The translations under genes were made by a program, and so were the position numbers. This document shows positions 1-64,000 of a stretch of 64,000 nt of DNA, in pieces. The stretch spans positions 7,002,734-7,066,733 of the forward strand of contig NC_061806.1 in the NCBI RefSeq assembly GCF_021462225.1, given 5' to 3'. The first letter of the stretch is position 1; every line of letters begins with the position of its first letter. A model generated the notes under the pieces. The model worked only from the letters and a program-made list of their open reading frames with translations, did no database searches and had not been told where the DNA came from. This stretch comes from Girardinichthys multiradiatus. Its lineage: Eukaryota; Chordata; Actinopteri; Cyprinodontiformes; Goodeidae.

Positions 1-9066
<9,066 letters not shown>

Positions 9067-9162
9067 CTGCAGATCATAAAAAGGAAAGGCAGGTTATACG
9101 TAAGGGGAGGTTTGTTATATCTCATCTGCTTTCAGAAAGGTATCATTACAAAGGTATTCTAG

Positions 9163-12100
9163 AATTGCGCCGCTCAAGGTGGCAGCAGGTTGGATTAGCT
9201 CTGTTACTTTTGATTCTGATTTATTCTTTTTTGGGAACTATTCCTCTTGTGGTGGATACAGTTGATTTTTTTTGGATGACTGTCCACTCCAGTGTCGGAT
9301 GCTGTGCAGCTTGGAGGATTTTTCTTAATACTTTCTATTTTTGGACATTTGTTATGATGCATTGCCATGGCAACGGGGTTGTTTCTTACAACCGGGAGCA
9401 GCTGATTAATATCTCAAAAGCTCAAATAATACTTCAGCTACAACCCCAAATCCCTGATGAGTTAGAAAGGAGACGCCGTGGATGCAGAGCAGGAGCTAAG
9501 AGAAGAGAGAGAAGGAGGAAGTTCAAACCATCTCTTCCGTCTATTTTGATGGGCAATGTGAGATCGTTGGGAAACAAGTTGGATGAACTCCAAACTCTAC
9601 AAAGGACCCAGCCAGAGTACCGGGCATGCAGTATTACGTGTTTTACTGAGACATGGCTGCAGGATCATATCCCTGACTCCAGTGCCTCTCTGCCGGGCTT
9701 TTTAACCATGCGAGCAGACAGAGATTTAAGGAGGAGCGGCAAATGTAAAGGACTGGCAGTACTTGTGAACAACAGATGGTGTAATCCAGGACATGCTACT
9801 GTGAAGTGTCATCTCTGCTGTCCAGATATTGAACTGTTGGCAGTAAGTTTTCATCCATATTATTTACCCAGAGAGTTCACCAGTGTTATTTTGGCAACAG
9901 TTTACGTTCCACCTTCCGCTGTTGCCGACATTGCAGGTGATTCCATCAGCTAAGCAACAGACACAAAACCCCAATGCTTTTGTGGCAATTTCTGGTGATT
10001 TTAACCATGCTTCACTCTCTGCTACACTTCCAATGTTTCAACAGTTTGTCAGCTGCTCTACCAGAGAAAACAAAACATTGGATTTGTTTTATGCAAATGT
10101 CAAGGACTCGTACATCTCTAAAGCAAGACCTCCTCTAGGCAAATCAGATCACAATCTTGTTTTTCTCTGCTCGAAATATAAGCCCCTTGTTCAGAGGAAA
10201 CCTGTAATAAAGAGGACTGTGAGAAAATGGTCACAGGAAGCTGAAGAAGCTCTGCAAGGTTGCTTTGAGGCTACAGACTGGGACGCACTGTGCCAGCCAC
10301 ATGGAGAGGACATCAATGCCATGACTGAGTGTGTAACCGACTATATAAACTTCTGTGTGGATAACATCATCCCCACCAGAACTGTGAGATGCTTCCCCAA
10401 TAACAAACCTTGGATCACCAGTGACCTGAAGGACCTGCTTAACAAGAAAAAAAGAGCCTTCAGAGAGGGAGACAGAGAATTATTGAGGAGTATACAGAAG
10501 CAACTTAAAGTCAAAATAAGAGACAGCAAGGAGGTGTACAAGAAGAAGCTGGAGAGCAAGCTCCAGCAAAAGAATATCAGAGATGTGTGGACAGGGATGA
10601 AGAAGATCCCAGGCTTCAAGCAGAAGGATGATCAGACCGATGGAGGTCTGGACAGAGCCAATGACTTGAACACATTCTTCAATAGGTTCAGTTCAGAAAC
10701 AAGCTTCGCATCCTCCTCTCCTGCTCACAGCCAAACAGACATTCCACCTTCCTTTGACCCACAGGACCCACAGCTGTCCAGTAACACCTCACATTTTTTA
10801 TCTTCCACCTCAGCCCAGACCCTTCTGCTTCTACATGTTTGCCTTCAACCATATCAGAAGATGCTGATGCTTCCTTTGATTCCCCCTTCCACCTGTGTGT
10901 CTCAAGAAGTCAGGTGAAGAGACAACTGGAGAGACTGAGTAGGAATAAGGCTGCAGGTCCAGATCATGTCAGCCCTAGAGTCCTGAAGGCCTGTGCAGAG
11001 CAGCTCTGTGGGATTCTGCAGCACCTCTTCAACCTTAGCCTGGCCCAGAAGAAGGTTCCGGTGTTGTGGAAGACCTCCTGTCTTGTTCCGGTACCAAATA
11101 AAACTCACCCATCAGTCCTCAATGACTATAGACCTGTTGCCCTGACATCTCACATCATGAAGGTCCTAGAGAGACTCCTGTTGGCCCACCTGAGTAAGCA
11201 AACAGTAAACCATCAGGACCCCCTTCAGTTTGCTTATCGCTGTGGAGTTGGAGTTGAAGATGCCATCATACACCTGCTTCAACAAACCCACTGTCATCTG
11301 GACAAAGCCAGCAGCACTGTGAGGATCATGTTCTTTGATTGCTCCAGTGCATTTAATACAATCCAACCTGATTCCATTCCTTTTCACTCTGTACACCTCA
11401 GACTTCCAGTACAAGACAGACTCCTGTCATCTGCAGAAATACTCGGATGATTCTGCAGTCATGGGGTGGATCAAGAGATGGACAAGAAGATGAGTACAGG
11501 AAGGTGGTGGACCGCTTTGTGGCATGGTGTGGAAACAATCATCTCATTTTGAACGTGACTAAAACAAAGGAGATGATTGTAGATTTTAAGAGAAACAGGA
11601 ATAAGTCAAAAACTATTTCTATCATGGGAGAAGAAGTGGAGGTGGTGGAGGAGTATAAATACTTCGGTGTTCACCTGGACAACAGACTAGAGTGGAGAGG
11701 CAACTGTGAAGCCATCTAAAGAAGGGACAGAGCCTACTGTACTTCTTGAGGAAGCTTAAGTCCTTTGGTGTTTGCAGCAAGATGCTGCATATCTTCTATA
11801 AGTCTGTTGTGGAAAGTGTGATCTCTTCTGCCATCATCTGCTGGGGAAGCAGCATCAGAGCCAGGGACTTAAAAAAGCTCAACAAGCTGATAAAGAAGGC
11901 TGGCTCTGTTCTGGGGACTCCTCTGGAACCTCTGGAGATCATTTTGCAAAGATGGATTCTTCATAAAATGAAGAACATTATGGAGAACTCTGAGCATCCT
12001 CTTCATGAGACTGTCCTACAACAACAGAGTGTCTTCAGTCAGAGGCTTCTTCACATCTGCTGTAAGACAGAGCGCTACAGGAGATCCTTCCTGCCCACAG

Positions 12101-12205
12101 CCATCAGCATTTACAACGGCTCTTTGAGGAATCCTTCATAATATGACCTATAACAACATTTAATTTCCCTTTGGGATTAATAAAGTATTTTTGAATTATA
12201 TTGAA
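9163..12205 (+). mobile_element. Near full-length non-LTR retrotransposon (Rex/L2-like), copy b
   Basis: Starts with a GGTGGCAGCAGG-type 5' end near 9163. It carries an apurinic-endonuclease domain (MGNVRSLGNKLDEL, FTETWL, ISGDFNH, SDHNLVFL), then a basic linker, RT (NKAAGPDHVSPRVLK, DYRPVALTS, FFDCSSAFNTIQPD) and the C-terminal part. It ends with TTGGGATTAATAAAGTATTT and a short TTGAATTATA tail. The ORF is broken by frameshifts near 9.94 and 10.85 kb, and by a 158-nt deletion in the RT domain at about 11,371 that removes the GAPQG block. The same deletion is present in copy c. Confidence 0.85.
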
Positions 12206-12392
12206 TTATATTGAAGTATATTTTGAAATGGGGAGAAAAAAAGGAAAGAGTGGAGGAGAGAATGAAGGATGAAGAGAATACAAGATTACACCCTGCTTGC
12301 TTATACACCAGCAGCTGTTTTTGTTTTTGTTTTTTTTAACAAAATAGTACACGGTACTTATAAATGTAAAATGTACTTAGTGAGAGGTGCAG

Positions 12393-12970
12393 CCCAATAT
12401 AGAACATCTGTGTATCTGTCAACACCTGAAGCTTAACACCTGTGAGTATGAGTGTGGACGCGCTTTTGTATACAAGGTTTCTCCACAAAAATATGCAATA
12501 GCGAGTGTGAGAACCCACAGACCTGCCCCATGGTCGCTGGACAGACACTGAGGAGATCTGAGCCACAGACATCCAAAGGCCCCCCAAAGCACAGGAACCC
12601 CAGGAGAACCACCGCTGGGACTACCGCAACCCCCCCAGAGAAGAGCAGTGGAGAGTCCTATGGGAACCACCAAGCAGCGACAGTGCAGAAGACCCAGGGA
12701 GCCGCAGCGACGAGCCCACAAGCCCCGCCGGCAGCTGTCCACACCCGAGCAGATCCAGCCATGGACCCAGAGACCCAAGACCCCGGGACACACCAACCCC
12801 CAAGCAGAGGCCCGACAGAGCCCAGGGGGCCAGGCCCCGGCAAGCAGCCACCGGGAGTGAGCCAGCACACACCAAAGCACCCAGCCCCGGACACCGAGAA
12901 CCCCAAGTACACCAGCGGGCAAAGACTCCAACCACCGGCAGGTAGCGTGGCGGGCAGGAAATAGGCCCCC
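12393..12970. repeat. GC-rich dispersed repeat, copy 1
   Basis: Matches 35,103-35,680 over about 575 bp, from CAATATAGAACATCTGTGTATC to a GGAAATAGG box, with moderate divergence. Long open frames occur in several frames on both strands because the sequence is GC-rich and stop-poor; none has a domain. It lies directly against the truncated L1-like RT, so it may be untranslated sequence of that LINE. Confidence 0.75.
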
Positions 12971-12989
12971 CATAATATGGTGCAACAGG

Positions 12990-14660
12990 GGAGACCCCAC
13001 CGAGCACCGCACCTACAACAGGACCTCCTGAGTTATTTGTTCTGATACATGCCACTGGGGAACTGTATAATATTTTTATCCAGTTTATGAAAGAGCTTCC
13101 AAAACCAAATTTAGTCAAGGTTGCAAACAAGAATTTCCAGTTAACTCTATCAAATGCTTTTTCTGCATCTAGAGATAATATATTGGTCTCAATATTTTTA
13201 CTGTAGGAATAGTCTATTAAATTAAGTAATCTGCGTGAATTAGTGGATGAATGCCTACCTTTAATAAAACCAGTTTGGTCAGGATGTATTATGAGAGGAG
13301 TAACCTTTTGTAGTCTTTTTGAGAGGGCTTTACAGATTATTTTGAGATCGACGTTAATAAGGGATATGGGTCGGTAGCTGGTAGGGAGTACTGGGTCTTT
13401 TCCTGGTTTTAACAAGAGAGTGTTGTTGGCAGAATTTATATTTGGCGGAAGTCTGCCATTTTTTTTGGTTTCCTGCACCATTCTTTGGAATATTGGGGCC
13501 AAAACATTCTAGAATTCTTTCTGTTGGGAATCCATCTGGGCCTGGAGCCTTTTTATTGGGCATGCTTTTTAGAGCTTCTTGGATTTCGGCTGAAGCCAGT
13601 GGTACATCCTGTGCCATCGCTTGATTATCTGATAGTTTAGGAATTGTTACTTTATCCAGAAATTGATCAAAGTCATTATCTGGTCTATATGTGGTGATTA
13701 TAAAGCTTTGTAGAAATCTCTGAAAGTCCTGTTTATTCTTTCAGGATCATAAACTGCATTCCCTGTCGAGTCTTTTACAGCAAATATTGTTGTTCTTTCT
13801 TAATTTATTTTTAGTTGGTTAGCTAAAAAGCTACCTGATTTATTGCCATGTTCAAAGTTTTGTATATGTAGTCTTTGTACTAAGAATTGTTTTTTTTTTT
13901 AGTCGATGATTTCATTTAATTCTAATTTGGCTTCACGTAGTTTGCCCAACTTTTCCTCTTCCTGGGAAGCATCTAACAGTTTAATGGTTTCTTCAAATTC
14001 CTGTATACGTTTTTTTTTTCTTTTTTCTTCTTATGTGATGAGAATGAGATTATTTTACCTCTCATCACTGCTTTCCCAGCCTCCCAGAGAACAAATGTTG
14101 ATGTCCCCAGGATATCATTAAATTCCAAATATGAAGTCCACTCTTTTTTAAAATATTTAATAAATTATTCGTCCTTAAGTAATGATGTATTAAACCTCCA
14201 GTTTTTGCTTTGTGGGTTTTATTTCTTATTTACTAGAGTTAAGGAGACAGGTGCATGATCGCTGACAGCTATAGGGTGTATCTCAGTGTCTGAAATGTCA
14301 GTCAACGACAAGCTGCTGACTAAGAAATAATCCAGACGGGAGTAAGATTGATGGACTTGTGAGAAGAATGTATATTCTCTGTGATTAGGGTGAAGAGATC
14401 ACCATCCATCGCAAAGTCCGTAATCACTCATGTACTGTTTAACTATATTTATTGATTGCCAACTGCACTGAGTCCCTGTTGTACTCCGCCTGTCTATTTC
14501 TTCATTTAGACCAAAGTTGAGATCGCCCCCAAGAAGAATTGAGCAATCCAAGTGTTTACACAGTGCAGAAAAAAAAAGAATGGAAGAATGGGGGGTCATC
14601 AGTATTTGGGGCAGATATACTGACAATACATATCTTTGGTTATGTATAGATATTTTTATA
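12990..14660 (-). mobile_element. L1/Tx1-like LINE remnant
   Basis: Minus-strand pieces of one ORF2. They are an endonuclease part (LLGGDLNFGLNEEIDRRS, 14,626-14,399), an RT entry segment (KAPGPDGFPTE, near 13,560) and an RT block (SYRPISLINVDLKII, HPDQTGFIKGRHS, LSLDAEKAFDRVNW) down to about 13,020. The YADD half is missing and the frame is broken repeatedly. The segment then passes into the GC-rich repeat. Confidence 0.75.
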
Positions 14661-14744
14661 TTTTTTAAAACTAGGCTGGTTTAAATCTTATTCGTCTGAC
14701 AAATTCCAGTTTGTTCATGTAAATGATAAATCATCTTCAAACTC

Positions 14745-16440
14745 CTAGGTTAATTGGGGAGTACCACAGGGTTCGGTGCTTGGGCCAATTCTCTTTAATA
14801 TATATATGCTTCCAATAGGTGAAATGATCAGACAGCATGGGATACATTTTCACTGTTATGCTGATGATACTCGGCTATATTTATCCATAAATGCTGATGA
14901 GCCTAATCAGTTAGACAGACTACAGGCATGTCTTGAAGACATAAAAACTTGGATGACTTTAAAGTTTCTACTCCTAAATTCAGACAAGACAGAAGTTGTT
15001 TTCTTTGGACCAGAATCCTTGAAAAAGACACTGCTTAGTCAGTCAATTAACGTGGAATTAAACTGACCTCGGTAATAAAGTAAAAAACCTTGGTGTTATT
15101 TTTGACCAGAACATGTCATTTAATTCCCATATTATACATGCTTCTAGGATTTCCTTCTTTCACCTCAGTAATATTGCCAAAATTGGAAATATCCTGTCCA
15201 GGAGTGACGCAGAAAAATTAGTCCATGCATTTGTTACTCCAAGGCTGGACTATTGCAATTCTTTATTATCAGGATGTCCACAAAATGCAGTTAAAAGCCT
15301 TCAGCCGATCCAAAATGCTGCAGCAAAAGTTCTGATTAAAACTAAAAAGAGAGATCACACAGTGTTTCTTCTATTTTAGATTCCCTTCACTGGCTCCCTT
15401 TTAAATCCAGAATAGAATTTAAAATTCTCCTTTTCACATATAAAGCCCGTAATGATCTAGCTCCATCATACATCAGAGATCTGATTGTTCCATATGTTCC
15501 TAACAGGGCACTTCGTTCTCAGACTGCAGGTTTACTGGAGGTTCCTTGAGTCTGTAGAAGTAGAATGGGAGGCAGATCCTTTAGTTATCAGGCCCCTCTC
15601 CTGCGGAACCAGCTCCCAGTTTTAGTCCGTGAGGCAGACACCCTGTCTACTTTTAAGGCTAGGCTTAAAACCTTCCTTTTTGATTAAGCTTATAGTTAGT
15701 GTGGCTTAGGTTATCCTGAGCTATCTCTGTAGTTATGCTGCTATAGACTTAGACTGCTGGAGCACATAATGAACACTTTCACTCTCTCTGCTAAATTCTC
15801 ATACTACTCACCAATTTTGTGTTTTTGCTGTTATTTCAGCTTTTAACTCTATGTTCTCTCTCTGTTTTTTTCTCTTTCTAGAAGCTACATTTGACCTGGC
15901 TGTGGCACCTTCCTGAAGGAGGACATCAGCTGAGCTGCTGCTGCTAACAACTTAATGTTCACCTTATATATAATACACTTGGCCTTGTCTTTCAGTGTTT
16001 AACCCTATTAAACCCCCAGTTGGTTGTGGCAGATGGCCGCTCACGCTGAGGCTGGTTCTGCTGGAGGTTTCTTCTTGTTAAAAGGAAGTTTTCCTCTTCA
16101 CCGTCGCTACATGCATGCTCAATATGAGGGATTGCTGCAAAGTCAATGCCAGCGACTGTCCACTGCCTCTACATCCTCATCCAGGGGGAGTGAATGCACA
16201 TGTCACTGACTCGATGCAATCTGCTGGGTTTCCTTAGATAGAAAAACTTTTAACCAATTTGAATAATTAACTGAATCCGACTACATTGTTTGATAGTTAG
16301 GGTTTATTGGGAAATATGAACCTGCTTTTGAAATCTATATGATTCGACTGAATTGACTTTGTAAAGTGCCTTGAGATGACGTGTTGTGAATTGGTGGTAT
16401 ATAAATAAAACTGAATTGAATTGAATTGAATTAAATTATT
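14745..16440 (+). mobile_element. L2-like LINE, 3' half
   Basis: RT from the GVPQGSVLG-equivalent block through CYADDTRLYLS. The thumb region ([19 protein letters not shown]) is followed by a second frame with the LHWLPVKFRI-equivalent. A 3' untranslated region of about 700 bp ends in (TTGAA)n. Stops at 15,064 and 15,377 and frameshifts inactivate it. Its 3' end recurs at 28.97-29.17 and 33.30-33.69 kb. Confidence 0.85.
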
Positions 16441-18555
16441 TATTCACTTAAGCATGTTCAGACATTGATTTATACAATACCACCTGAAATCCCACAAATA
16501 GGCAAAATGATGTGTCAAAATGTTATCTAGATGACTGACTGAGAGGTAGTTGGGCTGACCTGGAATGTATGTGCAGAAGAAAACCTGTCTCACAGGAGAA
16601 GTAAGGTGAGTGGTGGTAAATCCAACTTAATTTTCATCTGCCTTAGTGCAAGCAAACAAAGCAGCCTTAGAGGACAACAACAATGTTTAGGCTTCACAAG
16701 AGAATGAATAAAAGCGTTGCCAGGGTCAAGTTAGTAGAACCTCTTTAGAATCAGGAGTCAGTGGTAACAATAGTATTGTGACTATGGTTATTTGCACCCA
16801 ACCCCCAGCAACCCTAATTTAAAGTTCCCATCATCTATCATATACCCAGGGGCACCATCTACTCCTTCTTTGTAATTCCTGTCAAGCCCTCCCATCTCTT
16901 CCCATCCTTTCAGATCCATCTCGGAGGTGACTTTCCCATGCTACCAACTCTCTCATCCTCACCCTTGTCCCCTTTTCTCCATGACCATGTTGATTGACAC
17001 CCTCAGTCTTTTTTGGTGTTAATGTCCTCAAATTCAAAGAACCCCAACGCTTAACAAAAGATGCTTAGCTTCCCAGCTGTGAAGTATCAACCTTGCACTT
17101 GAACTAGTGAGAGACATCAATGTCACTGTGGAGTTTTGAATTCTAAAACACACTGCAGATTCTGGTTGTTCACCCATCATCAGGAATTCCTCCTGGATTC
17201 TCACTGATGCTTGGTTTGTGGGTCCACTGCTGATACAGATCAAACATTGGATCTTATGTTATCTTAAATGTTATCTTAAATATTTCTTGTTGATGTATTA
17301 AATAACTTGACTTAAACAACATTACAATATGAAAATATCATTATGAGTTCTAGTTTTGTTGATTTTTCAATTGACTTGAATAAAATACAGTTGGTTCCAT
17401 TCTTATAGCATAGAATTGTTGTAATATTTCTCAAAGGATGATAAAACAATGTAAAAAACAAAGCATCGTAAATAATATGTATGTATTCATTTTCATTTTA
17501 TTAAAAAATGTATGTGGAGGGAACTAAAGATTAGGGGGATGGCGGGAGGCCTTTCAACCTCAAAGACTTGGAGCTCATTGCAAAGATGAATTATGAAAAT
17601 GACTTTCTTTTGACTTCCAGTATTGTGTCTATAAACCGATGTTGCAGTACTGTATCAACCTCATCAGTTTCTTCTTTTGCCCTGTCAGATGCCCCACAGC
17701 CTTTAGGGACACTTACATGTAAACATGCAGAGGATCTAGGTTCTTTGCTTCTAAGACCCAATTGAGATCAAACATTGCACTGGCTGAGATCCAGCAACAG
17801 TAAAAGGCAATTTTGGTCTTTAATGAGTTGCTTTAATGAGTTGCTTCATAGGATCATAATTTGTTTACACTTACTAAATTTTACCAAAAAAAAGATCAAA
17901 ACTGATTCATTTAAATGTATTTGTTTCATGCTTTATTTTTTTAAAGAGGTTGAATATTTATTGACTACTTTCCAGCATTTAACAAAGGCATGGCAGTTGA
18001 AAAAACATCTTCTTTGTTCCAGTCAAGAAGCGAGCATCTGCCTTCCTTGTAATAGGCAGCCTCCCACTCAACTGATGTTGTAAGCACTGGTCACCCTAGG
18101 TCTGGGTGGGCTGAGAGTGCCTCATAACACTTGATTCCCCAATTCCTCATCCCTAGGAGAAGATTTTATGTCTCTGTCAGCAGATAGGTTGGGGGTAGGG
18201 GATCAGATATGGTCAGAATTCATAATTTATTTCTGTTGGAGAAGGTTTGTCAATGCTGCTGGTATATCTCTACATTGGGTTGTGCCATAAAGGGACTCTA
18301 AAAGTATTGCTTTTTGAGCATGTAATTTAGATTAGCACTGTCTAAGCAGTTTCATTCTGAAGAAAGCCACATGACAACTATGATGACGGGCTTCCGGACA
18401 CTTCTTTATTTCATGAGTTTCTTCTCTTTTACACTTTTTTTGTAGAAATGTATAGAATATGTGTTTTTGGTATGTCTGGTTGCAGTGAGAGACTTGGATT
18501 TTAAATCTTCCAAAACACTTTGGGTTCCATGTCGCATGAAAGATGCCATACAAAA
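16441..18555. other. No gene recognised
   Basis: AT-rich sequence. Only short chance open frames; no convincing RNA gene, exon or transposon terminus. Confidence 0.5.
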
Positions 18556-18565
18556 AACCTTTGAC

Positions 18566-18650
18566 TGATTTGGTTGGTTGGTTTGGATTCATGGAATTGG
18601 CTTGTTGGTTGGTGGGTTGGTTGGTTTGAGTTGGTGGTTTGTTGATGAAT
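18566..18650 (+). repeat. (TTGG)n-like imperfect simple repeat
   Basis: Interrupted TTGG/GTTG tandem repeats. The Thr/Asn/Gln-rich minus-strand open frames across it are artefacts of the repeat. Confidence 0.85.
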
Positions 18651-21600
18651 AATAAGTTGGCACATCTCATTGGAGCAATCAGTGCCCAAGAGCAGCAAGG
18701 GGAAAATAGCCTTTGCTCCTGGGGGTCGCAGCAACTACAGGCAGACAGACAGACACCAGGCACCCCCACAGAGTAGCCATACAATTGACATGGATGCAGG
18801 TCGGCAGCAAAGCACAGTAGCAGTAGCCCCCTTCCCAATCGGACAGCTCCAGGGAGGTAGAGGGTATGGAAACCCCAGCAGGGCCCAATTCAGTCCACTG
18901 CCAGCCCAGAACATCCCAGTGAACCTTAGGTCACCAACCAGAAAACCACCAGCCTGGTAGTGCTGCATATGTTAGGCAGGAGATGATAGGCACCGAGGTG
19001 GCAGCATGAATACCGTACCAGTTGCCAGCTCCCCAACTGGCCAAAGCCCTGTACTGCTGTCTAAAATTAAGTCTAAAAGTAGAGAAGAAGAAATAAGTGT
19101 GCTTCACTCACATAAATTGTGATGTTCTTAAAATGGTTGTGATAAATTGTTGACTCTTTTATTTGTGCTTTGGGATTCAATAAGAGTTAAACTAAAAGAA
19201 ACTACCAGTCTAACAATACAAATACATTTTTTTAATGAAAATCAAATATAATGGACAATGAAGCCTTACTAAATATTCAGTACTGTGGACTATTCATGTG
19301 TATCTAGAAAACATGCACGTTAGGTTAAGTGGTATCTCTAAATTACCCTTAGATGTGAGAGTGTGTGTGCATGCTTTTTGTCATGTATATCTCTTTGTTG
19401 TCCTGTAGTAGACTGTTGACTTGTACAGTGTGTACCCCACCTCTCACCCAACAACTGCTGGGAGATGGTGCATAGTCTAATGAATTTCTTATAATAATGA
19501 AAATGTAGGAATAGTTAAGGTTTTATACACAGTTATTCTATGTGTCATTTTTATTCATTTACTATGGATTTTGGTGAATTATAAGAAGTCGGTTAAGATT
19601 AAGTTGATTGGATTTAAAACCTAACCATTTTTCTTAGATAAACCTCAAAGTGACTCGTTAGGGTTAAAAACATTAGTGTTTGAGCTTAAAGTACTCTCCA
19701 AAGCTTGTTTTCAAATGCAAATGTTTCTTTACAGGGCATCATTCGATTGATTGCCTAGATCCTTGTTATTGTTAGAAACAGGTCTTAAACTAGATTCCTG
19801 GTGTTTTTGATGTAAAATGTACTGTAATCCAAAATTTGTAAAAGAAAAATTGTTAAAATCTAAAATAATCTAGTGCACTTTTGAATATCTAAACACGTGA
19901 TTTTACTGAGAAAATGTATTTTCACAAGGTCAGACTAATAGTATAATCAGGTTTTATGAAGAGATAGAATTGCCAGGGAACCATATCAATAGTGTCAAGT
20001 GCTTGAGACCTCAGGACCCCCAGATGTCATAAGGACACCCAAGGTCAAGGCTGGAAATGTAGACTGGGGAGGATTGGCGCAGTTGTGTCCAGCCTGCAGT
20101 ATTCTCCCCACCCTCTGCTGTCATTGTGAGACCGCTGGCCCTGAACTTCACTGATCCACAAACTCCTCTTCCCAACAAAAAGACTTAAAAAGAAAATGGG
20201 GGAGTAGGGGTCCTCATTACTTTATGCAAATGTTTCCTTTTTCTTCATTGAATACACTCTGAATTAAATTGAACTTTGGATTACTACATAGAGTTGATTT
20301 AGCAATGATGAATAAATGTACTGTCTTTCTCAAAAGACTGCTGAAAGAAATGCTTACCAAATTTCACTTGCTATGCATTAATGTTTAACTTGTATATCCT
20401 ACATTTCATTTTTTTAGAATGGGAAACCACCACAACAACTTAGGTGAGGTGCAAGTTTGTTCCAATGTTCCAATTAGTTTTAGAAGATAAACCCTTTCTG
20501 ATCATGGATTAAGGCTTAAAACCTAAAGTCTTGTCCTATTTCCCTTTTGATCACAATTTCACACTTACTCAGAAGTTCCAGGTTACTGTAGGTATACTTG
20601 CTACTTTTGCATAAGTTATCTAAAAAAGATTTTCATTCCAGAAGGTTTTTTTCACACTTCTGAAATCCATCTTAATTTTGCTTTCCTAGGCAGTAAATGT
20701 TTCTGCATATTTGTCCATTGTATCCTGTTGTTGACTGCATGCACATTCCTGCATGCACATGTCCACAAGTTCATTTGAAATCCATATGAGCTTCTGTTTT
20801 AGTGCATTAGATAAAAACAATATATTTTCAAGTTAAAATCAATGTATCCTAACCAACCTTCTGCAGCATTTTGCATTATAAAATGGCCACTTCTCAACAG
20901 ACATTTAGACTTTTGAAAGGACCATAAAGGACCCTCCAGCAGCAGCACCAGGTTTGAACATGAAACACATGAACATGAAAACAGTACCAGTAGGCAATGT
21001 CATTTACCACTGTCACATACCTATTTTGTCGTGGACATGCATTTCATATTTCTAAAGTTAAACTTGATGTAAAAATAATTATGTATATCAACTTGTTAAT
21101 AACCTGCGATGATATCAGTCAAAATCTCTCTAAAAAAAGAACATCCATTATACTTAAAAAAATAGTGTGGGCATGGTAAGAAAAGAAAATAATATGGCAT
21201 TTGATTTTGATATGAAACATCCACATATAGCACTCGAATCTTCATAATTGTACTTTTACTCATGTTAAATCTAATTTACATTAACAAACTTTGTGCAGAT
21301 TAAGATGTTGTCTCTTTTCTGTTTCCCTGCAGGAAACATTAGCGACCCCAGACCTGTTGTCTCACTGAAACTAAAAGATGTATCTGCTGGGTTAATCAAT
21401 AATGGACCCAAAGCCTGACAGAGAGGGGTAGGAGGACAAAGTCATGGGCAGCTGTAGGGGGATTACCCTATAAACACATATCCTTCATAAAGTCTCGGTT
21501 TAAGCTCAGAAAAGGGGCAATGTCATGGAGATGAGGGTGTCAAGGTCAAGTCACTTGGGTCTGAGGACTTTTAGAGTTACTATTGTGTCCATAACCCCTG

Positions 21601-23030
21601 TCCAGACTCAGACAGCTCTGTTGACCCAACAAAAAAAGCAAAGGTCAGAGTTTGGAGGCAGCTTCTGTGGTCTGAGTTGAAGACAGAGCATCTAACATCT
21701 GCACTTCTTCTCTCATACAAAGATGGTCTCCCTCTTACATTTTATTTTTCCCCCACTACCAATTATTCTCTTTCACTGCATATATACAAAACAACTTAAA
21801 AATAAAAAGATCACATCTTCATAAGAGTTGTGTTTAATGCTAAACATGTTAACATTAAACTCAAGTGTTAAAACCACACACCAAATATTCCACATATTAT
21901 TTAACAAACAACAATACAGCCAGTATGGTAAAGTTTGTGAAAACCACATACACTACAGTAGCATAAAAAACATTTGCAAAATACATAATGCCATATAATT
22001 AAGCAGGGTTTACTTTCTTTGTAACATGAGTCTACATGCAGGATAATTAAAAACACAGAAAGTGTCTCTTTAAGAATATACTTCATGTTTTGATATCATC
22101 AAAGTAGAGAAAACTCTTACTCCTCAGACATTTCTAAAGCTTGTGCAGGATCTGGATAAGTTCTTTGGAAAGTTAAGTTTGTACTTTATGAATGAGGAGG
22201 ATATGATTATCCCATGTTAGAGAAGATCACCTTAACTGTACAAGAAAAATATCTAAAAATGAAAACTTGTTTTAAGCCTTTTTTGCCAAATAAAAAATGG
22301 TGTATGTTACCTATAATTTTACATAGACAGAATTCTATTTAGTCTACTAGGCTAAGTTCATTATCAAATTCATGTTTGTAATGAGGACCATAGTAATGCT
22401 ATCATGAATTACAATGACAGTATACCAATACAAATAGCACAAACATGAAATTGTACTTACTTAAAACTGACACACATGTGAGGAGGACAACTTGTTTCAT
22501 TTTGGTCCTTGTCTCTCCAGCTGCCTTGGCATTAAAGGGTTTAGCCTTTAAAACCACCAAAAGCCAAAGCTCAAAAAGTAACCAGAAGGAAAGCCAGTTA
22601 ATTATGCCTTCACTTGTATATTCCTCTGTGTTAAAGCTACAGTTTATATTGTTTTCATTAAAGCATATCTGGTACTCTGTGGTTCAGCATTTAGCCCTCA
22701 GAACCCTGCTGACCATGTCCAAAGCTAATGTGGGAGTCGGATGAGGAAAACACCTAAGCCAGGCCAGAGCTCAGTAAGTATTCAGCTTCATTGTTGTCAG
22801 TGAATGGACGGAGAGCTCACTGACCATTGGTAGGTCAGTCCCCTATGAACCAATCCTGGTGCTGTAGCGATCGAGGGGTGGTCGCTCAGAGACTCAGAGG
22901 AAAGATTGATATTCATTTAAACAGGGGGCCTATAGACAGCCACCTACCCCACCCCAGTTCCTGCTGGGCCAGTTGTGGCCTTGGCTGGAAGCTTCACGGA
23001 AAATCTGACCCCATCAGCTGACCACAAGCA
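18651..23030. other. No gene recognised
   Basis: Mostly AT-rich intergenic or intronic DNA. A GC-richer patch at 18.68-19.07 kb and others at 20.0-20.2 and 21.3-21.7 kb have no coding pattern I can support. They may be old repeats. Confidence 0.45.
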
Positions 23031-23036
23031 GCTTTA

Positions 23037-23110
23037 CTGCTACTACTACTACTACTACTACTACTAATGCTATGTAATAATAATAAAAAGAAGAAGAAGA
23101 ACAACAACAT
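23037..23110 (+). repeat. (CTA)n followed by (AAG/AAC)n microsatellite
   Basis: Nine CTA-type triplets, then AATAATAATAAAAAGAAGAAG and AACAACAAC. It sits immediately before an L2 LINE fragment. Confidence 0.9.
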
Positions 23111-23124
23111 TAACAAGGACAAGA

Positions 23125-23275
23125 ACAGAGTGGTTATATTTCTAAATTCCCAAGCCTCTTCTTATTGTAAACCAACTGCATATATTCCCAGCAGAGCACT
23201 TAGATTTCAGACCACAGGTTTACTTGAGGCCCCTAAAGAGTCTAAAAGTAAAATATAAGACAGATCTTTCAGTTG
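23125..23275 (+). mobile_element. L2-like LINE fragment
   Basis: Encodes RALRFQTTGLLEAP, the counterpart of RALRSQTAGLLEVP in the LINE at 15.5 kb. It is a short internal piece without a 3' tail. Confidence 0.7.
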
Positions 23276-24177
23276 CTATCTGCCTAAACTTTACAAATGC
23301 TTGATGCCTGTAATATTGTAATATAGTGGTATTTAATAAATACTACGATATTACAGAGCTGGCTTGTGTAATCTTCATTAATGGGTGCAACCTCTGTTTT
23401 TAGCTTCCCAAAGAAGAATATCCCATGCCCGTCTTACAGAACTATCTACAGTCCATTAGTACTGAAGGGTGAATAATCCATAGAAGTATGACTTGTAGAT
23501 GTGTAAGTTTTGTTTTTTTGCCTTTGATTGTTATTGTTTATGCTCTCCAGGAGGGTCACTTTTGGTTTAGTTTCTTACCTATTTTGTTCATGGTGCTCTG
23601 TAGTTCTGTTATATCTGTCAGACATTTCCTTTTGTTAGATTTGTTGTCCTTGTATATCTGTTTAGTTCCAGTCATGTTTTCAGTTGTTTTTTTGTTTTTT
23701 TTCTCTAAATCCTCATCAATTTGTCAGGATCTGTCTGTTAGGCATGTGTTTGTTTAGCTTCTTGGCTTAGCCATGTGCTTTTCTGTTCATTTTGGTTCAT
23801 TTAGATTCCTTCTGTTTAGTTTAGTTGCTTCCTGGGTTCCAGTGTTAGATGTGTTTAGTTATATCCTTATGGATCTGGTTTCCTCTTGTTTATGTTCTTT
23901 ATTCTAGTCATTGTTTACTTGTGTTCTGGTCACCTCCCTGCTTCCATGTTCATCATGTTAATTAGTCATTTCCCTCTGTATTTAGGTTCCCTGGTCCCCA
24001 GCTGTCTCACATTCTCCTGATTAGCTCCTTTCCCAGTTCATTGGTTCACACTCCACTTTACTCAATATTTAAGTTGTCTGGTTTTCATTGTTCTCTGTCG
24101 GATTCTCTGCGTATCTCCCTAGTTCCTTGTCTCATGGTTCTTGCCTGTTACCCTGTTACCCTATACCCTTTTACCCT

Positions 24178-24367
24178 ACACTTATTTTCCACCATAATTT
24201 ACAAATAAATTATTTTAAAATCCTACAATGTGATTTCCTGGATTTTTTTCTCATTGTCTCTCATAGTTGAAGTGTACCTATGATGAAAATTACACACCTC
24301 GTATCTTTCTAAGTAGGAGAACTTCCATAATCAGTGGCTGAGTAAATACTTTTTTGCCCCACTGTAT
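24178..24367. mobile_element. Solitary Tc1-type terminal segment
   Basis: About 190 bp ending in TTTTTTGCCCCACTGTA. It matches the terminal region of a well-known fish Tc1 family (ATGTGATTTCCTGGATTTTT, CATAGTTGAAGTGTACCTATGATG). No transposase sequence is attached. Confidence 0.7.
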
Positions 24368-25344
24368 TGGTAGATTCTGACAATTCATGAATAAATCATA
24401 GAAATAAACACTGGGAAATAAAAAAGGCAAAACAAAAAAGCCTTATATTTCTAAAGTTGTTCATTGAAAAATAATAACACAACATACATTTATTTTCCTA
24501 TATTTAACCAGATTATAACCACCAAATACAGAATAGGCCTAGTTATTGTACAAGTGAGGGAATGTATCTGTAGATGAAAAGATATCTGTACTGTATTGTA
24601 TTTGTATTGCACTTTGAGAGAGATGTATGAGTAATGATAGAGAGCCCCTGGATAATTATTTAGGGCTGTGTCATGCAGAAGGAACAACATGTGGATGCCT
24701 CTTTGGGCAGTATGCTTTGATTGAAAATATATAGCATGATATAATGAGATAGGGGAATTTGTGATTATAGTAGGACAAAATATTAAAAAAAATAGTTGTG
24801 TTGTAGAACACCAGATAGTTGTATTGATCGTTTTATTAGGACCTTTTCTGAGTTGTATTAGATAGAAAATGTATATTTTAGGGTTCTTGTTCAGTCCTTA
24901 ATGCATGCCATCTCATAGATTAAGAATCTTTCAACTAATTGTTCATAGAAAAATTACACCAAACACAGCATACAAGATTTATTTTCCTGTATTTAATAAC
25001 ATTGCTACCACAAAACCGCAGATAACGTTTCTGTGGACTAGCTCCCGTGCGAATCCCATCTGGTGGAGGAGAAAAGTATTACAGCTGCAACTCGGATTTT
25101 TGTCTGCTTTTGAGTTTAAAGACGTTAAAATTAATATTGAGATGGCAACAGAAGCAAACACTGACACTGAGTACTGCAGAATATATGACATTTATCAGGG
25201 AAAAAAAATCAGATCTCTTTTCTGATTTTCTGATTTGATCTGTAATGAATTAGTGCGGTCTGCAGTTCTACTTGTCTTATTGGGTGGCTGGAGTTTAAAT
25301 TAACTGGATAAGAAGAGTGTGGGCTGGGCCCTGCTTAATTTGAG
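24368..25344. other. No gene recognised
   Basis: AT-rich. Two weakly similar direct segments (near 24,485 and 24,965, around TTTATTTTCCT-TATTTAA) suggest an old duplication. Nothing coding is supported. Confidence 0.4.
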
Positions 25345-25645
25345 AAAACGACGTTTTAGACGGCGTAAAAAACAAAGTTGCGAAAAAATGGCGTTTTCTC
25401 AGGAAATTGAACACCATCGCGCGTAAAAAGCGGCATTCAGTGACCAGAAAAACTGCGTTTTTTTCGGCGTTCTGAGGTTGTTCTTAAAACGCCGCATTAA
25501 ACGGTTGTATTTATGCCGTATTTTACGGCGTCCTGACTGAAAAAACTGCGTTTTGTTCGTGACCTTTTGACCAGACACATGGTAAAAGTGGCGTTTTGTG
25601 GCGCTGTTGAATTGCCATACACTATCCGGCTCGCCTCGCCAGCTG
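25345..25645. repeat. CpG-dense repetitive patch with short inverted GGCGTTTT/AAAACGCC motifs
   Basis: Many occurrences of GCGTTTT, AAAACG, GGCGT and their reverse complements within 300 bp of otherwise AT-rich DNA. It looks like the end of a DNA transposon with CpG-rich termini, but I found no partner end or transposase. Confidence 0.5.
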
Positions 25646-25803
25646 TCAGCCGACCGGGCGGTTCAGGTGCACTAAACGCAGAGAGAACAGCTGACTCCAG
25701 TCACATTGTTTCCAAACTCCCACTGGGTTTCCCCAATGGGTGGAAGTTAAACACAGATATATTTTAGTCAGATAATATCTAATGTTAATCTTAGCTTTAT
25801 TTC

Positions 25804-25833
25804 ATATTATTATTATTATTATTATTATTATCT
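25804..25833 (+). repeat. (TTA)n microsatellite
   Basis: About nine ATT units just before a Tc1 copy. Confidence 0.9.
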
Positions 25834-25856
25834 AAAACAGATTTAAACTTTGTTCC

Positions 25857-26883
25857 TATCAGTTGTGTTGTGCAGGAGGTGGATACAGTACACAGCTGAT
25901 AGTCCTACTGAATAGACTGTTAGAATTTGAATTATGGCAAGAAAAAAGCAGCTAAGTAAAGAAAAACGAGTGGCCATCATTACTTTAAGAAATGAAGGTC
26001 AGTCAGTCCGAACAATTGGGAAAACGTTGAAAGTGTCCCCAAGTGCAGTCGCAAAAACCATCAAGCGCTACTAAGAAACTGGCTCACATGAGGACCACCC
26101 CAGGAAAGGAAGACCAAGAGTCACCTCTGCTGCGGACGATAAGTTCATCCGAATAACCAGACTCAGGAATTGCAGGTTAACAGCAGCTCAGATTAGAGAA
26201 CAGGTCAATGCCACACAGAGTTCTAGCAGCAGACACATCTGTAGAACAACCGTTAAGAGGAGACTGTTTGATTTAGGCCTTCATGGTAAAATAGCTGCTA
26301 GGAAACCACTACTGAGGACAGGCAAGAAGCAGAAGAGACTTGTTTGGGCTAAATAACACAAGGAATGGACATTAGACCAGTGGAAATCTGTGCTTTGGTC
26401 TGATGAGTCCAAATTTGAGATCTTTGGTTCCAACCAACGTGTGTTTGTGCGGCGCAGTAGAGATGAACAGATGGACTCTACATGCCTGGTTCCCAATGTG
26501 AAGCATGGAAGAGGAGGTGTGATGGTGTGGGGGTGCTTTGCTGGTGACACTGTTGGAGATTTATTCAAAATTGAAGGCATACTGAACCATCAGGCCTACC
26601 ACAGCATCTTGCAGCGGCATGCTATTCCAGACAACCTTTTGAAGCTCATCAACAGAATGCCAACAGTGTGCGTAGCAGTAATCAAAGCAAAAGGTGGATA
26701 CTTTGAAGAACCTAGAATATAAAACATATTTTCAGTTGTTTCACACTTTTTTCAGTATATAATTCCACATGTGTTAATTCATAGTTTAGATGCCTTCAGT
26801 GTGAAGCTACAATATTCATAGTCATGAAAATAAAGGAAACTCTTTGAATGAGAAGGTGTGTCCAAACCTTTGGTCTGTACTGT
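25857..26883 (+). mobile_element. Tc1 transposon copy A, defective
   Basis: The transposase starts MARKKQLSKEKRVAIITLR at 25,934, with paired-type HTH and the GRPRVTSAADD linker. It then has the first catalytic Asp (SVLWSDESKFEIFG) and GGGVMVWGCFAG-type blocks. Stops at about 26,072 and 26,354 and an internal deletion after LQRHAIP remove the second Asp and the SPDLNPIE box. The right terminal repeat (to 26,883, ...GGTCTGTACTGTA) is present; the left one is missing. Confidence 0.85.
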
Positions 26884-27308
26884 AAATCAATGAATCTGTG
26901 ATCGATAAATCTGTGGCTATCCTAAAGGACCCGGATGTGTGACACAAAAAACTGAATTTCGGAACTGAAATTCAATTTTAGAACTCCATCAACAGGATCT
27001 TCTAGCATGGAACTTGATTACAAACATAATTTATCTCCACAGAGAACAACATTGATCAAAATTTAGGAATGATATGGATATTTATTGTTCTTTCTGCCAA
27101 ATGCAACCTGAAACATCAACTCTCTTATTTTGGTCATGTGAATTTACTTAAAGATTCTGGAGGGGCTTTCATAAATTTATTGCAGATTCTGTCTTTTCCC
27201 ATTTTCACCTTTATTATGGTGTTATTTTTGGTTTTCATAATTTTAATAACAACAATAGTGATGCTTTCTTCTTTATAAATATGTTTTTATATTTGGCTAA
27301 ATTTCACA

Positions 27309-28790
27309 TACAGTACATACAAAACGTTTGGACACACCTTCTCATTCAAAGAGTTTTCTTTATTTTCATGACTATGAATATTGTAGCTTCACACTGAAGG
27401 CATCAAAACTATGAATTAACACATGTGGAATTATATACTGAACAAAAAAGTGTGAAACAACTGAAAATATGTCTTATATTCTAGGTTCTTCAAAGTAGCC
27501 ACCTTTGGCTTTGATTACTGCTCCGCACACTCTTGGCATTCTGTTGATGAGCTTCAATAGAGTCACCTGAAATGAGTTTCACTTCACAGGTGTGCCCTGT
27601 CAGGTTTAATAAGTGGGATTTCAAGTCTTATAAATGGGGTTGGAACCATCAGTTGTGTTGTACAGGAGGTGGATACAGTACACAGCTGATAGTCCTACTG
27701 AATAGACTGTTAGAATTTGTATTATGGCAAGAAAAAAGCAGCTAAGTAAAGAAAAACGAGTGGCAATCATTACTTTAAGAAATAAAGGTCAGTCAGTCCG
27801 AACAATTGGGAAAACTTTGAAAGTTTCCCCAAGTGCAGTTGCAAAACCATCAAGCGCTACAAAGAAACTGGCTCACATAAGGACCACCCCAGGAAAGGAA
27901 GATCAAGAGTCACCTCTGCTGCGGACGATAAGTTCATCCGAATCACCAGCCTCAGAATTTGAAGGTTAACAGCAGCTCAGATTAAAGAACAGGTCAATGC
28001 CACACAGAGTTCTAGCAGCAAACACATCTCTAGAACAACTGTTAAGAGGAGACTGTGTGAATCAGGCCTTCATGGTAAAATAGCTGCATGAAACCACTGC
28101 TGAGGACAGGCAACAAGCAGCAGAGACTTCTTTGGGCTAAAGAACACAAGGAATGGACATTAGACCAGTGGAAATCTGTGCTTTGGTCTGATGAGTCCAA
28201 GTTTGAGATTTTTGGTTCCAACCACTGTGTCTTTGTGCGGCGCAGAAGAGGTGAACGGATGGACTCTACATGCCTGGTTCCCACCGTGAAGCATGGAGGA
28301 GGAGGTGTGATGGTGTGGGGGTGCTTTGCTGGTGACACTGTTGGGGATTTATTTAAAATTGAAGGCATACTGAGCCACCATGGCTACCACAGCATCTTGC
28401 AGCGGCATGCTATTCCATCCGGTTTGCGTTTAGTTGGACCATAATTTATTTTTCAACAGGACAATGACCCCAAACACACCTCCAGGCTGTGTAAGGGCTA
28501 TTTGACCAAGAAGGAGAGTGATGGGGTGCTGCGCCAGATGACCTGGCCTCCACAGTCACCGGACCTGAACCCAATCAAGATGGTTTGGGGTGAGCTGGAC
28601 CGCAGAGTGAAGGCAAAAGGGCCAACAAGTGCTAAGCATCTCTGGGAACTCCTTCAAGACTGTTGGAAAACCATTTCAGGTGACTACCTCTTGATGCTCA
28701 TCAACAGAATGCCAAGAGTGTGCGGAGCAGTAATGAAAGCCAAAGGTGGCTACTTTGAAGAACCTCAAATGACACAAATACAAATTCAGT
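27309..28790 (+). mobile_element. Tc1 transposon copy B, defective
   Basis: Same family as copy A. It keeps the left terminal repeat (TACAGTACATAC...) and more of the transposase: start at 27,724, VLWSDESKFEIFG, GGGVMVWGCF and, after a frameshift, QSPDLNPIKMVW. The first frame is shifted after residue 40, there is a stop near 27,967, and the right terminal repeat is lost. Confidence 0.85.
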
Positions 28791-28964
28791 CCATCAGACA
28801 CTATACGCTAAATAAAATAAATGAAATAATGTTTATTTACAGTTTTATCCATCACTTCAGAAAATAATCTAACAAAAATATTTCAACGGGCAACACAAGC
28901 ACAGAAAACATGTATGTGTTGATGACTTATGTTTTAAATCATGTATGATGGAGGAGGGAATGCT

Positions 28965-29172
28965 GCAAGTCACTGACTGGATGCAATCTGCTGGGTTTCC
29001 TTAGATAGAAAAACTTTTTATCCAATTTGAATAAAAAGCTAACTCCAACTGCACTGTTCAGTTGTTAGGATTAATTGGAATGTATGTACCTGACTGTTGT
29101 GAAGTGCCTTGAGACAACATGTGTTGTGAATTGGCGCTATATAAATAAAACTGAATTGAATTGAATTGATGT
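28965..29172 (+). mobile_element. L2-like LINE 3' end
   Basis: Matches the last 200 bp of the LINE at 16.2-16.44 kb (CTGCTGGGTTTCCTTAGATAG ... TATATAAATAAAACTGAATTG) and ends in (TTGAA)n. Confidence 0.85.
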
Positions 29173-29888
29173 TCACATGTTTTTCTTTAGTATGCTGAGA
29201 GCTACCATGTTCAGGGAGACATAAGTGATGAGCTGAACAGTCAGTCTGCAAATAAAGCCTCAAGGATGGAAAAAGACTGTGCTCTACTTGAGTATCAAGG
29301 TAATATAAGAAAACATACAGTCATAATAATGTACAGTACACTATTTCACTGTATTTCTCTGGCTTCCATATCAATTAGCTGTCAACCCTAACAGATAAGA
29401 GCATTTCTGTTTGGAGTGGAGTGGAAGGCAAAGGAGTGGAATAGTGTGTGGTGTTGTTGGGTCCAGCCATGGGAGGTAAAAAGACTGAACTTCACACACA
29501 ATAAAAAGACTCTGTAAATCTCTGAAGTCCAGAATTAACCCATCCCCATGACAGTTCCCAGGAAGGCGGAGTTTCACAGCTGAAATCCCCATGACATCGT
29601 AGAACAGTAGTGTCTCTTTCTACTTGCCCGTAGCCTTCACCAGATTGCATAGGGGAGAACACACGCTTGAACATCTTAATCGAATAAAAGACTGCATCTC
29701 TAGAAAGCCGAAACACCAGTCCCAGCACCAGTCAACCCCCCAAGACCCATACCCCAACCCCAGCCCAACCCGACCCCAGACTGCAAACAGCGAACGGGGG
29801 TGTGAAAAGACCCCAAGCCTACCACCGCCCGCTCAAATGTGGTGTTGTTGTAGTGTGCATTTAACCACAAGCACACACCACCCACCAG
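29173..29888. other. No gene recognised; GC-rich tail from about 29,590
   Basis: Unassigned sequence, then C-rich DNA (runs of CCCCA) similar in texture to the GC-rich repeats at 12.4 and 35.1 kb. It may be 5' or 3' untranslated LINE sequence. Confidence 0.4.
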
Positions 29889-30140
29889 GAATGGTAAATG
29901 GACTGAACTTATATAGCACCTTTCCAGTCATACTGACTACTCAAAGCGCTTTACACTAGACCCACATTCACCCAGATGCACTCACTAATGCACACACATT
30001 CATACACCGATACACAGATCGGTAGGCAATTGGAGGTTAAGTGCCTTGCCCAGGGGTACATTGACATGTGGCAGGAGGAAGCTTGAATCGAACCCACAAC
30101 CCTCGGATTGCAAGACAAGCACTCACTGAGCCACAGTCGC
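29889..30140 (+). repeat. SINE-like teleost dispersed repeat
   Basis: Starts AATGGTAAATGGACTGAACTT and contains CAAAGCGCTTTACAC. It ends with the tail CACTGAGCCACAGTCGCC. I recognise this pattern from many fish genomes; it is non-coding. Confidence 0.7.
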
Positions 30141-30905
30141 CACAGGAACCATCCAGCAGACAAACAAACCCCACCCCAGTATAAGGCCGAGGAGCCCAAT
30201 GCAACTACTGAGCCCAGCAGCGCCTGCCCTGCAGCACCCACACCGAGGGCTGGAACCACTGTGCACAGGACCACCACCCCAACACCACAGCGCGCTATAC
30301 AGCGGAGAACAGCATGCATGCAACAGAGAGCACCCAAAGCAAAAGCCGTGCACAAAGCCCACACTGTGCAAATGCGCTCCTCACCCACCTCCACCCCAAA
30401 AGAAAACCTACACCCACCCCAACATTCGAACAACTCCCAGAACACATAAGTCATTATACACCCAAGTTGACTTTGCTTCCCACCACACCCACCCCCCACA
30501 GACCCTCCTCCCCACCAGCAGAATGCACTCCTTGAAAGAGAGAGGACCTGCAATAAGATGGTACCTACCCGCCAGTTTCGGAGGCCCCTAAGCACACCGA
30601 TGCACTGACGGCCCCCAGGCCAGGGCCAGGTGCCAGAGCATGCAACGGCCTAAACCCCGGGGACATAGCCTTCTGGACCCAAGCCCCCCAGGCCCAGCCA
30701 AGACCCCAGCCCGGGGGCGACACGCCCCAGGAACCCCAAACCCACCCCAGATCCACCCAGGAGCAGCACGGCCACCAGGCCAATAACCTATGTCTGCCTG
30801 TACAGGTCCCCCAAAAGCATCGCATGCAGCCACCAGATGTCACCTCCCGAGAGCCACCAAAAGACCCACCCTGGTGAGGGGCCACAGCCCCCGGTGCCAA
30901 ACCCT
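30141..30905. repeat. GC/C-rich repeat, LINE-associated type
   Basis: C-rich DNA with long spurious open frames on both strands and no domain. Similar in composition to the repeats at 12.4 and 35.1 kb, but I could not align it over length. Confidence 0.45.
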
Positions 30906-31318
30906 TGACACTTGTTGGAATTTGTAACCAATCGTTTTTAAGTGTAAATTTATTTTTTATTATAGATTAAATTTGTTTATATTCTAAAAATGTATTCTTG
31001 CCCATCCCACATTGTATAATTTATCTGTTAAATGGCGAGAGTGTTCTGTCGTTCTGTCGTGTTCGAAATAGCTTGGACCCACATACAGAGAACACTCAGG
31101 AGGAGGAAGTAAAATAAAGATTGTTTATTGAAGATATAGTCAGGAACGGAACGAACGAAATATCTCACTGTAAGGAGAGAAGTGAAGAGAATGGATGAGT
31201 ACGGGTAACGGAGGGAAAATCGAAACTAAGTGCAAATAGTTATTTTGATACTGAGATCGGCTTATTGAGTTATGATGGTCAGGTTGCCAGGGGAGAATGA
31301 AATTCAGGATCCAGGTCT

Positions 31319-31969
31319 TATAATAATAATAATAATAATACATTTTATTTAATAGGCGCCTTTCTGGCAATGAATACAAATCAATATTAAAAACAAGAAC
31401 AAATAAAAAATAAAATAAAAATATAAACACAGCGATCAAGCAGTTAAACTGTAACAGTGCGAAATAATCAAGTGCAGAAGGCAGTCCTAAACAAGTGAGT
31501 CTTTAGTGAAGATTTGAATTGAGAAAGTGAATTTATGTTCCTTAAATCGGTTGGTAGAGAGTTCCAGAGCCGAGGAGCAGAGCGGCTGAAAGCTCTACCC
31601 CCCATGGTGGTGAGACGGGCAGAGGGAACAATCAGGTGAATAGACGAGGATGATCTGAGAATGCGAGAGGGAGTAGCAACGTTGAGAAGATGGGATAGAT
31701 AAGGTGGAGCGAGATTATGGACAACCTTGGAAGTGAGAAGAATGATTTTAAAGTCTATACGGAAATTGATGGGGAGCCAGTGGAGCTCTGACAGAACAGG
31801 AGTGATGTGATGGAAGGAAGGGGTTCTAGAGATGATACGGGCAGCTGAGTTTTGAACTAGTTGAAGCTTATGAAGAGATTTGTGTGGAAGACCGAACAGG
31901 AGGGAATTGCAGTAATCAAGATGGGAAGTGACAAGGCTATGAATGAGGATGGCAGTAGTCTTAAGCAGG
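31319..31969 (-). mobile_element. L2/Rex-like LINE 3' end, interrupted by Tc1
   Basis: Minus-strand RT C-terminus ([54 protein letters not shown]) ending near 31,473. A (TAA)n tail lies at 31,319-31,340. The LINE sequence is cut at 31,970 by a Tc1 insertion. Confidence 0.8.
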
Positions 31970-32782
31970 TACAGGGGTTGGACAATGAAACTGAAACACC
32001 TGGTTTTAGACCACAATAATTTATTAGTATGGTGTAGGGCCTCCTTTTGCGGCCAATACAGCGTCAATTAGTCTTGGGAATGACATATACAAGTCCTGCA
32101 CAGTGGTCAGAGGGATTTTAAGCCATTCTTCTTGCAGGATAGTGGCCGTGTCACTACGTGATACTGGTGGAGGAAAACGTTTCCTGACTCGCTCCTCCAA
32201 AACACCCCAAAGTGCCTAAATAATATTTAGATCTGGTGACTGTGCAGGCCATGGGAGATGTTCAACTTCACTTTCATGTTCATCAAACCAATCTTTCACC
32301 AGTCTCGCTGTGCGTATTGGTGCATTGTCATCCTGCCGTGATTTGGGCAGCTGTGGTTTTAAGTTTTTTGGATACAATCCGGGTTAGCACCCGAACATCC
32401 CTTTCAGACAGCCTCCTCTTGCGTCCACAGTTAATCCTGTTGGATGTGGTTCGTCCTTCTTGGTTGTATGCTGACATTACCCTGGATAACGTGGCTCTTG
32501 ATACATCACAAAGACTTGCTGTCTTGGTCACAGATGCGCCAGCAAGACGTGCACCAACAATTTGTCCTCTTTTGAACTCTGGTGTGTCACCCATAATGTT
32601 GTGTGCATTTCAATATTTTGAGCAAAACTGTGCTCTTACCCTGCTAATTGAACCTTCACACTCTGCTCTAACTGGTGCAATGTGCAATCAATGAAGACTG
32701 GCTACCAGGCTGGTCCAATTAAGCCATGAAACCTCCCACACTAAAATGACAGGTGTTTCAGTTTCATTCCCCCATCCCTGTA
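31970..32782 (-). mobile_element. Tc1-family transposon, internally deleted, with short terminal repeats
   Basis: TA-flanked, with about 30-bp terminal inverted repeats (CAGGGGTTGGACAATGAAAC). The minus strand encodes the HTH part of the transposase ([51 protein letters not shown]). The catalytic domain is missing. It is the parent-type relative of the two foldback copies in the stx12 introns. Confidence 0.85.
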
Positions 32783-33302
32783 TATCCGTAGAGAGTTCAC
32801 TTGGTGCTATGAACAAGGAATGCAGTAGTCTTAAGCAGGTATAGCCATAGAGAGTTCACTTGGTCCTGTTCTGTGGAGCTCAGGTTACAGTAAACAAGTT
32901 CGATGTGCGTTGGCTTACGTTGGAGGGTGGACAGGGTACGCTTGTGGCTTGGCTCAGGAGACGAAGAGGACAGGAAGCTGCCAGCTTGATGCGAATCCAA
33001 CGAAAGGTAGATCACAGGATTGGAATCCTCAGAGTAAAGACAGGCTTGGTCATCCAGAGTAACTTTCAAAAACATAGTCCAGAAAACTCAGTGACATAGA
33101 TCCAAAGCTTAGGCTTTCATAATCACTGTGGCAAAACATTCTCGCATTGAAGTGCTGGCAGCCTCCTGCTTAAGTACTCCTCCTGGCAATCAGTGGAATA
33201 AGTCACACCTGTCACCCAGCACACCTGAGAGCTCCAGCACCACCTGAGAATGAGCACATGTAGCAAGCACAAAAACACAAACACAAACCCAGATACTGAC
33301 AC
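32783..33302. other. No gene recognised; short local duplication
   Basis: A stretch around GCAGTAGTCTTAAGCAGGTA and AGAGAGTTCACTTGGT occurs on both sides of the Tc1 insertion and again at 32,820-32,870, so a segment of about 60 bp was duplicated. The rest is unassigned. Confidence 0.5.
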
Positions 33303-34972
<1,670 letters not shown>

Positions 34973-35102
34973 AAGGACACAGAGACGGAAACGAGAAAGA
35001 GAGAGAGGTCAGGAGATAGCACCCTAGAAGACGGCTTCTACACCTGCAGAAACACCAAAAGGTCCATGGTACTACTGAATGAGTGATGTATTTGATGGTA
35101 AT

Positions 35103-35700
35103 TCTGGCTCAATATAGAACATCTGTGTATCTGTTAACACCTGAATCCAAACACCTGTGGGTGTAGGTGTGAGCATGCTTGTGTATATAAGGTTTCTCCA
35201 TACAAATATGCAATAGCTAGTGTGAGGAGCCACAGACCTGCCCCACTGGACATGGAGCAGATCTGAGCCACAGAAATCTGAAGGTCCCTCAGAGCACGGG
35301 AACCCCGGGAGGACCCCAACGGGGACTACTGCAACACACCCAGAGAAGAGCAGGGGAGAGTCCCAGGGGAACCACCCAGCAGCCACAGTCCAGGAGCCCC
35401 AGGGAGCTGCAACAACGAGCCCACAGGCTTCACCGGCAGCCGTCTGCGCCAGAGCAGATTTAGCCATTGACCCAGAGACCCAACACCCCAGGACACATCA
35501 CTCCCCAAGCAGAGGCCCAACAGAGCCCAGGTGCCCATGCCCCGGCAAGCAGCCACTGGGAGTGAGCCGGCACACAGCAAAAGACCCAGCCATGGACACC
35601 GAAAAACACAAGTACACCGGCGGGCAGACACCAGCCACCGGCAGGGAGTGTGGCGGGGAGGAAATAGGCTCCACATTTGATTTGGGACCTAAGTTGATCC
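35103..35700. repeat. GC-rich dispersed repeat, copy 2
   Basis: Aligns with 12,393-12,970. Shared landmarks include CAATATAGAACATCTG, ATATGCAATAGC, CACAGACCTGCCCCA and GGAAATAGG. Unlike copy 1 it continues into about 150 bp more LINE-like untranslated sequence. No coding function is supported. Confidence 0.75.
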
Positions 35701-36245
35701 AGGAGAGCCCAACACCCAACCTGACACAAACACAGGCACCCACAGTCACAGATTCCAACCCTCAGGTCTACACATAAAACATTCACACCCACGCTTCTTC
35801 TCCAGGCCATGGGGGAAATCCGCTGCTTCTGGAGGAAGAAAAGTCAAGCCACGCTTGTCTTATTACACCCTTCATATGAATGAATGCCGGATACTCAAAC
35901 AGCAAATCATTACTTTGGTGCATACGATCGGCATGATCGTAGTCACTTTTGGATCCAAGGGTTCTTTAAAGGAGAAGCCTTACTCGCCCGCGTGTTTTTA
36001 GGGCTTCCAGCTGATGCGTTCTCTGCTCCCACCATTAGCCGCTGTCCACAGCCAGAATGAGTCCAAACAGAGGGGAAACGGTGTCTTTGGGTTAAAGATT
36101 CCAGCTCTGACTCCTCCTCTTCCTGATCTGTGCTGGAAGTAGGTTAAAGCAATTTATTTTGAAATTTCCAGAAAAGTTCTTACTGGCCTTTAATGTTGTA
36201 ACCCATGGCTGGGGTCCCAACAAATTCTTGTCAAAAACTACAGGA

Positions 36246-36444
36246 AACGTCTGACAGGTACACCCTGGACAGGTCGCCAGTCCATCACAGGGCAACACAC
36301 AAACAACCATGCACACACTCATTCATACACCTAAGGGCAATTTAGAGAGACCAGTTAACCTAACAGGCATGTCTTTGGACTGTGGGAGGAAGCCGGAGTA
36401 CCCGGTGAAAACCCACACATGCACGGGGAGAACATGCAAACTCC
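36246..36444 (+). repeat. Teleost dispersed repeat, copy 2, broken at the viral element
   Basis: Same family as 8,242-8,577. The match runs to GAACATGCAAACTCC and stops exactly where the first terminal motif of the 36-52 kb element begins. This marks the left boundary of that element. Confidence 0.75.
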
Positions 36445-36535
36445 TTAAATGAGTCAATTAAAACACAGGGGTGTGTTTAAGGGTGTTACGGGGAAGGCCT
36501 TAAATGAGCCAATTAAAACACACAGGGGTGTGTTT
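36443..36535 (+). repeat. Left terminal iterons (two copies)
   Basis: Two tandem copies of a unit with a 55-bp period (starts 36,443 and 36,498). The core is TTAAATGAGYCAATTAAAAC followed by ACAGGGGTGTGTTTAAGGG. The second copy has a CA insertion. The first copy is an exact inverted match to 52,302-52,335. Confidence 0.9.
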
Positions 36536-36735
36536 AAGGGTGTTATTAATAATCTGTATGTTTTTTCAGGCATTAATACATCTAAAAAACAAAAAAAGAC
36601 ATGCATCCTTTTATATTTTAAAGGTATAATCAACTTAATGTTGACCTATCACATGAAATCCTAATAAATGAACTGTGTAACCTGACAGAATTGTAAGTTA
36701 ATTTTGCTTTACAGCAGGACCTATTTGTTGAATAT

Positions 36736-36888
36736 ATGAGCCAGTCTAAATCAGTTCAAAATAGAAAAGACCTAAAAAGTAAATTAAAAGATTGTGCTTC
36801 ACTACATCGATGGAACGAGAAAAACCTTCAGCTTCTGCGTCAACATACTGGAAAAGCAGCTGAAAGAGATAAGACGAATATGAGATAA
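36736..36888 (+). pseudogene. Possible decayed upstream exon of the spliced gene
   Basis: An open frame runs from a good acceptor (TTTTGCTTTACAG, ending 36,714) through ATG at 36,736 to TAA at 36,886-36,888. It encodes a Lys/Gln-rich, helix-prone peptide. At 36,868 the sequence is GAG-ATAAGA. In the downstream tandem copy of this segment the same place (37,177) reads GAG-GTAAGA, a proper donor in phase 1, the phase used by every intron of the gene downstream. This suggests a former exon whose donor was lost. No transcript evidence is available. Confidence 0.3.
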
Positions 36889-37463
36889 ACAGAAAAAATA
36901 AAGAACTTCAGTATACTGTTTCCAAGTTACAAATTGACTAGCAATGATGTGTTTGTTTTTGAATCATGAGAGACTCCATTTTAGAAAAAAGGAATGATAA
37001 TTTTAGTTACCTGTAGCTTTTCTAAAACATTTACTTTTTCATCTTAGAGTAAAAGGTTATTCAGGGGAGTTACAGTTATACTATATCCATCTCTTAGGGG
37101 CGATGTCAGGAAGGGGCAGTTAGGTCTGTTCCTTAGATAACCATATCACCTTTGAACTGGAAAAGCAGCTGAAAGAGGTAAGATAAATATGAGATTAACA
37201 GAAAAAAAAAGAACTTCAGTATACTGTTTCCAAGTTATAAATTGACTAGTAATGATATGTTTGTTTTTTTAATCATGAGAGACTCCATTTTAGGAAAAAA
37301 GGAATGATAATTTTAGTTACCTGTAGCTTTTCTAAAACATTTACTTTTTCATCTTAGAGTAAAAGGTTTCAGGGAGTTACAGTTATACTATATCCATCTG
37401 TTAGGGGCGATGTCAGGAAGGGGCAGTTAGGTCTGTTCCTTAGATAACCATATCACCTTTGAA
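36848..37463 (+). repeat. 309-bp tandem duplication
   Basis: The segment from CTGGAAAAGCAGCTGAAAGAG at 36,848 recurs at 37,157 with scattered substitutions and small indels over the whole unit. It is non-coding apart from the possible exon end. It is more diverged than the 315-bp duplication inside PolB. Confidence 0.9.
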
Positions 37464-37528
37464 CTCAAGAAAGGTTTTGGTCTTAAAAACATAGTCTTTG
37501 CAGTTGAGATAACACTGTCACGTTCTGG

Positions 37529-37536
37529 TATAAATA
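37529..37536 (+). promoter_or_regulatory. TATA box for the spliced gene
   Basis: TATAAATA, 120 nt upstream of the ATG at 37,656. It is the only strong TATA element just upstream of the plus-arm genes. Confidence 0.6.
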
Positions 37537-37655
37537 CTGTGTGTAAAATGTTGTTCGGGGGCTGTTTCATTGGCTAACCTCAGGGTCAGGGTCTTCAAAT
37601 GCTGAATGTCTTTGAACACTTGTTACATTGAAAATACCAGTACTGACAAGAAAAA

Positions 37656-37816
37656 ATGTCGGTAAATATTTCAGGAAACCCGGAAATTGTGGCTTCTACT
37701 TCTGATAATTCACAAAAGCACAATGACATCTTTAAACGTAAGTAAGTAAGTAAGTATTCATTTTTAAGAAATCATTAAATGCATGTGAATGTTCTCTAAT
37801 TTTGTTTATATATATT

Positions 37817-37853
<37 letters not shown>

Positions 37854-38840
37854 TCTTTGTCATAGAACCCCCCGCTGATGACCTTGATGATTTCATCTTG
37901 ACACAATCAGATTATGGTAAGTAAATGTTAAATGCAATAAAATATATATATATATATATATATTATAGTTAACCCTTGACAATGTTTCAATTTATAGATT
38001 TGATGAGAGAGGTAAACCCGAATGATCAAGTTGGAGGGTTCAGTGGCTGGAATCGACAGTCAAAATTGAGAAGGCGAATTATTTCCAAACAAGAAAAAAC
38101 CCCAACCACAACTGAACTTTCTTCTAACACCGAAATTAAAACTGATTCTTTGAATACTCCTCCGTCAATTATCATCATTTCCCCTGAAGACACACCGGAT
38201 AAGTTACCGGCACCACCAGAAAGTAAGTAAGTCCTAGGAACCAGCTATTTTTCTTTGAGAGTGAATGTATTTTAAACCTCAGATAAAAACTGTTTACAGA
38301 TTCGACTGAGAGCTCTGTGGAAGACACAGCTGTCGAGCAGCAGCAGCAGCAGGGTAGAAAAAATAAATAAAAATTAAATAAAAACAATATATATGTATTT
38401 TAAGCATAGTTCAATAAAATGTCATATAAACCTGTTTACAGATACATCCAAAGATGCCACATTGAATCCGCCCACCAGAAGGTCGCTTTTCAAAGATCAA
38501 GACAGCTTTCAGCAGAGAGGCACCGTTTCAGTTCAACAAGAAGTGAAATCTGGAGGTTTTACCGCAAAGAATCGGAGTAAGATTAAAAACAAAACTTGTG
38601 TATTTTAAAAACTATTTTTCGTTTTATTTATGAACGCTGTGCTGCGCAGCATAAGATAACTTTTATTGTCTTCTGTTTTTACAGAATATTTAACCCCGGC
38701 CAAAAGACAGCGACTCTCTGCGCTACAAAGCAGAGCAACGCTAGTGAGTGGATTAATGAACGGTACGTTTTAATTAATACATACATACTGAATTAATTTG
38801 AATTCCTTTGGGTTTTTTTCCAGCTTTAATGTGATTATTT

Positions 38841-38888
<48 letters not shown>

Positions 38889-39098
38889 TTTTATTTATTT
38901 ATTTATTTTTTGTTCATTCTCCTTACAGAGGTAACGTTGATGGTAGGACAGATTGGCTACAGAAACGGACAGCGCAGGAAGACAGTCTCTACAGCCTCAC
39001 GGAATCTTCGTAATAAGGCCTCATCATTAACGCTTCTGGCAGCATGTCAGATTCTGTTAAAGAAGCATTTTGGTGACATCAAGGTGATTTTAAACTGA
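37656..39098 (+). CDS. Seven-exon spliced nuclear-type protein of the viral element (264 aa)
   Basis: Exons 37656-37737, 37866-37916, 37998-38222, 38300-38353, 38442-38576, 38685-38762 and 38929-39098. All six introns start GT, end AG and are phase 1, so exons 2 to 6 are multiples of three (51, 225, 54, 135, 78). Joined, they give one uninterrupted 264-codon frame ending in TGA. The product is unknown to me. It has an acidic start (ADDLDDF), a Ser/Thr/Pro-rich middle, five Gln at the end of exon 4, a basic nuclear-localisation-like PAKRQRL in exon 6, and a basic C-terminal exon (GQRRKT, then a hydrophobic helix). Its place ahead of PolB, behind its own TATA box, suggests an early regulatory or replication-associated protein. 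An acceptor at 37,671-37,672 in the same phase means that exon 1 could also be used as an internal exon. All splice signals are intact, unlike several neighbouring genes. Confidence 0.82.
37802..37965 (+). repeat. (AT)n tracts in introns of the spliced gene
   Basis: AT-dinucleotide runs at about 37,806-37,849 (intron 1) and 37,940-37,965 (intron 2). A third run of about 40 bp lies at 38,842-38,882 in intron 6, followed by TTTA repeats. Confidence 0.9.
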
Positions 39099-39180
39099 AC
39101 TGATCACTGTGTTTTGTTTTTGTTTTTGTTTTTTTCTGTAGGTTAGTTTTATTTTATTTTTTTTTCTTATGTTCATAGAA

Positions 39181-42100
39181 ATGGATAACCGAATCAGACT
39201 TGCCCTGGATGAAATAAGAAATTTAGTTAATGAACTTAACGAAATTCACGTTAATGCAGAAGTAGCAGATAACATCGTTTTAAATGCATCTCCTGCTAAC
39301 AGTGAAAATGTAATAAATGAACATCAGCACGGTGACGTTTTAAACGTAATCAATCAGGCTCTTGACGATTTAAATAGAGCATTTTGTCCACTCAGTATTG
39401 AGCAAAATGATCCACCTGACACTCATCAGAATCCTTCTACGTCACACGCCGCAGATCGGCACGGGGGTCATTTCAATACGGACGTAGCAGTTAGTTCTGA
39501 TCAAATAATCAGACTTGCCCTGGATGAAATAAGAAATTTAGTTAATGAACTTAACGAAATTCACGTTAATGCAGAAGTAGCAGATAACATCGTTTTAAAT
39601 GCATCTCCTGCTAACAGTGAAAATGTAATAAATGAACATCAGCACGGTGACGTTTTAAACGTAATCAATCAGGCTCTTGATGATTTAAATAGAGCATTTT
39701 GTCCACTCAGTATTGAGCAAAATGATCCACCTGACACTCATCAGAATCCTTCTACGTCACACGCCGCAGATCAGCACGGGGGTCATTTCAATACGGACGT
39801 AGCAGTTAGTTCTGATCAAATAGGACGAAACCCTCCAGCCGTGGTTGAACGTGAACATTTTAATAACCATGAAATAAGGAGACCTTTTACCATACCGCCG
39901 CCCTGTCCAAGTAACGTTCCAGATTTAGCCGCATTCTATACAGACATCGTGCGTATTATCATTGAATTAGCCGACGCTGCGAGATCGTTAACCAGACGTA
40001 ACGGCGTTGTGCAGCTGGAATTAGTGGGTGAAAATCTCAATTGTCACATCACATTTACTGTTACAGATGATGGAAATATGATCCTGCCTGCTTTCGAAAA
40101 CTTCCTCGACGATTTAGTACAATCGAATGCAAATATACCTGTAGATAATAACATGGAATTTGTTCTTCAGGTTGTTAATGACCCAGCAGGAGGTTCTAAG
40201 CGTAAAGCTGCAGGAACGTTAGACTGTGAACTGTTTAATAAGAAAATGCGTCATTTGTATATTATAAACAATACCGGTAATCAGTTATGTTTTGCAATCA
40301 GCCTCGCACACGTCTCTGATCCTGAGCTCACAGATCACCGTGCTGTAGAACTGGGGAGGAGATGGCAGCATCAGGCAGGCCTCGACGAGCAAACAGCAGT
40401 TACGTTTAGTGATATTGGTAAATTTGAAACCATTCTGAAGAGAAAAATTGTAGTGTTTCACAGAACCACGGGCTCTACTGCTCTGTGTAAATTTGAGACC
40501 AGTTTCCCTGATCGTTCAAACCCTCTGTTTTTGCTGTTATTTCAAGGTCATTACTATGGGATAAAAAATCTCAAAGGTTTTATGGGGTGCAGATATATTT
40601 GTAATTACTGTTACACCAGCTATGATAATGCAAATACACACCATTGTGAAGGTTATTGTCCAGTGTGTCGAACATATAAATGTATGCAAGAGATTAGCAA
40701 TCCTGTAAGCTGTGCAGGCTGTCAAAGAATCTGTCGTAATTCCTCATGTTTCAGCAGACACAGGGAACCGCGCATCAGAAATAGTGCTGACAGACCTATG
40801 AGTGACTGTGAGTTGGTAAAACTGTGTAAAGTATGCAAACGGATATACGTTATTCCAATCAGTAAACCGAATAAACCACACGTGTGTAATGTAAAATGCA
40901 GTATTTGCGGTGAAAATGTACCCCCCAGCCTAGACATTACATACGATGATCATAAGTGTTACATTCTGCCTTGCAGTGCAATTAATCAGCTTGATGATAA
41001 ACTGATTTTTAATGATTTCGAATGCCTCGTCAATGAGAGCGGCGTGCATACCCCCTTTCTGGTCTGTGCTAAAACGTTGAAAGGTGATGAATGGTACGCT
41101 TATGGACTGAATTGCACCCAAAAATGTATCCTGCATTTCAGGAGGCCGAAGTACAGAGGCTTCACCTTAATAGCGCACAATGCGCGGGGGTATGATGGTT
41201 ACCTGATTCTCACAGCAATGCTGTAGTTAGGCATTAAACCTCATCTCGTCATGGTAGGAAGTAAACTTCTCTGTTTAACCGACCCTGATTACAGGTTAAA
41301 ATACATTGATAGCCTGTCCTTCATGTGCATGAAGCTTAGTGCCATGCCGAAAGCGTTGGGCTTTACCGATCAAAGCAAGGTTTTTTTTCCCCACCTATTT
41401 TCCTCTGAACAACGTCTCCAGTATGTGGGGCCTTTTCCTCCTACATCCTGCTACGCTGTAGAACGCATGAGTCTTCAAGAACAACAGGTGTTTAGCAGCT
41501 GGTACAGAGAAGCGAGCAAAGAGGTCTTTGACTTTAAGAAAGAAGCTATTCGTTATTGTAAAAATGACGTTGAAATTCTTTTTCAAGGATGCTTAAAATT
41601 CAGAGACGAGTTCTTTAAGGAGACAAGTGTGGATCCGTTTAAAAGTATCACAATAGCATCAGCCTGCATGAAGGTTTTTGTAACCAATTTCCTTCCTCCT
41701 CAAACCTTAGCCATTCCATCACCTCTGGACTACAGACGTAGCAGTAAAACGTTCTCCAGTGCGTCCATTCAATGGCTCGGCTGGATTGCAGAGAGCAGAG
41801 CCATATTTATCGAGCATGCATTAAATAGGGGTGAAAAGAAAATCGGGCCATATTCAGTGGATGGGTATGCAGAGATTAACGGTGTCAAAGTTGCGTTTGA
41901 ATTTTACGGCTGTTTTTTCCACGGCTGTAAAAAGTGTTACATGCCTCATGACAAGTGTCCGTTGAGAGGGATCACATTTGAACAGTTTTACGCAGCCACT
42001 GTTGAGAGAAGCAAGGTGTTACAAACTGTGTACGGCCTTCGTCTTGAAGTCATATGGGAGCATGAGTGGATTGAAATGAAAAAATCAGACCCAGGGGTGA

Positions 42101-43482
42101 TCAGCTTTCTTGAGAAAGTTAATGCACCCGAACCGCTATACCCCCGGGATGCTCTGTATGGTGGACGCACCTGTCCTATGAGGTTGAGGTACACAGCGGA
42201 ACCGGATGAAACTGTACACTATGTGGATTACACATCTCTGTACCCTTATGTAAACGCCAACTGCGTTTTTCCCCTCGGACACCCCACCATAATTTACAAA
42301 GATTTTGATTACCCCAGCAGCTACTTCGGTATAATCAAAGCTGTGGTCTACCCACCACGTAACCTGTTGTTCCCTGTTTTACCTTACAGAACATCCCAAG
42401 GTAAACTTGTGTTCACTCTCTGCCGCTCATGCGCTGAAATAAATAACCAATCAGGTCCCTGCATGCATAATGATCAGGACAGAGCTCTGACGGGAGTTTG
42501 GGCGAGTGTAGAACTCTGTAAAACGTTGGAGTGTAGTTATCGTCTTGCTAAAATCACAGAGGTGTGGCATTTTGAAAAGAGAAGTGATACAATTTTCAAA
42601 GGTTACATTCATTGCTTTTTAGAGGGTAAGCAGGAGGCTTCAGGCTATCCGTCTGAAGCAGTGGATCAGGAGAGTAAGTCAAAGTATATAAGCGACTACA
42701 AACAGCATCAGGGCATCCAATTAGACCCTGAGAAAATCGAGATGAATCCTGCCAAAAGGAAGGTTGCAAAATTGTGTTTAAACAGTTTTTGGGGGAAATT
42801 TGCGCAAAGAAGTGATCTGTCTCAGACCACAGTCATCACTAACCCTGAAGACTTTTTCAGCTTCATGTTCTCAAGTAAATACAGGGTTAACTATTTTCAT
42901 TTTTTCAACCCTGAAATGTGTGTAGTGCAGTGGAATTTTAGTAAACGTGTCATATATCCACCAAGTAAGACAAATAATGTGTTTATAGCAGCATTCACCA
43001 CTGCTTATGCACGTTTAAAACTTCTCAGCAGCGTGGAGAAGTTACAGGACAGATTGATTTATATTGACACGGACAGTTTGATTTATGTGACAAAAAGGGG
43101 TGAAACTCCTCTGGAATTGGGGAATTATCTGGGTGATCTTACTGACGAGTTAGATGGTGACAGCATTTCGGAGTTTGCATCGACAGGACCCAAGAGTTAT
43201 GCATACCAAACTAAAAACCGTAAAAAAGTAGTGATACGTGCTAAAGGCATCACTCAGACGCATGAATGCAGCGAGAGGGTCAATTTTGACAGCATCAAAG
43301 GGCTGGTCGAGGGCTACTTACAGGGGTCAAGTGAGGGTGTCATTGAAATCCCTCAACACACGATCAGGAGGGATAAAAAGAGATTCCGTTTGACAAACGC
43401 GACATTTCTTAAAAAGTTTCGACTGGTGTATGATAAGAGATGTCTTTTTTCTGACGGGACAACTCTGCCTTTCGGTTATTAG
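39181..43482 (+). pseudogene. polB: Protein-primed family B DNA polymerase, interrupted by one in-frame TAG
   Basis: One frame of 1,433 codons from ATG 39,181 to TAG 43,480-43,482, broken only by TAG at 41,224-41,226 (codon 682). The start at 39,181 is preferred to the one four codons upstream because a polypyrimidine-AG acceptor (TTCTTATGTTCATAG) ends just before it. In order: a 105-codon tandem duplication (6-215); a module with LCFA (Cys370) and GHYYG (His457) resembling a papain/OTU-like fold, by inference; a Cys/His-rich zinc region (about 465-580); Exo I DFE (Asp612); Exo II with YD (Asp672); Exo III YCKND (Asp796); an inserted nuclease-like segment around EFYGCFFHGCKKC; PolA DYTSLYP (Asp1016); PolB-motif NSFWGK (Asn1201); PolC DTDS (Asp1296, Asp1298). 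All catalytic boxes remain. The stop falls between Exo II and Exo III and separates the exonuclease start from the polymerase core. The length is typical of Maverick polymerases. Confidence 0.92.
39196..39825 (+). repeat. 315-bp in-frame tandem duplication within PolB
   Basis: Copy 1 is 39,196-39,510 and copy 2 is 39,511-39,825. Only two bases differ (CTTGACGATT/CTTGATGATT and GATCGGCAC/GATCAGCAC). Both are transitions at CpG, and the frame is kept (105 codons). Confidence 0.97.
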
Positions 43483-43512
43483 AGTTGAAGAAGAAATAAA
43501 ATAAAAAGTCAC

Positions 43513-44177
43513 ATGGATTTACAGGAGATTGATTTTGATCCTAGATTTAGAGCACCTTTCTCATGTATGATAGTTGGACCCAGCGGCTGCGGGAAAACTT
43601 TCTTTGTAAAAAGTATTTTACAAAACTGTAATCATGTCATGGATATTGTTCCAGAAAATATTGTATGGATTTACACATCTTTTCAACCCATGTATGCTGA
43701 ATTGCAGAAGATAAATAAAAATATTACCTTTGTGGAAGGATTGCCTCATTCTTTTGAAGATGAAAACCTGTTTCCTCCTGATCAGAATCATCTGATTATT
43801 CTAGACGATGTCAAGCCTCAGATGATGAAAACGTGATGAAGGTCTTTACCCAGTTTCGTCACCATCGTAATATGAGTGTTATGATGTTGATGCAGAATGT
43901 TTTTCATCAAGGAAAGTTCAGTCGCACTATTAGTTTGAACTGTAATTATATGGTGTTGTTTAAGAACCCGAGAGATAAGCTGCAGCTGAATATACTAGCC
44001 CGCCAAATGTTTCCATCTCAAAAGGGTCTCTTCTTGGAGAGTTTTGAAGACGCAACGAGAGAAGCTCATAGATATTTAATCATCGATTTTACGCCTACCT
44101 GCCCAGAACATTTCAGACTGAGAACGGGGATACTTCCTCAGCAGTGGCCTGCTGTGTACGTGCCCAGAACAAAGTAA
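43513..44177 (+). pseudogene. A32/FtsK-type genome-packaging ATPase, frameshifted
   Basis: Starts 30 nt after the polymerase stop. The first part (43,513-43,836) has Walker A GPSGCGKT at residues 22-29 and Walker B LIILDD around residues 94-99. The rest of the domain continues in another frame to TAA at 44,175-44,177 (FRHHRNMSVMMLMQN, then SRTISLNCNYMVLFKNPRDK, a sensor-type region). The shift lies between about 43,807 and 43,820, directly after Walker B. In Mavericks and related viruses this ATPase pumps DNA into the capsid. The product here would be truncated after Walker B. Both halves still read well, so the break looks recent or is a single indel. Confidence 0.9.
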
Positions 44178-44183
44178 GTCATC

Positions 44184-44525
44184 ATGTCTGCGCGTATAAA
44201 AAGAAATTTACCATTATTCAGAGCTTTGTACCAGGCCTGTCCACAGAAACATAAAGATATTCTCGCACACTGCTCTCCCGACTTTATTCAGGCTCTGTGC
44301 GAGATTGCACTGAATATCCTAAAAGGTAACATTAAACTATCACCCTCTCAACACCGACAATTGAAGAAACAAAAAAATATCATCAGATTGTTGGGTGATA
44401 AAAGAACCGGGATAAAAACTAAACAGTTGGCTCTCAAAAAGCAACGAGGTGGTTTTATTCTCCCCATCTTAACGGCTCTTGCACCCTTGATCGGTGATCT
44501 AGTGGGTGGAATCATCAGGAGATAA
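44184..44525 (+). CDS. Small basic late protein with hydrophobic C-terminal segment (113 aa)
   Basis: Begins 6 nt after the ATPase stop. The N-terminal two thirds are basic and helical (HKDILAHCSPDFIQALCE, then LSPSQHRQLKKQKN). The C-terminus is a Gly-rich hydrophobic, amphipathic stretch (GGFILPILTALAPLIGDLV) ending RR. Proteins of this design sit beside the ATPase in many Mavericks and related invertebrate elements. A capsid-internal or membrane-active role like adenovirus small core/pVI proteins is an inference, not shown. The stop TAA and the next ATG share one base (TAATG at 44,523-44,527). Confidence 0.75.
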   Translation: MSARIKRNLPLFRALYQACPQKHKDILAHCSPDFIQALCEIALNILKGNIKLSPSQHRQLKKQKNIIRLLGDKRTGIKTKQLALKKQRGGFILPILTALAPLIGDLVGGIIRR

Positions 44526-45232
44526 TGTCTCTCAGAACATCGCAGAAGATGTTTCTCATTTCACCTCATCAATTCAAGCGTCTGACCCAGTCAGACACGT
44601 CCATCAGACAGACGGCGGATGAGAATTTGGATGCTGAAATGAGAGCGATATTAAACGAGCCGGGTTTGACTTCTTATGAAAAAATCAAGAAATACGATGC
44701 TCTTCAGAGGTATCCGACTTTACTTAAGCAAGGTGTCAAAGAAGAAAAACAGCGGGTCAGTTTAACGCTGCAGCGTGACACAGAGGTTCCTGAACATGAG
44801 CGGTCCCAAGAAAAACAAGGCCCAGGGCAGGACGAGGCCCCTAAGGATCAGGTTCTTACGGAAGTACTGAAAAGCCTTCCTAAACACAACCGTAAAAATG
44901 CCGAGTACATTTTGAAGAAATTATCCGAAAGAAGTGAGAGTTGGACTTCGCGAGGTGAATTTGTATTTAAAGGAAATGTTATAAAAGGGTCCCACATGAT
45001 TGATCTGTTGAAAAATCTCATGCTTCCGTTTAAAAAATCTGGAGCATCACAAACCCGAGGATGGTCTGATTTTCTACACTCCATGTCAGAAGTAAACATC
45101 CCTATATCTTCAGTCATTAACCCTTATGCTCGTGAAGAATATAGACGTTTCAAAACAGAGGTACATCGATTGAAAATGGGGGTACACCCCCCAGCGTTAA
45201 GCAGAGAAGAAAAAGAAGAAGAAGGCAGATAA
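44525..45232 (+). CDS. Conserved Maverick protein of unknown function (235 aa)
   Basis: Overlaps the preceding stop by one base (TAATG). The N-terminal half is helical (DAEMRAILNEPGLTSYEKIKK). A charged, Glu/Gln-rich linker follows, then a conserved C-terminal block (WTSRGEFVFKGNVIKGSHMI, GWSDFLHSM). I recognise this architecture as the usual partner of the 113-aa protein in Mavericks, but no function is known to me. The tail is acidic (REEKEEEGR). The same frame stays open for 42 more codons after the TAA at 45,230-45,232, to TAA at 45,359-45,361, so the stop may have shortened the protein. Confidence 0.75.
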   Translation: MSLRTSQKMFLISPHQFKRLTQSDTSIRQTADENLDAEMRAILNEPGLTSYEKIKKYDALQRYPTLLKQGVKEEKQRVSLTLQRDTEVPEHERSQEKQGPGQDEAPKDQVLTEVLKSLPKHNRKNAEYILKKLSERSESWTSRGEFVFKGNVIKGSHMIDLLKNLMLPFKKSGASQTRGWSDFLHSMSEVNIPISSVINPYAREEYRRFKTEVHRLKMGVHPPALSREEKEEEGR

Positions 45233-45394
45233 CTCATTCTCCCTACTGGTCGAGATCTGAGCTGGAAGATCCAAAAAATGCTGATGGGAGATCAAAAAGG
45301 TCTCTTCGTAAGACGACACTACCACCCCGATGGATTACATTTTCACCATAAACCGTTATAAGAAAATGAAACATGTAGCCTATTTCTTTTATTC

Positions 45395-45409
45395 AATAAA
45401 ATATTTATT
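45395..45409. terminator. Bidirectional poly(A) signal between the two arms
   Basis: AATAAA on the plus strand at 45,395-45,400, and its reverse complement TTTATT at 45,404-45,409 (AATAAA on the minus strand). They lie between the last plus-arm stop and the protease stop at 45,538. One near-palindromic site can serve both convergent transcripts. Confidence 0.75.
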
Positions 45410-45537
45410 GATTATATTTTCAACTCTAGCTTTGTTCTCTACTTCACACACTAACATATGATATCATTACACAAATATTAAATCATAAGAATAAAAAAAA
45501 AAAAAAACAAACAATGAAAAAAAATAAATAAGACATT

Positions 45538-46080
45538 TTAAATTCCATAACAATCCAGAAACATCTCCAAAGAGCATGTTCTGTGAGTATAAAATGTACA
45601 ACTTTGATTAATGACACATTTCTGATATTTTTTCACAAAGTTAGATACCATTAAATCATTCTTAATCACATCTCCGGTGTATTTTGACAACACTTGCTGC
45701 ATTGATAATCCGCACGCTCTATGACATAGATAAAAAATGCAATGGTGACCGCACACGGTGGACAGAGTGTTTTGAAGCTGATTATTATGATACAATATTT
45801 TTGAGGATCTGTCTTCTAAAAATGTTACGATGCTTGACGGGTAGAACTCGAAATCCGGAGAGAATCCATAAGAGTCAAAAAAGCTGGATTGACCATTCTC
45901 ACCCAATGTCAGAGCTAGCCAGTGTTCTCCAGGCATGTGTGAAGGATGTGTGTTCACAATAAAGTAGGCCGGCCCTGGGAATTTGTCAGCTAGCAGCGGC
46001 AGCTGGTCGCACGGCCATACACCACAAAACAAATCTCCCAGCAGATGACGCATCAGGCTCTCAATTTCATGATTATTCAT
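45538..46080 (-). CDS. Adenain-like cysteine protease (180 aa)
   Basis: Catalytic layout of the adenovirus protease family. His53 is in GEHW, Asp69 in FFDSYG, and Gln103 (oxyanion) lies seven residues before Cys110 in STVCGHHC, the same Gln-to-Cys spacing as adenain. The length is close to adenain's (about 200 aa). In adenoviruses and Mavericks this enzyme matures capsid and core precursors. It starts 11 nt after the MCP stop, at the inner end of the minus-arm late cluster. The frame is fully open and all catalytic residues are present. The C-terminus (EMFLDCYGI) has an extra Cys-rich segment after the core fold. Confidence 0.92.
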   Translation of the reverse strand: MNNHEIESLMRHLLGDLFCGVWPCDQLPLLADKFPGPAYFIVNTHPSHMPGEHWLALTLGENGQSSFFDSYGFSPDFEFYPSSIVTFLEDRSSKILYHNNQLQNTLSTVCGHHCIFYLCHRACGLSMQQVLSKYTGDVIKNDLMVSNFVKKYQKCVINQSCTFYTHRTCSLEMFLDCYGI

Positions 46081-46091
46081 GCCTGATTAGA

Positions 46092-47399
46092 TTAATAATA
46101 ATCCACCAGCACACGCCTCTTTGAATCAATCTCTAAAATAGAATCATAACAAGCGTAGATGATCAGCGTGGTGGTATGAGGCAACGGGTTTCTGAAGCGC
46201 ATTTCCAATCTTAAATTCCCACTGGAAACTGGAGATAGAGCATCTGTGTCCTCGCCCGGGTTAAGATTAAATGTGAATAGAGAGTATCCTTGATTAAATT
46301 CCTGACGTGTTATACTCAGTGGAAGATCTTTTAGATGTCGTCCTGTAGCCGTAAACAAGTTGTAATACTCTCTCACTGAATGACCTTGGTTAAAATTGGG
46401 CTGGAAGGCTTTAGCAGGAATTTGTCTGCCATCCTTACACAAAGCTAAATATTCCATATCAAAATGATTAAAGTCAAACGGATTGAGATTGCGTGTTCCT
46501 GTAAAAGCGTCATGATCCAGTAACGCAATCACCACATACTTGGGAAAGACGCCTAAGAAAAGATTCTCTTGGTTGCATACCCTTGAATTTTCAGGGATGG
46601 AATATGTTTTTACATTCACACGTGAAAGTGGATACAGAGCATTTGCTTTCATTAAAGCTGAAGCGTGCCCCAGTCGTACAGCTGGAGAGACAGTAAACAT
46701 TTTGATAAAAAGAGATGCTCCTAATATCCTGAGTTTGTAAGTGGAGTCTCTTGCTGCCATGAGACAAAAGGCATCGTTGGCTCTTGTAAGTTTAATTTTA
46801 AGGTCAACAGAGTTTAAAAGAAGTCTCTCGCAGAAAAATATGTCTGCATGCAGGGGGCCTAGGAGATGTACCTCCCTGGAATTTGCCGTAAAGCCTGCTC
46901 TGCTGTTAAGACCTTGGTTAGGGCCGTTAGTTGTAACAATAGAGTTCAGAGCACCTGCAGTGTCTTTATAAAAAAGACCAGAGCTAAACTGGGTTTTTAA
47001 AGAATCCTCAGAAAAGTTTAACAATGTCTCAATCATGGCTCTATATGGATGTGTAGCGCTGGATTGTGAAATCATTCAATCTCCGAGAGTGACGTCACAC
47101 TGACTGAAGATGGTGTTTAACGGGTAGTTGATGAGCCCTACAGGTGCATCATCTGGCAGGTTTGTTCCATTCTCGTTAGTAATTTTCACTCTGAGATGCA
47201 ACAGCGTATCGTTGAGATCCAGATACTTTTCTCCGTCTCCCGGAATGAAAAACTCGATCGGCCCTCCATCAGTGATTGCTGATAAAGGCTGGATCTCGGT
47301 GTAAATTTTATCTTCAATCGATAGCTGCGTCATCGGGGCAGAAAATAAGTCCAACTCTGCCAGCGTGCACTCTGATGATTTGTTATGTAAAAGAGCCAT
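46092..47399 (-). pseudogene. Double-jelly-roll major capsid protein, interrupted by one in-frame TGA
   Basis: A 435-codon frame from ATG at 47,399 to the stop at 46,092. TGA lies at 47,078-47,076 (codon 108), and an ATG follows immediately in the same frame. The N-terminal part has FFIPGDGEKYLDLNDTLLHL and INYPLNTIFSQCDVTLGD. The main part has SQFS-type ETLLNFSEDSLKTQF, GLFYKDTAG, LLGPLHADIFFCERLLLN and the second jelly roll ending YDSILEID. These blocks are the hallmark of Maverick/adintovirus hexon-like capsid proteins that trimerise into the shell. The start overlaps the core-protein stop by one base (TAATG). Apart from the TGA I see no other damage. Confidence 0.92.
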
Positions 47400-47842
47400 T
47401 ATTTAAATATATCAAAACTTGCGGATGACTTCCTTCCTCTTCGTTTGTCAGCTGCGACTGATCTCCTTTTTCGCGTTTGTCGTTGTTTTTTAACCGTCCT
47501 TAAACGATCACCAGGGGGTCTTGTTCTGGGTCTTTTGGATAAAACCATAATTCCTGAACCTTCTTGACCGTCGGTGTGTGTAGAACCACTCATTTTACTC
47601 ACGGCTCTACCGATGACATCCGAAGCGATATTTGATGCAGCCGTTTTAAGATGGGGTTTTGCAATTGCAAATCCTTTTTTAACCAGAGGGGATACGAAGC
47701 GGAATAATTTTGAAAATAATGATCTAATTCCGCGTCCGTACATGACCGGGGCCCCATAAAACCCTGGCAGATTACCGCCTGATTGACTTACATAGTAATT
47801 TACAAAGCGATTTGGATCACGTCTCAGACTTAGCTGTGCCAT
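47399..47842 (-). CDS. Basic virion core-like protein (147 aa)
   Basis: I chose ATG 47,842 (MAQLSLRRDPNRF) over the one 20 codons upstream because the extra N-terminus is unlike the family. There is a Gly/aromatic patch (GNLPGFYGAPVMYGRGI), a hydrophobic helix (LFSKLFRFVSPLVKKG), an Ala-rich helix, and a strongly basic tail with nuclear-localisation-like runs (KKQRQTRKRRS, KRRGRKS), ending FDIFK. This composition resembles adenovirus-type DNA-condensing or capsid-internal proteins and recurs beside the MCP in Mavericks. The role is inferred. The stop overlaps the MCP start (TAATG). The frame is intact. Confidence 0.8.
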   Translation of the reverse strand: MAQLSLRRDPNRFVNYYVSQSGGNLPGFYGAPVMYGRGIRSLFSKLFRFVSPLVKKGFAIAKPHLKTAASNIASDVIGRAVSKMSGSTHTDGQEGSGIMVLSKRPRTRPPGDRLRTVKKQRQTRKRRSVAADKRRGRKSSASFDIFK

Positions 47843-47954
47843 GTTCTCTCTTGCCTGCTTGATGCAGTGTTGAATGACCAGCGTAATATGAATGATAACC
47901 AATCAATCTTAGAGGTTATATACATATTTCTGGAATAGTTTATACAAATAAAAT

Positions 47955-48728
47955 TTATCTCAGGCTACGTTGTGATATCACCGGTCTGAAGTGTAGTCTT
48001 ATGACGGTCTTTCCATAGACGAAATTTACAGGAACGTTTTGGTCCGATTTAATTTCTATATTGATATTTTCAATATGTCTTCTGGAGACTGGAAGGTAGT
48101 GGGCGGGGTTAAACGTCAGAGTAATCATATCACTGAATTTGCCTTGTACTTTGACGGTCCGCAGTAAAGGTGCAAAAGTGTCGCCTACTATTTGAGGGCT
48201 GACCACGTCGCTGTAACAGTACAGGTGATAGAAACCGGCCTTTATATCCGCCGGAAAAGGAGCCAGTTTTGGTTCAGAAACATGAATCCATTCCCCTGGT
48301 TTCACGCCCATCATATAAGCTAGAGTGCTGAAGAAGCGTATTTCATACGGACTGTTTGCTTGAAATGCAAATCTCTTTTGAACTTTGCTGAATTTAATGC
48401 GTAAACCCGATTTAAATTTTTTGAAAAACATTTCCATCTCTGTCTCGAGTTGAATAACGCTGTTATAGTAGCCACTTCTGATCCTTTGCGTATTGATCTC
48501 CACATCACCAACCTTCCTCCATTCAAAGTAGGCATCATAATCCGGTAAATTATGCCATGTATGAGGATATGAAATCTCGGCTAATGCAACCATCCATTGG
48601 CCTTCTAAATCAATATGTTGAGCTAAATTTACACGGAAACTTGAACTGGTATTATTTTTAAACACTTCCATGCTAGCATTAGATGGAAGAGTAACGTAAA
48701 AGCCATCATCCTCTACCTGACGGTTCAT
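47955..48728 (-). CDS. Penton-like minor capsid protein, single jelly roll (257 aa)
   Basis: An intact frame starting MNRQVEDDGFYVTLPSNAS. The pattern FYVTLPSNASMEVFKNNTSSSFRVNLAQHID-L, WMVALAEISYPHTWHN, and the later YCYSDVVSPQIVGDTFAPLL and VRLHFRP-type end is typical of the Maverick minor capsid protein. That protein occupies the five-fold vertices. It lies 112 bp upstream (minus sense) of the core gene and just downstream of the integrase. The identification is by sequence pattern; no structure was computed. Confidence 0.88.
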   Translation of the reverse strand: MNRQVEDDGFYVTLPSNASMEVFKNNTSSSFRVNLAQHIDLEGQWMVALAEISYPHTWHNLPDYDAYFEWRKVGDVEINTQRIRSGYYNSVIQLETEMEMFFKKFKSGLRIKFSKVQKRFAFQANSPYEIRFFSTLAYMMGVKPGEWIHVSEPKLAPFPADIKAGFYHLYCYSDVVSPQIVGDTFAPLLRTVKVQGKFSDMITLTFNPAHYLPVSRRHIENINIEIKSDQNVPVNFVYGKTVIRLHFRPVISQRSLR

Positions 48729-48766
48729 GATGCTGTGTCAACTGTGAGGTTTAGTGCAAACCTTTT

Positions 48767-49844
48767 TTATACGTTTCGAAGTTCATCAAACTTGATCCAA
48801 CTGTTGAATTTCTCAGGCCAGTTTTTCCAGCTTACAAAAACCTGTTTGACTCCCTTGACCGTACGTCGTTTTAATATTTTTTCCACTTGATACATCTTGT
48901 CGTTAAATATTTTTACTTTTTGAAGTTCCTCAGCGTAAAAGGAACCCTCGATAGGTTCTCCATCCAAATCTTTGAGTTTGTATACAGGAGGAGATCGGGG
49001 TATCCGCTCATACACTGTAAACACTTCATCCGTAAAACTTCGTATTTTTTGTCAAACACTCCACGGACCTTGGATATTCTGACAAGATCCCCTTGTTTAA
49101 ACGTTGTCACTGAGTCCTTGCAATATCTGTTGGACTTGACATCATACAGATTCTGAAACACTTGAAAGGCATTTTCTGGGGTCACTTCCATAGGGCTCAT
49201 TTTAATGCTGGAGTGGTAGGAATGGTTGTAGCTTCTAGCTAGGTTTTGCAGTACATCGACGTACCGCCGGGTATTGTTAGCTGTAAAATATCTCCACATC
49301 CTTGTTTTTAATGTGCAGTTAAATCTCTCGACCACTGAAGCTTTGGCTTCACTCGCTGTGGCAAAATGTTCAATACCGTGTTTGTCCATTAAAACCTTAA
49401 ATTTCTTGTTAAAAAATTATTTACCGGCATCAGTCTGAAGTTTTTTGGGGATCTGACTTTCTGTAAAAACTGATTCAAATGCCTTTACCACCTCAGCGGC
49501 TGTTTTCCTCTTCAAAACTCGTACCTTTTTGAAAAGATGTCAATGACTGTTAATAAATAATTATAACCATCATTTTCCATGGCCAGAGCTTGCATGTCAC
49601 AGAGATCAGCCTGGAACTGCCTCAATGGTCTGGTGACAAAAACTCTGTTTCTCGGGAACTTTATTCTTGCAGGTTTATGTAGAGTATAGGTATCTTCTCC
49701 TGATAAAAAATCTTTAACTTTTTCAACCGCAACCTTCTTTCCCGTTTCATCTTGCATAACCCTCCTCAGCCTATCTACACCCCCAAAACTTCCCGGATTT
49801 GAAGGGCTATAATATACTTTCTTCATCAGCCGTCTTCCTGCCAT
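48767..49844 (-). pseudogene. Retroviral-type integrase with C-terminal chromodomain, multiply broken
   Basis: Starts at ATG 49,844. The N-terminal region and first catalytic Asp (FQADLCDMQ, Asp80, codon 49,607-49,605) are in the first frame to about 49,515. A frameshift follows after IDIFSKR. The second Asp codon is at 49,431-49,429. TAA at 49,419-49,417 breaks the second segment. The third acidic residue is Glu at 49,329-49,327 in SVVERF, with 33 codons between the second Asp and the Glu. A second frameshift near 49,030-49,045 leads into the chromodomain frame (YQVEKIL, SWKNWPEKFNSW) to the stop at 48,767. Maverick integrases insert the element; chromodomains can steer insertion. All catalytic positions remain visible, but this gene has more lesions than any other in the element. 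Confidence 0.92.
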
Positions 49845-50186
49845 CTCTGCCTTATGCTCACTCTGCCGATTACTTGTTAAATAATGAGAAAAAACACACA
49901 GGAGGGTAGATTTATCCTTATTATTATTATTGTTTTGTATTTAATATATAAAAAAAAAACAACCAGAAAACAAAATCAGATAAAATGCAGATTAATGCAG
50001 ATGAATTCAAACACTACTAGCTTTTTAAACAACACTTTTAGGAAAGGTTACTATGTTCCTACTTTAATTGTATTTAATAGTAAAAAGAAAAAAGAAGAAA
50101 AATCATATAATGCAGATTAATTAAAGTACTAGAATACTAAAAAAAAAAAAAAAAAAATGATACAACAAGTCATCAAACATGTGAGA
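49845..50186. other. AT-rich spacer inside the element
   Basis: Very AT-rich with TTATTATTATT and an A17-type tract near 50,140. No coding signal. It probably holds the 3' ends of the minus-strand accessory transcripts and the integrase promoter. Confidence 0.5.
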
Positions 50187-50780
50187 TCAGTTTGTCAGTC
50201 CATAGCACTCTGAAACAGAGTTAAGTTGTTTGAGGTGTTTCTCTTCGACCATGCGATCATAAACGTGCGCTATTGCACTGTGGATGCCTTGTACCGATTT
50301 CAGTTCATATAAAACCGTCTTGGCAATCGTCTTCACTCTGAAGTCATCCGCTTGTATGCGTCGAAGTACCAGAAGATTCTGAATAGCAGGAACGTGTTTG
50401 GGGGTTACGAGTCGTCGTACGATGCGTTGAAAGTTGACTTGGTAATAATCCTCCCCCAATACCTCCAGGCAATGGTGTTGACGCTGGCTCGGGTGGTTTG
50501 TTATACATCCATAGCAGGTTTCTCTGAGATAGTTCAAAGAGGTTATGTTGAATAAATGAAGTATCGCTGTTTTCACCGTATTGATGAGGGTGGTTGAGAA
50601 CCAACCGTCAATTTCGTCCTCCTGGTTACTCTCATCCTCTGCTGAAGGCTGAGGGTCCTCCATCGGTTCCAGGGTTTGTGTAGGGGCTTCGGTAGAGGGT
50701 GAGTAGCCGGTGGCTACCTCCTCCTCCACGACCACCTTCATGTCTTCTGGCAGGACATTCGCGTCTACAGACTCAGCCAT
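50187..50780 (-). CDS. Accessory ORF B: acidic protein with Cys/His zinc-knuckle-like cluster (197 aa)
   Basis: Start chosen at ATG 50,780, whose ATGGCTGA overlaps the stop of ORF A. The frame is open further upstream only to a GTG, and that upstream part is the shadow of ORF A. Residues 1-58 are acidic and Pro-rich (EEEVATG, EDESNQEDEIDGW). A hydrophobic helix follows, then Cys89, Cys92, His96, His102/His103 and Cys104, pattern C-x2-C-x3-H-x5-HH-C. After that comes a helical C-terminal half (YYQVNFQRIVRRL, PKHVPAIQNLLV). I recall similar HPSQ-containing clusters in other aquatic-animal virus-like sequences, but no function is known to me. Confidence 0.65.
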   Translation of the reverse strand: MAESVDANVLPEDMKVVVEEEVATGYSPSTEAPTQTLEPMEDPQPSAEDESNQEDEIDGWFSTTLINTVKTAILHLFNITSLNYLRETCYGCITNHPSQRQHHCLEVLGEDYYQVNFQRIVRRLVTPKHVPAIQNLLVLRRIQADDFRVKTIAKTVLYELKSVQGIHSAIAHVYDRMVEEKHLKQLNSVSECYGLTN

Positions 50781-51027
50781 GAATAGCGGTGATGGTGAGC
50801 AGAGGTCTGGAGAAAGCGGTAGATATTTCATGTTGTATCCATTTAGGTGATGCAGGACTGAAGTGGTTCTCTGAGAATGAGGATGTTGAGGTGGATGGTG
50901 AGAAGAGGTCAGGGGAAGGCGGATGATATGGTCCAATGTTGAAACTTTCATCGTGCTCAGGAGAGAAGTGGATCTCTGCTCGGTGGTTGTAGAGATCCCT
51001 GTATGGTGTCGGTCCACTCATTCTCAT
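50773..51027 (-). CDS. Accessory ORF A: Ser/Pro-rich protein (84 aa)
   Basis: Start chosen at ATG 51,027 (MRMSGPTPYRDLY). The longer open frame would begin inside the TATA box. Composition is Ser/Pro/His-rich with tandem-like FSP motifs (HFSPEHDES, PDLFSPSTS, NHFSPASPK). The stop TGA overlaps the ATG of ORF B (ATGGCTGA), so one mRNA may express both by leaky scanning or reinitiation, or the two may be parts of one frameshifted gene. No domain is recognised. Confidence 0.5.
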   Translation of the reverse strand: MRMSGPTPYRDLYNHRAEIHFSPEHDESFNIGPYHPPSPDLFSPSTSTSSFSENHFSPASPKWIQHEISTAFSRPLLTITAIHG

Positions 51028-51068
51028 GATACGATTCTCAGTGTCTGTGAGCTTGCAGTTATCCCCCC

Positions 51069-51079
51069 GTATATATATC
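51069..51079 (-). promoter_or_regulatory. TATA box for accessory ORFs A/B
   Basis: GATATATATAC on the minus strand, about 45 nt upstream of the ORF A start and 19 nt after the stop of the 333-aa gene. The position suggests a separate promoter for the A/B pair. Confidence 0.55.
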
Positions 51080-51097
51080 ATAGGAAGGGGCGTGTCC

Positions 51098-52099
51098 TCA
51101 GAAGAGGGTTCGTTCTAAACGTAAAACAGGAAACGTCAGCGTTTTTTTCACTGACATGACATCGATCCAACTTCGTGACTTTTGGAAAAGGTCGGAAAGA
51201 CGATGTCCAATTTCACTCATCTTCTCTGCCCAAGCTTCAAACGGCAGAGCCAGCATTGTCTTGAATACGCTGCAGTCCTGATTGAAAGCCTCCAACACAA
51301 ACAGATCTGAGGGACTCGTCCGGTTGTTCCTGCGTCTGCTTGCCCGAAAAGTCCAGCGGCCATTTGCTGTGGTTTTTGACCCCCACACTGTGCTAAAAAG
51401 AGGTTCTCTCTCAGCTATTTCAACATCGGATGGTATATGAAACATTCTCGCCCGTTTTACAGGTCGAGGAGACAGTTCATTTTCTTCTTCTTCTTCCTCC
51501 CTCTCCTGCCTTGAGACTGTTTCAGGGCTATCATTAAGGTGCGGGATTGCAAGCTTTAACACAGCCCAGTCGCTGTGGGTGAGTGTACACAGAGCCAGTG
51601 ATCCATTAAATACCTCATCTTGATCCAATTGATACAGGCAAAGCTCTCCTATTTCATACATGAAAATATAACCCCAGCTGCCAACCAGGCCATATGGCTC
51701 CAAAGACCATTCTTCCTGCAGAGTGTCGAACGGGGGTCTTTGTACCCTGCAGATGTAGTATGTTGATTTCTTAGGAGCATTCAATTCACGGGATGAATAC
51801 TGGTAGACGGTCACTGGGGTTTCGCACAGAACTGACATACCTCTTGGCCGAACCGAGGTCTGATTTTCAACCATGGTTGTTGAAGTTGATGTTGGATCCT
51901 CATCATCGGTAGAGTATGTCATGATGGGAATTCCGATAGGTATCTCCGTTGAGGAAGTATATGATGCAGTTGCTTGTTCATCATCGATAGGTATCTCCGT
52001 TGAGGAAGTATATGATGCAGTTGCTTGTTCATCATCATCATCTTGGCACGCGTTGCGTTTCTCCTCCGCTTGACGATAAACTCTCTTAACTCTAGCCAT
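51098..52099 (-). CDS. Accessory protein of unknown function, 333 aa
   Basis: The outermost gene of the minus arm, with ATG at 52,099 and an intact frame. It has a basic N-terminus (MARVKRVYRQAEEKR), then an acidic Thr/Ser-rich region containing a perfect 17-residue duplication (DDEQATASYTSSTEIPI twice). A globular-looking middle follows (WSLEPYGLVGSWGYIFMYEI). A long Glu run (EREEEEEENE) is followed by a basic PRPVKRAR motif that could be a nuclear signal. A second folded region is at the C-terminus (GRWTFRASRRRNNR, LPFEAWAEKM). I do not recognise it. Terminal position and a nearby TATA box suggest an early or host-interaction gene. Confidence 0.7.
   Translation of the reverse strand: MARVKRVYRQAEEKRNACQDDDDEQATASYTSSTEIPIDDEQATASYTSSTEIPIGIPIMTYSTDDEDPTSTSTTMVENQTSVRPRGMSVLCETPVTVYQYSSRELNAPKKSTYYICRVQRPPFDTLQEEWSLEPYGLVGSWGYIFMYEIGELCLYQLDQDEVFNGSLALCTLTHSDWAVLKLAIPHLNDSPETVSRQEREEEEEENELSPRPVKRARMFHIPSDVEIAEREPLFSTVWGSKTTANGRWTFRASRRRNNRTSPSDLFVLEAFNQDCSVFKTMLALPFEAWAEKMSEIGHRLSDLFQKSRSWIDVMSVKKTLTFPVLRLERTLF
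51935..52036 (-). repeat. 51-bp perfect tandem duplication in the 333-aa gene
   Basis: Two identical 51-bp units (51,935-51,985 and 51,986-52,036) that keep the frame and duplicate 17 residues. Confidence 0.97.
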
Positions 52100-52150
52100 T
52101 GTTGAACGGGTGTTCTTTTTTCCAACGAATGCTGCATCTAAAGTGCAGAG

Positions 52151-52158
52151 TATTTAAA
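52151..52158 (-). promoter_or_regulatory. TATA-like box for the 333-aa gene
   Basis: TTTAAATA on the minus strand, about 52 nt upstream of the ATG and just inside the right-end iterons. Confidence 0.5.
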
Positions 52159-52167
52159 GTAAACACT

Positions 52168-52335
52168 AAAGCACGCCCTATTGTTTTCATTGGGTTATTC
52201 AAGGTTTAACGATGCTTACAAACACACCCCCTCTATTTTTAATTGGTGCTGATGCCAAACAGTTTCCGATAATACCATATTTGTCTTGTTCTATTTATAA
52301 CAAACACACCCCTGTGTTTTAATTGACTCATTTAA
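52168..52335 (-). repeat. Right terminal iterons (three degenerate copies)
   Basis: Three minus-oriented copies of the terminal motif. The one at 52,302-52,335 is exact to the left end; a diverged copy is at 52,220-52,246; the most diverged is at 52,168-52,204. Motif landmarks on the minus strand are CAATTAAAA followed by GGGGTGTGTTT. Confidence 0.75.
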
Positions 52336-53846
52336 AGTATCGCCCTAATGACGACAACCAATCAGCATCCATGGTTACGCCCCCTTGGACCACCTGCTTG
52401 ATCACGTGACCTCCTGCCCACATGGCAACCACATGGCGCCCACATGGCCCCCACCGGAAGTCAAAAAGTTTGATGAAAGGGTGTACTTAAATTCTCTCAT
52501 ATACATTCGTTTATATTGATGTAGTTAGTTAATAAAAACATGTTTCACTTTGTTCTTTGTTTTATCATTATAATATTCAACTAACCTAAGGGAAAAACAT
52601 AAAATTATAAAAGATCATGACATTTTATTGATATCTGGGTTTTTCCCCTTGTACTTATTATTACGAACATCAGGAAATACCGTGGGCAGGCTAGAATGTA
52701 TAAGCTTGAACACTTAATTTGAGCTAAAATGATTACTTGTTGCTACAATGGGGACCAATGCCAGTGTTACAACAAAATCAGACTATCAGAAACTATGACT
52801 GCAGTAGGACGTGACATTCTGTCCGCCTGAAATACGCCCCCCTCCCTGCATTGCGAGCGCTTACAGCTGCCAAAGAGTGGTAAATCAAATTCTGTGATCA
52901 TTAGATGCTTTAATTCCAGAGAGTGCTGTTGAGTATGTCCAACTGAAATATTTTGTTATATTCTGATGACTGTATTCAGAAAATGTTATCATACTGAATA
53001 ATAAATCCTGCTTCTGCGGGCAAAACGTCTAATTTGTAGTTACTTTAACACCAGCAGACATAATCTCACTCTGACCTTTTTGTTAAACGTGAGAGCTCTG
53101 GTACAGATCTAATCATTTTGACATATTTTTCAAATAAATTTATGATCAGAAAGTCATTCTTTCTATCATAAACTGTGTTGAATGGTTGTAATTTTTGATT
53201 ATTAATTCTAACTTTTGTAAAGCAAACATGTTTATAGGAATTTATTACATATGATCCATGTTGATTCAGTGTTTACACTATAATTTAGAAACACTTAGCA
53301 TTTGTGTTAAAAAATATATAAATGAAAACACACTCTACAGTAAGGAAACAGTATAGTCATTTCCAAATAGGCTAGCCATATAGGCATAGCTAACACTGTT
53401 TTACTTACACTCGTCAGTTTTTATTAGTATTCGAAAAAAAACAAAAAACATGCCTGACTTTGTAAAAATCTAAATGTTTAGAAATTGGCCAAAAACTGTG
53501 TGTGGTTTTTACATTTAAACAGCCCTTTCCTGTATTTTATTGTTTCATAGTTCTCTTTTAACTATGCCCGGAATCAATCAAGATTTTCTTTAAAAACGTG
53601 AGATGTTTATTATTATTATTATTATTATGTTTTAACAGCCGGAATCAATAAAGATAAAAAAAAAAAGGTGACATAACGCAGCTGGTATAGGAAATAGCGC
53701 CCCCTTCATTTCCTGGAGTGCAATGGTACCATTTCCAAACATGGTATGGGTCTGTCGTGTGGTCCGTCCCCGCCCCTTTTTGTTTGCTGCAGGAGGTCCT
53801 TCTCGGTGTAATTGTAATAAACCGCATCAACCAAGGCGACCACTGT
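52336..53846. other. Intergenic DNA, no gene recognised
   Basis: Contains three closely spaced CCACATGGC-type units (about 52,416-52,450) and a (TTA)n run near 53,613. The rest is AT-rich. No exon or transposon end was identified. Confidence 0.5.
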
Positions 53847-54460
53847 GGAGAGCCGTTTCATTCAAAATAAAATAAAATAAATAAATACTGCTATTGATAA
53901 ATTATTAATAAATAGTCCATGAAATAAAGAAATAAAGAAATGTTCATCTTATTTTATTTAATTCATTTCAAGATTTATTTAATTTACTTAAAGATTTATT
54001 AATTAATTTATTAATTAATTACATTTATTTCATAATGCAGTTTTATTTTGTGACACTTTTATTTTGTAAAGCTACTTTATGTATTTCAGTGACTTTCACT
54101 TTTTAACCCCGTTTTTCATTTCAAGCTCTTTTTGTTTCATGTTCTTATATTCAAATGAGGGGGTGGAGTTTTATCTGTGGAGTGGCGCTGAGACAGCAGG
54201 GCCAAGCTCAATTCGTGGCTGAGGCCGGCAAAAGCATGTCAGAATACAGCATGCCGGAGGGAGCCGGCCGTAAAAGCTTGCCACAGCGGTTGCCGCAGTT
54301 TTTGTGGAAACCAATGCTGATTATCAGCAAACGGGATGTCATTATTGTTATAGGCTGTTACTTTTAAATGATGATGTCTTTATTGGTTTTTATTTAATAA
54401 ACAGCGTTAGACCCATAACATAAGGTGGCTGTATTTACTTGGATGGAAAATATATAGTTT

Positions 54461-57335
54461 AGCAGAGGCAAAAACTTGGGCCTGGGAGGAGTTCGTTGAG
54501 GCCTTGGAGAAGGACTACCCGTTGGCCTCGAAGTGATTCTGGCAAACCGCCCAGTGCCTCAGGAGGGGGAAGCAGTGCCCCTCGAGTTACTGACCTCGAC
54601 TGAGGACATCATCGGGCGGTGGAAGGAGTACTTTGAGGATCTCCTCAATCCTGCCATCACGCATTCCCTAGTGGAAATTCAATTCAATTCAATTCAAATT
54701 CAAATTCAAAAATACTTTATTAATCCCAAAGGGAAATTAAATGTTGTTATAGGTCATATTATGAAGGTTTCCTCAAAGAGCCGTTGTAAATGCTGATGGC
54801 TGTGGGCAGGAAGGATCTCCTGTAGCGCTCTGTCTTACAGCAGATGTGAAGAAGCCTCTGACTGAAGACACTCTGTTGTTGTAGGACAGTCTCATGAAGA
54901 GGATGCTCAGAGTTCTCCATAATGTTCTTCATTTTATGAAGAATCCGTCTTTGCAAAATGATCTCCAGAGGTTCCAGAGGAGTCCCCAGAACAGAGCCAG
55001 CCTTCTTTATCAGCTTGTTGAGCTTTTTTAAGTCCCTGGCTCTGATGCTGCTTCCCCAGCAGATGATGGCAGAAGAGATCACACTTTCCACAACAGACTT
55101 ATAGAAGATATGCAGCATCTTGCTGCAAACACCAAAGGACCTAAGCTTCCTCAAGAAGTACAGTCTGCTCTGTCCCTTCTTGTAGATGGCTTCACAGTTG
55201 CATCTCCACTCTAGTCTGTTGTCCAGGTGAACACCGAGGTATTTATACTCCTCCACCACCTCCACTTCTTCTCCCATGATAGAAATAGTTTTTGACTTAT
55301 TCCTGTTTCTCTTAAAATCTATAATCATCTCCTTTGTTTTAGTCACATTCAAAATGAGATGATTGTTTCCACACCATGCCACAAAGCGGTCCACCACCTT
55401 CCTGTACTCAGCTTCTTGTCCATCTATGATCCACCACACGACTGCAGAATCATCCGAGTATTTCTGCAGATGACAGGAGTCTGTCTTGTACTGGAAGTCT
55501 GAGGTGTACAGAGTGAAAAGGAATGGAATCAGGTTGGATTGTATTCAATGCAGTGGAGAAATCAAAGAACATGATCCTCACAGTGCTACTGGCCTTGTCC
55601 AGATGACAGTGGGTTTGTTGAAGCAGGTGTATGATGGCATCTTCAACTCCAACTCCACAGCGATAAGCAAACTGAAGGAGGTCCTGATGGTTTACTGTTT
55701 GCTTACTCAGGTGGGCCAACAGGAGTCTCTCTAGGACCTTCATGATGTGAGATGTCAGGGCAACAGGTCTATAGTCATTGAGGACTGATGGGTGAGTTTT
55801 CTTTGGTACCGGAACAAGACAGGAGGTCTTCCACAACACCGGAACCTTCTTCTGGGCCAGGCTAAGGTTGAAGAGGTGCTGCAGAATCCCACAGAGCTGC
55901 TCTGCACAGGCCTTCAGGACTCTAGGGCTGACATGATCTGGACCTGCAGCCTTATTCCTACTCAGTCTCTCCAGTTGTCTCTTCACCTGACTTCTTGAGA
56001 CACACAGGTGGAAGGGGGAATCAAAGGAAGCATCAGCATCTTCTGATATGGTTGAAGGCAAACATGTAGAAGCAGAAGGGTCTAGGGCTGAGGTGGAAGA
56101 TAAAAAATGTGAGGTGTTACTGGACAGCTGTGGGTCCTGTGGGTCAAAGGAAGATGGAATGTCTGTTTGGCTGTGAGCAGGAGAGGAGGATGTGAAGCTT
56201 GTTTCTGAACTGAACCTATTGAAGAATGTGTTCAGTTCATTGGCTCTGTCCAGACCTCCATCGGTCAGATCATCCTTCTGCTTGAAGCCGGTGATCTTCT
56301 TCCTCCCTGTCCACACATCTCTGATATTGTTTTGCTGGAGCTTGCTCTCCAGCTCCTTCTTGTACACCTCCTTGCTGTTTCTTATCTTGACTTTAAGTTG
56401 CTTCTGTATACTCCTCAATAATTCTCTGTCTCCCTCTCTGAAGGCTCTTTTTTTCTTGTTAAGCAGGTCCTTCAGGTCATTGGTGATCCAAGGTTTGTTA
56501 TTGGGGAAGCATCTCACGGTTCTGGTGGGGATGATGTTATCCACACAGAAGTTTATATAGTCGGTTACACACTCAATCATGGCATTGATGTCCTCTCCAT
56601 GTGGCTGGCACAGTGCGTCCCAGTCTGTAGCCTCAAAGCAACCTTGCAGAGCTTCTTCAGCTTCCTGTGACCATTTTCTCACAGTCCTCTTTATTACAGC
56701 TTGCCTCTGAACAAGGGGCTTATATTTCGAGCAGAGAAAAACAAGATTGTGATCTGATTTGCCTAGAGGAGGTCTTGCTGTAGAGATGTATGAGTCCTTG
56801 ACATTTGCATAAAACAAATCCAATGTTTTGTTTTTTCTGGTAGAGCAGCTGACAAATTGCATGCGCTGGGGCAGTTTGCAGCTGAGTGTGAAGCAGCTGG
56901 GATAAATATCAGCTCCTCCAAGTCAGAGGCAATGGTACTTGACCGGAAAAGGGTGGCTTGTCCTCTTCAGGTTGGAGGGGAGTTCCTGCCTCAAGTGGAG
57001 GAGTTCAAGTATCTCGGTGTCTTGTTCACGAGTGAGGGAAGAATGGAGATCGACAGACGGATCGGTGCGGCCCCCGTTGTGGTGAAGAGATAGCTGAGCC
57101 GAAAAGCGAAGCTCTCGATTTACCAGTCGGTCTACGTTCCTATCCTCACCTATGGCCATGAACTTTGGGTCATGACCGAAAGAATGAGATCCCGGAGCAG
57201 CTGAAATGAGCTTCCTCCGTAGGGTGGCCGGGCACTCCCTTAGAGATAGGGTGAGGAGCTCGGCCGCTGCTCCTCCACATCGAGAGGAGCCAGTTGAGGT
57301 GGCTCGGACATCTATACCGGATGTCTCCTGGACTC
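54461..57335 (+). mobile_element. RTE-like LINE, split and internally deleted
   Basis: The left part 54,461-54,675 (TGGGCCTGGGAGGAGTTCGT, GGACATCATCGGGCGGTGGAA) and the right part 56,863-57,335 (GGAGTTCAAGTATCTCGGTG, CTTCCTCCGTAGGGTGGCCG) belong to one family. The intervening RT segment is missing and a different LINE sits at the break. No intact frame. Confidence 0.75.
54676..56862 (-). mobile_element. Non-LTR retrotransposon (Rex/L2-like), copy c
   Basis: Same family as copies a and b, minus strand, 5'-truncated inside the endonuclease domain. The ORF at 56,862-55,450 runs through SDHNLVFL and RT entry motifs to the shared 158-nt deletion near 55,529. The remaining RT/thumb frame is 55,439-54,759. 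The 3' tail is (GAATT)n at 54,676-54,700. Confidence 0.85.
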
Positions 57336-57655
57336 CTGGACACAAAGAGCTTAAAATGAAAACGGGGTTAAAAAGTAAAAGTCACTGAAATATATAAAGT
57401 AGCTTTACCAAATAAAAGTGTCACAAAATAAAACTGCATTATGAAATAAATAAATAAATCTTTAAGTAAATTAGATAAATCTGTAAATTAAATAAATCTT
57501 GAAATGAGTTAAATAAAATAAGATGAACATTTATTTTAACATAATTATTTTGTTTTATTTCATGGGGATATTTCTTTATTTCATGGACTATTTATTAATA
57601 ATTTATCAATAGCAGTATTTATTTATTTATTTAATTTTGAATGAAACGGCTCTCC

Positions 57656-58526
57656 AAAGTCATCTACCTACACATACGTTACGTAAAACGTTCTAGACCA
57701 GGAACTACAGAGGTTTTGCGGATTGGATTGGAGGCTATAGTAAAACGGGTGGGACATTGTATTTTGATTGGTTGTCGTATTTATTTTACGTTATGTGATT
57801 GGCTGTTAGCGTAAATGGGGTAGTTTTGTTGGTTGATTTTTCACAAGGTTTATTAAGAACCCTGACAGCAGAGCAAAATTTATCCTTACCTATATGCTCA
57901 TTTTCAACAGTATAATAAGCAAGTATCACAATCGATTTGTTGTTTTTTCTTCATGTAGTGTTTGTGTCTTATTTACGAGCAGAGCCTTTTACGTTTTTCT
58001 TATTCTACCACTTGACTGTAAACAACCCATAGATGACGGGTCAGCAGCAGTTAGCCAAGTAGCTAACAACGGAATATCCTGCTTCAGCATTTCTGTAACA
58101 GAAAGTCAACTCACCTTACGGTGTTATTGGAAGATATTTTACTGTGCATGGTGTAACGTTTGGCGGATTTTATTCGTAAAGTTTGGTTAGAAGAACCGTT
58201 TCATTTCTGCATTAGCAGTTGTATCTTCGTGCTGCAGATAGTAACGGGACCTTGCAACATTAGTCAGACGTAAAGTTTTAAAACATTAATTTCTAAACTA
58301 AATGAATGACAGATCATTGCGGAAGCCGCTTGCCTGTTGCCTGCTAGGACGGGAAAACATATATTAGCAGTAGATAAGTACTCTCACGGGCCCTCACTTT
58401 GAGCAACATCGTATTAATCCTTGAGAAGTCATACTAGCTGGCTTGTAACAGTTTTTGTTCCCCCACCATTTTTATTTTATTTTTTGCAGTCGTATCTTAC
58501 ATTTGTGGAAACAGCCAGTCTGAAAA
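57656..58526 (+). promoter_or_regulatory. Upstream region and 5' UTR of stx12
   Basis: Sequence between the inverted-repeat element and the stx12 start codon. It has more CpG than its surroundings and no strong TATA box, as for many housekeeping promoters. The exact transcription start cannot be placed, and an upstream non-coding exon is possible. Confidence 0.35.
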
Positions 58527-58623
58527 ATGTCTTATGGAAAAGCAGAATTCCGCCCTGTCCCGAGAGACTTTAGCTCTCTGATACAGACATGCAGCTCAAA
58601 CATTCAGAAGATCACGCAGAACA
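58527..58623 (+). CDS. stx12: stx12 coding exon 1
   Basis: ATG at 58,527. Ends one base into a codon before GTAAGT. Confidence 0.9.
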
Positions 58624-61600
58624 GTAAGTGTTTTTCTTTCTAGCTGCAATGTATTGACAAGCAAAGCTGTATTGTTGCTCAAATGCCCAGTAACTAATCA
58701 TGGGACATTGTTCTCAGAGAGCCTCATTGTGCTTTTGGTTATTTTGGAAAAAAATAATTCTTGACATCACAGATTTCCTTAAGTGGTCGGTGGTCAGCAA
58801 ATGACCTAACCCCTATATAACTGAAAGGTAAAAGACTAACTTAAGCGTGGAGGCTGCTTGGATATGAGAATGGCAGACCACGTTCAGACCTGGCCTCATA
58901 GGTTGAGCACAAAATGTTACAAGACACACAGAATTACTGACCTCATGCAGCAGTTGTCCTTGGGGGAAAAAAAACTATTCTATAAACATCATTGTTAAAA
59001 CCCTGCTCAGTTAAATACCAGTCTGTTAATGTTCTGGAGTGCTGTTTTGGTTTGGGCTGAAAGTTTTAAATGAACTGACTGAAAAAAAAAATCCTACCAT
59101 TTTAAGAAAATCAATATTGATCAACGTAATAGCATTATGCTCTGAGTTTTTCCTGTGTAACTAGTTTTGGAACTGATTGTACCTATAGTCAGAAGAGTCT
59201 CACTTTTACACATTGCTTTACTATTGCCTCTTTTCCATTCATGGTTCCAGCACCACCGGTCACCCCTTCCTAACTCGTTGTACTTGGCACAAAAGCCGTT
59301 CTATTTCCATTGAGTGCTAGAGGTGTGGCTTAAAATCCCATCTCCAGCCGTCAGCATCATGGTTTGACCCACTCCAGCCATTGTGTTCCCTAATAATTTT
59401 ATAGTCGCTCTTGACTTTTTTTTTAGCTGCAGTGTTCGATAAAATCTGTAACTTGTCATTCCCTCCGCTACATCAGCGAACACTTTCTTATGCTGCTGAC
59501 ATACGGCTGACCACAGTCATGGCCAATCAACGATAAGCTGTCTATTCACATTGCGGCCCTACTCAGCCCCAATGGGATCTGCTGACGAGCAGGGACCAAG
59601 AAAGCCAGTACTGGGGCAGACATCACTGCCGTTAATGGAAACGGTTGCAAAATGAGCTGAATGGAGGTGGCTGGAAAAGGGGCATATTTGTCCAGTTATA
59701 TTCATTAGAAAAGACCTGAAAACTACCAACAAGGTGTCAGGTGTATTTATGCATTTTAAGTGTAAAACACATCTGTATCTTTGTGCTTACACTGAAGGCT
59801 GTGAACTCACAAATCTTTTATGTTTCCTTTACTTCTCTCACATTTTGTCTGCTTGGTTATGTATTTAAACTTACTAAGATTTCTCTGTGTGGACAGCTCC
59901 ACGCAAAGATTCCTAATACTGTAGAACCAAAAGTTCACTTGTGTGGCATGTTATTTTTTATGTAGAGCAAGTGACCAGGGTCTAATCATTTAGGATGATT
60001 TTCTTTGGATAAAAACTGAATCCAAATCAACTGCAAGGTGTGAAAACTCCTATGTTACACCACGAATCAGTAACTGAATCAGGTGGGATTTATGCAGTGT
60101 TATCTGCAACGGGAATATTTTTACCACAAATAAAACGTATGTTGCTGTCATTGCCCACTTTTTAAAGCCATTAATTTAAGAAATAAAATACACTCACTGG
60201 CCACTTTATTTAGTACATCTGGATAGGACTTTTGCCTTTAGAACTGCATTCATGTTTCGTGTCATACCTTGGTGTGGGTGTGTGGGTACCAGAAGTTGCC
60301 CTTGGGTGGATTAGACATGTGGATGCCTCCCTATCTCACCAGGCAGAATGGCACTGTGCCCTCCTTACCTTGAGACTAATATGTGTTGTGTTTTATGCAC
60401 ACGTGCATAGGTTTGATTCTATTCCTTAACTCTAGTGTACTTTGGCATCCATAGACTCTGATGAGTACTGCCATTATTCTAATGTGTTTAGCCTTGCTAT
60501 TATGTTTTCATTATAGCTGCTCAGATCAAGACCATGGTGTCCCAGTTGGGGACCAGACACGACACCAGTGAACTTCAAGATCGTCTGTATGTACCACCCA
60601 TCTTCACTAACTTCCATGTTTTTTATTTTAAGCTGTCCAAAATGCAGGGACACTTTAGAATAGAAAAGAATGTCCTTTATTGCTACTGTCACAAATAAAA
60701 TGAAATTGCAAAAAAAAAAGCTATCTGGTCAGTTCATAGAAGTACAAATAATTTAATCTTTGGCTAGTTACCCCGGTCCTAAAAGTGCAGCCCACCCAGA
60801 GTTGACCCTAGTCCCTCACATTTATTGAAAAAAAGTTACTTTAATTGTGCATGAAGAAGTAAAGTCTAAAGCTCTGTGCAGCAGTTCATTCTTCAGTTGT
60901 ATACTCATCTGTTTACTGAAATTGTTCCTGTGTTTACAGGCAGCAGATACAGCACTATACCAACCAGCTTGCTAAAGAAACAAACAAGCACCTGAAAGAG
61001 TTGGGCTCAGTTCCTTTGCCATCATCACCCTCAGAACAGGCAAGTGTCTGTGTATATCAAACTCGAATGATACTGACTTTCTTTTTTTTCTGTCCTTTTC
61101 ACCTGTTTTGATCAGTATCTATTTTTTTTCATATGGGCTATAACTCATAAAAGAGCATCAATATGACATTTTCTATTGTAGATTTGAATCCATCAGAAAA
61201 TAAAGGAACTACAAGATCATCACCATTTAATCAAATGGTATATCCCTGACCTTTGCCAGATTTTAATTGAATAAAAGATAATGTCAAAGAACATGCCATC
61301 GGTTGCTGCCTTTATAGTTTAAAAATTTGGGGATTTTTTTTACTGTGAGACAATTAATAAAAGGAGGAAATAAATGTTGATGTGCTAGTGACCAGTGATA
61401 ATCAAGGAAAACTGGCTGATTCCGTTCTTTGTCTAGTTAATTGGTTAATTTCTACGCGTATGCAGTTTGGCATTCTCAATGGTAGAGATTCTTTTTTTAA
61501 TCTCAGTAGCCTCTTCGTGTACATACAAGGAATAAACTTGGTTCATCTGAAGTAATTTGGTATGGGGGAATCATTATGCCAAAAATCGAGAGGTCACAAA

Positions 61601-63119
61601 ACCTGTAATGCTTGTGCTCAAACCAACTGCTTTCTTTAAAATGTACTCTAATTTCTCTCACATCTTTGCTTGTGTGCTCAGATGCTTCCTGCACTGTTAT
61701 TACAACTATACAAATATACACAAATAAAACATTTGTCTATAATTCAATGTAATCACAACTTCCCATATGAGTAGATTACTTAAAATATTCCAGCAACAAG
61801 CTGCATTTTTAAACAAACTAATTGGCCAAAATGCCTTTATTTGTAGCCTGAACTATACTTGGTAACAAATGAAATATACAGTTTTATCATTACTTCAGTC
61901 CTGTGTTTCAATCACTTATAATGTGGAGATCAGGTTAGAAAAAGGCAACTAAATATTATAAAAATCTCCAACTCAAGGTAAACACTTATCTTCGGTAGCC
62001 ATATATTCTATTAAGAAAAAGGAGCTTACAGAAAATGTTCAGAACAACAAACATAATTAACAAATTATCCTTACAGAGCAGTATACACAACTCACCTGTC
62101 TTATGGATGCACACTCTTAAAGATACTTCATAACCTGCTTCTAAACTCAGCGTCTGAAGATTCTTACTGTTTTTTGTTTACATCTGTTCTTAACATTACT
62201 CACAAACCGTCCGCGCCCCCTAGCGGCGAGCTCGAAAACTGCTTCACAAATCTGTCTTCAGGATGTACAGGGGTTGGAGAATGAAACTGAAACACCTGTC
62301 ATTTTAGTGTGGGAGGTTTCATGGCTAAATTGGACCAGCCTGGTAGCCAGTCTTCATTGATTGCACATTGCACCGGTAAGAGCAGAGTGTGAAGGTTCAA
62401 TTCCTCTTGCGTCCACAGTTAATCCTGTTGGATGTGGTTCGTCCTTCTTGGTGGTATGCTGACATTACCCTGGGTACCGTGGCTCTTGATACATCACAAA
62501 GACTTGCTGTCTTGGTCACAGATGCGCCAGCAAGACGTGCACCAACAATTTGTCCACTTTTGAACTCTGGTATGTCACCCATAATGTTGTGTGCATTTCA
62601 ATATTTTGAACAAAACTGTGCTCTTACCCTGCTAATTGAACCTTCACACTCTGCTCTTACCGGTGCAATGTGCAATCAATGAAGACTGGCTACCAGGCTG
62701 GTCCAATTTAGCCATAAAACGTCCCACACTAAAATTACAGGTGTTTCAGTTTCATTGTCCAACCCCTGTAGCTTTATCTTTATTCTCAAACATAGCCAGG
62801 ATCACTTAATGTAGTCATGCTACAGTAAATCAGCATCAGCCTGCCACCAGCACCCCCACGATACTGCGTTTGTCTATATCTGATTCACATAATAACCCTT
62901 GTGAAGACAAAACACTGTAAACTTTATATTTTGTACTCTTCTTTCTAACTGTACATTTACCGCCTGTCCTATGCCATCCAGAGGCAACAGAAGATCCAGA
63001 GGGAACGACTTATGAGCGACTTCTCTGCAGCTCTCAACAACTTCCAAGCTGTCCAGCGGCGTGCAGCAGAGAAAGAAAGGGAATCAATAGCAAGAGCAAG
63101 AGCTGGTTCCCGTCTATCA
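58527..63119 (+). CDS. stx12: Syntaxin-12 (endosomal SNARE), first four coding exons
   Basis: Exons 58,527-58,623, 60,517-60,586, 60,940-61,039 and 62,982-63,119, joined in frame (97, 70, 100, 138 nt). They encode the N-terminal region and most of the Habc regulatory domain of the syntaxin 7/12 group. The start is [20 protein letters not shown], followed by [43 protein letters not shown] text, and [14 protein letters not shown] with [13 protein letters not shown]. The last match is closer to syntaxin-12 than to syntaxin-7. The SNARE motif and transmembrane anchor lie beyond 64,000. The protein acts in endosomal membrane fusion and recycling. Intron 3 starts with GC rather than GT. Introns 3 and 4 carry Tc1-derived MITEs. 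Confidence 0.9.
59225..59684. mobile_element. MITE in stx12 intron 1
   Basis: Outer ends are inverted: TGCCTCTTTTCCA at 59,225 and TGGAAAAGGGGCA at the right, with more paired blocks inside. TAT flanks both ends and could be a 3-bp target duplication (Harbinger-like). No ORF. Confidence 0.6.
60517..60586 (+). CDS. stx12: stx12 coding exon 2
   Basis: Acceptor TTATAG ends at 60,516. Encodes [20 protein letters not shown]. The donor is GTATGT. Confidence 0.9.
60940..61039 (+). CDS. stx12: stx12 coding exon 3, with GC donor
   Basis: Acceptor TTTACAG ends at 60,939. The frame ends SEQ and joins exactly to RQQKIQ of exon 4 if the intron begins GCAAGT at 61,040. Confidence 0.85.
62266..62770. mobile_element. 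Foldback Tc1-derived MITE, intron 3 of stx12
   Basis: TA-flanked. The 137-bp arms (62,266-62,402 and 62,634-62,770) are inverted copies, far longer than the roughly 30-bp repeats of the relative at 31,970. The core keeps part of the HTH-coding region ([17 protein letters not shown] on the minus strand). Confidence 0.88.
62982..63119 (+). CDS. stx12: stx12 coding exon 4
   Basis: 138 nt, phase 0 at both ends. Acceptor CATCCAG ends at 62,981; the donor is GTAAGT at 63,120. Confidence 0.9.
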
Positions 63120-63541
63120 GTAAGTAAGCTACAGATTTGGTTTCACAAATTCAGATAGTTAAAAAGGATGCAATTGTAGAAGCAATGTAAAATGACCACA
63201 AGAACAAAAAATATCACTTAAACATTTGGGTAGATAAGTTTACTTTAGTTGAACATACATGTATAATTACTTTTTAGATCATTTTAATTCTGCTTGCAAA
63301 AACCGTTAAGCAGAATTGCTCAATAGGAAATCGTATTGCTGAAATTGAAGCCCTACAAGCAGAAGTAGAATGAAGCCGTGTAAATGCATCCACCATTAAT
63401 ATTGAACCATACAATCAGCTTTTTTGCTAAGAACTTTTGTGAGTCCACATCAAGTCGACTATCAGTTTTAAAACCATAATCCTCTAATAAAATTAACTCA
63501 TCTTCTGGGAATATTCAAGATATTATTGAAAATGGGACATA

Positions 63542-64000
63542 TACAGGGGTTGGACAATGAAACTGAAACACCTGTCATTTTAGTGTGGGAGGTTTCATGG
63601 CTAAATTGGACCAGCCTGGTAGCCAGTCTTCATTGATTGCACATTGCACCGGTAAGAGCAGAGTGTGAAGGTTCAATTCCTCTTGCGTCCACAGTTAATC
63701 CTGTTGGATGTGGTTCGTCTTTCTTGGTGGTATGCTGACATTACCCTGGGTACCGTGGCTCTTGATACATCACAAAGACTTGCTGTCTTGGTCACAGATG
63801 CGCCAGCAAGACGTGCACCAACAATTTGTCCTCTTTTGAACTCTGGTGTGTCACCCATAATGTTGTGTGCATTTCAATATTTTGAGCAAAACTGGGCTCT
63901 TACCCTGCTAATTGAACCTTCACACTCTGCTCTTACTGATGCAATGTGCAATCAATGAAGACTGGCTACCAGGCTGGTCCAATTTAGTAATGAAACCTCC
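63542..64000. mobile_element. Foldback Tc1-derived MITE, intron 4 of stx12, cut by the window edge
   Basis: Same structure as 62,266-62,770, including the identical inner junction GGTTCAATTCCTCTTGCG. The right arm continues past 64,000. Confidence 0.88.

What the first reader, a model, noticed from the sequence alone, without database searches (positions are those of the whole stretch)
37656..39098. A seven-exon gene inside the viral element whose six introns are all phase 1
Seven short segments bounded by consensus splice sites join into one 264-codon frame. Every intron is phase 1, and the inner exons are all multiples of three, so any can be skipped without a frameshift. Such modular splicing is unusual for a transposon or DNA virus gene of this size, and I do not know the product. 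It could yield many isoforms.
Basis: seen in the sequence. Interest (0 to 1): 0.9.

Follow-up and report, generated by a model that had tools for sequence, protein, structure and literature searches.

The report
Spliced seven-exon gene in fish Maverick
A virus-like mobile element, present in hundreds of copies in a fish genome, carries what looks like a real gene cut into seven small exchangeable pieces, although genes of such elements in vertebrates have been reported to have no introns.

Summary
Seven segments (37656-39098) with GT-AG boundaries give 264 codons plus stop; all six introns are phase 1 and the five inner exons are multiples of three. It is not chance. Of 60 aligned copies from the same genome, 47 keep all twelve splice sites, and exon 4's donor moves between copies yet keeps frame in 56 of 56 where a donor was found. 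Differences shared by three or more copies show purifying selection on the protein (normalised N/S 0.45); private ones look neutral (0.97). Seven annotated proteins from five goodeid fishes match it; five join exons 6 and 7 at exactly this junction, one omits exon 3, another exon 6, in phase. These are gene models, not RNA. The gene lies between the left terminal repeat and polB of a Maverick/Polinton; the unspliced exon-7 boundary occurs 485 times (up to three mismatches). A 2021 survey observed no introns in intact vertebrate Mavericks. Best reading: an element-encoded, spliced regulatory protein with a low-confidence, probably disordered N-terminus and a C-terminal helical hairpin, no known family. 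Splicing, isoforms and function are untested.

The parts
37529..37536 (+). TATAAATA, candidate promoter element 120 bases before the start codon
   Evidence: present in 20 of the 22 copies displayed (of 60 aligned)
37656..37737 (+). exon 1, start codon ATG, 82 nt
   Evidence: ATG in 55 of 60 copies; P0125 of Xenoophorus captivus begins with a matching peptide
37866..37916 (+). exon 2, 51 nt, acidic segment
   Evidence: matching peptide in P0125
37998..38222 (+). exon 3, 225 nt, longest and most variable in length; not in gene model P0125
38300..38353 (+). exon 4, 54 nt; donor lies 6 nt upstream in the other subfamily without change of phase
38442..38576 (+). exon 5, 135 nt, contains RRSLFKDQ, identical in the four goodeid proteins that reach it
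38685..38762 (+). exon 6, 78 nt, contains TPAKRQRL, identical in the five goodeid proteins that hold this exon
38929..39098 (+). exon 7, 170 nt with stop; end of the predicted helical hairpin
38223..38299 (+). intron 3, holds TGTATTTTAA at 38266
38354..38441 (+). intron 4, holds TGTATTTTAA at 38394 and AATAAA words
38577..38684 (+). intron 5, holds TGTATTTTAA at 38599
39099..39178 (+). spacer between exon 7 and polB: T-tracts of varying length and two acceptor-like words (CTGTAG to 39141, TTCATAG to 39178)
   Evidence: each AG present in 59 of 60 copies
39169..43482 (+). DNA polymerase B, two open frames in this copy (39169-41226, 41251-43482)
   Evidence: PF03175, 6.5e-36 on the second frame; no family over its cut-off on the first
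45538..46080 (-). adenain-type protease (end of the opposite gene module)
   Evidence: PF00770, 23.5 bits, cut-off 21.3
46092..47075 (-). capsid-module protein, shortened here (327 aa; listed relatives mostly about 410-437 aa)
   Evidence: the name major capsid is inferred from gene order
52302..52505 (-). right terminal inverted repeat; the left one is cut short in this copy (from about 36445)

Best explanation
It is a genuine, spliced accessory gene of a high-copy vertebrate Maverick/Polinton, at the left end of the element just upstream of polB and on the same strand. Shown by comparison: coding exons, conserved boundaries and phases, and selection for the protein while the element was spreading, followed by neutral decay of individual copies. 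Inferred: it is transcribed from a TATA promoter near 37530, spliced by the host nucleus, and makes a protein with a probably disordered N-terminal part, a nuclear-localisation-like patch (TPAKRQRL), an RxLF docking-like motif (RRSLF) and a C-terminal helical hairpin (modelled on the goodeid record P0125, which lacks exon 3). This is the build of a nuclear regulatory protein that binds host partners through short motifs. Because every inner exon is symmetric, each motif cassette can be left out without loss of frame, so one short gene can give variants that all keep the exon-7 end. Confidence is about 0.93 that it is a real spliced gene, about 0.45 for a nuclear regulatory role, and about 0.35 for functional exon skipping.
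For: Structure and phases. 60 copies in two subfamilies: 47 keep all 12 splice sites; exon lengths measured with each copy's own donor keep frame in 58/60, 57/57, 52/58, 56/56, 58/59 and 53/57 for exons 1-6 (copies without a recognised donor left out: 0, 3, 2, 4, 1, 3). Shared differences: 30 N, 24 S, 2 stop (S fraction 0.429 against 0.254 expected, p 0.003, N/S 0.45); private: 87 N, 32 S, 4 stop (N/S 0.97). Without exon 7, by which 33 copies were chosen, 0.50 against 1.09; with only the 27 copies chosen by DNA, 0.41 against 0.84. Indel events per 100 nt in 58 copies: exons 3.9, introns 27.3 (the introns hold microsatellites); multiples of three 17 of 31 in exons, 55 of 177 in introns. Goodeid proteins: five of seven join 6 to 7, and of the five that hold the end of exon 5 four join it to 6 and one (P0127) to 7, each with the junction codon that phase 1 predicts. 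Terminal-repeat sequence upstream of the gene in 27 of 30 copies, the window's included. Model of P0125: two long helices, 115-144 and 157-193, block means of pLDDT 71-89 over most of their length, low confidence before about residue 107.
Against: No RNA was examined. No spliced (processed) copy in the genome for three junctions (0 matches each; the unspliced control 485), so splicing has no direct trace. Donor 4 of the window copy is weak. In the 27 copies chosen by DNA, the excess of 3n indels in exons is only suggestive (8 of 15 against 18 of 67, p 0.066), and exons 1-2 show no purifying signal of their own (shared 10 N, 1 S). Shared versus private N/S differ at p 0.036 only (Fisher). Several copies carry frameshifts or stops. 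In P0125 only the residues STE tie its fourth segment to exon 4 of the window. The motifs are short, named from recall, and could be chance. No family, solved structure or specific fold match supports a function.
Confidence: 0.75

Rival explanations
1. The region is mainly a spliced 5' leader unit for polB: transcripts start near 37530 and splice to acceptors just before the polB start, and the small protein is one of several products of a shared early transcription unit.
For: Two acceptor-like words before polB are kept in 59 of 60 copies although the T-tracts around them vary in length. In the window a phase-1 donor spliced to 39179 would even be in frame with polB (read).
Against: In all 10 displayed copies of the second subfamily (of 16) an extra A after that acceptor shifts the frame, so a fusion protein is not conserved; purifying selection and goodeid models show that the small protein itself matters. 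Compatible with the best explanation.
Confidence: 0.2
2. A host gene captured with its introns by the element, now serving it; the uniform phase is inherited from a host gene of symmetric exons.
For: Introns in an otherwise intronless kind of element; uniform phase 1 is typical of shuffled host exons (recalled).
Against: No relative outside seven goodeid proteins in two word-based searches of 5.8 billion proteins limited by length; no Pfam family for five exons and five goodeid proteins. A fast-evolving captured gene would be missed.
Confidence: 0.2
3. Introns 3, 4 and 5 (and so the shared phase) arose inside the element by duplication of an intron or an exon-intron unit.
For: TGTATTTTAA occurs three times on the + strand of the 64 kb, once in each of introns 3, 4 and 5; 15 of 5000 shuffled intron sets share such a word in three introns; local alignments of pairs 3-4, 4-5 and 3-5 are reached by 19, 7 and 77 of 3000 shuffles; introns 3 and 4 share the last ten bases.
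Against: Chosen after looking, three pairs of fifteen; whole-intron alignments are not significant (1035, 221 and 1596 of 3000 shuffles); of 21 exon pairs only one reached p 0.045, on nine bases; in the second subfamily the word is kept in intron 3 of only 9 of 16 copies. It could be a shared splicing signal instead.
Confidence: 0.15
4. Chance: splice-like words around unrelated open segments, no gene.
For: Short exons, AT-rich introns; the mechanical chain search did not rebuild the seven exons.
Against: Conserved sites and frames, selection contrast, annotated relatives in five other genera.
Confidence: 0.03

Closest known systems
Vertebrate Mavericks (Polintons; proposed Alphaproteovirus)
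   Same: polB module and protease/capsid module on opposite strands pointing inward, terminal inverted repeats, about 16 kb, accessory regions at the ends (PMC8097293, passages seen)
   Different: The survey observed no introns in intact elements; here a left accessory gene has six
Annotated goodeid proteins P0001, P0002, P0123-P0127 (hypothetical proteins of Goodea, Characodon, Xenoophorus, Ameca, Ataeniobius)
   Same: Matching exons, junction codons and C-terminus
   Different: Five of the seven are marked partial; P0125 lacks exon 3, P0127 lacks exon 6; none carries a functional name
Adenovirus early regions (recalled, no call)
   Same: Works-like only: spliced, motif-rich, partly disordered regulatory proteins encoded near the end of a linear DNA genome with a protein-primed polymerase
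   Different: No sequence relation found here; adenovirus early genes have few introns and no series of six symmetric phase-1 introns
Adintoviruses and the motif-defined Oncoid class of small DNA viruses
   Same: Animal elements with adenovirus-like replicase and virion genes plus integrase; an accessory class defined solely by short linear motifs (passages of PMC11071296)
   Different: No spliced multi-exon accessory gene is described in the passages seen; membership of this gene in that class was not tested

Membership tests
Vertebrate Maverick/Polinton (the element) | protein-primed type B DNA polymerase | tested here: met
   PF03175 6.5e-36 on window:41251-43482
Vertebrate Maverick/Polinton (the element) | adenain-type protease | tested here: met
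   PF00770 23.5 bits, cut-off 21.3
Vertebrate Maverick/Polinton (the element) | retrovirus-type integrase | tested here: inconclusive
   ORF 48913-49389 lies where it is expected but has no Pfam match; the window is not among the 150 places scored for PF00665, of 6138 candidates
Vertebrate Maverick/Polinton (the element) | capsid proteins | tested here: inconclusive
   window:46092-47075 has 573 relatives, many of the 120 listed named F54H12.2-like in fishes; none is named capsid there, identity taken from gene order
Vertebrate Maverick/Polinton (the element) | terminal inverted repeats | tested here: met
   about 200 bp at 52302-52505 matched, in whole or part, upstream of the gene in 27 of 30 copies; left repeat of the window copy truncated
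Vertebrate Maverick/Polinton (the element) | 6-bp target site duplication and end motif | not tested
   outer ends were not mapped
Intronless genes, as reported for intact vertebrate Mavericks | no introns | tested here: not met
   six conserved introns in this gene, by sequence, without RNA; statement of the survey
Adenovirus early-region protein (works-like) | sequence or fold relation | tested here: inconclusive
   no Pfam, PDB or specific fold match; absence of a match does not exclude one
Adenovirus early-region protein (works-like) | alternative splicing in expressed RNA | not testable with these tools
   no RNA data; two gene models omit exons

The most novel reading that the evidence does not exclude
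The gene is the head of an adenovirus-like early transcription unit of a Maverick: one TATA promoter, a series of symmetric motif-cassette exons that can be skipped one by one to tune a nuclear regulator, and alternative acceptors before polB that tie the polymerase to the same spliced leader. This would be a modular splicing programme not yet described for Mavericks, with phase-1 introns perhaps multiplied inside the element.
Probability: 0.15. Interest if true: 0.8.

Novelty: new variant of a known kind. Interest (0 to 1): 0.55.

Why it matters
Intact vertebrate Mavericks are described as having intronless genes, and surveys count them by open reading frames; a conserved seven-exon gene in a family of hundreds of copies means that accessory genes may have been overlooked. 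It also suggests that these virus-like elements depend on, and can exploit, host nuclear splicing. The natural set of hundreds of copies makes selection on splice sites and exon frames directly testable.

Tried and rejected
Chance chain search: the first version found only a one-exon chain, reached by 12 of 200 shuffles; the second beat 1000 shuffles but with a four-exon chain. Neither is used as main evidence.

Intron 4 looked unusually conserved in the first 30 copies (6 of 88 sites variable), and its AATAAA words suggested an early poly(A) site. In the 60 copies its AT tract varies freely and its end is not clearly constrained (0 shared, 9 private differences in 41 sites); dropped.

Fusion to polB through the 39178 acceptor: in frame in the window, but the displayed copies of the second subfamily (10 of 16) have one more A; rejected as a conserved fusion.

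Processed copies as evidence of splicing: none for junctions 5/6, 2/3, 6/7.

Literature: nine searches on this gene or its context and one for a goodeid annotation (nothing held). No listed title or start of abstract reports a multi-exon Maverick gene in a fish. Beyond listings I saw passages of PMC8097293, PMC11071296 and PMC11071308, none whole. The adintovirus founding paper is not held. Repbase was not available.

Full report
What is there. The seven segments are in the sequence as described, with GT-AG ends, phase 1 throughout and 264 codons before the stop. Intron lengths are 128, 81, 77, 88, 108 and 166 bases. Around it lies a Maverick/Polinton: polB on the + strand directly downstream, a protease and a capsid-type gene on the - strand, and an inverted repeat at 52302-52505 whose left partner is truncated here near 36445. 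The window copy is itself damaged: polB is split over two frames and the capsid-type gene is shortened. The gene sits between the left repeat and polB, where a survey of vertebrate Mavericks places an accessory region (passages).

Copies. A search with the whole region scored 40 of 1048 first-look places in the 1.15-Gb genome; 28 cover it from end to end, the window's own included, the other 27 at 90-98% identity. Exon 7 alone gives 150 scored matches of 827 candidates, all at 98-100% peptide identity, so the list is saturated, and the intron 6/exon 7 boundary occurs 485 times with up to three mismatches. I aligned 60 copies: 27 of the 30 loci (L036-L038 left out) and 33 of 40 fetched by exon-7 match (seven without the full region left out; all 40 have an exon 7 identical in peptide to the window's). 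They fall into two groups of 44 and 16, the second at about 87-91% DNA identity to the window.

Is it a gene? Splice sites: 47 of 60 copies hold all twelve; single sites are present in 56 to 60 copies, donors being sought with patterns that I wrote. Raw alignment columns first seemed to show lost donors, but the 22 copies displayed show that donors 1, 3 and 4 slide within short repeats. At exon 4 the second group uses CAAG|GTAAGG, six bases shorter, still phase 1 (10 of 10 displayed). Selection: using the window only as a reading reference, differences seen in three or more copies are enriched in synonymous changes (24 of 56 against 25% expected, p 0.003), while private ones are not (32 of 123). 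The contrast survives without exon 7 (20 of 50, p 0.014) and is in the same direction with only the 27 copies chosen by DNA (10 of 22, p 0.03). Two copies, L043 and L065, were dropped from the tests on the larger set; codons at exon junctions and the repeat-like ends of exons 3 and 4 were not counted. Against this, exons 1 and 2 together show 10 nonsynonymous and 1 synonymous shared differences, so the signal comes from exons 3-7, and the direct contrast of shared with private differences is at p 0.036. Indel events are seven times rarer per base in exons than in introns, but the introns hold microsatellites.

Relatives. Two word-based searches of the protein collection with exon 7 returned seven proteins, all annotated in goodeid fishes: Goodea, Characodon, Xenoophorus, Ameca and Ataeniobius (family membership of the genera). 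P0001 runs from exon 6 into exon 7 at the predicted codon. P0123, P0124, P0125 and P0126 run from 5 to 6 to 7. P0125 begins with exons 1 and 2 and then goes straight to a segment that starts STE like exon 4 and is otherwise different; the junction codon is the one that phase 1 predicts. P0127 goes from 5 to 7, again with the predicted codon. P0002 holds exon 7 only. These are annotation products; whether they rest on RNA is unknown to me. No relative outside goodeids was found, but the searches need shared five-residue words and similar length. The host of the window was not identified.

What it might do. Five exons (1, 3, 5, 6, 7; the others are too short) and five of the seven goodeid proteins were scanned; none reaches the cut-off of a Pfam family. 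Exons 3 and 7, P0001 and the goodeid alignment match no solved structure significantly (best E 0.42). A model of P0125 (mean pLDDT 57.7) is of low confidence up to about residue 106, which I read as disorder, and ends in two long helices, block means of pLDDT 71-89 over most of their length. P0125 lacks exon 3, so that part was not modelled. Fold searches give only generic helical hairpins. TPAKRQRL and RRSLFKDQ are unchanged between the window and the goodeid proteins that reach them (five and four); reading them as a nuclear signal and a cyclin-docking type motif is recalled motif knowledge, not a test. I therefore propose a nuclear regulatory protein with low to moderate confidence.

Why all phase 1? 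With vertebrate phase frequencies from general knowledge (about 0.47, 0.30, 0.23), six equal phases of any kind have a probability near 0.01 and six of phase 1 near 0.0007, so the pattern is notable rather than astonishing. Introns 3, 4 and 5 share TGTATTTTAA, found at no other place on the + strand of the 64 kb; 15 of 5000 shuffled intron sets share such a word among three introns. This hints at a common origin or a shared splicing signal. It was noticed after the fact, whole-intron alignments give no support, and in the second subfamily intron 3 keeps the word in only 9 of 16 copies.

Known or new. The 2021 survey states that intact vertebrate Mavericks encode intronless ORFs and that no introns were observed (passages). 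My searches listed no report of a multi-exon Maverick gene in fishes (calls listed under tried and rejected), but Repbase and most subscription papers could not be searched. I rate it a new variant of a known kind.

Noticed in passing
window 39192-39491 and 39507-39806: A 300-base segment at the start of polB is duplicated in tandem at 99% identity, adding a repeated N-terminal block in frame.
   Followed up: no
window 36894-37465: Upstream of the gene a unit of about 308 bases is present twice in tandem, 94-99% alike.
   Followed up: no
window 52460-52479; L045 and L050, end of exon 3: In two of the 22 displayed copies the end of exon 3 carries 20 bases identical to a stretch of the right terminal repeat, in frame and keeping the donor (read by eye).
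   Followed up: partly
window 38266, 38394, 38599: TGTATTTTAA occurs three times on the + strand of the window, once in each of introns 3, 4 and 5.
   Followed up: partly
window 39141 and 39178: Two acceptor-like words before the polB start are kept in 59 of 60 copies while the T-tracts around them vary, suggesting a spliced polB leader.
   Followed up: partly
G000, whole genome: Many of the 60 scored polB copies (of 1659 candidates) have long open frames, up to 1434 aa, at 96-97% identity, which suggests that the family spread recently.
   Followed up: no
window 50187-51017 and 51098-52099, - strand: Two single-frame accessory ORFs at the right end without Pfam matches.
   Followed up: no
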